Below, piece by piece: positions 1 through 64,000 of a stretch of DNA of 64,000 nt. The number at the start of each line of letters is the position of its first letter. Position 1 is the stretch's first letter. The notes beneath the pieces were generated by a model. It was given only the letters and a program-made list of their open reading frames with translations, had not been told where the DNA came from and did no database searches. The stretch lies in assembly GCF_012102745.1 (NCBI RefSeq), contig NZ_JAAVSY010000003.1, positions 1 to 64,000 on the forward strand, in the 5' to 3' direction. The translations under genes and the position numbers were made by a program. The stretch is from Haematospirillum sp. H4485. Lineage in GTDB: Bacteria; Pseudomonadota; Alphaproteobacteria; Rhodospirillales; Rhodospirillaceae.

Positions 1-82
1 GTGGCTGATCACCCGTGCGGAGCATTCATTATCGCGCAGCGGGTATACCACAACGCTTACATGTGAGTCGGTTTCAGACTGA
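1..82 (+). CDS. Phage late control protein gpD-like, C-terminal end (partial)
   Basis: Reading from base 2 gives 26 codons ending in TGA at 80-82. The peptide begins WLITRAEHSLSRSGYTTTL and resembles the end of P2-type tail protein gpD, in which a Trp-x-Val/Ile-Thr-x-x-x-His segment is followed by Gly-Phe/Tyr-Thr-Thr. It converges on the integrase stop codon, which it overlaps by nine bases. The rest of the gene lies outside the window. The call rests on a short motif and on the neighbouring integrase, so it is tentative. Confidence 0.4.
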   Translation, partial: WLITRAEHSLSRSGYTTTLTCESVSD

Positions 83-1357
83 TTGCGCGAGAGCGATAAG
101 GCGCTCCAGATCCCGCCGCGAAAGTCGCTTGACCAAATCTTCGACCTGCTCTGTAGGTGTCGTGCATCCAGTCAGATAGTCCGCCCAGTCCTGCATCAAC
201 GCTGTGCGTTTTTCGATCATGTCTCCGCGCCGGTAGGCGGCTTCAACCTTGTTCTTGATTGTGTGTGCGAGCGCCATTTCTGCGACAGCGCTCGGATGCT
301 GGGTTGCCTCGGCAGCCCAGTCCCGGAAACTCGAACGGAATCCGTGCACTGTAAGATGGCCATAGCCCAGGCGGCGCATCATCATCAACATAGACATGTT
401 TGACAGCGGCTTGTTCTGGCGTTGGCCCGGAAAGAGGTACTGGGAGCGGCGATAGTCCTTGAGGGTCTCTAGAAGCGAGACAGTCTGCCGTGCCAATGGA
501 ACCCGATGAAGCCGCCCCATTTTCATCCGTGCTGGCGGGATCGACCAGACGCGGGCTTTCATGTCAATCTCGCTCCAGGTCGCTTGCAAAACCTCATTGG
601 TGCGGCACCCGGTCAAGATACAAAACTGGAGTGCAAGCGCAGACATTGAGGTGTCTTCGCTGTGCAGCGACATAAAGAAGTCCGGGAGATCTTTCCAAGG
701 CATCGCAGCGAAATGGGCCTTGCTGGTTGCAGGGCGCCGCGGCAGAAGATGATCAAGGTGGCCGCGCATCCGGGCCGGGTTCTCGCCGGACCGCCAGCCC
801 CGCGCACAGGCGTAATCCAGAATTCTTTCGATCCGTCCCCGGACCCGACGGGCTGTTTCAGGCTTTGATAACCAGATGGGGGTCAAGATCGCCAAGACAT
901 CGTCAGTTGTGACCTGATCAAGGGCTACTTTACCAATGCGCTTCCTGACGTACGAGGCCAGGGTATTGACCCACTGCTGCTTGTGCGTGGCATTCTTCCA
1001 CGCGCCCATGTGAGCGTCGAGGTATTCTTTGGCGGCGTCATTGAAGGTTTTTGGCGCCGTGGGGGTGGCTTCATCAAGCGGGGCATCGCTCGTGCTGACC
1101 TGCCGGGCTCGCACCCTCAAGGGGTCGATCCCGTCGGCAAGGAGCTTCTTCGCCTCATTCTTGGCAAGCCGCGCGTCCCGCAAACTTACTGCGTCCGCCG
1201 ATCCCAGTGACATATCCCGCCGTACGCCGTTGATCTGGTACCGGAATACCCACATCTTCCGGCCAGTCGGGCCTACCTTGAGCCACAGGCCGTCACCATC
1301 ACCGTACTTGCCCGGAGCCGATATTGACTTTACTTGAGAGATTAAAAGTTTCGCCAT
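74..1357 (-). CDS. Tyrosine recombinase, P4-type phage/island integrase
   Basis: This 427-residue protein integrates and excises a mobile element by site-specific recombination. The N-terminus (AKLLISQVKSI, then GKYGDGDGLWLKV) is the DUF4102 arm-binding domain of P4-type integrases. A core-binding domain and the catalytic domain follow. The catalytic residues are visible: Arg in GCRTNEVL, His-x-x-Arg in HGFRSSFR, a second His in LAHTIKNK, and the nucleophile Tyr in AAYRRGD. The start is the ATG at 1357, which gives the usual beginning for the family; an upstream in-frame start at 1387 would add ten atypical residues. A tandem 12-bp repeat lies just upstream of the start. The gene looks intact. 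Confidence 0.93.
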   Translation of the reverse strand: MAKLLISQVKSISAPGKYGDGDGLWLKVGPTGRKMWVFRYQINGVRRDMSLGSADAVSLRDARLAKNEAKKLLADGIDPLRVRARQVSTSDAPLDEATPTAPKTFNDAAKEYLDAHMGAWKNATHKQQWVNTLASYVRKRIGKVALDQVTTDDVLAILTPIWLSKPETARRVRGRIERILDYACARGWRSGENPARMRGHLDHLLPRRPATSKAHFAAMPWKDLPDFFMSLHSEDTSMSALALQFCILTGCRTNEVLQATWSEIDMKARVWSIPPARMKMGRLHRVPLARQTVSLLETLKDYRRSQYLFPGQRQNKPLSNMSMLMMMRRLGYGHLTVHGFRSSFRDWAAEATQHPSAVAEMALAHTIKNKVEAAYRRGDMIEKRTALMQDWADYLTGCTTPTEQVEDLVKRLSRRDLERLIALAQSV

Positions 1358-1368
1358 GCGTCCAAGCC

Positions 1369-1392
1369 GTCCCACACTTTGTCCCACACTTT
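1369..1392 (-). repeat. Tandem 12-bp direct repeat in integrase leader
   Basis: GTCCCACACTTT occurs twice back to back on the plus strand, 12 bases upstream of the integrase start. It could bind integrase or a repressor. A related sequence occurs at 37792-37812, just downstream of tRNA-Ser. Confidence 0.6.
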
Positions 1393-1531
1393 GGCGTCAT
1401 AGCCAAGCTGGCTTTCTATGCGGGTACGAGCATTTTTTGCAACAGTCTTTCTAAAAAAGACTTATTATTCAAGATAGTGGCAATGATTCGTGGTGGCTGC
1501 CTGTGGCCGAGCCGTGGCCCGGAAAACGGGA

Positions 1532-1545
1532 CTCTCTCTCCGCCA
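1532..1545 (+). other. Probable attachment site: tRNA-Ser 3' end fragment
   Basis: CTCTCTCTCCGCCA is what the 3' acceptor strand and CCA end of a serine tRNA look like; the complete tRNA-Ser at 37645-37734 ends CCCTCTCCGCCA. No complete tRNA precedes it, since a T-arm is absent. It lies about 175 bases beyond the integrase start and is followed at once by a hairpin and T-run, as a real tRNA gene would be. This suits the right-hand attachment site of a prophage inserted in a tRNA-Ser gene whose complete copy would lie left of the window. Confidence 0.5.
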
Positions 1546-1580
1546 TATTAACGCTATAATGCGTTAATATATAATTTTTT
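1545..1580 (+). terminator. Perfect 10-bp inverted repeat followed by T-run
   Basis: ATATTAACGC, a six-base TATAAT loop and GCGTTAATAT form a perfect stem, followed by ATAATTTTTT. The shape is that of a rho-independent terminator, but the stem is AT-rich. It directly follows the tRNA-Ser-like CCA end and may be the original tRNA terminator. The TATAAT in the loop could instead act as a -10 element. Confidence 0.5.
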
Positions 1581-1689
1581 CGCCGAAGAGAAAAAGCGTT
1601 GTCGCACGCTTCGTTGAAACAAGCCAAGCTAGCCCCTCCCAGCGCCGCGCTGAGCGTAGCTACCACCAGAGAGTGACCATTCCTGAGCC

Positions 1690-1809
1690 ACTCCCCCAGG
1701 AAGATGCAAGCTTGAACCTCATTGCGGTACCGCTGGCCAGAAGCTTTTTGAACAGCGGTGCTATGTCTTTTTAGGAATCAACAAGCAAGAGCCGACTGAT
1801 CTCTTGCAT
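1690..1809 (-). pseudogene. Decayed N-terminal remnant of a fourth tandem LuxR-type gene
   Basis: From the ATG at 1809 (leftward), translation gives MQEISRLLLVDS, a stop (TAA), then KDIAPLFKKLLASGTAMRF. This aligns residue for residue with the first 30 or so residues of the intact neighbour at 1847-2563 (MEEIKRFEIVDSYKDVSPLFKKLL), with the stop replacing a Tyr codon at position 13. Similarity fades after about residue 40, near base 1690, close to the prophage attachment region. A GGGGGGAG ribosome-binding site is still present before the ATG. The remnant lies 37 bases downstream of the next intact copy and in the same direction, so the array once had at least four tandem members. It cannot make a functional protein. 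Confidence 0.8.
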
Positions 1810-1846
1810 GATGACGCTCCCCCCGGAGTGGCTCCATCCCCCGTTC

Positions 1847-2563
1847 TTATTTTGATGGTACAGACGTGATATCCATGGAAATTCCAATCATTTTTGATGA
1901 GGGTTCAGGTATCTTGCACGGGACATGGGACCCCAGTCTGTCCATCACATCGCGACGGCAGGCGGCAACGTATCGCTCTGTGACCCCAAGGTAGCTGGCG
2001 ATAGCATCATCAGCAAAGCCTGACAGGGCCATTTGCAGAATCCTGGTTTCGGTTTCTTCCCGGCCATTGGCCCCGGGGCGTCGTTCAGCCCGCATGTAGT
2101 CCTGGAGGAAACGAAAAGCCATGCCTTCCAGGTCAGATTGTTGGTCGTCGCGTATTGCCATTCCCAAGCTTGTAGCAAAGCCGACTGTATAGAGTCGGCT
2201 CCCCACATGGATAGGAATAACCATGCCATCTCGTAGGCCAAAGGTCGCTGCCTCATCAAAGAGGTCTTTGTTCATGGCTCTAACGGCATCATATCTTACA
2301 GTGATATCACTGGCGGGTGCTACATAAGCAAATGGATCAACGTCTTGATACGATTGATCTACGTATCGTTGAACGAAGTCAGCTGGCCATGAAGCGGCAA
2401 TGCATGGACAACCAGTATCCTTTATGACGTCCTCATCTTCTTCCCACCCGAAGAATGCCGCAAACTCGAACCCCATCGCAGTGCTGTTTGCCAGAAGCTT
2501 TTTGAACAGAGGACTGACATCTTTGTAGGAATCCACAATTTCAAACCGCTTGATCTCTTCCAT
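1847..2563 (-). CDS. LuxR-family solo regulator, tandem copy 1
   Basis: This 238-residue protein has an N-terminal autoinducer-binding fold (about residues 20-155) and a C-terminal LuxR-type helix-turn-helix (about 170-212, with ILQMALSG and SYLGVTERYVAAC). In family members such a domain binds acyl-homoserine lactones or other small molecules and controls transcription. Of the six usual pocket positions, Tyr67, Asp76, Pro77 and Gly113 are kept; the position of TraR Trp57 is Phe63 and that of Trp85 is Tyr91. No luxI synthase lies nearby, so it is a solo. An AGGAGA ribosome-binding site precedes the ATG. It is closely similar to the next two genes, showing recent tandem duplication. The ligand is unknown. 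Confidence 0.85.
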   Translation of the reverse strand: MEEIKRFEIVDSYKDVSPLFKKLLANSTAMGFEFAAFFGWEEDEDVIKDTGCPCIAASWPADFVQRYVDQSYQDVDPFAYVAPASDITVRYDAVRAMNKDLFDEAATFGLRDGMVIPIHVGSRLYTVGFATSLGMAIRDDQQSDLEGMAFRFLQDYMRAERRPGANGREETETRILQMALSGFADDAIASYLGVTERYVAACRRDVMDRLGSHVPCKIPEPSSKMIGISMDITSVPSK

Positions 2564-2671
2564 AACGACGGGTCTCCTCCCTCATTCCCCTGAACAATGC
2601 ACCCGGAGATTCCGCTGAATATGCGTGCAGCATACGTTCATGCGGTAAAGCAGCCAGGGTTCCGGTAAACT

Positions 2672-3385
2672 TTACTGTCTCGATGATACCGATGTGATAC
2701 CCATCGAAATTCCAACCATTTTCGATGATGGCCCGTGTACTTCATACGGTACGCGGGTGCCTAGTTTTCCCATGGCATCTTGACGGCAGGCGGCAACGTA
2801 CCGTTCCGTTACGCCAAGGGTTCTCGCTATGATATCGTTACCCAAGCCGGAGAGTGCCATCTGTAGAATTCTGGTTTCGATTTCTTCCCGGCCGTTGGCG
2901 CCGGGGCGTCGTTCAGCCCGCATGTAGTCCTGCAGAAAACGGAACGCCATACCTTCCATGGTTGACTGTTCGTCTTCGCGAATTTTGACATCGCGACTGG
3001 TTATAAAGCTGACGGAATAAAGCCGGTTTCCCACATGTATGGGAACAACCATGCCTTCCCGCAGCCCGAACGCGAACAGTTCATTGAAGAACTCGTTGTT
3101 CATATTCCGGACGGCATTATACTTGACGGTCGTGTCGCTGGCCGGAATCACGTAAGTGAACGGATCAACGTCATGATAGCCATGATCTACATACCGCTGG
3201 ACATAGTTGCCGGGTGTCGACGCCGCAATGCACGGGCAGCCGAGGTCTTCTATGACATCGTCTTCCCATCCAAAGAATGCCGCAAATTCAAACCCCATCG
3301 CAGTGCTGTTTGCCAGAAGGTTCTTGAACAGGGGTGCAATATCCTTGTGGGAGTCCACAATTTCGAATCGCTTGATATCTTCCAT
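2672..3385 (-). CDS. LuxR-family solo regulator, tandem copy 2
   Basis: This 237-residue regulator has the same layout as its neighbours: ligand-binding domain, a short linker containing GREE, and a LuxR-type helix-turn-helix ending RQDAMGKLG. The start is the ATG at 3385; a TTG three codons upstream is less likely. Pocket residues Tyr65, Asp74 and Pro75 are kept, while the Trp57 equivalent is Tyr61 and the Trp85 equivalent is Tyr89. It is the copy most similar to copy 1, including nearly identical C-terminal tails (SSKMVGIS versus SSKMIGIS). A 108-base spacer separates the two genes, enough for a separate promoter. Ligand and targets are unknown. Confidence 0.85.
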   Translation of the reverse strand: MEDIKRFEIVDSHKDIAPLFKNLLANSTAMGFEFAAFFGWEDDVIEDLGCPCIAASTPGNYVQRYVDHGYHDVDPFTYVIPASDTTVKYNAVRNMNNEFFNELFAFGLREGMVVPIHVGNRLYSVSFITSRDVKIREDEQSTMEGMAFRFLQDYMRAERRPGANGREEIETRILQMALSGLGNDIIARTLGVTERYVAACRQDAMGKLGTRVPYEVHGPSSKMVGISMGITSVSSRQ

Positions 3386-3531
3386 AACAACCAAATCCTT
3401 CTGCTTGCCCCTGAATCAGCGCGTCAAGAGCAACGCGCAAAAATTAAAAATTAACGAAACCACTTTGCGAGAACGTACGAGCAAATCCGGGGTATTCGTC
3501 CCTGTTCATTCGAAAGATAGCCTCCTGACTA

Positions 3532-4251
3532 TTATTGCTGCTGTGATGTTGTTGGCACCCTGTAGAGGGGGATGCTGATCATTCTGGACGACCGATCAGC
3601 CTCTCCGCAGATCGTACGACGACTTGCATTACCCAAGGTGTTCCGAAGGCTGGCCGAAACGTAACGTTCTTCTATGCCAAGAAAATCAGCAATCGCTTCT
3701 TGGGTGTACCCGGCTATGGCCATTGGGAGTATCTTGGCATCCGTTTCTTCCCGGTCACCAATCCCTGCTTGTCGCTCTGCTCGCATGTAATCCTGCAGGA
3801 AGCGAAAGGCCATGCTTTCCAAGGCCGACTGTTTGTCGCGGCAAACAGCGATACCCTGACTGGTGCTGAAGCTGATCAGATAAACCCGTTTTCCAACATG
3901 CAGGGGAATGGTCACGCCATCCCGCAGACCAAATGCAGCAGCTTCTCCAAAAAGATCGCAATTCATCCCCTTGATGGAGTCCCAATTTATAGCGCCATCA
4001 CTTGCGGGTGCCAGATAAACCAGTGGGTCAATTTCGTGATAGGCATGCTCCACATAACGCCGGGCAAACTCATCTGGCCATGAAGCCGCAAAGCACGAGC
4101 AACCAGAATGTCGTACAGCAGCCTCGTCCCCTTCCATGCCCCAGAAAGATATGAATTCGAACCCCATACCGGCACTATCTACCAAGAGGTCATTGAACAA
4201 GGGAGCAATGCTTTTTGATCCTGCAACTTCAAGTCGCTTGACCTTTTCCAT
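3532..4251 (-). CDS. LuxR-family solo regulator, tandem copy 3
   Basis: This 239-residue regulator is the first gene of the leftward array. It has the autoinducer-binding domain (FEFISFWG to FRFLQDYMRAE) and a C-terminal helix-turn-helix (IADFLGIEERYVSASL). Pocket residues are Phe62 in place of Trp57, Tyr66, Asp75, Pro76, Trp90 (kept, unlike copies 1 and 2) and Gly112. It is therefore intermediate between the canonical divergent gene at 4662 and the two more altered copies downstream. Its upstream region is the AT-rich divergent spacer at 4252-4661. No synthase gene is present, so the signal may be imported or may not be a homoserine lactone. Confidence 0.85.
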   Translation of the reverse strand: MEKVKRLEVAGSKSIAPLFNDLLVDSAGMGFEFISFWGMEGDEAAVRHSGCSCFAASWPDEFARRYVEHAYHEIDPLVYLAPASDGAINWDSIKGMNCDLFGEAAAFGLRDGVTIPLHVGKRVYLISFSTSQGIAVCRDKQSALESMAFRFLQDYMRAERQAGIGDREETDAKILPMAIAGYTQEAIADFLGIEERYVSASLRNTLGNASRRTICGEADRSSRMISIPLYRVPTTSQQQ

Positions 4252-4661
4252 AGCAACAGGCCCTTTCCTCTCGCTCTAACCCAGCTATACCCGGAAGAAG
4301 ACATTCCACGGTTGTCATGTCTAGCGTATTTTCAACAGGGAAGATACCACGTAACCGAACAAATTCCAGAAAAATTTCCAGAATACAAACATAGCGTGTT
4401 AAATGAATGCGTACATTCAATGGTGTATTTGATTTTTATGGTTGCGCGTCTGTATGCGTCTTTCTTGTGGGGCAAGACGTTCAATTTTCTTATGGGAGCC
4501 GGGTGTCTGTACTTAACCTTGTTGAGCACAGAAGTCGCCTGTGTGCGGCGAAATTTTATCTGGAAAATGTCAATTATGGTTGATACAGTGCCATCGCTGC
4601 ATCGTAAGGATGTGCAGTGTGGCGATACTGTGTCGCTCCGGCTGATGGCGGGGGATTGGTA
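4252..4661. promoter_or_regulatory. AT-rich divergent promoter region between LuxR genes
   Basis: This 410-base spacer separates the leftward LuxR array from the rightward LuxR gene. It is visibly richer in A and T than its surroundings and must hold both promoters. I looked for a 20-bp lux-box palindrome and saw no convincing one. Short open frames in it have no recognisable content. Confidence 0.5.
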
Positions 4662-5363
4662 ATGAACGAAGCAAAAAAAGTTTCAGGCGTAAGGTCGCCG
4701 GTTGGTCGTGATGGAGGCGAGCTGTTTACAGATCTCTGTTCCAAGGCCGGGGATTTGGGTTTCGAGTTTGTCTCGTTTCTGGGCGTTACCGGTGATGACG
4801 AGGCATCAAGAGATATAGGGTATCCCTTTATTGCGGCATCCTGCCCGCCCGGGTGGGTGGATCTTTACAAGGAACGCGCCTATCACAAGGTTGATCCGGC
4901 CCTTTTGCTTGCCCCCGTTGCCATGGGGACGATGAGCTGGGGTGATCTGGATGGTGCAAAGATGGACTTCTTCCGGGAGGCGTCTTCGCATGGCCTGCGA
5001 ACTGGTCTTTCCATCCCTGTGCAGCTGCCGTTGCGGACGTATCTGTTGAACTTTGCCACGGCAAGGAAGGAGGCGATCAGCATTCCCGTCCGGTCCGAGC
5101 TGGAGGGGCTGGCGTTCATGTTCGTCCAGAACTGGTTGCGTGCTTGCCCACAGCAGGAGCCGTCGCCTGCCTTCAGTGAAAAGACTCTCAAAATTTTGCG
5201 TATGTGTTTGCTGGGGTTTGACTGCAGCTCCATCGCTACATCTCTTGGCATGACGGCCCACGGTATCTCGTGGCACCTGAAAGATGCCCGCAGGAAGTTG
5301 CGTTGCCAGACAACCATGCAGGCCTGTGGCAGGGCCTTGTTCCTGGGTCTTATAAAAGTTTAG
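4662..5363 (+). CDS. LuxR-family solo regulator with canonical ligand pocket
   Basis: This 233-residue protein has the autoinducer-binding domain plus a LuxR-type helix-turn-helix (ILRMCLLGFDCSSIATSLGM). Unlike its three leftward relatives it keeps the full usual set: Trp65, Tyr69, Asp78, Pro79, Trp93 and Gly115. The start is the ATG at 4662, preceded by GGCGGGGGA; an upstream in-frame ATG at 4617 lacks a ribosome-binding site. It is divergent from the array, which suggests shared or mutual control across the spacer. It is probably the ancestral or least altered member. No luxI is in the window. Confidence 0.85.
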   Translation: MNEAKKVSGVRSPVGRDGGELFTDLCSKAGDLGFEFVSFLGVTGDDEASRDIGYPFIAASCPPGWVDLYKERAYHKVDPALLLAPVAMGTMSWGDLDGAKMDFFREASSHGLRTGLSIPVQLPLRTYLLNFATARKEAISIPVRSELEGLAFMFVQNWLRACPQQEPSPAFSEKTLKILRMCLLGFDCSSIATSLGMTAHGISWHLKDARRKLRCQTTMQACGRALFLGLIKV

Positions 5364-5556
5364 TTGCGCTTGAGCCGCATCGCCGTGGGTGCCGGAACGT
5401 CTGTGTCCGGCACCGGCGCTTTTTGTCCACCCGCGGAAAGTAATTCTGAAGGTAAGGTTCGTTGCTGTCAGGGGCCTCGACGGACCTTGGACGGGTGGTC
5501 ATTGGCTTGAGGTTGTGGTACCCGTTCAGCCATTGTCTGGCGATGCGGGTTGTCTT

Positions 5557-6981
5557 ATGAACGTTACTCTTTCTGACATAGCAGAACGGTCTGGGGTTCG
5601 CTTTGGGACCAGTGGCGTGCGTGGCTTGGTTGATGCGATGACTGATGAGGTCTGCCAAGCTTATACGCAAGCGTTCCTGACGCTCGTCAAAGATAGAGGC
5701 CGGTCTTGTGATCTGGTTGTCGGTCATGACCTTCGCCCCAGTAGTCCCCGCATTGCGTCAGTCTGTGCCTCTATAGCTCAGGAGGCTGGTTTCCGGGTTC
5801 GCTATGCTGGCGTTCTGCCGACGCCTGCCTTGGCTTGGTATGGGCAGATGATCAAGGCTCCTGTTCTTGTGGTAACTGGCAGCCATATTCCTTTCGATCG
5901 TAATGGCATCAAGTTTTATTGTCCGGACGGGGAACTGTCCAAGGACGATGAGGTGGCCATGATGCAGATGCCTGTGGCGAAGATGGTAACGATGAAACCG
6001 GCTGTGCTGCCAGCTCCGGACACAGTGGTCGCAGAAGCTTATGTGCGTCGGTATGTGGATTTCTTCGGGGCAGGCGCCCTGGAAGGGATGCAGGTTGCCG
6101 TCTTTGAACATTCCAGTGCGGCGCGTGATATCTTGCGGGTCATTCTGGAGGCGTTGGGAGCCCGTGTTCTTTCCATCGGCAGGACAGACAGTTTTGTGGC
6201 CATCGATACCGAGGCTGTCAGCCCTGCTGATGTGCGTGCTGCCCGCGAGTGGGCGCAGAGCCTGGATTTTGATGCCGTTGTTTCAACAGACGGTGACGGT
6301 GACCGGCCCCTTGTCGGGGATGAGGGGGGTAACTGGCTACGGGGTGATACTGTTGGTCTTTTATGTTCCCGGTTTCTTGGCGCTGATCATGTTGTGACGC
6401 CGGTCAGCAGCAATACGGCCCTGGAGCACTCAGGTTGGTTTAAGGCGATAACACGTACGCGGATTGGGTCGCCTCATGTTATTGCAGCCATGCAGCACGA
6501 TGCGGCTGGACAAGGCATATGTGCCGGATACGAGGCTAATGGCGGTTTCCTGCTGGGAAGTCGTATCGTTTATGAGGATCGTGTTCTTGAGCCATTACTG
6601 ACCCGTGATGCCGTTTTGCCGATCGTGACGCTTCTTGCTGCGGCGCGTATGCGCGGGTGTTCCCTCTCTGCTTTGATGGCTGATCTGCCGCAGCGTTTTA
6701 CGGCCAGCGATCGTTTGCAGGAGATTGATCCAGTCCGGAGTTCGGCTCTACTGGATGAGTTGCGGAAGGACGTGGATGGTTTGTTGCGTTATCTGCCCCC
6801 CGATTGTGGTGCCGTTGTCCTTGTTGACCAAACAGATGGGCTGCGTGTGACGTTCTCCTCGGGTGATATCGTGCATTTGCGCCCTTCGGGCAATGCACCG
6901 GAGCTGCGGTGTTATACTGAGTCCGGAACCCCTGGTCGTGCAGAGGCTCTGTGCCGTTTCTGCCTGGAGTCGCTGTCGTGA
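5557..6981 (+). CDS. Phosphomannomutase/phosphoglucomutase family enzyme
   Basis: This 474-residue alpha-D-phosphohexomutase interconverts hexose 1- and 6-phosphates for sugar-nucleotide synthesis. All four active-site signatures are seen: the phosphoserine loop VTGSHIPFDRNGIKF (variant of TASHNP), the metal loop DGDGDRP, the sugar loop EANGGF, and the phosphate-binding loop RPSGNAPELR. The start is the ATG at 5557 (MNVTLSDIAERSGVRFGTSG); the in-frame extension upstream does not look like the family. The stop overlaps the GTG start of the epimerase gene, so the two are translationally coupled in a surface-polysaccharide operon. Mannose versus glucose specificity cannot be told from sequence. 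Confidence 0.88.
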   Translation: MNVTLSDIAERSGVRFGTSGVRGLVDAMTDEVCQAYTQAFLTLVKDRGRSCDLVVGHDLRPSSPRIASVCASIAQEAGFRVRYAGVLPTPALAWYGQMIKAPVLVVTGSHIPFDRNGIKFYCPDGELSKDDEVAMMQMPVAKMVTMKPAVLPAPDTVVAEAYVRRYVDFFGAGALEGMQVAVFEHSSAARDILRVILEALGARVLSIGRTDSFVAIDTEAVSPADVRAAREWAQSLDFDAVVSTDGDGDRPLVGDEGGNWLRGDTVGLLCSRFLGADHVVTPVSSNTALEHSGWFKAITRTRIGSPHVIAAMQHDAAGQGICAGYEANGGFLLGSRIVYEDRVLEPLLTRDAVLPIVTLLAAARMRGCSLSALMADLPQRFTASDRLQEIDPVRSSALLDELRKDVDGLLRYLPPDCGAVVLVDQTDGLRVTFSSGDIVHLRPSGNAPELRCYTESGTPGRAEALCRFCLESLS

Positions 6982-7931
6982 GGGTTCTGGTCACAGGGGC
7001 AAATGGTTTTGTCGGGCATGCACTGTGTGTGGCCCTTGCTGCATCGGATCATTTTGTGCCCGTTCCTGCTGTTCGTCTGGACGGGCAGTCCGTTGCCGGC
7101 ATTCCGGCTGTTCCCGTCGGGTCTATTGATGCCGGTACTGATTGGTCCCATGCCTTGGCCGGGTGCGACGCGGTTGTGCATCTGGCGGCCCGCGTTCATG
7201 TTATGCGGGAGCATCATCCTGATCCTTTGTCCGCTTTCAGGGATGTGAATACGCAGGGAACCCTGGCTCTGGCGCAGCAGGCTGTACAGGCTGGCATCAA
7301 GCGTTTCATTTACATCAGTACCATCAAGGTTTCCGGGGAAGGTCGCGAGGCAGAAAAACCCTATCGGGAAGATGATCAACCAGCACCTTCTGATGCTTAT
7401 GCCTTGTCCAAATGGGAAGCAGAGCAAGGACTACGTCGTTTGGCTCTTGGCAGTGGTATGGGATGGATTGTGATCCGCCCGCCGTTGGTCTATGGACCCG
7501 GGGTCAAAGGCAATTTTGCCACTTTGATGACGTGGTTGCAGAGGGGGATTCCCTTGCCTCTTGCCTCTGTATCCTGCAACAGACGCTCCATGATTGCCGT
7601 TGATAACCTTGTGGATCTGATCGCCCTGTGCTTGGTTCATCCAGGTGCAGCGGATCAGCTGTTTCTGGCGGCAGACGGGGATGATGTCTCGACAGAGGTG
7701 CTTCTGCGATCTCTGGCTGAGGCTATGGGGACGCGTGCGCGCCTGTTTCCTGTTCCTGTTTCCTGGCTGCGGTATATTGGCCGTTGTATAGGGATGGGAC
7801 CGGCTGTTGACCGATTATGCCAGTCTCTGACAGTCGACATCTCCAAAGCTTGCTCTGTGCTGGGATGGAGGCCACCTCTTACGCTCCGGCAAGGTTTGGC
7901 ACGTACTGCGGCCCATCCTGTGGAGAGGTGA
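6978..7931 (+). CDS. NAD-dependent sugar-nucleotide epimerase/reductase
   Basis: This 317-residue extended short-chain dehydrogenase starts at a GTG overlapping the previous stop (GTGA). The Rossmann NAD-binding motif GANGFVG is at residues 7-13. The catalytic triad is present as Ser-Thr in YISTIKV and Tyr-x-x-x-Lys in YALSKWE, and RPPLVYGPG is typical of UDP-hexose epimerases. Overall it resembles the WbpV/Gne group acting on N-acetylated UDP-sugars in O-antigen synthesis. With the phosphohexomutase it forms a short surface-sugar operon. The exact substrate is inference. Confidence 0.85.
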   Translation: MRVLVTGANGFVGHALCVALAASDHFVPVPAVRLDGQSVAGIPAVPVGSIDAGTDWSHALAGCDAVVHLAARVHVMREHHPDPLSAFRDVNTQGTLALAQQAVQAGIKRFIYISTIKVSGEGREAEKPYREDDQPAPSDAYALSKWEAEQGLRRLALGSGMGWIVIRPPLVYGPGVKGNFATLMTWLQRGIPLPLASVSCNRRSMIAVDNLVDLIALCLVHPGAADQLFLAADGDDVSTEVLLRSLAEAMGTRARLFPVPVSWLRYIGRCIGMGPAVDRLCQSLTVDISKACSVLGWRPPLTLRQGLARTAAHPVER

Positions 7932-7939
7932 GGTGTCCG

Positions 7940-8284
7940 ATGACTCGTCGCCACCAGCTTGAGCAGGCTTTGTCCCTTTTGGCTCCCACCCTTCCACAGT
8001 GGGAGAAGCAGGCTGTGCTGGATCATGCCCAGGATTCACCGGGTTTGCGGCGGGGATCGGTTCAGGCTGCGGCTTGGCTGTCTTTGGTGGCTTTGGCCCG
8101 TCATCATTTTACAGACTATGATGCCTTGCTTGAGGACGGTTACAGTCGTGATGCAGCACGTTCCATGGTTTGCGGGCAACTCAATGCCGTGCTTTTGTCC
8201 TGGGGTTGTCGCCGCACTGTTGGGGAAGATGATCCCGCTTGGTCGGCGGATATATCTTCATCCCGGTCGTCGCGACCGGAATAG
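7940..8284 (+). CDS. Small conserved protein, possibly DUF2293
   Basis: This 114-residue protein starts at the ATG at 7940, eight bases after the epimerase stop, and is probably the third gene of the same operon. The segment RHHFTDYDALLEDGYSRDAAR followed by NAVLLSWG recalls DUF2293 proteins, which carry a His-Thr-Asp-Tyr-Asp segment and a final Leu-x-x-Trp. No catalytic motif, signal peptide or membrane segment is visible. The function is unknown. Confidence 0.6.
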   Translation: MTRRHQLEQALSLLAPTLPQWEKQAVLDHAQDSPGLRRGSVQAAAWLSLVALARHHFTDYDALLEDGYSRDAARSMVCGQLNAVLLSWGCRRTVGEDDPAWSADISSSRSSRPE

Positions 8285-8294
8285 GGATGTCATC

Positions 8295-9047
8295 TCAGTG
8301 TGTCTGGATAAAGCTGCGATGGGTTCCCTGAAGAACAACAGCGGTGAGCACGTTACTGCGCCAAGCCCCGGTATCAATTCCGATTCGGTTTGCCCTGTTT
8401 TCTGGTGTCGGGTGTATGGTGTGACCATGTACCACGGTGTGCTCCCGCGTATCGGTGCACGACAGGAAGGGTTCCCGGATCCACAACATGTCCCGTCGGC
8501 TTTGACGGCCCAGTGAAATTCCGGGGCGTATCCCGGCGTGTACGAAAAGGTAGCCTCCGCACGTCGTCCACAGGGGCATGTTTTGCAGAAATTGGCGGTG
8601 TTCCCCGGGGAAGACAGCCCTGAAGGCACGTGACAGCTTGAAACGGTCCAGCGCTTCCGGTTCCTTGTTCGGCGTATCCACACCATAGCTGCGCAGTGTT
8701 TCCAAGCCACCGTATTTCAGCCAGTTCAACCCGTCGGCAGGGTGTTCAAGGAAGCTCAGAAGGGAGTCTTCGTGATTACCCAGCAGGCAGCATGTTTCTC
8801 CGTTTTCCAGGGAGAGAGTCCGCAAGCGTTCCAGAACGCCGGGCGTATCAGGTCCCCGGTCAACGTAATCACCCAAGGTGATCAAAAGCACCTGCTCTTT
8901 TGCCTGGCGTCGCTGGGCTATATCGTGGTCAATCTGTTCCAGAAGAGCGTCCAGAAGATCAAGGCGCCCGTGGATATCGCCTATGGCGTAAACAACCAGT
9001 CCGTCCGGAACAGCAGTATGTGTACCCGAGGACTTATCATCTGACAT
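8295..9047 (-). CDS. PPP-family metallophosphatase (diadenosine tetraphosphatase/Ser-Thr phosphatase-like)
   Basis: This 250-residue metallophosphoesterase has the three PPP signatures in order: GDIHGRLDLL near the N-terminus, GDYVDRGPDT, and GNHEDSLL, followed by the late metal ligands FVHAG and VVHGHTIH. These bind two metal ions and hydrolyse phosphoesters; bacterial members act on phosphoproteins or dinucleotide polyphosphates. Length and motifs indicate an active enzyme. It lies downstream of, and in the same direction as, hslO and a lipoprotein gene. The in vivo substrate is unknown. Confidence 0.88.
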   Translation of the reverse strand: MSDDKSSGTHTAVPDGLVVYAIGDIHGRLDLLDALLEQIDHDIAQRRQAKEQVLLITLGDYVDRGPDTPGVLERLRTLSLENGETCCLLGNHEDSLLSFLEHPADGLNWLKYGGLETLRSYGVDTPNKEPEALDRFKLSRAFRAVFPGEHRQFLQNMPLWTTCGGYLFVHAGIRPGISLGRQSRRDMLWIREPFLSCTDTREHTVVHGHTIHPTPENRANRIGIDTGAWRSNVLTAVVLQGTHRSFIQTH

Positions 9048-9098
9048 GACGAACCCTTCCGGTTACGCACGGCGCCCAATCTCAGTGTGGCCTTGCTG

Positions 9099-9734
9099 TC
9101 AGGACGTGCTCCGGTCAAGGAGAGCCGTCCCTAGGTGCTGGCGTATAGCTGCCCCAAGCTGAGCATCCACATCCTGCATCAGGTGCTCTACCAGTTCAAA
9201 CCAGATCTGGTCCCGTTCAGCCAGAGATGCTTTCTCGGGAATTGTTATGGTTCTCCAGGCTGTGGCCGATGCTTCGTGACGTACAACGCCAGCGCCATCG
9301 ACAATCTGGACCGCGATATTGGCTTTTGCGGCATAGCGTGCCTCTGGCTCGTTGGTAAAGAACCCGGTGATTCCCTTCTTGGTTGGAAGCTTGGTTTCTG
9401 TTACGGATGCCTCGCGTATATCAACCCGGATGTGTCTTTGGTGGGTGTGGGTTGTTGTAATCCGGTCCCGAGCCCACGCTCGCATGGCCTGTTCCGGTGA
9501 CAGGGGCATACGATGTTCGACATGCGGACTGCGCAGTGGCGGGATATAGCTTGTCACAATATCCGGCCCTTGTGCTGCAAACCGGAAGGGAGCCTTGGTC
9601 AGGAAGCGTAACTCCGGTTGTTTTGAAACGGGTGGCCCTTGGTCCGAGCACCCGGCAGCAAGTGACAGCATGGCAAAAAGACAGGCCGTGCCCAGAACGG
9701 GCAGAAACCGCGAAAACGGGAAGGCATATGTCAT
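9099..9734 (-). CDS. Putative lipoprotein of unknown function
   Basis: This 211-residue protein begins with a hydrophobic signal sequence ending LSLAAGC, a lipobox with Cys29, so it is probably an outer- or inner-membrane lipoprotein. The ATG overlaps the hslO stop (ATGA), so it is coupled to Hsp33. The mature part has a mixed alpha/beta look, with a segment (RYAAKANIAVQIVDGAG) suggesting a strand-rich domain. I do not recognise the family. Confidence 0.75.
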   Translation of the reverse strand: MTYAFPFSRFLPVLGTACLFAMLSLAAGCSDQGPPVSKQPELRFLTKAPFRFAAQGPDIVTSYIPPLRSPHVEHRMPLSPEQAMRAWARDRITTTHTHQRHIRVDIREASVTETKLPTKKGITGFFTNEPEARYAAKANIAVQIVDGAGVVRHEASATAWRTITIPEKASLAERDQIWFELVEHLMQDVDAQLGAAIRQHLGTALLDRSTS

Positions 9735-10681
9735 GGTGATGTTGTACCTTGGGAGAGGACTTCGATATCCGATGCGCTGAAGATGTATTCCGTGGAACAG
9801 AACTGGCACTGGACGCTGACCGATCCATCATCAAGCTGCATCTCGCCCAAACTGTTGGGGCTGAAAGTTGCCAGGGTTTCTTCGACCCTTTGCCGTGAGC
9901 AACGGCATCCGAATACCAGGGGGCGGGGTGGGGATACAGACAGATCCTCATCGTGGAACAGGCGGTGCAGAACAGTGCCGGCCTCCAGGCCGGGATCAAG
10001 AAGTTCTGCCGTTGTCAGGCTCCCAAGAAGGATGACAGCTGTGCGCCAGGCCTCGTCCGCGTCGTCCTTGGAGATGGAGAGGATTTTGCCACCATCAACC
10101 GGCATCCTCTGGATCATCAGGGCAGCGGCCCGCCATCCGTTGTGGTTTGGGCACGGGGCTTCGGATGCAACCTTGATAGCTGTTTCCAGCTGCTCGGACT
10201 GACGGAAATAGGCGTGGAGGCACTCTGAAAGGGTTCGGCCTGTCAGTTCCACCAGCCCTTGATAGCGTTCAGGAACATTACCCTGGTCAACCGTGAAGGC
10301 CAGGTGCCCTGTTCCCAACAACTTTTGTACGCTTGCTTCCTCGGCAGTGCCCGGGTCATCCAGTCCATCCGCTGTTTCATCGAAGGTGGCGCAGGCGCGG
10401 ACCTGTCCATCCGATGTTACATCAGCCACCAGCTGCCGCACAGGCCCGCTGCCTTGGGCCTGCAATGTAAAGATACCATTGAATTTCAGGGCATTGGCCA
10501 ATACCGAGGCCAGAGCCGCAGCTTCCGCTACCAGCCGTGAAATGGCCGCTGGGTATTTATGCCGCTCCAGGATGGCATCCGAGGTTGCGCATGTGCGGGC
10601 CAAGCGTCCCCTCAACAAGCCGCCGTGCAATAAAAAGGGCAGGGCAAAATCCGGGGTCTGAGCGGCACTCTGGTCAGTCAT
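9731..10681 (-). CDS. hslO: Hsp33 redox-regulated chaperonin
   Basis: This 316-residue Hsp33 holds unfolding proteins under oxidative stress. The C-terminal redox switch is complete: Cys-x-Cys in FGCRCSRQ and Cys-x-x-Cys in CQFCS, which bind zinc when reduced. The N-terminal substrate-binding domain has the usual GSGPVRQLVADV and YFRQSEQ segments. The start is the ATG at 10681; an upstream ATG at 10729 would add 16 atypical residues. In many alphaproteobacteria hslO follows argD-argF; here those genes are about 30 kb away. Confidence 0.95.
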   Translation of the reverse strand: MTDQSAAQTPDFALPFLLHGGLLRGRLARTCATSDAILERHKYPAAISRLVAEAAALASVLANALKFNGIFTLQAQGSGPVRQLVADVTSDGQVRACATFDETADGLDDPGTAEEASVQKLLGTGHLAFTVDQGNVPERYQGLVELTGRTLSECLHAYFRQSEQLETAIKVASEAPCPNHNGWRAAALMIQRMPVDGGKILSISKDDADEAWRTAVILLGSLTTAELLDPGLEAGTVLHRLFHDEDLSVSPPRPLVFGCRCSRQRVEETLATFSPNSLGEMQLDDGSVSVQCQFCSTEYIFSASDIEVLSQGTTSP

Positions 10682-10850
10682 GAACAATCTCGGCAACACA
10701 CGACAAAAGGGCGAAAGAGGATCTGTCAACGGATCTTGGTTGTTAACAGGCTATGAACGCAGTTTATACCCCTGCCGGGAAAGACCAAACCGTCTTTCTG
10801 GAGTTTGGGGTTATTTTTCTGCTTTAGCCTGCGTGGTTATGTTAAAGGCC

Positions 10851-11666
10851 TCAACTTTTCAGGCGATATCCTGACCGGATCAGGACATGGCATGCAAGCA
10901 CCAGCGCCACGTTTGTCAGCGCAACAACCCAGAGACCGGTTTCAGGGAGGGCTGCTTCATGCCCGATAAAGCCGTACCGGAAGCCGTCAACCATGTAGAA
11001 GAAAGGATTCAGATGGGCAATGAACAGGAAGTTATCCGGCAGGCGGTCGATGGAATAGAACGTACCGGACAGGAATGACAGTGGCGTGATGATAAAGTTT
11101 GTGATTCCGGCCATGTGGTCAAATTTCTCTGACCATACACCGGCCAGAATGCCCAGAAGGCTGAGAATCATGCTGGCACCGACAGCATGGAACAGGATGT
11201 AGCCCCAATTATGGATATGCAGGGTCACGAAAGGCAACATGCCAACCCCGATCGCCACTCCGACAACCATGCCTCGTGTCATGCCGCCAAGAGCAAACCC
11301 GACAGTCAGTTCCCAGGGCGAAAGGGGAGGCATCAGGACATCGATGATATTCCCTTGGATCTTGGAGATGATGAGTGAGCTGGACGTGTTGGCAAAAGCA
11401 TTCTGCACCATACCCATCATGATCAAACCGGGTGCCAGAAATTCCATGAAGCTGACCTGTCCCACGGTTTGCTGTGCGCTGGATCCAAGGGCAAGGGCAA
11501 AGATTGCCAGGAACAGAAGCGATACAACCATTGGCGCTGCGATTGTTTGTTGCCAGACCTTGATAAAACGCCGGACTTCGCGCAGATATAGCTCCCACAG
11601 GCCAAGCCAGTTTACGGGGCCCATTGCGCGGGGCGCAGGTGGCGGGAATGCGGGGGCCTCGGTCAT
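10851..11666 (-). CDS. ABC-2 type transporter permease (YadH-like)
   Basis: This 271-residue integral membrane protein has about six hydrophobic segments and the ABC-2 export signature near the C-terminus (PLSFLSGTFYSIDRLP, then NPFFYMVDGFRYG). Such permeases pair with a separate ATPase to export drugs or glycolipid-type substrates. No ATPase gene is adjacent in the window, so it relies on one encoded elsewhere. It is divergent from recX. The substrate is unknown. Confidence 0.88.
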   Translation of the reverse strand: MTEAPAFPPPAPRAMGPVNWLGLWELYLREVRRFIKVWQQTIAAPMVVSLLFLAIFALALGSSAQQTVGQVSFMEFLAPGLIMMGMVQNAFANTSSSLIISKIQGNIIDVLMPPLSPWELTVGFALGGMTRGMVVGVAIGVGMLPFVTLHIHNWGYILFHAVGASMILSLLGILAGVWSEKFDHMAGITNFIITPLSFLSGTFYSIDRLPDNFLFIAHLNPFFYMVDGFRYGFIGHEAALPETGLWVVALTNVALVLACHVLIRSGYRLKS

Positions 11667-11794
11667 GGTGACAGCTCTCAGTTTCCGGTTTTGCAGGACA
11701 GCAGAAGGAAACGGCCAACACGTGCGAAGGTCAAGATGTCTTGTGTCTTGATGTCAGGGTTCCGATCATTTTGCCAGTACAGGAAACACGCTGC

Positions 11795-12373
11795 ATGTAC
11801 GAGAAGAAATCGGATCCGGACCCCTTGGGTATAGAGAGCTTGATGAAGGCTGCCCTTCATTATCTGGAGCGGTTTGCGGCCAGTCGTGATGGTGTGCGTC
11901 GCGTTCTGGAACGGCGCGTTGCCCGTTCGGATCCTGCCGGGAATATGGATGCGGAAGCTGTGTCTTCTGCGATTACGGCTGTTCTGGATCGCTTGACGGA
12001 TCTTGGTTATCTCGATGATGCCTCCTTTGCGGAATCCCGTGCTCGTTCCTTGGTGGCGCGGGGTGTTTCTGCGCGGGGTGTACGGTCCCGTTTGCGTCAG
12101 AAGGGTGTATCTCCAGAACTGGTTGAACAGGCCCTGTGCGGTCTGGCTGCTGACAGGGCTGGTGATAGTGAGACCGATCCGGATTTGACGGCCGCTGTTA
12201 TTTTTGCCCGACGGCGCCGTATCGGTCCATGGGGTGACCCTCAAAGCCGTAGTGCCCGGCGTTACAGGGACATGGCTGCCTTGGCCCGTCGTGGATTTGG
12301 TACGGATGTCATCCGCCAAATTCTGGATGCTTGTAACCCTGATGATCTGGAATCTGTAATGGGCCCTGTGTAG
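11795..12373 (+). CDS. recX: RecX family regulator of RecA
   Basis: This 192-residue protein is rich in three-helix RecX repeats: LERFAASRDGVRRVLERRV, then LGYLDDASFAESRARSLVARG, RLRQKGVSPELVEQAL and MAALARRGFGTDVIRQIL. RecX proteins bind and restrain RecA filaments. The start is the ATG at 11795, preceded by AGGAAA. It converges with the cupredoxin gene, with only 18 bases between stops. No recA is in the window. Confidence 0.85.
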   Translation: MYEKKSDPDPLGIESLMKAALHYLERFAASRDGVRRVLERRVARSDPAGNMDAEAVSSAITAVLDRLTDLGYLDDASFAESRARSLVARGVSARGVRSRLRQKGVSPELVEQALCGLAADRAGDSETDPDLTAAVIFARRRRIGPWGDPQSRSARRYRDMAALARRGFGTDVIRQILDACNPDDLESVMGPV

Positions 12374-12391
12374 GGCTATTTCCCCCCGTAC

Positions 12392-12883
12392 TCAGTGGGT
12401 GACGTGGATGGTTCCGGTCATTCCGGCTTCGTAGTGTCCAGGAATCAGGCAGGCAAAACCAAATGTCCCGACACGGTTGAACAGCCATACGACATCGTTG
12501 GATGTGTTTGGTTGGACATGGGCCATATGAGGCTCGGCATGGCTCATATCCGGGTTGTGCCGCATGACGTCTGCGTGTTCTGCAAGCTTGTCGGGTGTGC
12601 CAAGAACGAACTCATGCAAGGTATTGCCATGATTATCGACCTTGAAACGAACTGTTTCGCCTACGCGGACTGTAAGGGTATCGGGTGTGAAGCGCATGGT
12701 ATCACTCATGCTCAAGACAATCGTTCGGGTCACGGCCTCAGGCATGCCTGCAATACCCCATTCCTGCTGCACGGGCTGGGCGGCATGTTCGTGTGAGTGA
12801 TGTGCGTGGTGTTCTGCTTCATGCGCATGGGTCGGGCAGGATAGTGCCATGACAAGGCAGGCACACAAGACGAGTTTTTCCAC
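12392..12883 (-). CDS. Periplasmic cupredoxin (plastocyanin/CopI-like)
   Basis: This 163-residue protein has a signal peptide cut after THA (about residue 20), followed by a His-rich stretch (HEAEHHAHHSHEHA) that may bind copper. The cupredoxin fold carries the type 1 copper ligands: His in NTLHEFVLG and the Cys-x4-His-x4-Met cluster in FACLIPGHYEAGM. It probably carries electrons or buffers copper in the periplasm. It is a single gene with its own promoter region facing the PAS protein gene. A role in copper tolerance is inferred from the His-rich tail. Confidence 0.85.
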   Translation of the reverse strand: MEKLVLCACLVMALSCPTHAHEAEHHAHHSHEHAAQPVQQEWGIAGMPEAVTRTIVLSMSDTMRFTPDTLTVRVGETVRFKVDNHGNTLHEFVLGTPDKLAEHADVMRHNPDMSHAEPHMAHVQPNTSNDVVWLFNRVGTFGFACLIPGHYEAGMTGTIHVTH

Positions 12884-13009
12884 TTTATCATTCCTGGAAC
12901 GGGGGCAGATAAACGTTCAGGACAGAATCCCGGAACGAGCGTCAAATATATCACGCTCTTCTTCTGTGGTTGCTTGAGTTTTTTCTCTCTACCCGGCACT
13001 GTTGCGTGT

Positions 13010-15430
13010 ATGGGGTACCTTCAGCAGATCATCACTTTTCTTTCTCACTACGGAATAGAGCCAACAGCTCTTTTCCCGCCACTGCTGCTGGCTCTATGGT
13101 GGTTCTGGTGGCGTTGGTACCGTGACCGTACATCTTGGCAGATCGCGGGAATAAAGTCCGAGATGCTGTCCCATGTCATGGCGGTCAGTCCGGATGGGTG
13201 GTATCTGTGGTCCGCATCGGATGACTCTGCCAAGGATGGAGATCTGCTGGGGGGAGGGCAGTGCTCGCGGCGGCTTGCTGTCATGCTGTCGTTGTTTTCC
13301 GGTCATTCGGCTTCTTTTGGTGATGTTGTTTCCGTCTTTCTGCCAGGTGATGGTGCACGTCTGTCCTCCCTTGTGCATCGCTTGCGCAGTGAAGGAGAGG
13401 GATTCTCGGTTATTCTTGGTCTACAGCCTGCGGAGGGGCAGGAAGACGTATTGCGTCGTGTCGAGGTGTCGGGGGTACGGGCCTTGGCTGATGATGGTCG
13501 CTGTCTTGCCGATGTGCTCTGGGCCCGTGATGTATCGTCCGGTGAGGAAGACCGTCGCGAGCTGTTGGCACGTTTTCACTGTGCTGCCAGCGAAGCATCC
13601 CGTTTGCAGCGCGTTCTGGATACCATTCCGCTTCCGGTCTGGGTTCGTGATGATGGTCTGGATATTATTCTGGCAAACCGGGTGTTCCTGGATGCGGTTG
13701 ATTCTTCGCCCGGGCAGAGTGGATCCAGCGTGCAGGAGCTTGTTGCCGGGTCTGCTGTCCGCGATTTGCGGTCTATGGCGTCGGCAGTCCGGGCTTCTGG
13801 CCGGGCTCGCTCTGGAACGTGGCATACGGTTGTTGGTGGCAGCCGCCGATTGATGGAAATTACAGAGAGTCCTGTTATTCCTGGCCAAGGTTCGGATGAT
13901 GGCCTCCACACCGTGGGGGTTGCCCAGGATATTACCCGTCTTGAGGTGTTGCGTCAGGCGACAGAGCAGCAAATGGGCAGTCATGTCGCTGTCCTGGAGC
14001 GTTTGGGCACGGCTGTTGCCATTTTTGGTTCTGATACGCGACTGCGTTTTCATAATCCTGCCTTTGCCCGGTTATGGAAGCTTGATCCATTGTGGTTGGC
14101 TACATCAAACCCGGACTATGCCGAAGTTCTGGAACAACAGCGGTTGAATCGCCTTCTTCCCGAGGTTGCGGATTACCCGGCTTTCCGGCAGCGTGAACTG
14201 GCGCGTTTCAAGGCATTGCTCGAACCGATGGAGGATCTCCTTCATCTTCCGGATGGGAAGACGTTGCGGCGAGTTCTGGCTCCTCATCCTTTGGGGGGGC
14301 TTCTGGCGACATACGAAGATGTGACTGACCGGCTGACCCTGGAGGCACGCTTGCGGCAGGTTCTGGCGGTCCAGGACCAGATTATGGATGCATTGCCCCA
14401 GGCCGTTGCTGTTTTTGATGCTGACGGGCATCTGTGCCAGGCAAATGCAGCTTTTCGGACCTTGTGGAAAGTAGATGCGGAAACTCTGGAGCGGCACCCT
14501 GCATTCGCGATGATTCTGGCCCGACAGCCAGATATTATTCAGGCTGATCCGATCTGGACGGCTGTCCAGACATTCCTGTCCGCACCTCCCGGTGATCGTG
14601 GTGCGTTTCCTTCCCTTTCCGGATCGTTGTCAGCAGGGGTTATGGTTGTGGCCCTGCCTGATGGTTGCGTTCTCCTTGTTCAGCCGGATGTTGCAGAGGG
14701 AGCATCCCTGCCCATAACGGCCAATCCTGCTTATGTATTGTCATCGCTGGCTGAACTGATAAGGGCTCCTCTTGGAACGGTTGGCAGTCTGTGTGAAGTC
14801 TTGTTTACCGGCCACATGGGAGGGCTGGATCCGTCCCGGCAGGAGTATGCCGGGCGCGTGATGGCGCTTCTGCATTTTCTGTCCGTTATCAACGATGCTG
14901 TTCTTGATCTGGACTGGTTGCGGGCGCAGTCAGAGGCCCCTTTATCCGGGACCGTGAACTTGCGTGACCTGATGTCTGTTGTTCTGGCTGATGTCCAGGC
15001 TGCTGCAACTCATCGGGATGTAGTCTTTGACTATCGCTATGATGCGTCCTGTGACAGGGTTTCTGCCGATGGTTCTTCCTTGCGCCAGAGTCTTGTCCTG
15101 GTGTTTGCCTCTGCACTTGCCGTAACTTATAATCGAGGCATCATTTGTCTTGAGGTGCATGACGAGCCGGTTGTCTCCCTGTCTGGTGCGGTTTTGCCAG
15201 GGTTGACGGTAACTGTTTCGGATGATGGGGCTGTGCCCGGTCATGATATTTGCTCTGCCATTCTGTCTCTTGCAAGAAGTGGTATCCGTCGTAATGGGGG
15301 CAGGTTATCTGTCTTCTCTGTTTCTGACCGTGGAACACGGGTTCAGATCCGGCTGCCTGCCCTTGTCAGCGGGGACGTGCCAGCAGCGGTGGTTTCCGAG
15401 CATCATGAAGCATTAACCCGAGAAGCCTGA
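13010..15430 (+). CDS. Multi-PAS histidine-kinase-like protein without catalytic residues (DivL-like)
   Basis: This 806-residue protein has one membrane segment near residues 20-37, several PAS-type sensor modules (WVRDDGLDIILANRVFL, FGSDTRLRFHNPAFARLW and FDADGHLCQANAAFRTLW), then a histidine-kinase-like C-terminus. The dimerisation box reads SSLAELIRAPLGTV, with Glu where the phospho-accepting His should be. The ATPase domain lacks the N-box Asn (LRQSLVLVFASAL) and a normal Gly-rich lid (VSDDGAVPG). It is therefore a pseudokinase, comparable with Caulobacter DivL, which controls another kinase by protein contact. The start is the ATG at 13010; a TTG at 12974 is possible. The DivL link is inference. 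Confidence 0.75.
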   Translation: MGYLQQIITFLSHYGIEPTALFPPLLLALWWFWWRWYRDRTSWQIAGIKSEMLSHVMAVSPDGWYLWSASDDSAKDGDLLGGGQCSRRLAVMLSLFSGHSASFGDVVSVFLPGDGARLSSLVHRLRSEGEGFSVILGLQPAEGQEDVLRRVEVSGVRALADDGRCLADVLWARDVSSGEEDRRELLARFHCAASEASRLQRVLDTIPLPVWVRDDGLDIILANRVFLDAVDSSPGQSGSSVQELVAGSAVRDLRSMASAVRASGRARSGTWHTVVGGSRRLMEITESPVIPGQGSDDGLHTVGVAQDITRLEVLRQATEQQMGSHVAVLERLGTAVAIFGSDTRLRFHNPAFARLWKLDPLWLATSNPDYAEVLEQQRLNRLLPEVADYPAFRQRELARFKALLEPMEDLLHLPDGKTLRRVLAPHPLGGLLATYEDVTDRLTLEARLRQVLAVQDQIMDALPQAVAVFDADGHLCQANAAFRTLWKVDAETLERHPAFAMILARQPDIIQADPIWTAVQTFLSAPPGDRGAFPSLSGSLSAGVMVVALPDGCVLLVQPDVAEGASLPITANPAYVLSSLAELIRAPLGTVGSLCEVLFTGHMGGLDPSRQEYAGRVMALLHFLSVINDAVLDLDWLRAQSEAPLSGTVNLRDLMSVVLADVQAAATHRDVVFDYRYDASCDRVSADGSSLRQSLVLVFASALAVTYNRGIICLEVHDEPVVSLSGAVLPGLTVTVSDDGAVPGHDICSAILSLARSGIRRNGGRLSVFSVSDRGTRVQIRLPALVSGDVPAAVVSEHHEALTREA

Positions 15431-15656
15431 GTCCCGTTCCGCTTTCCTTATGTCGAATGTGGCTCATTGGTGAAATAAGTCCGGTACTCTCTTGATAAGG
15501 CAGTGTTGCTGTACCACGATCTGGCCGCATGTGTGATAGCGCCGGTAGATGGCGCCCAGCACTCCGTAACCGGAAGAGGTCTTGCGCCTGTCGCAAACCG
15601 GCATCGGGTTTTTCTTGTCCCCCTGCGCACCAATCCCGGTGAAACTTCCGTCTCTT

Positions 15657-15687
15657 GCCCCCGGATACCGTTTCCGGGGGTCTTTTT
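15657..15687 (+). terminator. Rho-independent terminator
   Basis: CCCCCGGA, a short loop and TTCCGGGGG are followed by TCTTTTT on the plus strand. It lies 227 bases after the pseudokinase stop. The 15431-15656 stretch before it has no gene I can recognise, but it could include a small RNA ending here. Confidence 0.8.
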
Positions 15688-15711
15688 CGGTGTTTGGCGG
15701 GGTTGTTTGTA

Positions 15712-16584
15712 TCAGGTCCCGGTTTGTTCCTGGTCTGTATTCAGGGCTGTATCATCCGGGTTATCGGGTGTTACCTGATCATGATCAGGGGCCTGTGGTG
15801 TATTTGGCGTGGTTGGAAGAACTGACTCCCGGTTCGGGTTCTGGAAATAGTCGGCAAACAGGGTTTCTCCCAGAATCTCCCGGGCCTGGATATCGGCCTC
15901 CTCGCGTGCACCCAGCGCCTCCAGGGTCAGGGCATGGGTTTCAACCGCCATTTCGGCCGCCAGAAGGCGTTCCCGGTCCGGATCGTTGGACAGACGGTCT
16001 CGTTCTTCCTTGAGCAAAAAGAGGTACAGGCGGAACTGGCGGAAGGCCTGATCCCGTACGCCTTCCAGGCGCCGCTCTGCTTCTTCCCGCCGGACTTGTT
16101 CGGCCAGAAGCTGCTGCTGGAGGCTGTCGTGCTCCCCGGCCAGGCGTTCCCGCTCCATCTCGGCAGAAGCAGCCTGGTCAAAGACTGAATTGAACTCCTC
16201 CCTCAGGGCATTGAGTTCGCCGCGAAGCTTGGCAATCGTCAGTCGGGCTTCATCGCTGCCGGGCTCCTTGTTCTTGACCCGCGCTGCCATGTAACGGCGA
16301 TAACTGATCAGGTATGGAGCAATGGTTTCATGCTGAAGATGGTATCGTTCGGATATACCGCACACGTCGCGCAGGCGCTCGCCTATATCAGCCTGACGCA
16401 GCAGGCCCCGCAGGGTGGCCGGGATAATCAGGGGAAGGGCCGTATCAGGCAGGTCACGGCATATGATGGCCCAACGTTGCAAAACCTCCGGGCTGCGGGG
16501 GTCGTCAAGCTTGTGGCCGTGCCGGATGGATCCCAGAAGCCGGTCCAGAAATGCCCGCGACGGATCCTGTTCACCACTACGCAC
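15712..16584 (-). CDS. Coiled-coil protein of unknown function
   Basis: This 290-residue protein has a long charged coiled coil (about residues 120-230, rich in Glu, Arg, Leu and Ala) and a Pro/Thr/Asp-rich tail. The suggested start is the GTG at 16584, preceded by GAGGGG; longer in-frame starts back to 16722 lack family-like content. No signal peptide, membrane segment or enzyme motif is seen. It is single and leftward between two rightward genes. I do not recognise the family. Confidence 0.6.
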   Translation of the reverse strand: MRSGEQDPSRAFLDRLLGSIRHGHKLDDPRSPEVLQRWAIICRDLPDTALPLIIPATLRGLLRQADIGERLRDVCGISERYHLQHETIAPYLISYRRYMAARVKNKEPGSDEARLTIAKLRGELNALREEFNSVFDQAASAEMERERLAGEHDSLQQQLLAEQVRREEAERRLEGVRDQAFRQFRLYLFLLKEERDRLSNDPDRERLLAAEMAVETHALTLEALGAREEADIQAREILGETLFADYFQNPNRESVLPTTPNTPQAPDHDQVTPDNPDDTALNTDQEQTGT

Positions 16585-16749
16585 GCCTGTTGATCCCCTC
16601 TTGCCCAGATACTTACAAGGTACGTCCGGGACCCTTGTACGGCAAGGCTTGATCCGTTGTCCGTACAGACATACCTTGCGGACCCAGGCGAGTCTGCCGG
16701 GCCTGTCCCGTACCCGGATCAAGGACTGCTGTCAGAGAAGGATAGTCTG

Positions 16750-17787
16750 ATGAGTTCCCATACCCCTGCTGCTGCCCGTATTGTTCTGGTTGGCGCATCT
16801 GGCCATCTGGCCCGTGAGATCCTGGATACCCTTGCCGAGCGGGATGTGCCTGCCGTCCGCTTGGTAGCCTTGGACAGTCAGGCCCGTATCGGGCGTGAAG
16901 TCTCTTATGGTGATGATGATGTCCTGAAGGTATCCGGTCACGAGACCTTTGATTTCCGGGCCTCGGACCGTGTTGTTCTGGCAACGGAGCCACGTGATGC
17001 GTCTGCCGTTGCATCCCGCGCCATGCGGGTTGGTGCCTTGGTCATTGATCTCAGCGGGCACTTCCGTCGTGATCCGTCTGTCCCGCTGGTGGTGGCCGGG
17101 GTGAATCCTGCCAATGTTGACCGTGCGGAAAAGAAGGGTGTCCTTGCGGTTCCATCACCTATGGCCCTGATGGTGTCAAAAGTGCTTGCCCCGTTGCATG
17201 ACCGCTTTGGTCTTGTGCGGGTTGTGGCCTCAACCTACGAATCCACCTCCGGAGCTGGACGCGAAGGGATGGACGAGTTGTTTCGCCAGACCCGGGGTAT
17301 TTATGTCAATGAGCCGCCAGCCTCGAGCCGGGAGGTTTTCCCCAAACAGATCGCATTCAATGTGATCCCCCAGGTCGGGTCTTTCTCTGACATGGGAGCA
17401 ACCGAGGCCGAAGATGAAGCTGCAGCCGGCTTGGCCCGGATGTTGCCGGGTACAGCTATTCACGTGAACTGCGCCCGTGTGGCTGCTTTTGTGGGTGCTG
17501 CGGCTTACATCAATATCCAGTGCGAATCCCCTGTTTCCGAGCAGGCGGTCAGGGAGCTCCTGCGTGAGAGCGACAGCGTATCGGTTGTCGATCACCGGGT
17601 GGAGGAGGGATACGTCACTCCTGCTGAGACTTCTGGCGAGGAACCTGTTTTTGTATCCCGCCTGCGCGGGGATATCAGCGTTGAAAACGGGCTCTCTTTC
17701 TGGTGTGTTGCTGATGCCCTGCGTCAGGAGGCCACAAATGCTGTGGATATTCTGGCGCTGGTGGACCGCTTGGACGAGCAGGCTTAG
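16750..17787 (+). CDS. Asd-like protein lacking the catalytic Cys and His (USG-1 type)
   Basis: This 345-residue protein has the fold of aspartate-semialdehyde dehydrogenase: the NADP-binding motif GASGHLAREIL, STYESTSGAGREGMDEL, and the C-terminal FWCVADALR. The active-site segment that normally reads NPNCST is here VPSPMA, placing Pro137 where Cys should be. The His of the usual FTGHS segment is also lost (FVGAAAY). Dehydrogenase activity is therefore unlikely. The same loss is typical of USG-1 proteins, whose role is unknown. The start is the ATG at 16750, preceded by GAGAAGGA. It may be misannotated as asd elsewhere. Confidence 0.82.
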   Translation: MSSHTPAAARIVLVGASGHLAREILDTLAERDVPAVRLVALDSQARIGREVSYGDDDVLKVSGHETFDFRASDRVVLATEPRDASAVASRAMRVGALVIDLSGHFRRDPSVPLVVAGVNPANVDRAEKKGVLAVPSPMALMVSKVLAPLHDRFGLVRVVASTYESTSGAGREGMDELFRQTRGIYVNEPPASSREVFPKQIAFNVIPQVGSFSDMGATEAEDEAAAGLARMLPGTAIHVNCARVAAFVGAAAYINIQCESPVSEQAVRELLRESDSVSVVDHRVEEGYVTPAETSGEEPVFVSRLRGDISVENGLSFWCVADALRQEATNAVDILALVDRLDEQA

Positions 17788-17930
17788 CGGGCAGTTTTTC
17801 CCTTGCGTTGCAGGATGCATTGCAAAGTGCGGGAATCGCTTCTTTTCGGGGGGTCTTTTCCCTTCCCAACCGTCCTTGCAGCCGATTTTGTCCGGTCTTG
17901 GGCTTGTTGGCATGGAATCTGCTATCCCCT

Positions 17931-18116
17931 GTTGTGCGAGGGGACTACCCCGCGCAGCGTGCAGGCAGCCAGCTGTGCCGCTCAGGCGTGGCTGAAAAGG
18001 GCGAATGTCGGTTTTCCTTCCGCGCTCGGGAAGCCGGCTATCCCTCCCGCCCGGAATGCCGCGTGCTTCCGGTGGCCGTCGGGTCATTCCCTCCCCCGCC
18101 CGACCTGACGGCCACC
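17931..18116. ncRNA. Candidate structured RNA region between usg-like gene and pgk
   Basis: The 367-base convergent gap 17788-18154 contains four strong hairpins in a row. H1 is 17931-17958 (GTTGTGCG with CGCGCAGC, plus GGGG/CCCC inside). H2 is 17966-17994 (CAGCCA with TGGCTG). H3 is 18007-18038 (an 11-bp stem, GTCGGTTTTCC with GGGAAGCCGGC, allowing G-U). H4 is 18071-18116 (a perfect 10-bp stem, GGTGGCCGTC with GACGGCCACC). Outer bases GGCAT (17909) and ATGCC (18056) could close a larger domain. This density suggests a stable RNA such as 6S or an unnamed small RNA; I could not match it to a known one or fix its strand. Confidence 0.4.
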
Positions 18117-18154
18117 GCGACGCACTTATACCTATCCCCCTGACGTTCCCACCT

Positions 18155-19348
18155 TCAGGCCTCCAGGGCTTTGACGCCCGGCAGGTCGCGTCCTTCCAGC
18201 CATTCCAGGAATGCGCCCCCCGCTGTGGAGACGTAGGAAAACTGGTCCTGAACCCCGGCATTGGCCAATGCACCAACCGTATCTCCGCCACCGGCAACGG
18301 TCAGAAGGTTTCCTTTGCGCGTCAGGTCTGCCGCAGCCCGGGCCACCAGGTTGGTTGCATCATCAAAAGGCTTGATCTCGAAAGCGCCCAAGGGGCCATT
18401 CCAGACTAGGGTCCGGAAGGATGCCAGACGATCGGACAGAGCACGGGCTGAGTCCGGACCGATATCCAGGATCATCTGGTCTTCCGGGACAGATTGTACC
18501 GGAACAACTTGCCGTCCTGCTGTTTCACTCAGGCTGTCAGCCACAACAACATCAGTAGGCAGAATAACGGTGCATCTCGATTTTTCTGCCTTGTCCAGGA
18601 TGGCCCGTGCTGTTTCTGCCATTTCTTTCTCGCACAGGGATTTGCCAATCTGGATGCCCTGTGCATGCAGGAAGGTATTGGCCATGCCGCCACCAATAAC
18701 CAGCAGGTCAACCCGTTGTACCAAGTTGCCAAGCAGGTCCAGCTTGGTTGAGATCTTGGCCCCACCCACAATTGCGGCAACCGGATGCTCGGGGCGTTCC
18801 AGCGCCCGTCCCAGCGCTTCCAGCTCAGCCTGCATCAAGCGTCCGGCGGCTGCCGGCAGCAAGTGGGCCAGTCCCTCGGTTGAAGCGTGGGCACGGTGCG
18901 AGGTTGAGAACGCGTCATTGATATAAAGCTCACCCAGTTCGGCAAGTGCTCTTGCGAAGTCAGGGTCGTTCTTCTCTTCCTGGCTATGGTAACGAAGATT
19001 CTCCAGCAGGACGATGTCCCCCTGTCCCATGCCGTTGACAACCGTTCTGGCGGGCACGCCGATACAGTCTTCGGCAAAGGCAACCGGGATACCTGTTGCC
19101 GTGGACAGGGCACGGGCAACCGGGCGCAGGCTCATGGCCGGGACGCGCTCTCCCTTCGGGCGCCCGAAGTGTGACATGACAATGACCTTGGCGCCCTTGT
19201 GGGCCAGTTCGGTAAGGGTCTGGGCAGAGCGTTGGATCCGGGTTGAATCCGTAATCTGCCCGTCTTTCATGGGCACATTCAGGTCTGAACGAACCAGAAC
19301 GTATTTTCCCTGTACATCAAGGTCATCGATTGTCTTGAAAGTTGGCAT
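18155..19348 (-). CDS. pgk: Phosphoglycerate kinase
   Basis: This 397-residue enzyme catalyses ATP formation from 1,3-bisphosphoglycerate in glycolysis. Diagnostic segments are the N-terminal [11 protein letters not shown], the substrate-binding SHFGRPKGE, the hinge region around [12 protein letters not shown], and the nucleotide-binding GGGDTVGAL near the C-terminus. The start is the ATG at 19348 ([12 protein letters not shown]). It lies downstream of gap in the same direction, with a terminator between them. Confidence 0.97.
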
Positions 19349-19383
19349 GGTGCAGTCCGCAAAAGGCCGGTACAAAAAGGAAG

Positions 19384-19415
19384 AAAAAGCCCTGCACACT
19401 TTGGGCAGGGCTTTT
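19384..19415 (-). terminator. Rho-independent terminator between gap and pgk
   Basis: On the minus strand AAAAGCCCTGC pairs with GCAGGGCTTTTT across a nine-base loop and ends in a T-run. It would end or weaken the gap transcript before pgk. Its symmetry lets it act as an attenuator that sets the gap:pgk ratio. Confidence 0.85.
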
Positions 19416-19427
19416 CAGGGTGTCAGG

Positions 19428-20435
19428 TCACAGTGTCTTGCCGATGGCGACAGCCGTATCCAGCATCCGGTTGGAGAAGCCCCACTCGTTGTCATACCAC
19501 GACATGACACGCAGGAAGTCCCCGTCCATGACCTTTGTGCCACCGGCAGCAAAGGATGACGAGTTCGGGTTGTGATTGAAATCAATCGAGACAAGTGGCA
19601 GGTCGTAATAGCCGAGGATCCCCTTCAGCTCACCCTCTGCTGCGGTCTGCATGGCGGTGTTGACAGCTTCGACAGTGGCTGCCTTGCCCAGCATGACCTT
19701 CAGATCCACCAAGGAAACGTTGGCTGTCGGGACGCGCACGGCCACGCCATCCAGCTTGCCCTTCAGTTCCGGCAGCACCTCGCCAACAGCCTTGGCAGCC
19801 CCCGTTGACGTCGGGATCATTGACATGGCTGCAGCGCGTGCACGGTACAGATCCTTGTGGAGGGTATCCACGGTGTTCTGGTCGCCGGTGTAAGCATGCA
19901 CGGTGGTCATGAACCCTTTCACGATCCCGAAGTCACGATGCAGGATGTGAGCCACCGGGGCCAAGCAGTTCGTGGTGCAGGATGCGTTCGAGATGACCTT
20001 GTGATCAGCCGTAATCTTGTTGTGGTTGACGCCATACACAACAGTCAGGTCTGCACCCTTTGACGGGGCGGAAACCAGAACCCGCTTTGCGCCATTGTCT
20101 AGGTGGACAGCAGCCTTGTCGCGGTCTGAAAAGATGCCGGTGCATTCTGCAACGATATCAATGCCAAGGTCACCCCACTTCAGGGCCTTCGGATCGCGTT
20201 CGGCAAAGCAGCGGATGGTCGTTCCGTTGATCATCAGGCTGTCATCGGCTGCACGGACATCGGCGGGCAGGATGCCATGAACAGAATCATACTTCAGAAG
20301 ATGGGCATTGGTGGCAACCGGTCCCAGGTCGTTGATGGCCACGACCTCGATATCCTTGCGGCCGGATTCGACCAAGGCGCGCAGAACCAGGCGGCCGATG
20401 CGGCCAAAACCGTTAATTGCAACGCGAACAGCCAT
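19428..20435 (-). CDS. gap: Glyceraldehyde-3-phosphate dehydrogenase, type I
   Basis: This 335-residue enzyme oxidises glyceraldehyde 3-phosphate with NAD. It begins [20 protein letters not shown] (NAD site) and has the catalytic Cys in [12 protein letters not shown], His in TVHAYTGDQ, and NEWGFSNRM at the C-terminus. The start is the ATG at 20435; 22 extra upstream codons are not family-like. It forms the glycolytic pair with pgk and is divergent from the polyphosphate phosphotransferase gene. Confidence 0.97.
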
Positions 20436-20716
20436 AAAGATCCTCCATTCAAACACAGTCTGCCAGACACAGGGGCAGGCCGAAAAACAGGGCGCACACA
20501 ACGGGAATTTCCCAGACAGATTCTCTGTCTGTATTCATGTTGGCGGTGGCTACGTATGTCACGGAAGATTGTGTAAATCCAGACCCAAGCCAACGTAATG
20601 GAAAAAACCTCATCCTTGATGTGGATAAAAGCCCCCGAAACCGGCAATATGAGGGCAGAGGAGGGGCTGTTGTCACAGCTGTCCGAATGCTGGATTTCTC
20701 ACCGGGGGTAGAATCG

Positions 20717-22324
20717 ATGTTTCGAACCGCTGAACTGGGGCGCAAGATTTCCAGGAAAGAGTTTGACGCCGTAACACCGGCGTTGCGCACTGAGCTGATT
20801 ACCCTCCAGCAGACACTGCGTCATGCTGATTTCCCGGTTGTCCTGGTGTTTGCCGGTGTGGATGGGGCAGGAAAAGGTGAGAGCATAAACCTTCTCAGCG
20901 AGTGGCTTGATCCGCGCTGGATGTCGACGTCCGCTTACGGAGACCCTTCGGATGAGGAGCGGGAGAGGCCATCTGCCTGGCGGTACTGGCGGGATCTGCC
21001 ACCACGCGGCTGTATCGGCATGTTCATGGGGTCCTGGTACTCTGCCCCGGTGATGGATCGGGCCTGGGAGCGTATTTCTCTGGCCGAGATGGACGAGCAA
21101 CTGGCGCGGATTGCTCATTTTGAAAAAATGCTGGCTGATGACGGGGCCCTGATCCTGAAGTTCTGGATGCATCTTGGTCGTGATGCCCAGCGGCGTCGCC
21201 TCAGAAAGCTGGAGAAAAAGCCCCATGAGGCTTGGCGGGTGACCAAGCGCGACTGGAAGCACTGGGAGATGTACGACAACTTCATCGCTGCCGCAGAGCG
21301 TACCATTCGTATGACCAGCGATGGCCATGCCCCGTGGACGATTATTGAAGGCGAAGATGTCCGGTATCGTTCCCTGACCTTGCTGATGACATTGCGTGAT
21401 GCTCTGGTCCGGCACCTTGAGGCACGGGATCTGCGCCGCAAGCTGCTGGAGACTGTGAAAAAGGATGAGAATGCTGTGCGTGCCGGCCGTTCTGTTCCGG
21501 CTGCGGCCAAAACACGCAAGCGTGCCGGAGCACAGGCGGACGCCGGCCTTTTGTCTGTGTCATTGCCCCAGCAGCCGACCATTCTGGATGCCTTGGACAT
21601 GAGTCTGGACCTGGAGCCTGCTGAATATGCCGAGCGCATTCGTGCCGGTCGCAGCCGCCTTGCCGGGTTGTCGCGTTTGGCACGTGCTTATGGTGTTTCC
21701 AGCGTCCTGGTGTTTGAGGGATGGGATGCCGGTGGCAAGGGTGGTGCGATCCGCCGCGTGGTATCAGCGCTGGATGCTCGCGAGTACAAGGTCATACCGA
21801 CAGCAGCGCCTACGGATGAAGAGAAGGCCCGTCATTATTTATGGCGTTTCTGGCGTCATATCAGCCGTGCCGGTCGAGTAACTATTTATGACCGTTCATG
21901 GTACGGGCGGGTTCTGGTCGAGAGGGTAGAAGGGTTCGCCCGCACGGACGAGTGGATGAGGGCTTATGCCGAGATCAACGCCTTTGAGGAGCAACTGTCC
22001 GAGTTCGGAACCGTATTGTGCAAATATTGGCTGCACATTACCCCTGAAGAGCAGATGGCCCGCTTTACGGCGCGCCAGAATACGCCATGGAAGGCATGGA
22101 AACTGACAGACGAGGACTGGCGGAACCGTGAGAAATGGGATCAGTACCAGGATGCGGTCAACGACATGATCGAGCGGACATCGACGCGCAATGCGCCCTG
22201 GACCTTGGTCGAAGCCAATTCAAAACGCTATGCCCGGGTCAAGGTGCTTGAGACCTATACGGACCAGCTTGCCAAGGGCCTGAAGGCACGGGGTATCAAC
22301 CTCAAGAAGGCGTTGGCTGTTTGA
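20717..22324 (+). CDS. pap: Polyphosphate:AMP phosphotransferase (double PPK2 domain)
   Basis: This 535-residue protein has two fused PPK2 domains and transfers phosphate from polyphosphate to AMP. Walker A motifs are in both halves: GVDGAGKGE near residue 50 and GWDAGGKGG in the second half. The lid motifs are WRYWRDLPPRG and WRFWRHISRAG, and each domain has its Walker B-type segment (SWYSAPV; DRSWYGRVLVER). The chosen start, the ATG at 20717 (MFRTAELG), matches the usual MFESAELG-type beginning; longer starts would add up to 60 atypical residues. Double-domain PAPs belong to PPK2 class II. Confidence 0.9.
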   Translation: MFRTAELGRKISRKEFDAVTPALRTELITLQQTLRHADFPVVLVFAGVDGAGKGESINLLSEWLDPRWMSTSAYGDPSDEERERPSAWRYWRDLPPRGCIGMFMGSWYSAPVMDRAWERISLAEMDEQLARIAHFEKMLADDGALILKFWMHLGRDAQRRRLRKLEKKPHEAWRVTKRDWKHWEMYDNFIAAAERTIRMTSDGHAPWTIIEGEDVRYRSLTLLMTLRDALVRHLEARDLRRKLLETVKKDENAVRAGRSVPAAAKTRKRAGAQADAGLLSVSLPQQPTILDALDMSLDLEPAEYAERIRAGRSRLAGLSRLARAYGVSSVLVFEGWDAGGKGGAIRRVVSALDAREYKVIPTAAPTDEEKARHYLWRFWRHISRAGRVTIYDRSWYGRVLVERVEGFARTDEWMRAYAEINAFEEQLSEFGTVLCKYWLHITPEEQMARFTARQNTPWKAWKLTDEDWRNREKWDQYQDAVNDMIERTSTRNAPWTLVEANSKRYARVKVLETYTDQLAKGLKARGINLKKALAV

Positions 22325-22333
22325 TACAGGTTG

Positions 22334-24472
22334 TTACCGTGGGCCGGATGAGGACGTGTTGTCCTCTGATGGTTTTCCTTGCTTTAGACGCCGTGCTGTT
22401 TCGAACACGGTTGTCTCAAAAACATTCGGTGGGCACGGTTGTCCGAATGCGTAGCCCTGAAGCGCGTTAACGCCCAAGCTGCGGAGGTGTTCTGCCATGC
22501 CCAGTGTTTCCACGCCCTCGACAACCGCCTTCATGTTGAGGGTGTGAATCAGGGACAGGATCGACTGCATGACCTTTTCTGCATTTGATCCCGGGCTCAA
22601 GTTTTGCAGCAAGGCCCGGTCCACCTTGACCTCACGCGCAGCGACTGTGCACAGATAAGCCAAAGACGACCACCCCGTCCCGAAATGTTCAAGGGCAACC
22701 CCAACGCCAAGAGAGCGGAGGGCGGCGGCAGTTTCTTCGGGGGACTGTGTATTGTCTTCCCTGTGCATGGCCGCTATCTCGATTAACAGCCGTGCAGGGT
22801 TGATGTCTGTTTCCTTCAGGGTCTTTTCCAGCATTGCCGCGTATGTTTCTTCATTGAAGAGGTGCGGTCTGGCATTAATGGAAAGATCCAGCGTATCAAA
22901 AGGAGCGCCCATGGATTGCCAGCGCTTGAGGATTCGGCAGGCTTCACGGGCGACCCAGCTGTCAATCTCGGGCATGATGCCAAGGTGTTCTGCCAAGCCT
23001 ATAAAATGGACGGGTGCCAGCATGCCACGGCTGGGGTGATTCCAGCGCAGAAGAGCCTCGGCCCCCACGATGCTGTTATCTTCAGAACGGTATTTAGGTT
23101 GAAGCAGAAGCCTGAACTGGCGATGGCGCACGGCAAGGCGCAGCAGATGGGGGAGCGACAGCATATCCGGGTTGCCAGCATTCATTTCCGGGGTAAAGAA
23201 CGCATAGCTTTGTGCCCCGGTTTCTGTAATGGACAGCATGGCTGTTTCAGCCCGGCTTAATAGCTCCTGTGCCGTGCTGCCGTCATCGGGACATACGGCA
23301 ATACCGATCGCCCCGGTCATACCGCAGTCATTACTGTTTGCGGTTGCGGCGTCATTCAGGCAGTCAAGGACACGTCCCGCCAAGGCTCCGGCTTCGGCAG
23401 CATCGACCAAGTCTTCGGCCAAGATACCAAAACGGTTGTTACCGAAATCGGACAAGGAGTCACGGGTTCGCAGGCACAAGGTCAAGTTAGCTGCCAGAAT
23501 ATCCGGAAGGCATGGCCGCAGTGTCTGGTTTTTACCGCTCTCCGGTAAGGCCGGGCCATCAATTCTGAGAAGGAGAACGGCTGTCTGGCGTCCTGAGCGG
23601 TGCGCACGTGTAATAGCCCGTTCCAGTCGGCTTTCAAAGGAAGCCCGTCCTCCTAAAGACGTTGGCTGCTGTTCTTCTTCGGTCTTCTGTCCGGATTGTT
23701 CTGGAGAAGAGTGGGGGGCACTGCTATGGGTCAGCCATCGCAGCAGTACACATATGCTGTACAGGGCAATACCGATTACGGATGCCGTAATGGCGATCAG
23801 GATGCCCATGGTTTCACGATCAAGCTTGTGGATGTATACAAGCGACCGTGACCGGGGCAGCACGGTAACAGACGGTAATGCCATGGCATACAGGGTTACA
23901 ATGCCACCGATCATCAGAAGCCCTGCAATCAGGACTGTCTTTTCCGGGCCGTGCGTTCGGGGGAAGGTTACAAAAGCGGCGCTACAGATCAAAGCTGTGA
24001 TGCACAATGCGCTGACAGACAGGACGGGGTCATATTCCAGATCCGGTATGATCAGCATTGACTCCAGGATACAGTAGAATGTTGCCCACAGCCCCAAGGC
24101 AACGGTTCCGCCAGCTAGCGCACTGCGTGGCAGGTTGGCTTCTGTTGTGTCGATGAGGCTCATGCCGGCATAGGCGGCGAGGACCCCGATAACAAGCCCC
24201 AGCGATAGAATGAGGGGATGAAAGCCTGGCTCCAGCGCTGTTGGCAAGGCCAAGAAGGTTGTTGTGTAGCCACCCAGTACCCCAAAGCTGAACAGGACAA
24301 CGGGCCCCAGCGTGTCAATCTTGCGCCGTATTCCAGTTTGTTCTGATCGTGTTGCCAGAAGGTGGAAGGACATCATCGTGCAGATGGCAAGAAAGAGAAC
24401 CCCAAAGGCGGCGAGGCCGGGGCTGCCATGTATTGCAGCTGTATCCATGAAAAGCAGCAGCGAGAGCGACAT
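22334..24472 (-). CDS. Membrane protein with degenerate GGDEF and altered EAL domains
   Basis: This 712-residue protein has about seven N-terminal membrane segments (MHYT-like arrangement, residues 10-255), then a GGDEF-type domain and an EAL domain. The GGDEF signature is replaced by GNNRF, so cyclase activity is unlikely. The EAL domain keeps EALLRW, Lys and Asp in VKVDRALL, and EGVET, but the metal-binding DDFGTG is EHFGTG and EITES is EIAAM, so phosphodiesterase activity is doubtful. It may sense a signal and bind c-di-GMP. The start is the ATG at 24472 with GGAGAAGG upstream; the longer frame overlaps the preceding gene. Confidence 0.82.
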   Translation of the reverse strand: MSLSLLLFMDTAAIHGSPGLAAFGVLFLAICTMMSFHLLATRSEQTGIRRKIDTLGPVVLFSFGVLGGYTTTFLALPTALEPGFHPLILSLGLVIGVLAAYAGMSLIDTTEANLPRSALAGGTVALGLWATFYCILESMLIIPDLEYDPVLSVSALCITALICSAAFVTFPRTHGPEKTVLIAGLLMIGGIVTLYAMALPSVTVLPRSRSLVYIHKLDRETMGILIAITASVIGIALYSICVLLRWLTHSSAPHSSPEQSGQKTEEEQQPTSLGGRASFESRLERAITRAHRSGRQTAVLLLRIDGPALPESGKNQTLRPCLPDILAANLTLCLRTRDSLSDFGNNRFGILAEDLVDAAEAGALAGRVLDCLNDAATANSNDCGMTGAIGIAVCPDDGSTAQELLSRAETAMLSITETGAQSYAFFTPEMNAGNPDMLSLPHLLRLAVRHRQFRLLLQPKYRSEDNSIVGAEALLRWNHPSRGMLAPVHFIGLAEHLGIMPEIDSWVAREACRILKRWQSMGAPFDTLDLSINARPHLFNEETYAAMLEKTLKETDINPARLLIEIAAMHREDNTQSPEETAAALRSLGVGVALEHFGTGWSSLAYLCTVAAREVKVDRALLQNLSPGSNAEKVMQSILSLIHTLNMKAVVEGVETLGMAEHLRSLGVNALQGYAFGQPCPPNVFETTVFETARRLKQGKPSEDNTSSSGPR

Positions 24473-24629
24473 CGGGGGCGTCCTTCTCCAGAGACATCCG
24501 TCTGGAACTTGCGCACAAGCAACGGCGGCGTTGTGCTGTGCACAGCGCAGGTATTGCAATGCATACAGATAACCCTGGTATCCTGACGGTGTACACCCGG
24601 TCCATAGGAACCAGGGGCGCTCAGGAGGC

Positions 24630-25247
24630 CTATAAGGCCTTGTGAAGTTCGGAAAATGTGTCCAGGAAGAGACGGGCTGCCTCTGTCGCCGGGAGAGGCA
24701 ATAGACGGGCCCATGCTGCTGGTTTGGCCTTGATCGACAGGACAGGGCGAATCTCGTGCAAAGAGAACCCTGCAAGTTGAACGGCTTCGGTTGCTGCCGC
24801 TATCAGGTCTGCTTTCTTGATCCGGGTCTTGTCCGGGCTGGAAAGGCGGGGCGGCAAGCCAAATCGTACGTGGATTGCACACATCAGTCGGTCCTCAACC
24901 TCGCGGAAGACATCCCCTACAACGGCTTTCAGGGGGGTAACCAGGTCATGCGTGACATATTCCGGTGCGTCATGGAGAAGTCCGGCAAGCAAAAGGCTTG
25001 GTTCCGGGCGTGGCCTGAACCGTTTCATAATGTCCACGACAAAGACGCTGTGCTGTGCAACAGACCATGCATGTGGCCCAATGGTCTGCCCGTTCCAGCG
25101 GCTGTTGCGGGATAGGCCAAGGGCAATATCGGTTATTTCCACATCCAGAGGTGACGGGTCGACGAGGTTCAGTCGACGACCCGAAACCATCCTTTGCCAT
25201 GTCCTTGGAGCATGGCCCGACAGATGACGGGCTATGTCACCCGACAT
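24630..25247 (-). CDS. HD-domain phosphohydrolase
   Basis: This 205-residue protein has an HD metal-dependent hydrolase core: His in AWSVAQHSVFV, the His-Asp pair in LLLAGLLHDAPEYVTHDL, and a later Asp in IKKADLIAA. The closest general type is the YfbR-like nucleotide hydrolases. The start is the ATG at 25247, overlapping the end of the MFS gene by 11 bases; longer starts run deep into that gene. It sits between the MFS gene and the GGDEF-EAL gene, all leftward. The substrate is unknown. Confidence 0.8.
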   Translation of the reverse strand: MSGDIARHLSGHAPRTWQRMVSGRRLNLVDPSPLDVEITDIALGLSRNSRWNGQTIGPHAWSVAQHSVFVVDIMKRFRPRPEPSLLLAGLLHDAPEYVTHDLVTPLKAVVGDVFREVEDRLMCAIHVRFGLPPRLSSPDKTRIKKADLIAAATEAVQLAGFSLHEIRPVLSIKAKPAAWARLLPLPATEAARLFLDTFSELHKAL

Positions 25248-26505
25248 TGCGCCGTCTTTGTCCAGCTTCTCGCAGCCCGGACGGAACGGTGCGGTGAAGG
25301 GCAATTGGCTCGGCTGCCATTGTATCCCCATCTTCTGCTGCCCTGTGGCAATCATCTTTCTGCACAAGGCAAACAACAGACATGAAGACGCCACATGCTG
25401 CGATGAAGATGAAGAAGCCCAAGGGACCTGTTATCTCCATGGCCTTTGCCACCAACAGCGTGCCAGCCATGCAGCCAATGGCATTGAAGAGATTCATGGC
25501 ACCGGCCGTTGCGGCCAGCTTGCTTGGGGCTGCCCGGTCATTCGAATAGGATATCGAAAGCGGAAATGCCACGAACAGCATGCCACTGAACACGAACACC
25601 ACCGACAGGAATGTCAAGCCGGAGAAGGTGGAGGAGTCCGGACTGGTGGCGGTTATGGCTGTCAGAACAATGGAAAGACCAGTCAGAAGCAGGCTGACAG
25701 CCAAGATGACGTGGCGCCTGTTGATGCGATCCGACAATTTACCGACAGGTATCTGGAAAACCATGGCACCAAAGAAGCCGCACAGCATCAGGGTTGATAC
25801 GCCCTCTGCGTCCAGACCAACTTCGACCCCATAGCGGGGCATCATGCTGTAAAAGGACCCGAGCAGGATCCCCGATACGGTAGCGCCAATCATGCCAAGG
25901 CGCGGTGTGGACATAAGAGCGGAGAGACCGATCTTCTCGGGTTCCGGACGTGCGGGGCGTTCTGCTTTTCGGGTCAGCATGACCGGCACAAGGGCCAGCG
26001 TTGCAATGCCCCCTGCCAGGAAGAACAGGATATCATCGCCGATGTCGGCCACTGTGATCAGCTTCTGTCCGCCGCCAACAGACAGATAGGCGGTCAGCAT
26101 ATAGATAGCTAGGAAGGTTCCCCGTTGTTGGTTGTTGGCTTTGGCATTCAACCAGCTTTCAAGCGCGACGAAGGATCCCGCCATGCAGAAGCCCGACACA
26201 ATACGCAGCGCTCCCCATACAATGGGGTCTACAACAAGGCTGTGGGCCAGTGCCGCCAAGGCGAACCCGATAATCATGACATACAGGTAGCGGATATGTC
26301 CGATCGACGCGATAAAGCCTTTGGCCAGGAAGGATCCCGCAATCAGCCCGACATAAAAGCAGGCGAGAACATTACCGGAGACGGTCTCGGAGTAGCCTTC
26401 CATCGACAGCCGGACGGACAGCAGGGTGCCAAGAAAACCGTAGGCAGTGGCCAGCAAGGCCAGACCACCCAAAAGATTGGCAAGAGAGCGAAACAAATGC
26501 AACAT
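25237..26505 (-). CDS. Major facilitator superfamily transporter (YcaD-like)
   Basis: This 422-residue protein has twelve hydrophobic segments and MFS loop signatures: SFLAKGFIASIGHIR after the second segment and GKLSDRINRR in the second half. The closest general pattern is the YcaD/UMF family. The C-terminal 25 residues are polar and overlap the start of the HD hydrolase gene. The substrate cannot be told. Confidence 0.85.
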   Translation of the reverse strand: MLHLFRSLANLLGGLALLATAYGFLGTLLSVRLSMEGYSETVSGNVLACFYVGLIAGSFLAKGFIASIGHIRYLYVMIIGFALAALAHSLVVDPIVWGALRIVSGFCMAGSFVALESWLNAKANNQQRGTFLAIYMLTAYLSVGGGQKLITVADIGDDILFFLAGGIATLALVPVMLTRKAERPARPEPEKIGLSALMSTPRLGMIGATVSGILLGSFYSMMPRYGVEVGLDAEGVSTLMLCGFFGAMVFQIPVGKLSDRINRRHVILAVSLLLTGLSIVLTAITATSPDSSTFSGLTFLSVVFVFSGMLFVAFPLSISYSNDRAAPSKLAATAGAMNLFNAIGCMAGTLLVAKAMEITGPLGFFIFIAACGVFMSVVCLVQKDDCHRAAEDGDTMAAEPIALHRTVPSGLREAGQRRRNVG

Positions 26506-26560
26506 GCCCGCAGGTATCCTTACAGCGGGGTTGAGCGGAGAAAGGACGAAACAACACGTT

Positions 26561-27373
26561 TCAGGGTGTTTCAGCCATTTCGGTGGTTAGAACGCGTGTC
26601 GTGCGACCGACGCTGTCCTGCTTGGGTTCGGCCCCACAGGATGGACAGGCCCCCTCGCACATTTCGCGGACAGTTGTCAGCATTTCCTCGTCATAAGGCG
26701 GAGTCCCCACGGTTTCCCTGTGGCCGCATTCCATACAGACGAGCTGCATGCTGGTTCTGTGGCGTGGTCTTGGTATCTCCTGAACTGACGCCGAGGAGGA
26801 TATACGCCTGGGGGTGAAGCCAACAACCCTTTTTTCAGCCCAGCGTGCCATGGCTTTTGCCACTTCCATGGCCCCTTCAATCTTTCTGGCGGGAGCGCCG
26901 TGGCGTTCAGCCATAAAGGCCCAGAACTCAACAACTTCTGCAGCAACGGCATCCGAGGCAACGATCACAAACACGGGCTCATCAGGGTGAGCCGAGTTCA
27001 GGACCGATGCATGATCTTCCCGTTCGGAGCGTGCGGTGCGCACACAGACCCGTCCATCTGATGCGGATTGTACGGGTAGTCTTTTTTCAATCCAGAGGTC
27101 AGCTGCCCGGCGCTGGCGTTCGGCACGTTCCAGCTTGTCTGCAGGCACCCCACGATTGCGTGCACACCAGATCCACCACTCTATCGTCGTCGTTGAAACC
27201 ATGTCGCGGGCACGCAGCACAAAAACAGGTTCGTCGTTGCGGGCGTTGTTGATCACGCTGTCCGGGCAGGTCAACTCATCGCGCGCCGATACGTAGTTCA
27301 GGGCAGCACGCAGGGACGAGGCTGTCGCGGAAAGCCCGTCGGCAACGGTTGTGTCTTGGGTATGTGAACTCAC
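26561..27373 (-). CDS. Unknown protein with two tandem ~57-residue repeats and a C-terminal zinc ribbon
   Basis: This protein of about 270 residues has a clear internal duplication. The first unit begins DEPVFVLRARD and ends AADLWIEKR; the second begins DEPVFVIVASD and ends AMARWAEKR, with an aromatic core between (EWWIWCARNRGVPADK; EFWAFMAERHGAPARK). The C-terminus carries Cys-x2-Cys pairs in VCMECGH and GACPSCGA, a zinc ribbon. The suggested start is the GTG at 27373, with GGGAGAG before it; an ATG at 27448 is an alternative. I do not recognise the family; a nucleic-acid or protein-binding role is inferred from the ribbon only. Confidence 0.65.
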   Translation of the reverse strand: MSSHTQDTTVADGLSATASSLRAALNYVSARDELTCPDSVINNARNDEPVFVLRARDMVSTTTIEWWIWCARNRGVPADKLERAERQRRAADLWIEKRLPVQSASDGRVCVRTARSEREDHASVLNSAHPDEPVFVIVASDAVAAEVVEFWAFMAERHGAPARKIEGAMEVAKAMARWAEKRVVGFTPRRISSSASVQEIPRPRHRTSMQLVCMECGHRETVGTPPYDEEMLTTVREMCEGACPSCGAEPKQDSVGRTTRVLTTEMAETP

Positions 27374-27542
27374 GTCAGAAACTCTCCCGGGTTTGCAAGG
27401 GCGTGGCGCTGGCCGTGCCATCATAGCGGCTCGGGAAGAATCAACCAAGCCCTGCCTGTATTAATTTCAAATAGAATATCAGCAAGTTGTTATTTCTATT
27501 GGTTATCTTGCTCAATGCGTTCTTGGGGCCTTATTGGGGGGT

Positions 27543-27920
27543 GTGAGGTGTTTTGTTGTTGCGTCTGTGCCTGTCATGATGACTTCAATCTGTTCATCCA
27601 TCATTGAAGGAATACCCCCACAGGCCGTTCTTTTCACCCAGTGAAATCGTATCATCGTGCAGGTGACAACGCCATGGGCTGTGAAGGTTGAGAAAACAAA
27701 GCTCGATATCTTGGTGTGTTGCGAGAAAGAGGGATATTGTACGGCTGAGATTACGGTAGAGTCTGATGTTGCAGCCATGACATTCGGCAACATTATTCTT
27801 GGTGGTGGTACTGGTGTGGTGATTGATGCTGCTTCCGGTGCCAGTAACAAGTACAGCCCGTCCAGTTATCTGATTCCGGAGAGAGAAGAGGCGGCCTCTA
27901 CCGGTTCAGCAGCGCTGTAG
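27543..27920 (+). pseudogene. Broken lipoprotein gene (PEGA-like small lipoprotein family)
   Basis: A frame starting at the GTG at 27543 encodes a lipoprotein-type leader ending near MTSIC, then SSIIEG, the usual start of a small envelope lipoprotein family. A TGA at 27642 stops it. The same frame then continues with VTTPWAVKVEKTKLDI, CEKEGY and TFGNIILGGGTGVVIDAASGA, the conserved second half of that family. About ten residues normally found between the halves also seem to be missing. It is therefore probably inactivated by a nonsense change and a small deletion. Its end overlaps the histidine kinase end by 55 bases, tail to tail. Confidence 0.6.
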
Positions 27921-29323
27921 ACCCGTTCAGTCTGTTGCCGACACGTCGTATTTGATGCGGGGAGGGTTACATGTGCCATAAGGCCCCCAAGGATTGCGGA
28001 GCGCCCAAGGTGCAGCGATCCTCCCGCTGTTCGGGCAAGGTCGTCTGCAATCGATAACCCAAGACCACTGCCTGGTTTGCTTTCATCAAGGCGATGCCCC
28101 CGGTGCAGGGCTGCGTCGATATGTGAGTCCGGTATGCCGGGTCCATCATCATCCACGCTTATCCATAACTCACCGTCAACGTTTGATCCCGCCTGTACAA
28201 CGACTTGGCCCCTTGACCACTTGCAGGCATTGTCAAGAAGGTTGCCAATGATTTCCTCCAGTGTTTCCTGGTTGCCGCAAAAAGAGGGGCAGTGTTCGTC
28301 AAGGTTAACCTTGATGTCTGTCTTGTGAAGGTGACGCATGGTCCGGCACAGACGCTCAATAGATGGTTCTGGCGCCGTACGCAGGCCCCGTGTCTTTGTG
28401 GATGTTTGGGCCCGTGCCCGTGCCAGATGGTGCTCAATATGGCGTTGCATGGTTTCTGTTTGTTGCTTCAGAAGACGTGCAGCCTGATGCTGTCCCCGTT
28501 TGTCCAGTTGATCCGATTCATTCATGATGACGGCCAAGGGTGTCTTCAGGGCATGGGCCAGATTGCCGGCGTGTGTCCGTGCGTTTTTTACCATTTTGTC
28601 ATGGTGAAGGAGAAGTGCATTAAGATCTTCGACCAAGGGCACAACTTCAATCGGCCAGCGGCCTTCCAGAGTATTGTTTTTTCCGCTGCGGATATCGGCC
28701 AAGGATTGCCGTAGGTGCCTGAAGGGTGCCAGACCGAATGTTATCTGTCCCCAGACGGCAGCTGTAATTCCAATGGCAAGAAGACCAAGGGCAATCGTGA
28801 TAATGCGGCAGAATCTGGTAAAGAGCCGCTCCAGGCTGCGTTCATCTGTTCCTGCAACAATGCGAAACAGGCGATGTGTTTCCGGCAGGGTAATAAACCG
28901 CGTGACGGCCAGGATCTTGGATTGTCCTAGTCCACCGGCATACTCGACCTGTATTGATCCATCGAGGGGACTTGCTGCGTAGGGAAGCTCCATTTGCTCA
29001 TCCCAGAGTGAACGGGATCGCAAAATGACCTTGTTTCCGTATTCCACTTGCCAGTAAAGGCCGGAAAGAGGGCGTTGAAACAGCGGGTTTGCCGGTCGGG
29101 ACAGCAGGGTAATCTGACCGTCGGCACCGATATCGATGTTGGCAGCAATATGGTCAAGGATGACAGACAGGCGGCTGACCATCTGGCCCTGCACAAAATT
29201 CTCGAACAGGGCTTGCAGGCCGAAGCCTGCAATGGCCAAGGCCATGCTGACCCAGAGTGCGGCTCCGACGAGAAGACGTACCCGTAATGATGGGTTTCGA
29301 TTCTGTGCAGGTGTTTTGGTCAC
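27866..29323 (-). CDS. Sensor histidine kinase, PhoQ-like
   Basis: This protein of about 485 residues has a membrane segment near residues 20-38, a periplasmic sensor domain, a second membrane segment (ITIALGLLAIGITAAVWG), a HAMP-like linker and the kinase core. The phospho-accepting His is in GNLAHALKTPLAVI, the N-box Asn in NLLDNACKWS, and the ATP lid motifs are DDDGPGI and GSGLGLSIADDLA. The start is the GTG at 29323, five bases beyond the stop of the response regulator gene, so the pair is coupled. With the PepSY and EF-hand genes it suggests sensing of divalent cations; that is inference. Confidence 0.88.
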   Translation of the reverse strand: MTKTPAQNRNPSLRVRLLVGAALWVSMALAIAGFGLQALFENFVQGQMVSRLSVILDHIAANIDIGADGQITLLSRPANPLFQRPLSGLYWQVEYGNKVILRSRSLWDEQMELPYAASPLDGSIQVEYAGGLGQSKILAVTRFITLPETHRLFRIVAGTDERSLERLFTRFCRIITIALGLLAIGITAAVWGQITFGLAPFRHLRQSLADIRSGKNNTLEGRWPIEVVPLVEDLNALLLHHDKMVKNARTHAGNLAHALKTPLAVIMNESDQLDKRGQHQAARLLKQQTETMQRHIEHHLARARAQTSTKTRGLRTAPEPSIERLCRTMRHLHKTDIKVNLDEHCPSFCGNQETLEEIIGNLLDNACKWSRGQVVVQAGSNVDGELWISVDDDGPGIPDSHIDAALHRGHRLDESKPGSGLGLSIADDLARTAGGSLHLGRSAILGGLMAHVTLPASNTTCRQQTERVYSAAEPVEAASSLSGIR

Positions 29324-29328
29324 AGAGG

Positions 29329-30012
29329 TCAGGATCCTGTTCTCTGGATTGTATTTTCTGGCAAGGCTTGGTAGCCAAGGCCGCGGACAGTCTGGATGAT
29401 GTCGCAACCCAGTTTGCGCCTCAGTCGCCCGATGAACACTTCTATTGTGTTGGAGTCACGGTCAAAGTCCTGCGCATAAAGATGCTCCGTCAATTCGCTA
29501 CGCGAAATGATTCGGCCCTGATGATGCATCAGGTAACTTAAAACCCGATATTCGTGGCTTGTCAGGGGGACAAGCTTGTCACGGACCATAACGCGACCGG
29601 TTCGGGTGTCCAGTTGAACAGGCTGACAGACCAGCTCATTGGAGGAATGGCCGTTGGAGCGACGGATCAATGCGCGGATACGGGCCAAGAGCTCTTCCAT
29701 GCGAAACGGCTTTGCGAGATAGTCGTCGGCCCCGGCGTCAATGCCATCAACCTTTTCCTGCCAGCTGGAGCGGGCGGTCAGAATCAGCACAGGTGTATTG
29801 ATTCCTGATTCGCGCCATTTTTTCAGGATGCTCAGTCCGTCAATACCGGGTAGTCCCAAGTCTAGGACGATGGCATCAAAGGGTATGCTTTCACCCAGAA
29901 AGTGGCCATCTTCTCCGTCCGCAGATACATCCACGGCATAGCCATAGCTCCGCAGGGTCTGGAACAGCTGAGATTGCAATGCTGGTTCATCTTCGATAAC
30001 AAGAAGACGCAT
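29329..30012 (-). CDS. Response regulator, OmpR/PhoP family
   Basis: This 227-residue regulator has a receiver domain (acidic pair at VIEDEP, phospho-accepting Asp51 in IVLDLGLPG, Lys in YLAKPF) and a winged-helix DNA-binding domain with VFIGRLRRKLG and TVRGLGYQA. It begins MRLLVIEDEP. It is cotranscribed with the kinase downstream and follows the PepSY gene by 43 bases. The paired inverted repeat upstream of the PepSY gene is a candidate binding site. Confidence 0.93.
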   Translation of the reverse strand: MRLLVIEDEPALQSQLFQTLRSYGYAVDVSADGEDGHFLGESIPFDAIVLDLGLPGIDGLSILKKWRESGINTPVLILTARSSWQEKVDGIDAGADDYLAKPFRMEELLARIRALIRRSNGHSSNELVCQPVQLDTRTGRVMVRDKLVPLTSHEYRVLSYLMHHQGRIISRSELTEHLYAQDFDRDSNTIEVFIGRLRRKLGCDIIQTVRGLGYQALPENTIQRTGS

Positions 30013-30055
30013 AAACGAGCTCTTTCTGGATATTGTGGCGTTCTTTGATGCGGTG

Positions 30056-30607
30056 CTACCGGTTTGTCCTGTCCTCTGGTGGAAGAGGCAGGTCTGGTTC
30101 CAGTGAAGACGGTGGTGGTGGTTCGTCTATGTCGGGTTCCAGCCATTGCAGCAGGTTATGATACCATGGCAACGTACGTGGTATATGCCCCATTGCTGTG
30201 GGGGGTGAGGGCGGCTCCTCTCTCACGCGTGATCGCATGGATCCGGGAGATGCCACTTCTGCAAGTGCAGCAGGTTCCCCCCGATACCAGCGGACAAGAT
30301 CGTGACCGCGCGCGCTGACCAGTTCTTTGGTAAGGGCATCGTAGCGCACCTTCAAGATGCTTCCATTTGGGGTCAGCATTTTAAGATTGTATACCCACCC
30401 CTTAAAATCCCTTGAAAGATCGGCCTGTACGATACGGCCGGAAAAATCAGCTTCGCACGTTGTCACAACATCACGGAGAGAGGCAATTTCTCCAGCCTCC
30501 AGAGCATTCCGGGCTTGCTCGTGGCTATAGGACCGTGAGTGAACAGGAGGCGCAGCCAAGAGAACAGCGCATATGGCTGACGCTATTATTTTCGATGTCT
30601 TGTACAT
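30056..30607 (-). CDS. Periplasmic PepSY-domain protein
   Basis: This protein of about 183 residues has a signal peptide (cut after PPVHS) and a PepSY-type domain: QARNALEAGEIASLRDVV followed by RIVQADLSRDFKGWVYNLKML and KVRYDALTKELVSARG. PepSY proteins bind or inhibit peptidases or sense metals and often sit beside two-component systems. The Pro-rich tail is unusual. The start is the ATG at 30607, with a GTG two codons upstream as an alternative; neither has a strong ribosome-binding site, and the GTG lies inside the left arm of the inverted repeat at 30610-30621. Confidence 0.82.
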   Translation of the reverse strand: MYKTSKIIASAICAVLLAAPPVHSRSYSHEQARNALEAGEIASLRDVVTTCEADFSGRIVQADLSRDFKGWVYNLKMLTPNGSILKVRYDALTKELVSARGHDLVRWYRGEPAALAEVASPGSMRSRVREEPPSPPTAMGHIPRTLPWYHNLLQWLEPDIDEPPPPSSLEPDLPLPPEDRTNR

Positions 30608-30609
30608 GG

Positions 30610-30705
30610 CCACATGAAATATAATTTATGCATAACGGAGTGTCTACGAATATTATTCCATTATACGGACATCATATTTGTATGACAACGTTCTATTTCA
30701 TGTGG
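30610..30705. promoter_or_regulatory. Divergent promoter with perfect 12-bp inverted repeat
   Basis: CCACATGAAATA (30610-30621) and its exact reverse complement TATTTCATGTGG (30694-30705) frame the AT-rich divergent promoter of the PepSY-regulator-kinase operon and the EF-hand gene. In each direction TATTTCATGTGG lies at or just before the start codon. It could be a paired operator for the adjacent response regulator, or a shared 5' leader element. Confidence 0.6.
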
Positions 30706-30729
30706 TTAATCCATGTATAAGGAGCTTCC

Positions 30730-31230
30730 ATGATGAGGGTACGGAATCTGGCCTTTTTTATTGGATCATTTGTATCTTGCTTTTCATTACTTTCTTCCCA
30801 GGTGCTGTCCTCTCCATATGAGGACCGGACGGAGGCTATCCTGCAAGTCTTTGACCAGAATCGTGACGGGGTGATTACGCGCGATGAGCGATCGGCGGTG
30901 CGTAACTCAAGATTTCATCAGCTTGATGGAGATCAGAGCGGGTTTCTTGACCGGGCTGAGTGGATGCAGGGATATCGTAGCAGCCTGGATCATCTGTGGG
31001 TCCATCCCAAGAATGAGATCGCGCGTGAGAAGCACCATGTCTGGATGTATCGGGCTATAGACCTGAACCAAGATGGCCTGATCGCGTTGGATGAGTTTAT
31101 GTCCTATGACGATGGAATCGAGGCTTTTGACCTTGATCACGATGGACGCATCAGCCGGGATGAGATTTCCTCTGTCCTGCGTAACAATGCGGAACGGCCC
31201 CGTGTTTGCGACCATCGCGAGGAGAAATAG
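30730..31230 (+). CDS. Secreted EF-hand calcium-binding protein
   Basis: This 166-residue protein has a signal peptide (hydrophobic residues 6-25) and several EF-hand loops of the DxDxDG type: DQNRDGVITRDE, DGDQSGFLDRAE, DLNQDGLIALDE and DLDHDGRISRDE. An AAGGAG ribosome-binding site precedes the ATG pair at 30730. It probably binds calcium in the periplasm. It is divergent from the PepSY/two-component operon and shares the inverted repeat with it, which suggests joint regulation. Confidence 0.9.
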   Translation: MMRVRNLAFFIGSFVSCFSLLSSQVLSSPYEDRTEAILQVFDQNRDGVITRDERSAVRNSRFHQLDGDQSGFLDRAEWMQGYRSSLDHLWVHPKNEIAREKHHVWMYRAIDLNQDGLIALDEFMSYDDGIEAFDLDHDGRISRDEISSVLRNNAERPRVCDHREEK

Positions 31231-31236
31231 GGGAGG

Positions 31237-31695
31237 TCAGTCCCGGTGATAGGGGTGGCCATCCATGATACATTTGGCCCGGTACAGCTGTTCGGCCAGC
31301 ATACCGCGTACCAGCATGTGGGGCCATGTCATGCTGCCGAATCCCAGTAGAAGGTCTGCGCGGTCCCTGACAGCAGGATCGTGCCCATCAGCGCCTCCGA
31401 TGAGGAAGGAAATGGTCGAGGTCCCTTCACCCAGCCACCGTTCCAATGCAGAGGCAAAGTCCCTGCTGCTCTGCATGCGCCCACGTTCGTCCAGAACAAC
31501 GACTTTTGATCCCGTTGGGACGCAGGACAAGAGGAGCTTCCCCTCCCGGGCCATGCGGTCTGGCACCGGGAGGGGTTTCTTCTCTTCGACTTCTCTTAAA
31601 AGTACAGGTTCGCGCAGGCGTGACAGGTAGTGTTCATACAGCGCCCGTTCCGGCCCCGGGCGGGACCGACCCACCGCTGCGATCACAAAAGGCAT
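31237..31695 (-). CDS. rlmH: 23S rRNA pseudouridine1915 N3-methyltransferase
   Basis: This 152-residue SPOUT methyltransferase modifies helix 69 of 23S rRNA. Family marks are LLSCVPTGSKVVVLDERGR, the knot motif ISFLIGGADGH, and the C-terminal PHMLVRGMLAEQLYRA and HPYHRD. It is the last gene of the leftward rplU-to-rlmH block and follows rsfS by 31 bases. Confidence 0.95.
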   Translation of the reverse strand: MPFVIAAVGRSRPGPERALYEHYLSRLREPVLLREVEEKKPLPVPDRMAREGKLLLSCVPTGSKVVVLDERGRMQSSRDFASALERWLGEGTSTISFLIGGADGHDPAVRDRADLLLGFGSMTWPHMLVRGMLAEQLYRAKCIMDGHPYHRD

Positions 31696-31726
31696 TATTG
31701 CGCTCCCGGCTGCGAGATGCCTGTTG

Positions 31727-32149
31727 TCACGCCGTTACTTCCCAGTTCCCGCCACTTCTGTGCACCATGTTTTCCGGTACAGGTGCATTGCCGCCGCCCC
31801 ACATTCTTTCCAGATTATAGAATGCCCTGACTTCGGGACGGAACAGATGGACCAAGATATCACCGGCATCGATCAGGACCCAGTCGCAGGTTTCGCGTCC
31901 TTCGGTTGCTGCCCGGATGCCGTGTTCCCTGAGCATATCGACAACATGGCCCGCCAAGGCTGATACATGACGTGGGGAACGTCCGGATGCAATGATCATG
32001 GTGTCGGCCGCTGACGTCTTGTCGCGAATATCGATAACCGTGATGTGCTCAGCCTTGTTGGCGTCGAGGCAGTCGCCGATCAGGCCCGGAAGACCATCTT
32101 TGTGGGACTGTGGTGCAGGGGTCGTATGAATGGTTCTCTCCTCTGGCAT
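31727..32149 (-). CDS. rsfS: Ribosomal silencing factor RsfS
   Basis: This 140-residue protein binds ribosomal protein L14 and blocks subunit joining in starvation. It has the family segments VIDIRDKTSAADTMIIASG, GRETCDWVLIDAGDILVHLF and RAFYNLERMW. The start is the ATG at 32149; a longer frame would overlap nadD. It lies between nadD and rlmH, the usual alphaproteobacterial order. Confidence 0.95.
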   Translation of the reverse strand: MPEERTIHTTPAPQSHKDGLPGLIGDCLDANKAEHITVIDIRDKTSAADTMIIASGRSPRHVSALAGHVVDMLREHGIRAATEGRETCDWVLIDAGDILVHLFRPEVRAFYNLERMWGGGNAPVPENMVHRSGGNWEVTA

Positions 32150-32183
32150 AGCCGTCTTGTCTCTGATATCCGGGTCCGGCCCT

Positions 32184-32825
32184 TCAGGTCCGTTCCTCAG
32201 GCTCCCTTCTCTGGCTCCGTATTGCCGTTGATGAGGCCGGGTGGAGCCGTATCCGCAGGAAAGCCCATGCCGGTGGTGTCTTGCCTGCCAGATCACTCAC
32301 CTGCGATGCCGCAACACGGAACCGCAGGAAGCGCTGGGCGGCTGTGCCAACCAAGGCTCTTCCAGCATATTCACCCCGGTCCAGAATCGCAACGGGGACC
32401 AGGGAAAAGATTGTAGACCAACGATACCAGTGCGGTATCTGTAGCATATTGTCCGCTCCCATCAACCAGACAAATTGGGCGGCCGGGAATCGGGTTTTCA
32501 GGGCACGCAGGGTATCGGCTGTAAAGCGGGAGGGCAAATGGCTCTCAAGGCCGCTGACCCGGATTCTCGGGTGGCGTGCCATGTGGCGTGCCTTTTCGAT
32601 CCGGATCGGAAGGGGGAGCATGCCTGCCCTTGGTTTCAGCGGGTTTTGCGGCGAGACCAGCCACCAGACCTCATCAAGGCCCAGCCGGCGAATCGCTTCC
32701 AGGCTGATATGACGGTGTCCGTCGTGGGCTGGATTGAAAGATCCCCCCAGAAGCCCGATCTTCCGCCGGCGATGGTCGCCCCGGCTGGGTACCGGGCCGG
32801 GAAATGTCAGGTCTATGCCCGACAC
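32184..32825 (-). CDS. nadD: Nicotinate-nucleotide adenylyltransferase
   Basis: This 213-residue enzyme makes nicotinate adenine dinucleotide in NAD synthesis. The nucleotidyltransferase motif GGSFNPAHDGHRHIS is at residues 27-41, and FVWLMGADNMLQIPHW is the second signature; the usual ISSTAIR signature is here ASSTAIRS. The start overlaps the proA end by 13 bases. Confidence 0.95.
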   Translation of the reverse strand: MSGIDLTFPGPVPSRGDHRRRKIGLLGGSFNPAHDGHRHISLEAIRRLGLDEVWWLVSPQNPLKPRAGMLPLPIRIEKARHMARHPRIRVSGLESHLPSRFTADTLRALKTRFPAAQFVWLMGADNMLQIPHWYRWSTIFSLVPVAILDRGEYAGRALVGTAAQRFLRFRVAASQVSDLAGKTPPAWAFLRIRLHPASSTAIRSQRREPEERT

Positions 32826-34043
32826 TGTCCGTTACCGCGCACGTGGTACTTGAATGTTGTCAGTTGCTCTGTCCCAACCGGCCCCCGGGCATGCAGTTTT
32901 CCGGTCGCTATGCCAATTTCGGCCCCCATGCCAAATTCTCCGCCATCTGCAAACTGGGTTGATGCATTCCACATGACGATGGCGGAATCAACTGTGTTGA
33001 GAAAGCGTTCAGCAACACTAGCGTCTTCGGTGATGATGGCGTCTGTATGGTGGCTGGAATGACGTTGGATGTGCTGGATGGCCTCATCTGGCCCCCTCAC
33101 AATCCGGATTGACAGGATCGCATCCAAGTATTCCGTGTCCCAGTCGTCATCATGGGCGGGCTGCATGGAGGGCACAAGGGTACAGGCCTCAGGATCGCCC
33201 TTCAGCATGCACCCGCGTTCTGCCAGCGCTTCTGCCACACGTGGCAGAAGCGCTGGAGCAACCGTGCGATCAACCAGAAGCGTTTCCGTTGCTCCGCAGA
33301 TGCCGGTACGGCGCATTTTGGCATTCAGTACCACCGATACGGCCATATCGGGATCAGCTGCTGTATGAAGGTAGGTGTGGCAGATCCCGTCCAGGTGCTT
33401 CAGAACAGGAATCCTGCTTTCGGCCGTGATACGTTCAATCAGGGACCGTCCACCGCGTGGAATGATAACATCGACATAGCGATCCATGCGCAGTAGCGCC
33501 CCTACGGCAGCGCGATCCGTTGTTTGTACCATCTGCAGGCATTCTTTCGGCAAGCCCGCTTTCTTGAGGCCGGTATGCAGACTCCCCAGGATGGCCTGTG
33601 ATGAATGGAAGCTCTCCGATCCCCCCCTTAGAATGACAGCATTGCCGGACTTCAGGCAGAGACCACCGGCGTCGGCTGTTACATTGGGGCGGCTTTCGTA
33701 AATAACCCCGATGACCCCCAGGGGAACACGAACACGGGAAATCCGCAGGCCATTCGGGCGTTCCCAGTTGGCCAGCACAGTCCCCAGAGGATCCGGCAGA
33801 GATGCAATATCTTCCAGGCTACGGGCCATGGCCTCGATGCGATGAGCATCAAGACTCAGGCGATCCAGCATGGATGGCGTGATACCTGCCGCCTGTGCCG
33901 CCGAACGGTCTTGCACATTGGCATCCAGAATAAGGTTCTGATCACTCCGCAAGGCCTGTGCAGCCTCTGTTAATGCCAGGTTACGGGCAGTACTCGGGGC
34001 TATTGCCAGAATGGACTGTGCCTGCCGCGCTTTTTGTCCAATA

Positions 34044-36397
<2,354 letters not shown>

Positions 36398-36485
36398 TCA
36401 TGCTGTGTAACGTCCTGTCTGCCGGGAAAAGCACAAAAGCTTCAGAGGGCTGACCCCCTGCAATGCAGGCTTCCGGCTTGGACGC

Positions 36486-36515
36486 CAAAAAGGGGAATGG
36501 ACACTCCATTCCCCT
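36486..36515 (-). terminator. Rho-independent terminator after rpmA
   Basis: On the minus strand AGGGGAATGGA pairs perfectly with TCCATTCCCCT and is followed by TTTTT. It ends the rplU-rpmA transcript about 66 bases past the rpmA stop and separates it from obgE. Confidence 0.9.
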
Positions 36516-36581
36516 GTCGGTCGTTACAGTCTGTCAAGGACTGTATCCGATAATGAAAAGGGATCTCTCCCGTTTCCTGTT

Positions 36582-36851
36582 TTATTCCGCAGCCTGCGCA
36601 GCTGGAACGACAGAGACGTAGGTCCGACGCTTGAAGCCCTGACGAAACTGCACATTGCCTTCTACAGTGGCAAATATGGTGTAGTCACGACCCAAGCCCA
36701 CACCCTGACCCGGGTGCCACTTTGTGCCGCGCTGACGGATGATGATATTGCCCGGAACGACAGCTTCGCCACCGAACTTCTTCACGCCAAGGCGTTTGCC
36801 CTCTGTGTCGCGACCGTTACGCGAAGAGCCGCCTGCCTTTTTATGAGCCAT
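36582..36851 (-). CDS. rpmA: 50S ribosomal protein L27
   Basis: This 89-residue protein begins [20 protein letters not shown], the usual L27 N-terminus without a cleaved leader, and has [15 protein letters not shown] and DYTIFA. It lies 34 bases after rplU in the same operon. Confidence 0.98.
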
Positions 36852-36885
36852 TTCTCTGCTCCCTTATCTGACCGAACCAGCGTTC

Positions 36886-37185
36886 TCAGCCGCTGATGCC
36901 GGTGATCTTCACCAAGGTCAGAGCTTGGCGGTGACCATTCTTGCGGCGATAGTTCTGGCGACGTTTTTTCTTGAAAACGATCACCTTCTCGTCGCGGAAC
37001 TGTTCCAGCACCTCGGCGGTGACGGAGGCACCGTCCACCACGGGGGCGCCGACCTTGTCGCCGACCAGCAGGACCTGGTCAAACTTCACGGATGAACCCG
37101 TATCGGCAGTGATTTTCTCAACTGCGATGATGTCATCCTTGGCGACCTTGTACTGCTTGCCGCCGGTCTTGATGACTGCGAACAT
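36886..37185 (-). CDS. rplU: 50S ribosomal protein L21
   Basis: This 99-residue protein begins [14 protein letters not shown] and contains [20 protein letters not shown], both diagnostic of L21. The start is the ATG at 37185; in-frame codons upstream are not part of the family. It is the first gene of the leftward rplU-rpmA pair. Confidence 0.98.
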
Positions 37186-37644
37186 GGTGCTGCAACCTTT
37201 TTTTATAATCATGGGGCGGGAAACCATCAGGCAACCCGCTGAAAGAGGGCGCAATAATACGCACGCGACCCCAACTGTCAATGGGGGAGGCTGAAAAACC
37301 CCCCGGTTTGCCCTGACTTTTCTGCCAGGTCCTGAAATATCTCCGTAATTATGGCTTGGAAGGTGGGAGTCGTCGGGTTTTGGATTGCGTATTTTGGGCT
37401 TCTTCAGGTGCGGGTACTTGTCTTTCCGGGGGCTGGGATCCCTTATTCTACTGCGATTCGGGCTCTTGTTATGAGTTTTTGAGGTCTTGCCGCTGCCTTC
37501 TCAGGTCATTCTTGATAAAAACAGGGGTTGCAAGAGGATGCTGCCCGCGATATGGTCCGCCGCCTCCGACGACTGCGGTTTTTGCAGAAAAACCAGAAAT
37601 TTCGGAGCAGCTGCTATCAATAAATCAAGGTAGCAGATCAAGGT
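37186..37644. other. Intergenic region between rplU and tRNA-Ser
   Basis: These 459 bases must hold the rplU promoter (leftward) and the tRNA-Ser promoter (rightward). I see no gene. A short open frame on the plus strand runs through the tRNA and is an artefact. Confidence 0.6.
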
Positions 37645-37734
<90 letters not shown>

Positions 37735-38077
37735 TTTTCGTTCTCCAACGCATTGATTTATAAGCACCTTCAAAAAGAGAAGCGGCACTGTCCCACACTT
37801 TGACCACACTTCTGTGGGATGGGAACTGGTGTTGCCTGCTTGCAGATGCCCTCTGTGCGGCTGATGTGACCATATAATCCAGGTATCGACCCTATGGTGT
37901 AGGGGGCAGCCCCTTCTCACGATGTCTTGCCCAATCACAATAATACCATGATTTGACATGATATTCTTTCTTATGAGGAAAGATCATGTATTGTGTCTTA
38001 TGCGTTTTCCAGGGTGGAATAATGCCAGAATGATCCAATGTATTGGATAGATTGATGCGATATGGGGGGATTGCAAA
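37735..38077. other. AT-rich stretch after tRNA-Ser with an integrase-leader-like sequence
   Basis: No gene is recognised. GTCCCACACTTTGACCACACTT (in two pieces around 37792-37812) resembles the tandem repeat in the integrase leader at 1369-1392. The rest is AT-rich and unlike the neighbouring core genes, as expected of a decayed integrated element. Confidence 0.45.
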
Positions 38078-38884
38078 ATGATCCATAAAACGGACAGTGA
38101 TTTTCGATCCAAAGTATTCTGGTTGGCTGCAGCGCTTTCGCTTCTGTGCATGATTGTGTTTGCATATTAATTATATTCACCGGGGCCGGGTATAAAGACG
38201 TGGCGTGGGATGTCGCTGGATGAACGGGGGGAATTCATTTCAGGCTTTTTCTCTCCCTTGGCTCTGATATGGGCGCTTGTTGCCGTCATTCTCCAGCAAA
38301 GGGCCTTGAGTCTGCAAAAAAAGGAAATGGAGTTGCAGCGCGGAGAGGTCGAGGAGCAGACCAAAATCTTCAAGGAGGAACCCAGAAATATGGAAAGGAG
38401 TGACTTCAGGGGGCATCTGGCAAGTCTTGATCGGCAATTGCAACGGCACGCGCTTATGATCCGTGAATGTGCAGATCCGTCCTTCAGCCGTTTCGATTTG
38501 TCAGGGTATGGAGAAGAGGATGTTGAGAAGACAATCCAGAGCCTGAGATCTCTTGATCAGTCTGCTATTAAAATCCTTGGAAAGGGTAATCAGCAGAAGA
38601 TGGCCGACAGAATGTGCAGCTATGTTGCGCGTTTTGAACGGCTGAAAGAACGGGCATCAGCCTGCGGTCTTGATGAAGAGTACAATTATTACAAGCGCTA
38701 TACACCTTATGGTCATTTTCTGGAGTCGTGCAGGAGAAAGCTTGAGCTCTTGGCAGAATGCGGCATCACAAGCAGTCGTTACTGGCGATATGATAACAAG
38801 AAGCGGCGCTGGGTGAACAATTATCAGGAAAAGATAACCGCAGCGTATGACCGGCAGGATGAGTTGGTTCCTGAATATTCGTGA
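38078..38884 (+). pseudogene. Membrane/coiled-coil protein gene interrupted by one in-frame stop
   Basis: An ATG at 38078 with a strong GGGGGGA ribosome-binding site opens a frame of 30 codons (one membrane helix, FWLAAALSLLCMIVFAY) ending in TAA at 38168. The same frame then continues without break into a 224-residue stretch from the ATG at 38210: LDERGEFISGFFSPLALIWALVAVILQ (a second membrane helix), a coiled coil, and a Tyr/Arg-rich C-terminus. Proteins of this island-borne type normally carry two N-terminal helices with this spacing. So either one nonsense mutation split the gene or the two parts are made separately. The start at 38210 lacks a clear ribosome-binding site. The function is unknown. 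Confidence 0.6.
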
Positions 38885-39013
38885 CAGTGACAGAAAAGCA
38901 TCTTTTCAGGGCTGTGAATGCGATCATGTCACACACGATACCAGCCCTGTCGCTCCGCCTTCTATCCTGTCTTCGGAAGGGCGGAAGGCGGACACTTTGT
39001 CTGTTTGGTACCG

Positions 39014-39946
39014 TTATGACGGGTTGTGCGCCATATTATTATGTTCCGGTCGGGGTATCTTGACCCCCGCGTCTTTAAGGCACCATGCCAGAACAGCTTT
39101 TTGGGCGTGCAGGCGATTTTCCGCTTCATCGTATATGACAGATGCTGATGATTTTGCGACCTCTTCGGATACTTCTTCCCACTCGTGGATCGGCAGGCAG
39201 TGCGTGAAAATAGCGTGGGGCCGGGCCAGTGACATCAGGGTGCTGTTGACCTGATAGGGCAAAAACGGCTCAATGCCCTTGCCTTCCTGCCCCATGGATA
39301 CCCACGTATCGGTGATCAGGACATCGGCATGATGGGCGGCCTTCTTCGGGTCCGGCTCATAAGGAAAGTCGGGTGAAGGAGGCATAACCTCTTCCGGCCC
39401 GCTGACAACCATCTCATATCCGAACAAGGGCGCTGCCAGTACATATGTTCTGGCAACGTTGTTGTAATCCCCGAACCAGGCCAGTTTACGCCCGTTGATG
39501 CTGCCCAGGTGTTCTTCGATCGTCATCAGAGAGGCGATAATCTGGCAGGGATGTGAGCGATCCGTCATGCCGTTGATCACCGGGATGGTGGCATGGTGGG
39601 CCAGCTCTTCCAGTGCGCTGTGGTTGCTCATGCGCACCATGATGGCATCAACAAACCGGGACAGGACCTTGGCGGTGCTTTCAATGCTCTCGGCGCCGCC
39701 TATCTGGGATTCCTCCTTGCTCATCACGACGCTGTGGCCCCCCAGCTGTTTCATCGCCACTTCAAAGGACACACGTGTGCGTGTTGATCGCTTGTCAAAC
39801 AACATGGCAAGAGAAAGGCCAGAAAACATTTGTGGCGGCTGGTGTTTGAGAGCTTTCAGCTGGCGTGCATGCCGGATAAGACCGCGCAGTGTGCCGGGCG
39901 GAATCTCTGGCAGGTTTATGAAGTGCCGTGGTGTGTTTGGCGTCAT
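39014..39946 (-). CDS. argF: Ornithine carbamoyltransferase
   Basis: This 310-residue enzyme makes citrulline from ornithine and carbamoyl phosphate. Motifs seen are KRSTRTRVSFE (carbamoyl phosphate loop), DRSHPCQ, DTWVSMGQE (ornithine loop) and HCLP. After HCLP the sequence is IHEWEEV rather than the usual AHRGEEV, which could slightly alter the ornithine side of the pocket. The ATG overlaps the argD stop (ATGA). It is the last gene of a five-gene leftward operon. Confidence 0.9.
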   Translation of the reverse strand: MTPNTPRHFINLPEIPPGTLRGLIRHARQLKALKHQPPQMFSGLSLAMLFDKRSTRTRVSFEVAMKQLGGHSVVMSKEESQIGGAESIESTAKVLSRFVDAIMVRMSNHSALEELAHHATIPVINGMTDRSHPCQIIASLMTIEEHLGSINGRKLAWFGDYNNVARTYVLAAPLFGYEMVVSGPEEVMPPSPDFPYEPDPKKAAHHADVLITDTWVSMGQEGKGIEPFLPYQVNSTLMSLARPHAIFTHCLPIHEWEEVSEEVAKSSASVIYDEAENRLHAQKAVLAWCLKDAGVKIPRPEHNNMAHNPS

Positions 39947-41160
39947 TGAAGGTCCCCCAGTGTTTTCTCAATGATCTCCAGAACATCCTGTGCCTGGTCG
40001 TTGGTCATGATCAGTGGTGGTGTTATGCGTACCGTGTTCTTTCCGGCTTGGGTGGTCATCAGTCCGTTGGATTGCAGGGCATGGATCAAGGTCTTCACAT
40101 CCATGGATGTTTCCAATCCGAGCATCAGCCCTTTTCCCCGAACATCGCTAATCAGGGCGCTTTTTCTTTGCAGCCTGCGCAGGCCGTTCTGCAGAATTTC
40201 TCCAACATTCCTGACCTGTTCCAGGAAGCCGGGTTTTTGTATTTCCGAAATGACGGCATGGGCCACCGCGCATGCGAGAGGATTTCCGCCATAAGTGGAA
40301 CCATGTGTGCCGGGAACAAGGGCTTGTCCGAACCGTTCCCTTGCTCCCATGGCCCCGACAGGGAAGCCCCCGCCCATGCCCTTGGCCCAGGTGATGATAT
40401 CCGGTTCGGGTATAGCGCCATTCTCATCGGAAAAGGCTTGATGTGCATGCAGAAAGCCAAGCCTTCCGAAGCCGGACTGCACCTCGTCAAAGATCAGACA
40501 GATGTCATGCGCATTACACAGCATTCGCAGTCCGTGCAGGAATGCCGGCTCCGCCACTGTCAGCCCCCCTTCGCCCTGCACGGGTTCGACAAGGATCGCG
40601 GCTGTCCTGTCCGATATCAGGGCAGTTACACTCTCAAGATTATTGAACGTGGCCCATTTGATGCTGGGGAGATAGGGGCCAAAGAACGGTTGGGCGTGGC
40701 ATTTCTCTGTTACGCTTGCAGCGCCATAGGTTCGTCCGTGGAACGAATTCCGGAATGTGATGATTTCGTTGCAGGCGGTGCCCTTGGTTTCGCTGGCCCA
40801 TTTGCGGGCGCATTTCAGGGCCGCTTCCACACTTTCGGTCCCGGAATTGCAGAAGTATACGCGATCAATGCAGGATGTTGTGACGATCAATTCTGCGGCT
40901 TTTAGCCTTTCCGGTGTTGCGTAGGAATTCTGGACAGCCATCAGCCGCTTACCTTGCGTTTGCAAGGCGTTGAGTACAGCGGGATGCGCATGCCCAAGGG
41001 AGGCGACCGCTATGCCGGCAGCACAGTCGATATACCTCTTTCCCTCGGTATCATGGACATAGATGCCACATCCGTAATCCATCACCACGGGCTGGGGTTC
41101 ATAGGTTCTGACCAGGAGATCAAAGGTGCGATCAATGATATCGTGTGTTGTGTCTGCCAT
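39943..41160 (-). CDS. argD: Acetylornithine aminotransferase family (PLP class III)
   Basis: This 405-residue class III aminotransferase has the PLP motifs GTESVEAALKCARKW, LIFDEVQSGFGRLG and the Schiff-base Lys in DIITWAKGMGGGFPVGA. The family converts N-acetylglutamate semialdehyde to N-acetylornithine. It begins two bases after the upstream argB-like stop and overlaps argF. Whether the substrate is the acetyl or another acyl form depends on the unusual upstream genes. Confidence 0.9.
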   Translation of the reverse strand: MADTTHDIIDRTFDLLVRTYEPQPVVMDYGCGIYVHDTEGKRYIDCAAGIAVASLGHAHPAVLNALQTQGKRLMAVQNSYATPERLKAAELIVTTSCIDRVYFCNSGTESVEAALKCARKWASETKGTACNEIITFRNSFHGRTYGAASVTEKCHAQPFFGPYLPSIKWATFNNLESVTALISDRTAAILVEPVQGEGGLTVAEPAFLHGLRMLCNAHDICLIFDEVQSGFGRLGFLHAHQAFSDENGAIPEPDIITWAKGMGGGFPVGAMGARERFGQALVPGTHGSTYGGNPLACAVAHAVISEIQKPGFLEQVRNVGEILQNGLRRLQRKSALISDVRGKGLMLGLETSMDVKTLIHALQSNGLMTTQAGKNTVRITPPLIMTNDQAQDVLEIIEKTLGDLQ

Positions 41161-41162
41161 TA

Positions 41163-42194
41163 TTACCCTGCCAGCTCTCCACCCAAGGCCGCTTGGGCCT
41201 CGATTTCATTCAGGTAATGCATGCGTTCGGATTCCCTGATCAGCATGGTGCCGGGGCTGACAGGTTCGTAGATTTCCTTTTTCAGGGCGTCTCTTCGCAG
41301 TCCGGAAATCAGGTGAATGCGGCGAACCCCGCCATGCAGGGCTTTCAGGCAGTTCTCCAGCTTGACTTTCATGCCACCGGTTGCGGTGCCGTTGGCAATC
41401 AGCCCCGGAATATCCTCTGCCATAATCATCAGCGCGGTTTCTCCCTGAACCTGCACGCCGTCAACATCAGAGAGGAAGATCAGTTTCTGCGCCTGTGTCC
41501 CAATCGCCAGTGCTGTGGCAACTGTGTCGGCATTGATATTCACAAGGTGATGATCTTCTGTCATGGCCAGGCAGGGGCAGGCGACAAAGCGTGTCACCTT
41601 GAACAGGCGTTGCAGCGGACGGGCAGATACAGTGTTGATATCGCCCACCAGACCAAAATCAACCGGTACCTTTGGGCGGAGTTCCACATTCATCCAGTCT
41701 GGCGGCACCGCATTCAGGCTTATGCCTTCCAGACTGGCCCGTGCCATTGCCTGATAGACTGCAAGCGAGAGGCGTCCCCCCAGAACATCGATCATGATTT
41801 TCAGGTCATCCGGCGTTGTGATGCGGCGTCCTTGGTGCTTGTTTATGGTGATGCCGCGTTCTTCTGCCTCTGCATCCATGGCGGCGCCGCCACCGTAAAC
41901 CAGCAGAACCCTGACGCCATGCAGGGTCAGGTCCCGTATATTTTCCAGAAGGTTCTGCCGTGCAGTATCATTTTCTATGACCTTGCCGCCGGCTTTTATA
42001 ACGAACAGGGTGTCGCGGAATTTACGTTCGTAGAAGGCATTGATACAAAACTGGGGCATCCTCGTTTTATTTGATTTCCGGATGTCTGACACATCGGGAA
42101 GCAGATCGGTCCCGGCCCCGGCGCCAGATGCCCTGTCTGTTGTCGTGTCCCCGGTCTCTGTCTTGAGTGTTGTCACCGTTGTCATCCTTTTCAT
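41163..42194 (-). CDS. Divergent acetylglutamate kinase-like amino-acid kinase
   Basis: This 343-residue protein belongs to the amino-acid kinase family and has ArgB-like marks: VYGGGAAMDAEAEERGI, GRRITTPDDL, VNINADTVATALA and GGMKVKLENCLKALHGGVRRIHLI. The first Gly-rich loop reads KAGGKVIE rather than KYGGNAM, and there is a polar N-terminal extension of about 45 residues. It is thus clearly distinct from standard alphaproteobacterial ArgB. Its place between argC- and argD-like genes suggests it phosphorylates an N-acylated glutamate-type acid. Whether the acyl group is acetyl is open. Confidence 0.8.
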   Translation of the reverse strand: MKRMTTVTTLKTETGDTTTDRASGAGAGTDLLPDVSDIRKSNKTRMPQFCINAFYERKFRDTLFVIKAGGKVIENDTARQNLLENIRDLTLHGVRVLLVYGGGAAMDAEAEERGITINKHQGRRITTPDDLKIMIDVLGGRLSLAVYQAMARASLEGISLNAVPPDWMNVELRPKVPVDFGLVGDINTVSARPLQRLFKVTRFVACPCLAMTEDHHLVNINADTVATALAIGTQAQKLIFLSDVDGVQVQGETALMIMAEDIPGLIANGTATGGMKVKLENCLKALHGGVRRIHLISGLRRDALKKEIYEPVSPGTMLIRESERMHYLNEIEAQAALGGELAG

Positions 42195-42232
42195 GCCGTT
42201 GCCTGATGTCCTGTGCGGCTGGTGTGTCGTGG

Positions 42233-43258
42233 CTACGGGTACATGGGCGTAAGCGTATCCAGCCCCGTTGTTTCACTCAGTCCGAACATGATGTTCATGT
42301 TCTGCACAGCGTTTCCACCAGCGCCCTTCACGACGTTGTCCAGCGCACCCTGAATCAGAATCTGTCCATTGTTGCCAAACTGATAGCTGAGGTCACAGTA
42401 GTTTGATCCCACAACATGTGCGGCCTCTACCGTCTCTTGCAGGCGGACAAACGATGTTTTGGCATAGGGGCCTGGCTTTTCTTTGTTTGGCAGGAGGGAG
42501 GCAGGGGTTGTAGATCGGCTGTTCAGCGTCACGAAGCCTTGTGCGAAAATACCGCGTACAAAGGGGCCGGAGCTTGGCACGAAGTTCATCTGTGCTTCCG
42601 TTATGCCTGCCCCGCGGGCGATTTCCGCAATATGGCGGTGTGTGTTGATGCTGTAGGACTTCAGGTTATGACTGCGGACAGGGTGATGTGTTGTATCTGA
42701 CGCTGTTTTCCCGGCACCACTGGATCCGGTTATGGCAAAAAGGTTTGCGTGTGCAATGTGTCCCTTGAACGGCAGAAGCATAAGCTGCATCAGGAGAGCG
42801 AAGCAGCCTGGGTTGGATACGGTGGATGCACCGGCTATTGTCGTGTGTCCGCTGATCTCGGGGGCGCCATAGACGACTTCTTTCAGCAGATGGGCATGCC
42901 TGTGCGGGCCATAGTATTTCTCGTACTGTTCCGCATCATCCAGGCGGTAATCGGCTGAAAGATCGATGACTTTTACCTTTCTGTGCAGTTCGGCCACGAT
43001 GTCCTGCGCTGCCTTGTGTGGCAGGCAGATGAAGACCACGTCGCTGTCTGCAATCAGTATATCGGTTGGGCAAGGCGTGATGATGTGGGGCAGATGGGCA
43101 AGGTGAGGGAAGATCTCACCAATACGGGTCTCTTGTTCCACGCGTGCGGCAAGCTGGGCAATCCTGACATTGGGGTGTGCCAGCAAGATCCGCAAAAGCT
43201 CCACGCCGGTATAGCCGGTAATACCAACAATGGAAGCCCTGATTTTTGTGATGCTCAT
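42233..43258 (-). CDS. argC: N-acetyl-gamma-glutamyl-phosphate reductase family
   Basis: This 341-residue dehydrogenase has the NADP motif GITGYTGVELLRIL, the catalytic Cys in SNPGCFALLM, and the later His in NTHRHIAEI. The segment TGSSGAGKTASDTTHH and following resembles ArgC forms from Bacteroidetes-type or LysY-like clades more than the usual alphaproteobacterial form. The start is the ATG at 43258. It follows the DUF1611-like gene by 32 bases and precedes the kinase gene by 38. Confidence 0.85.
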   Translation of the reverse strand: MSITKIRASIVGITGYTGVELLRILLAHPNVRIAQLAARVEQETRIGEIFPHLAHLPHIITPCPTDILIADSDVVFICLPHKAAQDIVAELHRKVKVIDLSADYRLDDAEQYEKYYGPHRHAHLLKEVVYGAPEISGHTTIAGASTVSNPGCFALLMQLMLLPFKGHIAHANLFAITGSSGAGKTASDTTHHPVRSHNLKSYSINTHRHIAEIARGAGITEAQMNFVPSSGPFVRGIFAQGFVTLNSRSTTPASLLPNKEKPGPYAKTSFVRLQETVEAAHVVGSNYCDLSYQFGNNGQILIQGALDNVVKGAGGNAVQNMNIMFGLSETTGLDTLTPMYP

Positions 43259-43290
43259 AACCGGAAATCCCAAGCTGTCATGGCTGGTTT

Positions 43291-44340
43291 TTAGGCTGCT
43301 GTTGACCAGCGGTTGATGACAAGGTCAAGCCAGTCATTGTGGGGATGAAAGGCGTTGTAGGTCAGAATGCCGGGTAGATGTTCACGGACCAGATCCTGAC
43401 CGACCTGGTTGTCTGTTACCGGGCCGCTGATGATATCAAGGGGGACACCCATGGCGGCACATTCACGCGCCAGCATAATGGCCCCGGCAGGATCACGGGC
43501 ACAGCCGATATGCAAGCGGATGTTCGTCTGAATCTGTGCGTCTTTCAGGATTGCTGCCACACCATAACGCCCCAGAAGACCATCGCCGAATTCCACAACA
43601 ATGGCATCGGGTTTGCCGAGGCTTAGATGTTCGATGGCACCCTTGGCAATGCGGATGACTGTTGTATCGTCCAGATTGGCAGTGGATGTTATGCCGCAAT
43701 CGACGAACGATACCGTCTTTTTTACGCCATGGTCCTGCATTTTGTAGGTATCACGTTGTAACCCCACTCCGGTTACCTTTGTTCCTGCCAGATTCATGCC
43801 GATACGGGTAAGGGTTTTGATGATTTCCGCTGCGACCGTTGTTTTTCCACTGTCCATAGATGTGCCGGTGGTGATGATCAGGGGCGTATCCGATTTCATG
43901 ATATCAAGGGGGGTAAACACGGTTCCGTCGGATATGTTGAGCAGCGCGTTGTGTCGCATGATACCGCCCAGAACCCGGATTCTCAGGGGCTCGCCTACTT
44001 CCTGTACATTGGCTGATGTGCAGATCCCGGCTACACCGCCTGCGTTGAGCAGGTGAATGGTATCATTGACCTTGAGCGAAGCAGGCAGGTGGCCGGCAAA
44101 TCCCTTGAGGGCCATGCGTTGCCCCAGTGCGCAGGCAATAATGTCTCCTTTCTTCAAAAGGGACATGCGGCCAGAGGGCAGTTCAAGCGTGTTGTAGAGC
44201 TTTTTGTCTTCCAGAACTTCGGCTGCCAGCACTGTACCCATGCAGCAGGAAAGTTGGTTTGTCAGTTCCTCTTGATGTCTTAGTCCGAGATTTTTTGTGA
44301 CAGAAGCGATTTTATCAATCTGGATATTTTGTGTGGTCAT
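43291..44340 (-). CDS. DUF1611-family P-loop protein, first gene of the arginine-type operon
   Basis: This 349-residue protein has a P-loop at TTGTSMDSGKTTVAAEI and conserved blocks GTKVTGVGLQRD, FVDCGITST and VVEFGDGLLGRYGVAAIL, which fit the DUF1611 group. As I recall, one DUF1611 member (DgcN) N-acetylates D-glutamate. Its place ahead of argC, argB, argD and argF homologues makes an amino-acid N-acylation role attractive, but this is inference. The start is the ATG at 44340, preceded by AAAGG. It is the first gene of the operon and lies under the control region at 44443-44534. Confidence 0.7.
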   Translation of the reverse strand: MTTQNIQIDKIASVTKNLGLRHQEELTNQLSCCMGTVLAAEVLEDKKLYNTLELPSGRMSLLKKGDIIACALGQRMALKGFAGHLPASLKVNDTIHLLNAGGVAGICTSANVQEVGEPLRIRVLGGIMRHNALLNISDGTVFTPLDIMKSDTPLIITTGTSMDSGKTTVAAEIIKTLTRIGMNLAGTKVTGVGLQRDTYKMQDHGVKKTVSFVDCGITSTANLDDTTVIRIAKGAIEHLSLGKPDAIVVEFGDGLLGRYGVAAILKDAQIQTNIRLHIGCARDPAGAIMLARECAAMGVPLDIISGPVTDNQVGQDLVREHLPGILTYNAFHPHNDWLDLVINRWSTAA

Positions 44341-44442
44341 GTGGATCAACCTTTTCAGACATGCGCCCAGCCCCGGTCTGGCCGCTTTTCCAAGCCTTCA
44401 GACGGAGGTTCAATGTTGGGGTCAAATCGTCAGGAAGAACGC

Positions 44443-44534
44443 TTTATAAATCCCGGACCCTGACAGCAAAGCCTGCCGCGAAGGAGAACTTCGGGCATCG
44501 GGGGCGTTGCAGGAAGGATTCACGCGTCAGGGTC
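44443..44534 (-). promoter_or_regulatory. Palindromic control region before the DUF1611-arg operon
   Basis: GACCCTGAC (44456-44464) and GTCAGGGTC (44526-44534) are exact reverse complements. Nested between them are CCTGC/GCAGG (44472-44476, 44509-44513) and CGAAG-GAGAA-CTTCG (44479-44493). On the minus strand a possible promoter, TTGCTG then TATAAA (44448-44443), lies at its downstream edge, about 100 bases before the ATG. The set could be paired operators or a structured leader RNA. Confidence 0.5.
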
Positions 44535-45322
44535 ATGACATTCCGGGACAGCAGGACTAAAACGGTTTTGGCAGTGGTGCCGGTAACACAATAGAAAGCA
44601 GGCTGGGCACGCAATTACCAAAACGTGCCAAGAGGATTGTATCTCAATCTTCTATTTATGGAAGCATGATCGTCATCAAGGGTTGATATATTTTCCATGT
44701 GGTTCGATTTTTTGCAGAGAGAGCAATCCGGAATCATCTCTATGCCATTGAGAGTGGCCTTTACCTGTATCCCTGTGTGCGGCTGTAGCTGCACTGGATT
44801 TTGTCTTTGGATGATCTTGGTATCAGGGTTAACCGATGGGGCCGCCGCCAATTTTGCAGATCACTGTATGGATGCTCTTGGTGGCATGAATTCATGGAAA
44901 TCCGGCCAGCGTGTTGACGATGTGTCATAGGTGCTTCCGGGTTCATTTTCAGGATGCTGGATCCGTGCTGATCGCATCAGGTTGGCCGGCGCATTCTGAC
45001 AAGACATCCAGGAATGAGGGAGCTGTTGATGTATTGGAAATCCGGTCATCGGCGCCAAGATCTTCAGGAGGGTGTGTGCGACCGGAGCAAAGGTGTGAAC
45101 GTGCCATAAGATGTTTGAGCACGACGGTGAGAATGCTGGTGGAAAGAGAGCGTCACCTGAAATTGAAGGTTTTTTGAAATTTATCCATGGCAGTGCAACC
45201 AGATTTTATCGGCTGTTTCGGCACGAGGCGGTCAGTTTTTTACCTTACTGCCCAAGGCGTAATGTGCTTGTGAGAGGGGATAAGGATCTTGGTACAAATC
45301 TGCAATCACAGCGCCGGAAGTG
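44535..45322. other. Long stretch without a recognisable gene
   Basis: This 788-base region lies between the importer genes and the arginine-type operon. Short open frames on both strands have no family-like content and irregular codon use. It may be a decayed gene; I looked for and did not find an ABC ATPase Walker motif, which the adjacent importer lacks. Confidence 0.5.
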
Positions 45323-46000
45323 CTATGCGCGTGTTGTTGCTCCTGGTCGGACCATGTGCCGGGTCATACGTTTCTCGAGGCACCGACCCAGCCAGGCTGT
45401 TAATTCCACCAGCCCCCAATAGCACAAGGCCAAGGCCAGGAATGGTTCTGCATAGTGAAAGGTCTCGGATGCCATGCTCTGGGTTTCATACAGGAGTTCC
45501 GGCACCGTGATGACAGAAAGAACAGCCGTTTCCTTGATCAGGATAATGGTGACGTTGGTCAGCGGGGCAGTAATCGAGACCAGCATGTGTGGCAGGATAA
45601 TCCGCCGCAGGATTGTTGCCTCGGAAAGTGCGATGCAGCGGCCGGCTTCAATATGTCCGCGGGGTACAGACTGGAACCCGGCACGGAAGACTTCGGCGTA
45701 GTACGGTGAGCCGTAGAGGGCAAAGCCAAGCACGCCAGCCTCCAGAGGCTCCAGAACAAGTCCGAGTTCAGGCAGGCCGTAGTATAGCAGGAACAGCTGG
45801 ATCAGCAGTGGGATGCCGCGGATTGTTTCCGTCAGGCTGGCAAGGAGACGTCTGGTCATGACGCCTCCCCATTGAACGGAACAGGCAACGGCCAGGCCCA
45901 GGAGCAGGGCACCGGTTGATCCCGTTACCCAGCACAGGGCCGTGACGCCAAGACCAGATGCCAAAGCCGGGGCGTAAGCAAGGAACAGTTCAGCGTCCAC
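45323..46000 (-). CDS. Polar amino-acid ABC importer permease (second)
   Basis: This 225-residue membrane protein has the HisM/GlnP-type permease signature: ETIRGIPLLIQLFLLYYGLP and the EAA loop EAGRCIALSEATILRRIILPHML. About five membrane segments are visible. It overlaps the end of the first permease by 11 bases. It is the last gene of the importer set; no ATPase follows. Confidence 0.9.
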   Translation of the reverse strand: MDAELFLAYAPALASGLGVTALCWVTGSTGALLLGLAVACSVQWGGVMTRRLLASLTETIRGIPLLIQLFLLYYGLPELGLVLEPLEAGVLGFALYGSPYYAEVFRAGFQSVPRGHIEAGRCIALSEATILRRIILPHMLVSITAPLTNVTIILIKETAVLSVITVPELLYETQSMASETFHYAEPFLALALCYWGLVELTAWLGRCLEKRMTRHMVRPGATTRA

Positions 46001-46670
46001 GGGAGCCTCTTCCGGTGTATGGGGCCAGCAATCGCTTTTCTGCTAGGCGTCCGGCTGTTGCAATGATCAGGCTGAGAAGCAGGTACAGGGCACCTGCCGT
46101 TACATAGATCTCGAAGTGGCGGTATGTTTGGCCGGCAATGTTCTGTGCTGTGCGCGTCAGCTCCGCGATGCCGATAACCGATGCCAGGGATGATGCCTTG
46201 ATCAGGAGAACCAGCTCATTCACCAGGGATGGCAACCCGATGCGAACAGCCTGTGGCAACAGGATGCGTCGCCAGAGGGTGATGCGTGTCATGCCCGTTG
46301 CATAGGCTGCTTCAACTTGGCCATGCGGTATGGACTGGACGGCACTGCGCAGAATCTCGGCATTATAGGCGGCGGCACACAGCCCGACGCTCAGGATGGC
46401 GCAGGCCAATGCCGGAAGATCTATGCCAATATGGGGCAGAAGATAGAACAAGGCCAGAATCTGGACCAGAAGAGGGATGCCCCGGAACAGGCTGATATAA
46501 AGACCAGCGGTGCGTTGCAAGGTGGTGGTGCCGGAAACCTTGGCAATGCAGAGGACCGTGCCAAGCACCAGGCCTATGATCATGCCCACCCCTGATACTG
46601 TGGCCGTGTATCCAGCTGCATCGAGGAGAAAAGGTATGTTCCGGCCTATAACCTGAAGAGCGGTATCCAT
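45990..46670 (-). CDS. Polar amino-acid ABC importer permease (first)
   Basis: This 226-residue membrane protein has LFRGIPLLVQILALFYLLP and the EAA loop VEAAYATGMTRITLWRRILLPQA. The start is the ATG at 46670; longer frames overlap the binding-protein gene. It pairs with the second permease as a heterodimer of the His/Glu/Gln/Arg-type family. The specificity is not evident. Confidence 0.9.
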   Translation of the reverse strand: MDTALQVIGRNIPFLLDAAGYTATVSGVGMIIGLVLGTVLCIAKVSGTTTLQRTAGLYISLFRGIPLLVQILALFYLLPHIGIDLPALACAILSVGLCAAAYNAEILRSAVQSIPHGQVEAAYATGMTRITLWRRILLPQAVRIGLPSLVNELVLLIKASSLASVIGIAELTRTAQNIAGQTYRHFEIYVTAGALYLLLSLIIATAGRLAEKRLLAPYTGRGSRGR

Positions 46671-46689
46671 CGCAGATCTGTCTATGCCG

Positions 46690-47550
46690 CTAGGACTGGG
46701 GCATGACACGGGGCAGCCGGGGAGCCGTTCCCAGCCAGCGCGTGTTAATGGCATCCAGGCGTCCATCTTCGTGCATGCGCAGCAGCGCGGCATTGACCGC
46801 CTCAATCAGGCTTTCTGAATCAGCGTCCTGGCGTCCCAGCCATGCGAAGTGCCCAGGTTTGCCAAAGGGGGGCAGAACCATTTCGAAGCGATCGGGTCGT
46901 TGTCTGGCGGCATAAGCCTGTAGCGGGAGGGCATTGGCAACAGCCTGAATGCGGCCTGTTCCAAGATCAGCCAAGGCTTCATCAATATTGACATATTCCC
47001 GGATCCTGACGCCACCCAAGCTGGTGCCCAAGGCTTTCAGCTGTGTCAGTTCGGCAGATCCTTTCTGGGCGCCGACTGTCAGGCCGACAATATCGTTGGG
47101 TGTCCTTATGGCTTCATTGCCTGCCTGTTTCAGAAGAGCCACAGTTGCATCCCCTACAGGTAGGGTGAAGGCATAACGCTTCGCACGCTCTGGCGTTATT
47201 GTGACCGGGGCATTCACAAAATCGAATTTTCCGGCATCCAGACCGGGCAGAATGCTGGACCAGGGGAGGTCGACATAGCGTACCGAAACGCCAAGATCCT
47301 TGGCCACTTCGTCGAAAAGATCTTTGCACAGGCCTTGGTACTGGCCGTCAACCAACATGTCAAAGGGGGCATAATGCATTTCGGTTGCGACTGTGATCGT
47401 GCCCGCAGCCCTTATTTCGGACAAGCGGTCAGCCCGGGTTGCAGCTGGAAAGAACAGTGAGGAAACAATTCCGGAGATCACCGCCAGGTTGACCCATGAA
47501 AGGCCAGCCAAGGCACGACGTGCCAGTTTGCGCATTGTACAGAGTTCCAT
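46690..47550 (-). CDS. Amino-acid ABC importer periplasmic binding protein
   Basis: This 286-residue protein has a signal peptide (cut near ATRA) and a family 3 solute-binding fold: AGTITVATEMHYAPFDM, GKFDFVNAPVTITPERAKRYAFTLP and NIDEALADLGTGRIQAV. It binds a polar amino acid for the two permeases just downstream. The nearby arginine-type operon hints at a basic amino acid or related compound; this is inference. Confidence 0.88.
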   Translation of the reverse strand: MELCTMRKLARRALAGLSWVNLAVISGIVSSLFFPAATRADRLSEIRAAGTITVATEMHYAPFDMLVDGQYQGLCKDLFDEVAKDLGVSVRYVDLPWSSILPGLDAGKFDFVNAPVTITPERAKRYAFTLPVGDATVALLKQAGNEAIRTPNDIVGLTVGAQKGSAELTQLKALGTSLGGVRIREYVNIDEALADLGTGRIQAVANALPLQAYAARQRPDRFEMVLPPFGKPGHFAWLGRQDADSESLIEAVNAALLRMHEDGRLDAINTRWLGTAPRLPRVMPQS

Positions 47551-48164
47551 TTTGGGGTTCAGGCTGTTTGTTCATGGCCGCATCAATCGGGCGGCCCCCG
47601 TGTTGACTACGGGTGTCGATGAACAGGGCAATGCAGGTGCAGCAGGGCAGCGAAGGCTTCCTGTTCGGGCATCCTGACCCCAAGGCCACAGGACGACACT
47701 ACAGCCGAGAAGATAGGAGCGGATCTGAAATCCGTACCTGCTTGCTTCGGTGCTGTGCCTGTGAGGGCTGGGCGGCCCATGTCTCAATTCCTGCGTTTGA
47801 ACAGCTTTATAAGATGTCACTTATTTTTATAATAGGGGAGCTTGTCAAGCTAAAGCATGGCTTGTGTCTCTTTTTTGGCGTCGATCTGTTCATGCGCGTT
47901 ATCATTATACAGCATGGCATCCCGATTTCCTTGCCCGATAGCATGATCTTCCGATTGATTTGTTTCTGTGCCTCCATCCTCCTCTGGGAGTGGAAAGGAA
48001 CATCTTGCAGGGTTTGGTTTTTGGATGGATTATTCGGAATTCTACGGGGACGTGTATAAGCTGCCCGTTCCTGCCAGGGGTGATTCGGCCAGGTTTTTGT
48101 GTGCAGCTGGTTCATGTGTCTGCCTGGTGTCTGGCTTGGCAGAGTGCCTTTCGGGGGGCGAAAG
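47551..48164. other. Intergenic region between importer and ProX-like gene
   Basis: These 614 bases hold divergent promoters. An AT-rich patch at about 47815-47840 with TATAATA looks promoter-like. I see no gene or known RNA. Confidence 0.5.
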
Positions 48165-49163
48165 ATGTTGAAGGCTTTGTTCTGCTTGTCGGGTTCTGCT
48201 GTTGCTGTCTTGGGTATCTTTGTTCATCAGATGGCTTTTGCTGCTGATCCCGAGGGGCATGAACTTGAGGCCATTCCGGCGGGTGTTGCCACGATTGAAG
48301 AGCAATTCCAGGTTCGTATTGTTGCCGAAGGGCTGCGTCGCTTGGGGTATCATGTCCCTGCGGTGTCAGAGGCAAACTACCCGCAGGCGCACAAGGCTGT
48401 TGCCGATGGTCATGCACACTGGTCAGCCAATCACTGGGATCCGTTGCATCAGCCTTTCTTTGAGGCCGTCGGGGGTGAGCGCAGCGTTGTGCGTGCCGGC
48501 AATTTGGTCAAGCATTCCATGCAGGGTTATCTGATCGATCGCAAAACCGCTGAAGAGTACAATATTACGGATTTGTCTCAGCTCAGGGATCCACGGATTG
48601 CCGCCCTGTTTGATGTCGATGGTGATGGGAAATCCGATCTGACCGGGTGCAATGTTGGCTGGGGATGTGCCTTGGAAATCAAGCGCCATATAGCGGAACA
48701 GGGTCTTGGTGCCGCCATTTCCCAGAAACAGGGTGATTACTTCACGATGATGATGGATGTTGTTGCCCGATACAATGCAGGAAAGCCCATTCTGTACTAT
48801 GCGTGGACACCTTTGTGGGTTTCAGCGGTTCTTGTGCCTGGGAAGGACTCACGCTGGTTGACAGTTGGTGGTGGATCGACCGAGCGGACTCCTTCTCCTG
48901 CTCCCGGGGCAATTGACACCGGGTTTGCCGTGAATACACAGATGATTCTGGCTAATAAACGTTGGCTGGAACAGAACCCGGCTGCAGAGAGGTTCTTCAG
49001 TCAGGTTGCTATTGATGCCGCCGAAATTTCTTCCCAGAACATGCGGATGCGCAGTGGTGAATCGTCTTCCGAGGATATCGATCGGCATGTCCAGCACTGG
49101 ATACGCACCCACGAGAAGGAATTCAATGCATGGATCGAGGCTGCCTCGAAGACAGCCTCCTGA
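48165..49163 (+). CDS. Glycine betaine/proline-type binding protein (ProX-like)
   Basis: This 332-residue protein has a signal peptide (cut after AFA) and the OpuAC/ProX substrate-binding fold: GYHVPAVSEANYPQAHKAVADGHAHWSANHWDP, GCNVGWGCALEI and ILYYAWTPLWVS. The Trp residues fit an aromatic box for quaternary amines. The start is the ATG at 48165, preceded by GGGGGGCG. No proV or proW gene adjoins it, so it is an orphan binding protein. Confidence 0.85.
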   Translation: MLKALFCLSGSAVAVLGIFVHQMAFAADPEGHELEAIPAGVATIEEQFQVRIVAEGLRRLGYHVPAVSEANYPQAHKAVADGHAHWSANHWDPLHQPFFEAVGGERSVVRAGNLVKHSMQGYLIDRKTAEEYNITDLSQLRDPRIAALFDVDGDGKSDLTGCNVGWGCALEIKRHIAEQGLGAAISQKQGDYFTMMMDVVARYNAGKPILYYAWTPLWVSAVLVPGKDSRWLTVGGGSTERTPSPAPGAIDTGFAVNTQMILANKRWLEQNPAAERFFSQVAIDAAEISSQNMRMRSGESSSEDIDRHVQHWIRTHEKEFNAWIEAASKTAS

Positions 49164-49193
49164 TCATTTGTGTCCTGGAGGTGGCAGCCCGGC

Positions 49194-49922
49194 TCAGTAC
49201 ATGTGCTGGCCACCATTGATGGACAAGGTTGACCCGGTAATAAAGTCTGCGTTGTCGGCGACAAGAAACAAAACGCCCCGGGCGATGTCTTCTGCTCGTC
49301 CCAGGCGCCCAATCGGGATGCGGGCAATGATTTTCTTCAGAACATCCGGGGGTACGGCGCGGACCATATCGGTGTCCACATAGCCTGGGGCAATAGCGTT
49401 AACAGTAATTCCTTTTGCCGCACCTTCTTGGGCCAAAGCTTTTGTGAAGCCATGTATCCCTGATTTTGCCGCTGCATAGTTAACTTGTCCGTACTGACCG
49501 GCTTGTCCGTTAATCGAGCCGATATTCACGATGCGGCCAAAGTTGCGTTCCCGCATGCCCTCTATAACGCACCGGCACATATTGAAACATGATGCAAGGT
49601 CGGCCTGTATAACTTCGTTCCATTGTTCGAATGTCATGCGATGCAGCGTGGCATCGCGTGTAATGCCCGCATTGTTGACCAGAATATCAATAGGCCCCAG
49701 CTCTGCGACAATCGTGCTTACAGTTTGCTCGCATAGAGGGAAGTTGGCGACGTCAAACTTGTAGACATGAATGCCTGTTTCTGCGGCAAGTTCATGCGCC
49801 GCCGTATCATTACCGGCATATGTTGCCGCTACTGTGTAGCCGGCCTCTTTCAGGGCCACCGTAATGGCCCTCCCTATGCCGCGGGTTCCCCCTGTAACAA
49901 CAGCGACACGGCTTTTGGACAT
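49194..49922 (-). CDS. phaB: Acetoacetyl-CoA reductase
   Basis: This 242-residue short-chain dehydrogenase makes (R)-3-hydroxybutyryl-CoA for polyhydroxybutyrate. It has VTGGTRGIGRAI (NADPH site), NNAGITRDATLHRM, the catalytic Ser in NIGSINGQAGQYGQVNY with Tyr-x-x-x-Lys, and the PhaB-type ending GSTLSINGGQHMY. It lies downstream of phaA in the same direction. Confidence 0.96.
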   Translation of the reverse strand: MSKSRVAVVTGGTRGIGRAITVALKEAGYTVAATYAGNDTAAHELAAETGIHVYKFDVANFPLCEQTVSTIVAELGPIDILVNNAGITRDATLHRMTFEQWNEVIQADLASCFNMCRCVIEGMRERNFGRIVNIGSINGQAGQYGQVNYAAAKSGIHGFTKALAQEGAAKGITVNAIAPGYVDTDMVRAVPPDVLKKIIARIPIGRLGRAEDIARGVLFLVADNADFITGSTLSINGGQHMY

Positions 49923-50051
49923 GGCATATTTCCTCCCTGTATTTTTATCTTTTCAGGTCCAAAATGACGGCATCTTCCGTCAACACGAGCCACCCTCTCC
50001 GGCAGTCGAATAGACCCGGTGGTTCCTGCGAAGGTGGAGCATGGGATCAGC

Positions 50052-51227
50052 TCATGCTTTCTCTACCGCCAAGGCAACGCCCATGCCGCCGCCAATGCAG
50101 AGTGTTGCCAAGCCTTTTCTGGCTTCCCGTTTTTGCATTTCGTGCACAAGGGTGACAAAGACACGAGCGCCGGATGCACCAATGGGATGCCCAAGAGCGA
50201 TGGCACCGCCATTTACGTTGACCTTTTCGGTATTCCAGCCCAGTTCCCGGTTTACACTCATAGCCTGGGCGGCAAATGCCTCATTGGCTTCTATCAGATC
50301 CAAGTCATCAGGTGTCCATCCTGCCTTTTCCAAGGCTTTGCGTGTTGCCGGGATCGGGCCTGTTCCCATGATGGCTGGATCAACACCAGCCGAGGCAAAT
50401 GATTTGATGCGCACCAGTGGTTTCAGGCCCCTTTTGTGTGCGGTGTCCGCAGACATAAGAACAACGGCAGCTGCGCCATCGTTGAGGCCGGAGGCATTTC
50501 CTGCTGTTACAGTCCCATCTTTTGTGAAGGCAGGACGCAGGCGTGCCAGTGTCTCGATCGTGGTACCGGCACGTGGATATTCATCCTGATCAAAAATACT
50601 TTCTTCTTTCTTGCCTGTGATTTTGACGGGGACAATTTCATCCTTGAAGCGCCCGTTGCGCAGGGCGGCTTCGGCCTTTTGTTGGGAATGTACGGCAAAC
50701 GCATCTTGCTCCTGACGCGTAAAGCCCCAGCGGCTGGCAATATTCTCCGCTGTATTACCCATATGGTAGTTATTGAAAGCGCACCACAAGCCGTCACGAA
50801 TCATGGTGTCCACCAGCTCGGTGGATCCCATCTTGATGCCCGATCTCAGCCATGCGCAATGAGGGGCGTTGCTCATGCTTTCCTGACCGCCGGCGACCAC
50901 AATATCGGCAGTATCTGCCATAATCGCCATGGCACCCTGTATAATTGCTCTCAGTCCAGACCCGCACACCATGTTCAGTGTCCAAGATGGAACATGTTCG
51001 GGTATGCCGGCTTTTATGGATGCTTGCCGGGCCGGGTTCTGCCCGGATCCTCCTGTCAGCACCTGTCCCATGATGACTTCTGATACCGTGTCGGCTCCAA
51101 GATTGGCCCGCTTCAGCGTTTCACGAATAACAAGAGAGCCAAGTTCTGGTGCTTGCAGAGGGGACAAGCTGCCGTTAAAGGCACCAATGGCCGTACGCGT
51201 GGCGCTGACAATCACAACATCGGGCAT
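50052..51227 (-). CDS. phaA: Acetyl-CoA acetyltransferase (beta-ketothiolase)
   Basis: This 391-residue thiolase condenses two acetyl-CoA. It has the active-site Cys in [12 protein letters not shown], His in [13 protein letters not shown], and the final Cys in [14 protein letters not shown]. Length is typical. It precedes phaB, with 129 bases between, and makes the first step of polyhydroxybutyrate synthesis. Confidence 0.96.
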
Positions 51228-51329
51228 TGAACGCTTCCTTGTGTATGTGTTTATCGTCTCGCAGGAACTATGTATGCCATCTTTAGGCGTTATTGATGGC
51301 GTTATTCTATTTTAAGGGGCATTTCCTGT

Positions 51330-52580
51330 CTATCGTCTGTCTTGCGATGCTGCGTCATGAATCCACTGCACAAGGGGGCGATACATGGCATAAGGTGCCG
51401 TGTGACCAGTTACCATACCGATATGTCCCAAGTGCACTTCCTGGGTTTGTGGGTTTGGAAGGGCTTTGGCCAGTGCGTGGGCGCAGTCTGGTGGGACAAT
51501 TCGGTCCTGCGTCGGAATGACGAGCAGCGAAGGAGCTTTCAACATATCAGGTGCAATACGGGTGCCCCCTACGGTCCATTGTTTCCGTGCCGGTTTGTTG
51601 TGAACGTACCAGTCGATCAGACATTCCTGTGCAACCGGGCCTGCCAAGGGTACGCCATCGTTGAGCCAGTCTTCGACAGCAACAAACATGTTGGCCCGTG
51701 TGGATCGTGGTTGCATGTTCGCAAATGCCCGGAACTTCTTGCCAACCGTACTGGGGTCCAGCATGGAGAACAGCGCCTGGATCAGGTCTGTTGCCATAAA
51801 ACCAGTCTTGTGAATCAAGGTAGAAAGATGGGGAGCTACCGTGCGCAACGCAGCTCTTCCATTGTCAAGTCCGGCATGAAAGTCCCATGGCGTAGCCAGA
51901 CCGATGTAGCCGGCACAAAGATCCGGCCTGCACAGTGCCAGTGCCAGTGCCAGCAGGCCCCCCATGCAATAGCCCAGAATGATGGGAGGTTGTCCGCTTT
52001 CTGTGTGGATTGCCTGAGCGGCGGGTATCAGACGGCGCTGAATATAATCGGCAAGACTGAAATGGATTTCTTCCGGTCCAGGGGTATCCCAGTCCATCAG
52101 GAATGGTCTGATACCGCGGCGCGCCATATAGCGAACCAAGCTGCGACTGCCTGTCAGATCAAGAATGACAGCCCGGTTGACAAGCGAGGGAATCAGGAGG
52201 ACCGGAATACCATGTTCCGAGAATTGGTGCAGGCGTGATGTTCCGGCCTGCCAGAACAGGGGTGGAGGAGCCAGTCGTCTGGGTAGACGATACTGACGGT
52301 AGCGTGTGATACCTTGCAGAAATGTGGCGTAACGCTGTCTGGCTTCTTCTTCAAGAGCCAGGGCGAATCCGTTTTGATCCAGTCTTGCTGCGGGGGGCAG
52401 CCGATCGTTCCAATAGGGAGACCCGTTCCTCAAGACTTGCGATACGCTGCAACATCCACCCAGGATCATGGCTTCTGTCATCAGATGCAGCAGCAGGGGG
52501 CGTGGTCCCTGGCGGGGTTCTGGTGGACGCGGCAGCGTTTGGTCCGGTTGTTGGTTCGGGATGCTGCGGTGTGGGGGCAT
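51330..52580 (-). CDS. PhaC-like alpha/beta hydrolase (short PHA synthase homologue)
   Basis: This protein of 383-416 residues has the PHA synthase/lipase box with Cys (LGYCMGGLLA), Asp in PTQDRIVPP, and His in HLGHIGMVTG, plus FLMDWDTPGPEE. A standard class I synthase has about 590 residues; the N-terminal third is missing here, so it may be a class III-type partner or a related transferase. The start is unclear (52580 or 52481). Its first 130-230 bases overlap the PhaE-like gene in another frame. It lies downstream of that gene and divergent from phaR. Confidence 0.78.
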   Translation of the reverse strand: MPPHRSIPNQQPDQTLPRPPEPRQGPRPLLLHLMTEAMILGGCCSVSQVLRNGSPYWNDRLPPAARLDQNGFALALEEEARQRYATFLQGITRYRQYRLPRRLAPPPLFWQAGTSRLHQFSEHGIPVLLIPSLVNRAVILDLTGSRSLVRYMARRGIRPFLMDWDTPGPEEIHFSLADYIQRRLIPAAQAIHTESGQPPIILGYCMGGLLALALALCRPDLCAGYIGLATPWDFHAGLDNGRAALRTVAPHLSTLIHKTGFMATDLIQALFSMLDPSTVGKKFRAFANMQPRSTRANMFVAVEDWLNDGVPLAGPVAQECLIDWYVHNKPARKQWTVGGTRIAPDMLKAPSLLVIPTQDRIVPPDCAHALAKALPNPQTQEVHLGHIGMVTGHTAPYAMYRPLVQWIHDAASQDRR

Positions 52581-52764
52581 GTTTGTCCGGGTCCGGTCTT
52601 TCGGGCGTCAGGCCAGCCAGAACGGAGAGGAAACGTTCTGTCAGGACGAGCATTTCGGGATCCATGCTGGTTCTGAAAATTTGCTCCTGCCATAGGTCAA
52701 GAGTCTGGCTGGCCAATTCAGCCAAGCTTGGTGCGGAGTTGTTTGGAGGCGGTTCTTTTTTCAT
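52351..52764 (-). CDS. Small PhaE-like/PHA-associated protein
   Basis: This 137-residue protein begins MKKEPPPNNSAPSLAELASQ, continues with LDLWQEQIFRTSMDPEML, has a Pro/Thr-rich middle, and ends with a short coiled coil (LQRIASLEERVSLLERS). The Trp-containing N-terminal helix and C-terminal coil recall PhaE-type synthase subunits. Its end overlaps the PhaC-like gene out of frame. The link with PHA synthase is inferred from position and shape. Confidence 0.55.
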   Translation of the reverse strand: MKKEPPPNNSAPSLAELASQTLDLWQEQIFRTSMDPEMLVLTERFLSVLAGLTPERPDPDKHAPTPQHPEPTTGPNAAASTRTPPGTTPPAAASDDRSHDPGWMLQRIASLEERVSLLERSAAPRSKTGSKRIRPGS

Positions 52765-52835
52765 GGCAACAACCATAACATGTACGCTGTTTTGTGCCAC
52801 CACACTATCTGGTTTGCTGCACATCATTCCAGATT

Positions 52836-52868
52836 ATGCTGCGCAGCATTTTACTTGCTGCAAAGCAG
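52836..52868. promoter_or_regulatory. PhaR-type operators
   Basis: CTGCAAAGCAG at 52858-52868 is exactly CTGC-N3-GCAG, the TGC-rich site reported for PhaR of Paracoccus. Just before it, ATGCTGCGCAGCAT at 52836-52849 is a perfect palindrome with the same half-sites and no spacer. They lie about 55-85 bases before phaR, in the divergent promoter, which suggests that PhaR controls itself and the PhaE/PhaC-like pair. Confidence 0.7.
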
Positions 52869-52922
52869 TCCGGGGGGCAGTCTGGATGATCAGAATGACA
52901 GGACTGTGCAAGCAAGGAAAGT

Positions 52923-53501
52923 ATGATGGCCGAACCTCAGAAAGATCCCGTAACGATCAAGAAATATGCCAACAGAAGGCTCTATAATACGGCGACGTCA
53001 AGTTACGTTACGCTGGATTACCTGTCGCGTATGGTCAAGGAAGGAACCGATTTCGTCGTCTATGATGCGAAAAGTGGTGACGATATTACCCGCTCTGTTC
53101 TGACCCAGATCATCGTGGAAGAAGAAAGCAAGAGCGGACAAAGCTTGTTGCCGATCAGTTTTCTGCGTCAGCTCATCGGCTTCTATGGGGACAGTCTGGG
53201 AGGCATTCTGCCGCGTTATCTGGAGCAGAGCATGCAGTCCTTTACCCGTAATGGTGAAAACATGCGGGATATTATGAAGAATACGTTCGGTGGCATGTTC
53301 CCGATGGAGCAGTTCGAGGAGCTGAACAAACAGAATATGACCTTGTTTGAGAATGCCTTGAAAATGTTCGGACGCTTCTATGGTGAAGAAGCAAACCGGA
53401 ATCAATCGGGAGAAGGCAGTGGTCCCGATACGGCAATTGAGGACCTGAAAGCCAAGCTTAATGCGATGCAGAGCCAGCTTGATTCCTTCTTAAAGAAATA
53501 G
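52923..53501 (+). CDS. phaR: Polyhydroxyalkanoate synthesis repressor PhaR
   Basis: This 192-residue protein has the conserved DNA-binding N-terminal domain (IKKYANRRLYNTATSSYVTLDYLSRMV, then FVVYDAKSGDDITRSVL), a helical middle and a coiled C-terminus. PhaR senses PHA granules and represses phasin and pha genes. AGGAAAG precedes tandem ATG codons at 52923 and 52926. Candidate operators lie just upstream. Confidence 0.95.
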   Translation: MMAEPQKDPVTIKKYANRRLYNTATSSYVTLDYLSRMVKEGTDFVVYDAKSGDDITRSVLTQIIVEEESKSGQSLLPISFLRQLIGFYGDSLGGILPRYLEQSMQSFTRNGENMRDIMKNTFGGMFPMEQFEELNKQNMTLFENALKMFGRFYGEEANRNQSGEGSGPDTAIEDLKAKLNAMQSQLDSFLKK

Positions 53502-53952
53502 ATTGTATGTGCTGTGGGGGGGGGATGAAACTCTCTTCCTCCCCCTCTCTCTTTCCGCTCGCCGCTACCATGAACTGTGTCTGTCGAGACAACCACCGTT
53601 GGACCGTAATGGGCGATCGTTTTTCTGTCGCCGTATGCGCCCGGGCATTGTTCTGCATCTTTTCATGCAAACAGGCCGTTTCTTTCCTGTAGGTTGACGA
53701 TTCTGTACATATGTGTACGAATGATATTTCGCCGTCCCGTTGATTGGGTGGGTGCAATTATACGTTTTGGTATCGGGGATCCCCTAGTATTGCTTGCGAC
53801 TATTGGGGAAACCGCGTATCCCTGAAGTTGATGAGCAAAGAGGCAATGGTCGCATGAGACGACCTGTTCTTGCTCCGGTCTGCCCGGTTTCCCTGTCTGG
53901 AGGGGCCACAACCCGGGCGACAGCGCATGTTGAGTGGAAAGGAACTGGAATA
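53502..53952. other. Intergenic region after phaR
   Basis: These 451 bases hold a hairpin (GGGGGATGAA with TTCCTCCCCC, one mismatch) near 53520-53545 that may end the phaR transcript, and a run of nine G at 53516-53524. The rest should hold the promoter of the next gene. No gene is seen. Confidence 0.5.
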
Positions 53953-54348
53953 ATGAACTATAGCGCTTCTCCTGACCGTGGTGATCAGCCTGCAAACCGT
54001 GCCACAGATACGGACCGGCACGTTGGTGCCCGTATTCGCGACCGCAGGATCAAGTTAGGACTTTCCCAGCAACAGATGGCTGACATGATTGGTGTGACCT
54101 ATCAGCAGGCTCACAAGTATGAACGCGGCATCAACCGTATATCGGCTGGTCGCCTGCGTGAGATTGCCTTGGTTCTGGATGTGGAAGTGGGTTACTTCTA
54201 CGAGGAACTGGGGCAGGCCACGTCCAAGGAAGTCCACCCGCGTCAGCGTATGTGTCTGGAGCTGGCTCGCAATTTCGCTCTTATAAACAATGAGCGTCAT
54301 CAGGAAGCTCTGTGCAATCTGGCACGTGCTTTGGCTTCCGGGGCTTGA
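53953..54348 (+). CDS. XRE-family transcriptional regulator
   Basis: This 131-residue protein has a helix-turn-helix of the Cro/CI type: RDRRIKLGLSQQQMADMIGVTYQQAHKYERGINRIS, followed by a helical C-terminal part. The start is the ATG at 53953, preceded by AAAGGA. It is the form widespread in alphaproteobacteria for control of surface or motility genes; the targets here are unknown. A bidirectional terminator follows. Confidence 0.88.
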   Translation: MNYSASPDRGDQPANRATDTDRHVGARIRDRRIKLGLSQQQMADMIGVTYQQAHKYERGINRISAGRLREIALVLDVEVGYFYEELGQATSKEVHPRQRMCLELARNFALINNERHQEALCNLARALASGA

Positions 54349-54364
54349 TTTACACATATAACGA

Positions 54365-54405
54365 CAAAAGCCGGGGCGGTCATAACAGGACCTTTCCGGT
54401 TTTTG
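54365..54405. terminator. Bidirectional terminator between the XRE regulator and queG
   Basis: AAAAGCCGG...GGTC pairs with GACC...CCGGTTTTT around a short loop, with A-run on the left and T-run on the right. It serves the two convergent genes. Confidence 0.75.
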
Positions 54406-54408
54406 TTT

Positions 54409-55557
54409 TCAGGGCTGGATGCTGGATGGTTTTTCCCCCAGCATCCATTCTTCCCTGACGCAAGGATTGCTTTCATCCTTCCCGTATGTTTTTGCCAGGT
54501 CGTGAAAATCCCGCGTGTCCAGAAGGCGGGACAGTGCCCAAATGGCTGCGCCGCGAATAACAGGGTTCGGATCATTCAGGTGCGGCGTTATTTTCTTTGT
54601 TATAGAAGCATCACCGCTGTTTCCAGCTGCTATCAGGACGTTGCGTATGAAGCGTGATCGGCTGATTCGTTTGACGGGGGACGCCGAGAATAACGTGCGG
54701 AAAGCAGCGTCATCCAGTTCAAGCAGGTCAGCCAGGCGGGGAGCTGTCAGTTCGACGCGCGGCTTGAAGGCATCATGGGGTGTTGGCGGGGCGAAGCGGT
54801 TCCAAGGGCATACCGCCGTACAGTCATCACAGCCATAGATGCGATTGCCAAAGCGCGACCTCAAGGCATAGGGAATGGGGCCTTTGTGTTCGATTGTCAG
54901 ATACGATATGCACTTGCGGGCATCAATTTTTCCTGCTGAATCAAAAGCAGATGTCGGGCAAATATCCAGGCACCGCGTACATCGCCCACAGTGTTCCGAT
55001 GCAGGGGGATCAGGCGGCAGATCCAGAGTCGTCAGGATTTCCCCCAGGAACATCCAAGATCCAAAGCGACGTGATACAATATTGGTGTGCTTGCCTTGCC
55101 ATCCCAGACCCGCAGCGGCTGCCAATGGCTTTTCCATCAAGGGTGCTGTATCCACAAAAACCTTTATGTCTTGGCCGCATATGTGCTGTATCCGTGCTCC
55201 GAGTTGCTTCAGGCGTCCCTTGATCAGATCGTGATAGTCGCGATTACGGGCATAGACACTGATATACCCCCGACGGGAATGCATAAGGCCGCGAAGAGGA
55301 TCGTGACCCGGTGCATAGTTGGTTCCAAGGGAGATAACCGTTGCGGCTTCTGGCCACAGGGTCCGTGGATCCGCACGGCGTGACTGCGTTTCAGCCATCC
55401 AGCCCATTGTGCCGTGGCACCCTTGGGCCAGCCATGAAGACAGTCTGCGGCGTGTTTTCTCATCCAGCTCAGCGCGCGCAAAACCAATACAGTCAAAGCC
55501 TTCCTTTATGGCGGCCTTGCGGATACGCTCCTTGATTTGCTCCGTTCCAGTGTGCAT
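54409..55557 (-). CDS. queG: Epoxyqueuosine reductase
   Basis: This 382-residue cobalamin-dependent enzyme performs the last step of queuosine synthesis in tRNA. It has two 4Fe-4S clusters (CGRCTRCLDICP and CDDCTAVCPWN), the N-terminal reductase domain with LGTNYAP, and HEAT-type repeats at the C-terminus (DPNPVIRGAAIWALSRLL). Length is typical. Confidence 0.95.
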   Translation of the reverse strand: MHTGTEQIKERIRKAAIKEGFDCIGFARAELDEKTRRRLSSWLAQGCHGTMGWMAETQSRRADPRTLWPEAATVISLGTNYAPGHDPLRGLMHSRRGYISVYARNRDYHDLIKGRLKQLGARIQHICGQDIKVFVDTAPLMEKPLAAAAGLGWQGKHTNIVSRRFGSWMFLGEILTTLDLPPDPPASEHCGRCTRCLDICPTSAFDSAGKIDARKCISYLTIEHKGPIPYALRSRFGNRIYGCDDCTAVCPWNRFAPPTPHDAFKPRVELTAPRLADLLELDDAAFRTLFSASPVKRISRSRFIRNVLIAAGNSGDASITKKITPHLNDPNPVIRGAAIWALSRLLDTRDFHDLAKTYGKDESNPCVREEWMLGEKPSSIQP

Positions 55558-55589
55558 GGTTCCGCTATTCTCGCGTGAGATGACTTTAT

Positions 55590-56156
55590 TCAGTCTGGTC
55601 TGTACAGGAGAAATCGGGTCATGGCCTTGCCGTAACGGCGCTCTTTAAGGATCTGGAAATCCGGCACATACGCATGGTGTGCGCTTGTTGCGGTTTCTAC
55701 GACGATGATGCTTCCGGTCTTGACCCACCCGTTTGTTGCCAGATTTTGCAGGACTGTTCCAGCAACGGTTTCTGCATAAGGCGGGTCCATAAAAATCAAG
55801 GAAAAAGGCGCCATAGCCCTTGGCAGGTTCAGAACATCGCCAGCAATGACCTGTGTTTGCTGATCAAGGGGCAGGGCCCGTATATTACGTTTCAGCGCAG
55901 CAAGAGCGGTCGGTGCCCTGTCAACGAATGTTGCACTTTGTGCACCGCGTGAGAGTGCCTCCAGTCCCAAGGCACCTGTTCCACAAAACAGATCGGCGAC
56001 GGTGGCACCAGCCAGCGTAAACCCTTCTCTGTGCAGACCATGGAGAAGGATGTTGAAAACAGCTTCACGGGCACGGGCGGCGGTGGGACGGACAACGTCC
56101 GTCCCTTCAGGAGCTACGAGCTTCTTGCCACGAAAGCGACCGCCAATGATTTGCAT
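55590..56156 (-). CDS. rsmD: 16S rRNA (guanine966-N2)-methyltransferase
   Basis: This 188-residue methyltransferase begins MQIIGGRFRGKKL, with RPTAARAREAVFNIL, the SAM site ADLFCGTGALGLEALSRGA and the catalytic MDPPYAE. It lies 17 bases after the RluB-type gene in the same direction. Confidence 0.95.
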   Translation of the reverse strand: MQIIGGRFRGKKLVAPEGTDVVRPTAARAREAVFNILLHGLHREGFTLAGATVADLFCGTGALGLEALSRGAQSATFVDRAPTALAALKRNIRALPLDQQTQVIAGDVLNLPRAMAPFSLIFMDPPYAETVAGTVLQNLATNGWVKTGSIIVVETATSAHHAYVPDFQILKERRYGKAMTRFLLYRPD

Positions 56157-56173
56157 GCTATCCTGTCGTACGT

Positions 56174-57934
56174 TCAGGATGCGTCGTAGCGTTTGCGCGG
56201 AGCACCAGCGGCGGAACGGGGGCGGTCCTCGCGGTTCCGGAACCCGTCTTCACGGCGTGGGCGGAATTCATCCCGTGCCGGGCGTTCGCTCCCTGCGGAA
56301 CGGGGGCGGTCCTCGCGGTTCCGGAACCCGTCCTCACGGCGTGGCCGGAAACCTTCCTCGCGGCGTGGGCGGAATTCATCCCGTACCGGGCGTTCGCTCC
56401 CTGCAGAACGGGGGCGGTCCTCGCGGTTCCGGAACCCGTCCTCACGGCGTGGCCGGAAACCATCTTCACGACGTGGGCGGAACTCGTCCCGTGACGGGCG
56501 TTCGCTCCCTGCGGAACGGGGGCGGTCCTCGCGGTTCCGGAACCCGTCCTCACGGCGTGGCCGGAAACCATCTTCACGGCGTGGGCGGAATTCATCCCGT
56601 GACGGGCGTTCGCTCCCTGCGGAACGGGGGCGGTCCTCGCGGTTCCGGAACCCGTCTTCACGGCGTGGCCGGAAACCATCTTCACGGCGTGGGCGGAATT
56701 CATCCCGTGACGGGCGTTCGCTCCCTGCGGAACGGGGGCGGTCCTCGCGGTTCCGGAACCCGTCTTCACGACGTGGGCGGAATCCTTCCTCGCGGCGTGG
56801 GCGGTTTTCGTTGTTGTGGTCCCGATCCTTGTGGTGTGGGCGACGTGCACGGGACGGGGCTGTTTCTTCAGCCTTGAATGATGTGCGGCTTTTCTGCTCG
56901 TTTGGCATAGAGTCTACTTTGTTGGTTTTATGAAAATGTTTTCGGTGCCCGGGGCGTGTTGGTGCTACTTTTGCCTTTGCCCATCCGGTCCGGTCCATAA
57001 CGGGTTTGCCCGTAGGCCCCGATTGAGTTGGGTCAAGGCTTGCCAGCTGTTCACGTAGAAGACGGGGAGGCACTTCCTCAATGCATCCACGTTCCATGCG
57101 GCCAAGATAGAAGTTTCCGTAGGCAACCCGGATCAAGCGATTGACGTGATAGCCAAGGTGTTGCATCACCCGCCTGATTTCGCGGTTCTTTCCTTCGGTC
57201 AGGGTTATCAGCAGCCATGAATTCGCGCCAACCCGGCGCTCTACATGCGCCTTGATCGGGCCATAGTGAATGCCCTCAACCGTGATGCCGTTTTCCAGAT
57301 CGGCCAACCTGTTTTCATCAACTGCACCGTAAACCCGTACCCGGTAGCGACGGGGGATGCCTGTGCTCGGCTGTTCAAGCTTGCGTGCCAGTTCACCGTC
57401 ATTGGTCAACAGCAAAATGCCTTCAGAGTTCAGGTCCAGCCGGCCTACGCTGATCAGACGTGGCAGATTACCGGGCAGGTTCTCGAAAACAGTCGCGCGA
57501 CCCTGTGGATCATGATGCGTGGTGACAAGACCGGCAGGCTTGTAATAGCGCCAAAGACGCGGCACATCCGCTTTTGCAACCGGCACGCCATCAACGGTTA
57601 CCCGGTCTGTCCCGGTAACCATAAAGGCCGGTGTATCCAATACCACACCATTGACGGCAACGCGTTGGTCTGCAATCCAGCGCTCTCCATCACGGCGTGA
57701 GCATACCCCGGCGCGGGCAAGAAACTTGCAAATCCTTTCTCCTTCGGGGCCTTGCCCTGTTTCATCGGAGTGGGGTTCCGCGCTGTCATCGTGATGGTCT
57801 GGAGCGTTGTCTTCGTTCCGCGACGAAGAATCCGCCATGAAATCCAGTTCTTCCAGCGAGGTATCAAGCTCGGGCAGCTCTTCCTCGTTGTCGGGTTTGT
57901 GCATGTCGAGCGGGATGATGGTATCGGGTGTCAT
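56174..57934 (-). CDS. rluB: Pseudouridine synthase of the RluB/RsuA type with a repeat-rich C-terminal tail
   Basis: This 586-residue protein has an S4 RNA-binding domain (ERICKFLARAGVCSRRDGERWI, about residues 66-110) and an RsuA/RluB catalytic domain with Asp in SVGRLDLNSEGILLLTNDG. It is expected to modify 23S rRNA near U2605. The last 210 residues are a basic, low-complexity tail of 36-residue repeats with FRPRREDG and FRNREDRPRSAGSERP, like Arg-rich RNA-binding tails. An acidic N-terminal extension of about 65 residues is also present. The ATG overlaps the glutamine amidotransferase stop (ATGA). Confidence 0.9.
   Translation of the reverse strand: MTPDTIIPLDMHKPDNEEELPELDTSLEELDFMADSSSRNEDNAPDHHDDSAEPHSDETGQGPEGERICKFLARAGVCSRRDGERWIADQRVAVNGVVLDTPAFMVTGTDRVTVDGVPVAKADVPRLWRYYKPAGLVTTHHDPQGRATVFENLPGNLPRLISVGRLDLNSEGILLLTNDGELARKLEQPSTGIPRRYRVRVYGAVDENRLADLENGITVEGIHYGPIKAHVERRVGANSWLLITLTEGKNREIRRVMQHLGYHVNRLIRVAYGNFYLGRMERGCIEEVPPRLLREQLASLDPTQSGPTGKPVMDRTGWAKAKVAPTRPGHRKHFHKTNKVDSMPNEQKSRTSFKAEETAPSRARRPHHKDRDHNNENRPRREEGFRPRREDGFRNREDRPRSAGSERPSRDEFRPRREDGFRPRREDGFRNREDRPRSAGSERPSRDEFRPRREDGFRPRREDGFRNREDRPRSAGSERPSRDEFRPRREDGFRPRREDGFRNREDRPRSAGSERPVRDEFRPRREEGFRPRREDGFRNREDRPRSAGSERPARDEFRPRREDGFRNREDRPRSAAGAPRKRYDAS
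56195..56812 (-). repeat. 108-bp tandem repeat inside the RluB-type gene
   Basis: A 108-bp unit recurs with starts of a shared segment at 56281, 56389, 56497, 56605 and 56713, plus partial copies at each end. Copies differ by few bases, so the array is probably recent and may vary in number between strains. The 108-bp length keeps the reading frame. Several other frames also stay open here by composition only. Confidence 0.92.
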
Positions 57935-58647
57935 GGGAGGCGCGCCTCGTTGATAAAGGCGTCAAAGATTTTTTTGTCCGCCGGGCTGATGTGATACTCC
58001 GGGTGCCATTGCACACCGAGGCAAAAGGAATAGGAAGGGTGTTCAATGGCCTCGACTACGCCGTCGGGTGCTGTCGCGCTGACAACAACCCCCGGGCCAG
58101 GTGTTTTTGCAGCTTGGTGGTGTGCTGAGTTGACGGGAAATTCCTGCTCGCCCGTAATGCGATGGAGCAGTGTTCCCTCGCGTACATGGACGACATGTCC
58201 GGGTTCGGTACGCGGGTTGGGTTGCTCGTGGGCCAAGGGAGAGGGGATTTCGTCAGGTATATGCTGGATCAGTGTACCGCCTAGCAGAACGTGCAGAAGC
58301 TGCTGCCCGCCACAGATTCCCAGAACAGGCTTGTCTGCAGCAAGGGCTGCACGTGTTATGGAGGCTTCAAACAGGGTTCGGCCCGGCTTTAGCGTAACAG
58401 TTTCATGACGGTGGTCAGCACCGAACAGTGCAGGATCGATGTCAAAGGCGCCGCCGGCGATCAAGAGACCATCGATCATATTGATGTAGGCTTCTGTGCA
58501 TGCCTCTTCATGAGGCAGCAGCAAGGGCACACCCCCGGCCTTGACCACGGATTCCACGTAATTCTTGCGCAAGGCATACCACGGCAACTTTGAGTAACCG
58601 CCCCCATCCTCGCTGTCCAGGGGAATTCCAATAACGGGTGCTTTCAT
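57931..58647 (-). CDS. Class I glutamine amidotransferase-like hydrolase (gamma-glutamyl-GABA hydrolase family)
   Basis: This 238-residue peptidase C26 family protein has the nucleophile Cys in VLGICGGQQLLHVLLGG and the His-Pro-Glu motif in GVQWHPEYH. Family members such as PuuD release GABA from gamma-glutamyl-GABA. No other putrescine-degrading gene is adjacent, so the substrate is uncertain. It is the first gene of a leftward run into the RluB-type gene and rsmD. Confidence 0.88.
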   Translation of the reverse strand: MKAPVIGIPLDSEDGGGYSKLPWYALRKNYVESVVKAGGVPLLLPHEEACTEAYINMIDGLLIAGGAFDIDPALFGADHRHETVTLKPGRTLFEASITRAALAADKPVLGICGGQQLLHVLLGGTLIQHIPDEIPSPLAHEQPNPRTEPGHVVHVREGTLLHRITGEQEFPVNSAHHQAAKTPGPGVVVSATAPDGVVEAIEHPSYSFCLGVQWHPEYHISPADKKIFDAFINEARLP

Positions 58648-58746
58648 GGGTCCCTTCTTACCGTCCCCGTATCAATCCGGCAATCATCCTGTAGAGAAGC
58701 AGAGCAAACTCTTGACGCCAAGTGTCTGTAACCAGACATTCAAGCC

Positions 58747-59208
58747 ATGAAAAACGACGCTTCCCATATTCCGATGATGGCCGCTCTGGCCGAAGCCCAT
58801 GCCGCTGCCAAGCGCGGGGAAGTGCCTGTTGGTGCGGTCGTCGTTTGCAAGGGCGAGATCATCGCCCGTGCATCCAACCGTACCGAGGAACAGTGTGATG
58901 CTACGGCTCATGCCGAGATTCTGGCCCTGAGGCAGGCTGCAAAGCATTGCAGAAGCACACGGCTCGATGATTGCGATCTGTATGTTACCCTTGAACCGTG
59001 TGCCTTGTGTGCGGCTGCTGTGTCTTTTTTTCGTATTCGACGCCTGTATTTCGGGGCCTATGACCCCAAAGGAGGTGCTGTCGAGCATGGCCCCAGACTG
59101 TATACCCAGCCAACGTGCCATCACAGGCCGGAAGTATACGGAGGATTGGCTGAAACGCAATGTGCTGATGTGCTGCGTGCCTTTTTTCGTTCCTTGCGCC
59201 AGACTTGA
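58747..59208 (+). CDS. tadA: tRNA-specific adenosine deaminase
   Basis: This 153-residue zinc deaminase converts A34 to inosine in tRNA-Arg. The zinc ligands are His-Ala-Glu in TAHAEILALRQA and the Cys pair in LEPCALCAAA. The active-site context VPVGAVVV is typical. It is divergent from the amidotransferase gene. Confidence 0.94.
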   Translation: MKNDASHIPMMAALAEAHAAAKRGEVPVGAVVVCKGEIIARASNRTEEQCDATAHAEILALRQAAKHCRSTRLDDCDLYVTLEPCALCAAAVSFFRIRRLYFGAYDPKGGAVEHGPRLYTQPTCHHRPEVYGGLAETQCADVLRAFFRSLRQT

Positions 59209-59269
59209 TGCTGGTTATGGAAGCCGGGGTGTGTCCGGAGTCGGTTCATCCTCGTTGGAGTAGAGGCAC

Positions 59270-59785
59270 ATGTTATTTTTTTACAGGCAGTTACGGCACA
59301 TTCTGGCGGTAGCCTTTGCCCTTGTGTCTGTTCTTTCGGTGTTTTTGTCTTCGGATGCAGAGGCCGGGTCTGGCGGGAAAAAGGCTTCAAAGCCACGTAG
59401 CGAGGCCAATGCGGTACCTGGAGACTATATCCAGCTGGATGTGATCTGGATTCCCGTTGTGGACGGTCAGAAGACCCTTTACCAAGGTCTTTTTGTCCGT
59501 CTTTTTGTTCCTCCCCCGCCAGAGCCTGTAGAGGGTGCGCTGCCGTCCAATGCCCGTTATCAGGCGTGTGTGAAGGCACCATGGGCTCGACAAGCTATCA
59601 TCGCGGCTCTTAACGATATTCCTGCAAGCCGCAAGGAGTTTGCTGACGAAGCCAAGCTCAAGCGGCGGGTGGAGCAAGCTGTACAGACCATTTCCAAGGA
59701 GAAGGTCTATCGGTCGATAGAGATATCCACCAACGTGTTGGTACCGGATGCCGATGCGGCCATGTTATCCAATACGTGCAAGTAG
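59270..59785 (+). CDS. Secreted or membrane-anchored protein of unknown function
   Basis: This 171-residue protein has a signal sequence or anchor (HILAVAFALVSVLSVFL) and a mature domain with strand-rich DYIQLDVIWIPVVDG, a Pro-rich loop (FVPPPPEPVEG) and a helical C-terminus ending with NTCK. The arrangement recalls small FliL-like proteins, but no diagnostic motif confirms that. It may be cotranscribed with tadA (61 bases apart). Confidence 0.65.
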   Translation: MLFFYRQLRHILAVAFALVSVLSVFLSSDAEAGSGGKKASKPRSEANAVPGDYIQLDVIWIPVVDGQKTLYQGLFVRLFVPPPPEPVEGALPSNARYQACVKAPWARQAIIAALNDIPASRKEFADEAKLKRRVEQAVQTISKEKVYRSIEISTNVLVPDADAAMLSNTCK

Positions 59786-59795
59786 TACTGTTATT

Positions 59796-60464
59796 TCAGA
59801 GCAGGGGTGCTCTTGCTGTGAAGAGGGCAACCGTACCATGTGTGCGAACGTGAACTGACCCGAAGTGCTTTTTCAGGGCTTCTTCCAGGTTCTCTGCCGT
59901 GTCGTTCCGGTTACCGAAAATCCCCTTCTTGTTGTAGACATTCATCAACGTGCGGCCAAAGCTGTTGTGGTTCGCCTGATCCCCCAGAATTGTTGCACCG
60001 TAGAGTATGCCGTCTGTGCTCAGTGCTGTTTTCAGGCAGTGAAAAGCGGCGGCCTTGTCCTCCATGGTTCCCGGAAGGCAATGCAAAAGGTAGAACAGCG
60101 AAATGGAGTCCCAGCTTTGCGCCGGGAGTTGAACCGATGGATTCAGGATATCAGCTTGGATTGATGTTGTGCCCGATCGCCCGATCCGGTCCGAGGCTGC
60201 GTTCAGGCTATCCGTGTTGAGATCGAGGAGGGTCAGTTTGGCATTGTCCCGGAATGTGGTGTTCGTAGGATAGAAGCCCGTTCCAACACCGACATCCAGG
60301 TGCCGGTTGCTTGCGTGCTCGGTGAAGAAGGGGAGCAGAACGGTCCGTGTTGGACACTGCCATGCCAGTGTATTTGATACCCCCAGCACCCAGAAATCAT
60401 AAAGTTTCAAGATGAAGCGCGAGTATACGGCTGCCCCCGCTGTGGTATCGAGTGTTGTTGTCAT
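59796..60464 (-). CDS. Class I SAM-dependent methyltransferase
   Basis: This 222-residue protein has the SAM-binding motif HLDVGVGTGFYP, followed by LTLLDLNTDSL and SLFYLLHCLPG, the usual strand order of class I methyltransferases. The start is the ATG at 60464 (MTTTLDTTAG). A small-molecule substrate is likely but cannot be named. It is a single leftward gene. Confidence 0.8.
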   Translation of the reverse strand: MTTTLDTTAGAAVYSRFILKLYDFWVLGVSNTLAWQCPTRTVLLPFFTEHASNRHLDVGVGTGFYPTNTTFRDNAKLTLLDLNTDSLNAASDRIGRSGTTSIQADILNPSVQLPAQSWDSISLFYLLHCLPGTMEDKAAAFHCLKTALSTDGILYGATILGDQANHNSFGRTLMNVYNKKGIFGNRNDTAENLEEALKKHFGSVHVRTHGTVALFTARAPLL

Positions 60465-60558
60465 CGTCTGTCCCCACCAAAAACAACGCGGCCACCCTTG
60501 ACCGAGGGACAAGTTTTATCAGCCCTTTCTATTCAATTGAAGATAGATTTTTCCAGAA

Positions 60559-60861
60559 TCACCTTCTTTTACTATGTTTGTATCCTTTGGCTTGCATGCA
60601 GGCATCAAGGATTTCTGTGTAGTGTTTCATGGCATTGCCCCGGTCTTGGATGTCCAGGGCATGTGTGGTGGAGCTTGCGCTGTCCACATAGCGTCTTCCC
60701 CCGCTTATCCCTTCGGCATAGCGTCGGCAGGACAGCCATTCTCGCTGTGTTTCCGTGTCGCTGGAGCCTGTTTTTGACCAAGGAGGGGGTGCTGCTGCGC
60801 AGGATGACAGGACTGTGCTGACACATATGACAGCTGGCAGGAACAAAGAGCGTATATGCAT
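60559..60861 (-). CDS. Small lipoprotein
   Basis: This 100-residue protein has a signal sequence with a lipobox at TVLSSC and a short polar mature part with two Cys (WLSCRRYAEG, ILDACMQAKGY) that may form a disulfide. The start is the ATG at 60861. The family is not recognised; it resembles small envelope lipoproteins of unknown role. Confidence 0.65.
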   Translation of the reverse strand: MHIRSLFLPAVICVSTVLSSCAAAPPPWSKTGSSDTETQREWLSCRRYAEGISGGRRYVDSASSTTHALDIQDRGNAMKHYTEILDACMQAKGYKHSKRR

Positions 60862-61025
60862 GGAGTCGTCTCGAGGAATTCTGGTCTTTACCGACCAAGC
60901 ATACAGGCACGGCATGTGTCCGTCATGCGTCCTTTGCTTGTGACAGAGCCCTGTTCGGGTCTATACTGCGATGCACAAATTTGTTCGGTGTATTAGTACG
61001 TCCGTAACACCAAGGAGATCCTGCG

Positions 61026-61490
61026 ATGAACAGCGTTGTTACGGGTTTTGCTGTTGATTCCCCCGTCCATTATTTTGAAGATATTATCAAGGGTGCCTAC
61101 GCGTCATTCAGCAAAACTGTGACGGAAGCGGATATGGTTCTGTTTGCAGGGATCAGCGGTGATACGAACCCGATCCATATCAATCAGGAATTTGCCGAAA
61201 GCACGGCCTTTGCCGGGCGAATTGTGCATGGCATGTTGTCTGCGGGTTTCATATCGACTGTTCTGGGGATGAAATTACCTGGTCCGGGGGCTGTTTATAT
61301 GTCCCAGACCCTTAACTTCCGGGCACCCGTGCGCGTTGGGGATACTGTAACCGCCAGAGCCGAGGTCGTTGACCTGATACCGGAAAAAAGAGTGATCGTG
61401 CTGCAAACAGTGTGTCTGGTCAAGGAGAAGGTTGTTCTGGATGGAGAAGCCAGGATGACCATGCCCTCCCGGCAACGACACGGCCGTTGA
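61026..61490 (+). CDS. phaJ: (R)-specific enoyl-CoA hydratase, MaoC/PhaJ family
   Basis: This 154-residue hot-dog-fold protein has the hydratase 2 motif: FAGISGDTNPIHINQEFAESTAF, then GRIVHGMLSAGF, with catalytic Asp and His in GDTNPIH. PhaJ-type enzymes supply (R)-3-hydroxyacyl-CoA from fatty acid oxidation to PHA synthase. GGAGA precedes the ATG. It is about 8 kb from the pha genes, so the PHA role is inferred. Confidence 0.82.
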   Translation: MNSVVTGFAVDSPVHYFEDIIKGAYASFSKTVTEADMVLFAGISGDTNPIHINQEFAESTAFAGRIVHGMLSAGFISTVLGMKLPGPGAVYMSQTLNFRAPVRVGDTVTARAEVVDLIPEKRVIVLQTVCLVKEKVVLDGEARMTMPSRQRHGR

Positions 61491-61503
61491 TTGCTGTTGC
61501 TTT

Positions 61504-62382
61504 TCATTCATCCGGCCAGCGCCGGTGTACCCATAGCCATTGTTCCGGATTTTCGCGGATCCATCCCTCCACCATGGCATTGACATCCTTCATGATCTTT
61601 TCCACCCCATCATGATGGTCTGCACATGTTTCGGGCGAAAGGGGAGGAAGAATGTCGATGCGGAATCTGGCTCCGTTCAGGCGAATGACTCGTGCCGGTA
61701 CAGCGGGTATAGCATACTTCAGGACAAACTGGGCCAGGGCCGGGGCTGTCATGGCTGTGCGCCCGAAAAAGGGGACAGGAATGCCGTCGTTCATTTTCTG
61801 GTCCACCAGCATGCCAACGTGTTCACCGCTTTTGAGAAGGGCAAGGCCCTGCTTGGCTCCGGATGCTCCCTTGGGCAGAAGGATCCCATTTCCCCGTCGC
61901 AAACGTGTGAATAACCGTCGCATCAGGGGGTTGTTGGGGGCACGGTAGAAAAGGTGTATGGGCAGCCCTTGATCCGCGGCGGACAAGGCAGCCAGTTCCC
62001 AGTTGGCAAGGTGGGCCGAAAAAAAGATACCGCCGATGCCATCTTCGGCCAAGGCTTGTATGTGTTCTGCGCCATTCAGCTGTATGCGTCCGTTGGCCCG
62101 GTCCATGATGCGTTCCAGGTGCGGGAACTCTCCAACATTTCGCCCCAGGTTATCCCACATCCCTTTCAGGGTTCTCTGGATCCATGCTTCATCCTGTTCC
62201 GGGAATGCCTGCCGCAGGTTGCGGCTGGCAATGCGATGCGCACGCAGCCGCGGGCCTATGATACGCAGGACAAGGCCACCGAAACGGGATGCAGCGTCTA
62301 TTGGAAGAACACGCATAAGACCCCAGTACAGGCAGGCAAGGGTAACCAGAAGAATATCTGTAACAGTTGGCTTTTCTCTCAT
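61504..62382 (-). CDS. lpxL: Lipid A lauroyl/myristoyl acyltransferase
   Basis: This 292-residue inner-membrane enzyme adds a secondary acyl chain to lipid A. It has an N-terminal membrane segment, the His-x4-Glu catalytic motif in SAHLANWELAAL, and VDQKMNDGIPVPFFG. The ATG overlaps the lpxK stop (ATGA). It ends the waaA-lpxK-lpxL run. Confidence 0.9.
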   Translation of the reverse strand: MREKPTVTDILLVTLACLYWGLMRVLPIDAASRFGGLVLRIIGPRLRAHRIASRNLRQAFPEQDEAWIQRTLKGMWDNLGRNVGEFPHLERIMDRANGRIQLNGAEHIQALAEDGIGGIFFSAHLANWELAALSAADQGLPIHLFYRAPNNPLMRRLFTRLRRGNGILLPKGASGAKQGLALLKSGEHVGMLVDQKMNDGIPVPFFGRTAMTAPALAQFVLKYAIPAVPARVIRLNGARFRIDILPPLSPETCADHHDGVEKIMKDVNAMVEGWIRENPEQWLWVHRRWPDE

Positions 62383-63338
62383 CGGGTCAGGGGCTCCAGC
62401 AACGCACCCAAGGCTTCTCCATGATCGTTCCATTCTACATGCACGGACAGGACGGACAGTGCAGAACGCTGTAGGGGGTCAATGCGGACGGCATCTTTTG
62501 TGGTTGTGACCAGCTGACAGTGTTCAAGACGGGCATGTTCAAGCATCCTGCTGATCTTACTCCTGCTGTAAGGATGGTGATCGGCAAAGGAATAGGTCGC
62601 AACCAGTTCGGCCCCCAGCGTTGTAAGGGCATCAAAAAATTTCCCGGGACGCCCGATTCCGGCAAAGGCAATAACGCGCTGCCCGCTCCAAGTTTGGTCC
62701 TTGTTGTCCGGGACGAGGCGACCCCGCAAAACAGGAAGATGAGCCGGAGCCGTGTCTATAATGCCCGTGCGGTCTTCACCCAGAAGTACAATGCCATCAG
62801 CCCTTTTCCATGCTTGGCGCGGGATCTCCCGCAAGGGGCCGGCCGGTATCATCAGGTTATTGCCAAAGCCGTATTGTCCATCGATGACAACCAAGGACAA
62901 TGTTTTAGTCAGGGAGGGGTTCTGTAAACCATCATCCATGACAATATACCGTGCACCCGCCTCGCAGGCCGCTTGTGCTCCGGCCGTGCGATCGCGTGCA
63001 ACCCATGTCGGGGCTTTTTCAGCCAGAAGCAGGGCCTCGTCACCGGTTTCGTCACAGGTGTGGTGCTGTCGGTTGACCTGTACTGGCCCCTTGAGTTTCC
63101 CACCATAGCCGCGCAGCAGGGCATGCGCCCCGGGAAGACGTTCAAGAATATCCAGCGTTACCGGTGTTTTTCCGTTTCCCCCTGCGGTTATGTTGCCAAC
63201 GCAGATAACCGGGACGGGTGCTGTCCAAGGGTGCATGGCGCGCTGCCTCATAAACGTCCCGAGGCCGTACAGCCACCCGAAGGGAGACAGGGCCAAGGCT
63301 GTCATATTGCGGTGCTGCCACCAAGAGGGGGTTTGCAT
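62379..63338 (-). CDS. lpxK: Tetraacyldisaccharide 4'-kinase
   Basis: This 319-residue enzyme adds the 4'-phosphate of lipid A. It begins with TPSWWQ, has one N-terminal membrane segment, the P-loop CVGNITAGGNGKTPV, LLRGYGG and DDGLQNPSL. The ATG overlaps the waaA stop by one base (TGATG). Length and motifs indicate an active enzyme. Confidence 0.95.
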   Translation of the reverse strand: MQTPSWWQHRNMTALALSPFGWLYGLGTFMRQRAMHPWTAPVPVICVGNITAGGNGKTPVTLDILERLPGAHALLRGYGGKLKGPVQVNRQHHTCDETGDEALLLAEKAPTWVARDRTAGAQAACEAGARYIVMDDGLQNPSLTKTLSLVVIDGQYGFGNNLMIPAGPLREIPRQAWKRADGIVLLGEDRTGIIDTAPAHLPVLRGRLVPDNKDQTWSGQRVIAFAGIGRPGKFFDALTTLGAELVATYSFADHHPYSRSKISRMLEHARLEHCQLVTTTKDAVRIDPLQRSALSVLSVHVEWNDHGEALGALLEPLTR

Positions 63339-64000
63339 CAGCTGGCCCCACTGTCGCACAACGGGAGCAGATAGGCCATAATCCGCTCCAGAACAGCAGC
63401 CTCTTGATGGCAAAAGCTTTGAGCAGACTGTATCAAGGTTTCGCGTATGCCGGGCTGCAGCAAAAGCTGCTGCACTGTTCTGGTCAGTTCTTCTGCATCG
63501 GGAACCTGTATTGCGGCACGATTCTGCAACATGCGGATGCTGATTTCAGCAAAGTTCTCCATGTTGGGTCCAAACACAACAGCGCTGCCAAGTCGGGCTG
63601 GTTCCAGTGGATTCTGTCCACCCGTTCCGAGCAGGGATTTGCCGATAAAGGAAACAGGGCACAGGCGATAGAAAAGCCCCAGTTCTCCCAAGGTGTCAGC
63701 CAACCAGACATCGCATGCCTGATCAGGAGCAGACCCGTGGGAGCGGAGGGCAACTTTCATCCCTCTGTCTGTTAGCTCCCTTGCAATATCTTCCCCGCGT
63801 TCGGGATGGCGGGGCACGATAATGGTCAGCAGGCCAGGCAGCTGTGCCGTCATGGCGCGGTGCACCTGCCCGGCCATCAGCTCTTCCCCGGGGTGGGTAG
63901 ACGATGCCAGCCATACAGGGCGATTCTTTATGACGCTTCGAGCTGCCTCCAGTTTGTTGAGGTCGACCGGCAAAGGGGGTGATGCGTACTTGAGATTTCC
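63338..64000 (-). CDS. waaA: Kdo transferase, C-terminal part (runs off the window)
   Basis: The visible 220 codons encode the C-terminal half of 3-deoxy-manno-octulosonate transferase, which attaches Kdo to lipid IVA. Family segments are GNLKYASPPLPVD at the window edge, WLASSTHPGEE, VPRHPERGEDIA and GTGGQNPLEPA. The gene starts beyond 64000. It is followed by lpxK and lpxL in one operon. Confidence 0.95.
   Translation of the reverse strand, partial: GNLKYASPPLPVDLNKLEAARSVIKNRPVWLASSTHPGEELMAGQVHRAMTAQLPGLLTIIVPRHPERGEDIARELTDRGMKVALRSHGSAPDQACDVWLADTLGELGLFYRLCPVSFIGKSLLGTGGQNPLEPARLGSAVVFGPNMENFAEISIRMLQNRAAIQVPDAEELTRTVQQLLLQPGIRETLIQSAQSFCHQEAAVLERIMAYLLPLCDSGAS

Follow-up and report, generated by a model that had tools for sequence, protein, structure and literature searches.

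A duplicated LuxR-type receptor array in Haematospirillum, with probable blockwise exchange of sensor segments and loss of the signal synthase

Quorum-sensing research has yet to explain how a receptor gains a new specificity while its regulatory output is maintained, and this question is raised by a group of LuxR-type genes in Haematospirillum sp. H4485. H4485 is a small freshwater bacterium, and its genus is placed in Novispirillaceae. The H4485 genome (2.38 Mb, 29 contigs, 100% complete) carries these genes on contig C23, whose positions 1–64000 form the window, the whole stretch of 64,000 nucleotides that was analysed. Our comparison partner was the closest genome of the set and the sole other member of the genus in it, Haematospirillum sp. 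H1815 (G011; loci L038 and L039), and all interspecies comparisons rest on these two species only. The proteins of neighbouring genes were mostly 91–99% identical between them and the DNA flanking the second LuxR locus was 91–94% identical, indicating that H4485 and H1815 are close but separate species. The dS values of neighbouring genes, 0.10–0.29, provided the baseline of divergence. Each of the two genomes contains six genes with an Autoind_bind domain, the maximum in the family; the other members have at most four, despite genomes of up to 5.5 Mb.

A sequence-only reading of the window had described three tandem LuxR-type genes, a decayed fourth and a divergent fifth. This arrangement was confirmed by the open reading frames, the Pfam matches and the alignment of the remnant (Table 1, in which the divergent gene is copy 4). 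The frames of copies 1 to 4 are all open, and their Autoind_bind (PF03472) scores were 52.7, 47.2, 54.9, and 59 bits, respectively (cut-off 23). The AlphaFold model of copy 1 exhibited the LuxR ligand-binding fold and matched the ligand-binding domains of LasR, RhlR, and CepR2 with Z scores of 16–17 over about 145 residues (rmsd about 2.5). The decayed fourth copy has a stop at codon 13, and its remnant is present in H4485 and H1815 alike. Between the two species, copy 2 is 97% and copy 4 is 94% identical. The integrase gene that adjoins the array at the start of the contig is probably not part of it, and no counterpart was found beside the H1815 array, where a type I restriction-like gene set accompanies a tRNA-Ser(gga). 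The matching tRNA-Ser of H4485 lies on contig C27. An integrase/tRNA-Ser island as the driver of the array is suggestive only.

Table 1. Features of the LuxR array and its neighbour in H4485 (positions in the window)
Feature	Coordinates	Strand	Basis
Integrase (tyrosine recombinase), array neighbour	74..1387	-	Pfam Phage_integrase, Arm-DNA-bind_3
Remnant of the decayed fourth copy (N-terminal, codons 1 to ~40)	1680..1809 (about)	-	Repeat family D2; alignment with copy 1 and the H1815 remnant
Copy 1, LuxR-type receptor, pocket F57/Y85	1847..2563	-	ORF, Pfam, alignment, AlphaFold
Replaced segment of copy 1 (ligand pocket, residues ~38-137)	2152..2451	-	MaxChi, pS
Copy 2, LuxR-type receptor, pocket Y57/Y85	2672..3385	-	ORF, Pfam, alignment
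Copy 3, LuxR-type receptor, pocket F57/W85	3532..4251	-	ORF, Pfam, alignment, tree
Array leader upstream of copy 3, homologous to the R1 leader	4327..4400	-	Alignment of four upstream regions
Copy 4, divergent canonical LuxR, pocket W57/W85, R2 relative	4662..5363	+	ORF, Pfam, alignment, tree

Pocket residues were numbered by alignment to TraR, the alignment being anchored on the invariant Y61, D70, P71, and G113. The motifs obtained were FYDPYG in copy 1, YYDPYG in copy 2, FYDPWG in copy 3, and WYDPWG in copy 4. The earlier assignment of Phe/Tyr, Tyr/Tyr, Phe/Trp, and Trp/Trp to positions 57 and 85, with Tyr61, Asp70, and Pro71 kept, was thus borne out, and Gly113 is also retained in the four proteins. 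Copies 1–3 lack the complete set of the nine near-invariant LuxR residues (W57, Y61, D70, P71, W85, G113, E178, L182, G188), and copy 4 has the six of the pocket. The equivalents of E178, L182, and G188 are retained in copies 1 and 2; that of E178 depends on the alignment in copies 3 and 4. The nine residues are a strong tendency and not an absolute criterion, known solos departing from them too. Among the 37 other LuxRs of the family, W57 was present in 36 and W85 in 36, and none (0/37) was devoid of both. The W/W pocket also occurs in R1 and R2, the two LuxRs of the second locus, and in the outgroup (L009/L085), and this distribution suggests that it is the probable ancestral state. The W57M plus Y61W signature of the PAB/OryR type was not recovered, copies 1–3 having Phe or Tyr at position 57 and keeping Tyr61. 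An altered ligand is likely, and the best candidates for a ligand that is not a standard AHL would be copies 1 and 2, devoid of both tryptophans. In the PluR/PauR receptors of Photorhabdus, the six-residue motif is required but does not suffice (PMC4414361), so that changes at positions 57 and 85 alone are no proof of a new ligand.

A tree of 49 LuxRs placed the 12 Haematospirillum proteins in a single clade (support 100/99), revealing true lineage-specific duplicates in line with the duplication proposed earlier. The same tree served to check whether the copies could be unrelated, and they grouped as duplicates: copies 1–3 clustered with R1 (100/99), copy 1 with copy 2 (99/99), and copy 4 with R2 (97/53). 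H1815 carries the same array, which predates the separation of the two species. Copy 3 was not the sister of the H1815 gene located at the same place. Alignment of four upstream regions revealed homology between the copy 3 and R1 leaders in both species, probably corresponding to a shared promoter/operator. We could not find a lux-box dyad common to the upstream regions of copies 1, 2, and 3; only this leader homology stood out. A near-perfect long dyad with the core TTTTTGTGTTGAGAACACACAAAAA is present upstream of R1 in both species (L037:8980-9020 and L039:6920-6965) and might be an operator or a regulatory hairpin. Outside the genus, we obtained only weak Rhizobiales/Azospirillum matches (at most 31% identity) in the plasmid collection and none in viral contigs, and the search of the genome collection returned the H1815 loci only.

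At positions 57 and 85, copies 1–4 of the H1815 array read F/F, Y/Y, F/F, and W/W. The sequence-only reading had interpreted the H4485 residues as a stepwise gradient produced by duplication and drift. Duplication was upheld by the tree; ordered drift was not, since two of the four “steps” differ in H1815, and the copy 1 pocket and the entire copy 3 differ blockwise, with saturated synonymous divergence next to nearly identical DNA. What looked like a gradient in H4485 is thus one state of a reshuffled set and not an ordered series.

The block structure was most apparent in copy 1. Between H4485 and H1815, residues ~37–138 displayed a saturated pS of 0.74 with a pN of 0.26; dS was 0.09 for residues 139–238 and 0.07 for copy 2. 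At the nucleotide level, positions 2152–2451 differed from H1815 copy 1 by 37%, whereas the 3′ side differed by 2% and the 5′ side by 11%. The right edge of this tract, at 2152, had a MaxChi value of 89 against a permutation maximum of 24 (0 of 2000 permutations), and a second breakpoint at about 2451 marked its left edge. The DNA up- and downstream of copy 1 was again 82–98% identical in 50-base steps, indicating that the tract has two ends; the first codons of the gene, as well as the DNA downstream as far as the remnant, are similar again between the species. The exchanged tract spans the ligand pocket and stops just before the dimer helix (helix 139–158 of the model), leaving the DNA-binding half in place. 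With its synonymous sites saturated, the pocket cannot owe this pattern to amino acid selection alone. As judged from these alignments, the pocket difference in copy 1 and the overall difference of copy 3 are probably block replacements by recombination and not the result of point drift. We also considered assembly chimerism for copy 1 and rejected it: both species have uninterrupted frames, an assembler would not merge paralogues this dissimilar, and the source copy is absent.

The alternative according to which duplication was followed by drift of the pocket residues toward a new ligand through point mutations would agree with the grouping of the copies as duplicates and with pocket substitutions that are unusual in the family. 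However, the synonymous sites of the copy 1 pocket are saturated whereas dS is only 0.09 in the next 100 codons, and such a sharp-edged synonymous block cannot be produced by drift or by positive selection on amino acids. This scenario is contradicted for copy 1 and may apply to the older differences between copies 1, 2, and 3; we regard it as improbable overall.

In the pairs compared among the LuxRs of both genomes, we did not identify an intact donor of the copy 1 pocket (best nucleotide identity about 70%). Within a genome, copies 1 and 2 share 80–90% nucleotide identity near their start and around codons 139–185, and 58–73% in the pocket; the two more similar regions could be homology arms. 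Separate pocket and DNA-binding trees, both built from few columns, were submitted to AU tests, and on the pocket columns alone the sisterhood of copy 1 and H1815 copy 1 was not rejected (p-AU 0.30). The pocket subtree was star-like, which would also fit hidden paralogy. In that case, the two species would have retained different members of a larger ancestral set, and copy 1 would be a fusion of two copies formed in one lineage, with no foreign donor. The remnant present in both species testifies to at least a fourth ancestral copy, and the fact that the copy 3 genes located at the same place are not sisters points in the same direction. A single unequal crossover would nevertheless have replaced the DNA upstream of copy 1 as well, and this DNA is conserved. 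Thus, a two-ended, conversion-like exchange is needed even under hidden paralogy, which we consider a rather unlikely account.

Other members of the two receptor sets have also changed unevenly. Copy 3 and the H1815 gene at the same place are only 49% identical and differ throughout. R1 exhibited the reverse of the copy 1 pattern between species, its pocket half having diverged less than its DNA-binding half. In copy 4, divergence between species is about fivefold higher over the first ~50 codons (4662-4817) than over the remainder of the gene, forming a smaller second mosaic.

The GerE (PF00196) scores were 18.5, 22.8, 15.3, and 23.3 bits for copies 1 to 4, with a cut-off of 23.5. The AlphaFold model of copy 1 contained three helices of the HTH with good confidence (pLDDT about 80) and a disordered segment of low confidence at residues 211–238; four HTH helices were predicted for copy 4, the fourth one (219–228) with low confidence. 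Judging from these scores and models, the LuxR DNA-binding domain of copies 1–3 seems to be without its fourth helix. The DNA-binding half of copy 1 accumulated 1 nonsynonymous versus 6 synonymous changes between the two species, a signature of purifying selection (p = 1e-3) suggesting that this half is probably in use. Purifying selection was also detected in copy 2 (p = 6e-4) and copy 4 (p = 6e-10).

It has been reported that TrlR antagonises TraR by dimerising with it, and a similar role was proposed for CerN in Cereibacter (PMC11655674). Copies 1–3 could likewise be anti-activators that dimerise with R1, R2, or copy 4 and block or retune their binding to DNA. These two antagonists, the GerE scores of copies 1–3 below the Pfam cut-off, and the seeming absence of the canonical fourth helix speak in favor of such a role. 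Yet, three HTH helices are confidently predicted in copy 1, the E178, L182, and G188 equivalents persist in copies 1 and 2, copy 4 also falls just below the GerE cut-off, and purifying selection on the DNA-binding half of copy 1 would be less needed in a pure decoy. We find this role doubtful, although it is compatible with the origin of the array that we favor.

The absence of a signal synthase noted in the window extended to the entire H4485 genome, in which neither the Autoind_synth HMM nor a search with the H1815 LuxI protein detected luxI; as a positive control, the HMM recovered luxI in 30 of 73 family genomes. The H4485 array, with no cognate luxI adjoining, thus consists of LuxR solos. 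In H1815, an intact luxI lies between R1 and R2 (L039:7741-8460; PF00765, E 1.7e-19), i.e., at the second locus, apart from the array. At the counterpart locus of H4485 (L037), only about 128 bases separate R2 from R1, and the search for a luxI remnant between them gave only short, chance-level matches (E about 1). In the outgroup G018, a W/W luxR adjoins a luxI whose product is 32% identical to the H1815 LuxI, indicating that the presence of luxI is probably ancestral. The simpler reading, drawn from two species, is that luxI was probably deleted in the H4485 lineage. The R1 and R2 proteins are only 62–63% identical between species (L039:6956-9205 versus L037:7357-8911) against the much higher identity of the flanking DNA, suggesting that the whole signalling locus diverged or was replaced. 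An XRE-like HTH gene near R2 (L037:6171-6743 and L039:9821-10297) has a dS of 0.58, two to five times that of its neighbours, so that the variable block may reach beyond the LuxR genes.

One could suppose that the array consists of decaying leftovers of a quorum-sensing system after the loss of its synthase, in line with the absence of luxI and the presence of one pseudogene among the copies. The remaining frames are however open, purifying selection acts on those amenable to testing, and H1815 retains the array together with its luxI. We therefore consider such decay very improbable.

Substitutions in the pocket motif of tandem LuxR solos have been described before (PMC4338825, PMC4235431); what would be new here is the natural exchange of a pocket. 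The PluR/PauR and PAS4-LuxR clusters of Photorhabdus are likewise groups of luxR genes without luxI, and the changes in their WYDPWG motif have been attributed to duplication and new ligands (PMC4235431, PMC4414361). The clustered sensors are however PAS4 in Photorhabdus and Autoind_bind in Haematospirillum, in which the changes are confined to the two tryptophans, Pro71 and Gly113 being retained, and exchange of a pocket block is observed between sister species. The tandem solos of Rhizobiales and Burkholderiales are also adjacent and probably duplicated, with varied substitutions at invariant pocket residues, but they comprise two genes, compared to three plus a remnant and a divergent further one in Haematospirillum; the passages of this survey available to us describe no within-gene recombination (PMC4338825). 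The Cer system of Cereibacter sphaeroides, also an alphaproteobacterium, resembles H1815 in having six LuxR homologues and one LuxI, and resembles the array in that one LuxR, CerN, has a reduced DNA-binding part; CerN lacks the entire HTH whereas copies 1–3 keep three predicted helices and seem devoid of the canonical end only (PMC11655674). Finally, the PAB solos OryR, XccR, and PsoR are also solo receptors with a changed W57, but they combine W57M with Y61W (PMC10134790), whereas Haematospirillum keeps Tyr61 and has Phe or Tyr in place of W57 and W85. In the open-licence literature, covered mostly through titles and abstracts, we found no description of natural pocket exchange inside a solo array, and the titles and abstracts naming the genus contained nothing about quorum sensing.

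A duplicated array with block exchange of sensor segments, accompanied by probable loss of the synthase, is thus well supported. The explanation that we favor, and to which we give moderate confidence, is a lineage-specific receptor array in which recombination swaps pockets and leaves the output domain unchanged. Copies 1–3 would derive from the quorum-sensing receptor R1 or from an ancestor of R1; copy 4 would be akin to R2 of the LuxR–LuxI–LuxR locus proper to the genus. Homologous recombination among members of the array, or with the copies of other strains, would then swap the pocket, with boundaries falling in conserved blocks, the N-terminus on one side and the dimer helix plus HTH on the other. 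Such swaps would couple new sensor specificities to a constant output domain; in experimental domain swaps, the signal specificity of LuxR hybrids indeed followed their N-terminal domain (PMC4471428). Since H4485 has no AHL synthase, all six of its receptors would sense the signals of other organisms or non-AHL signals of its own. More tentatively, the array might be a natural pocket-exchange cassette in which recombination keeps replacing pockets under a constant output, so that specificity turns over between sister species at a rate unmatched elsewhere in the gene and the synthase can be lost while the receptors stay. Two close species that differ by one clean pocket exchange in an otherwise near-identical gene provide a natural chimera that can be compared directly, and the H1815/H4485 pair illustrates the states before and after the probable loss of a synthase, an ordinary LuxR/LuxI system becoming a set of solos.
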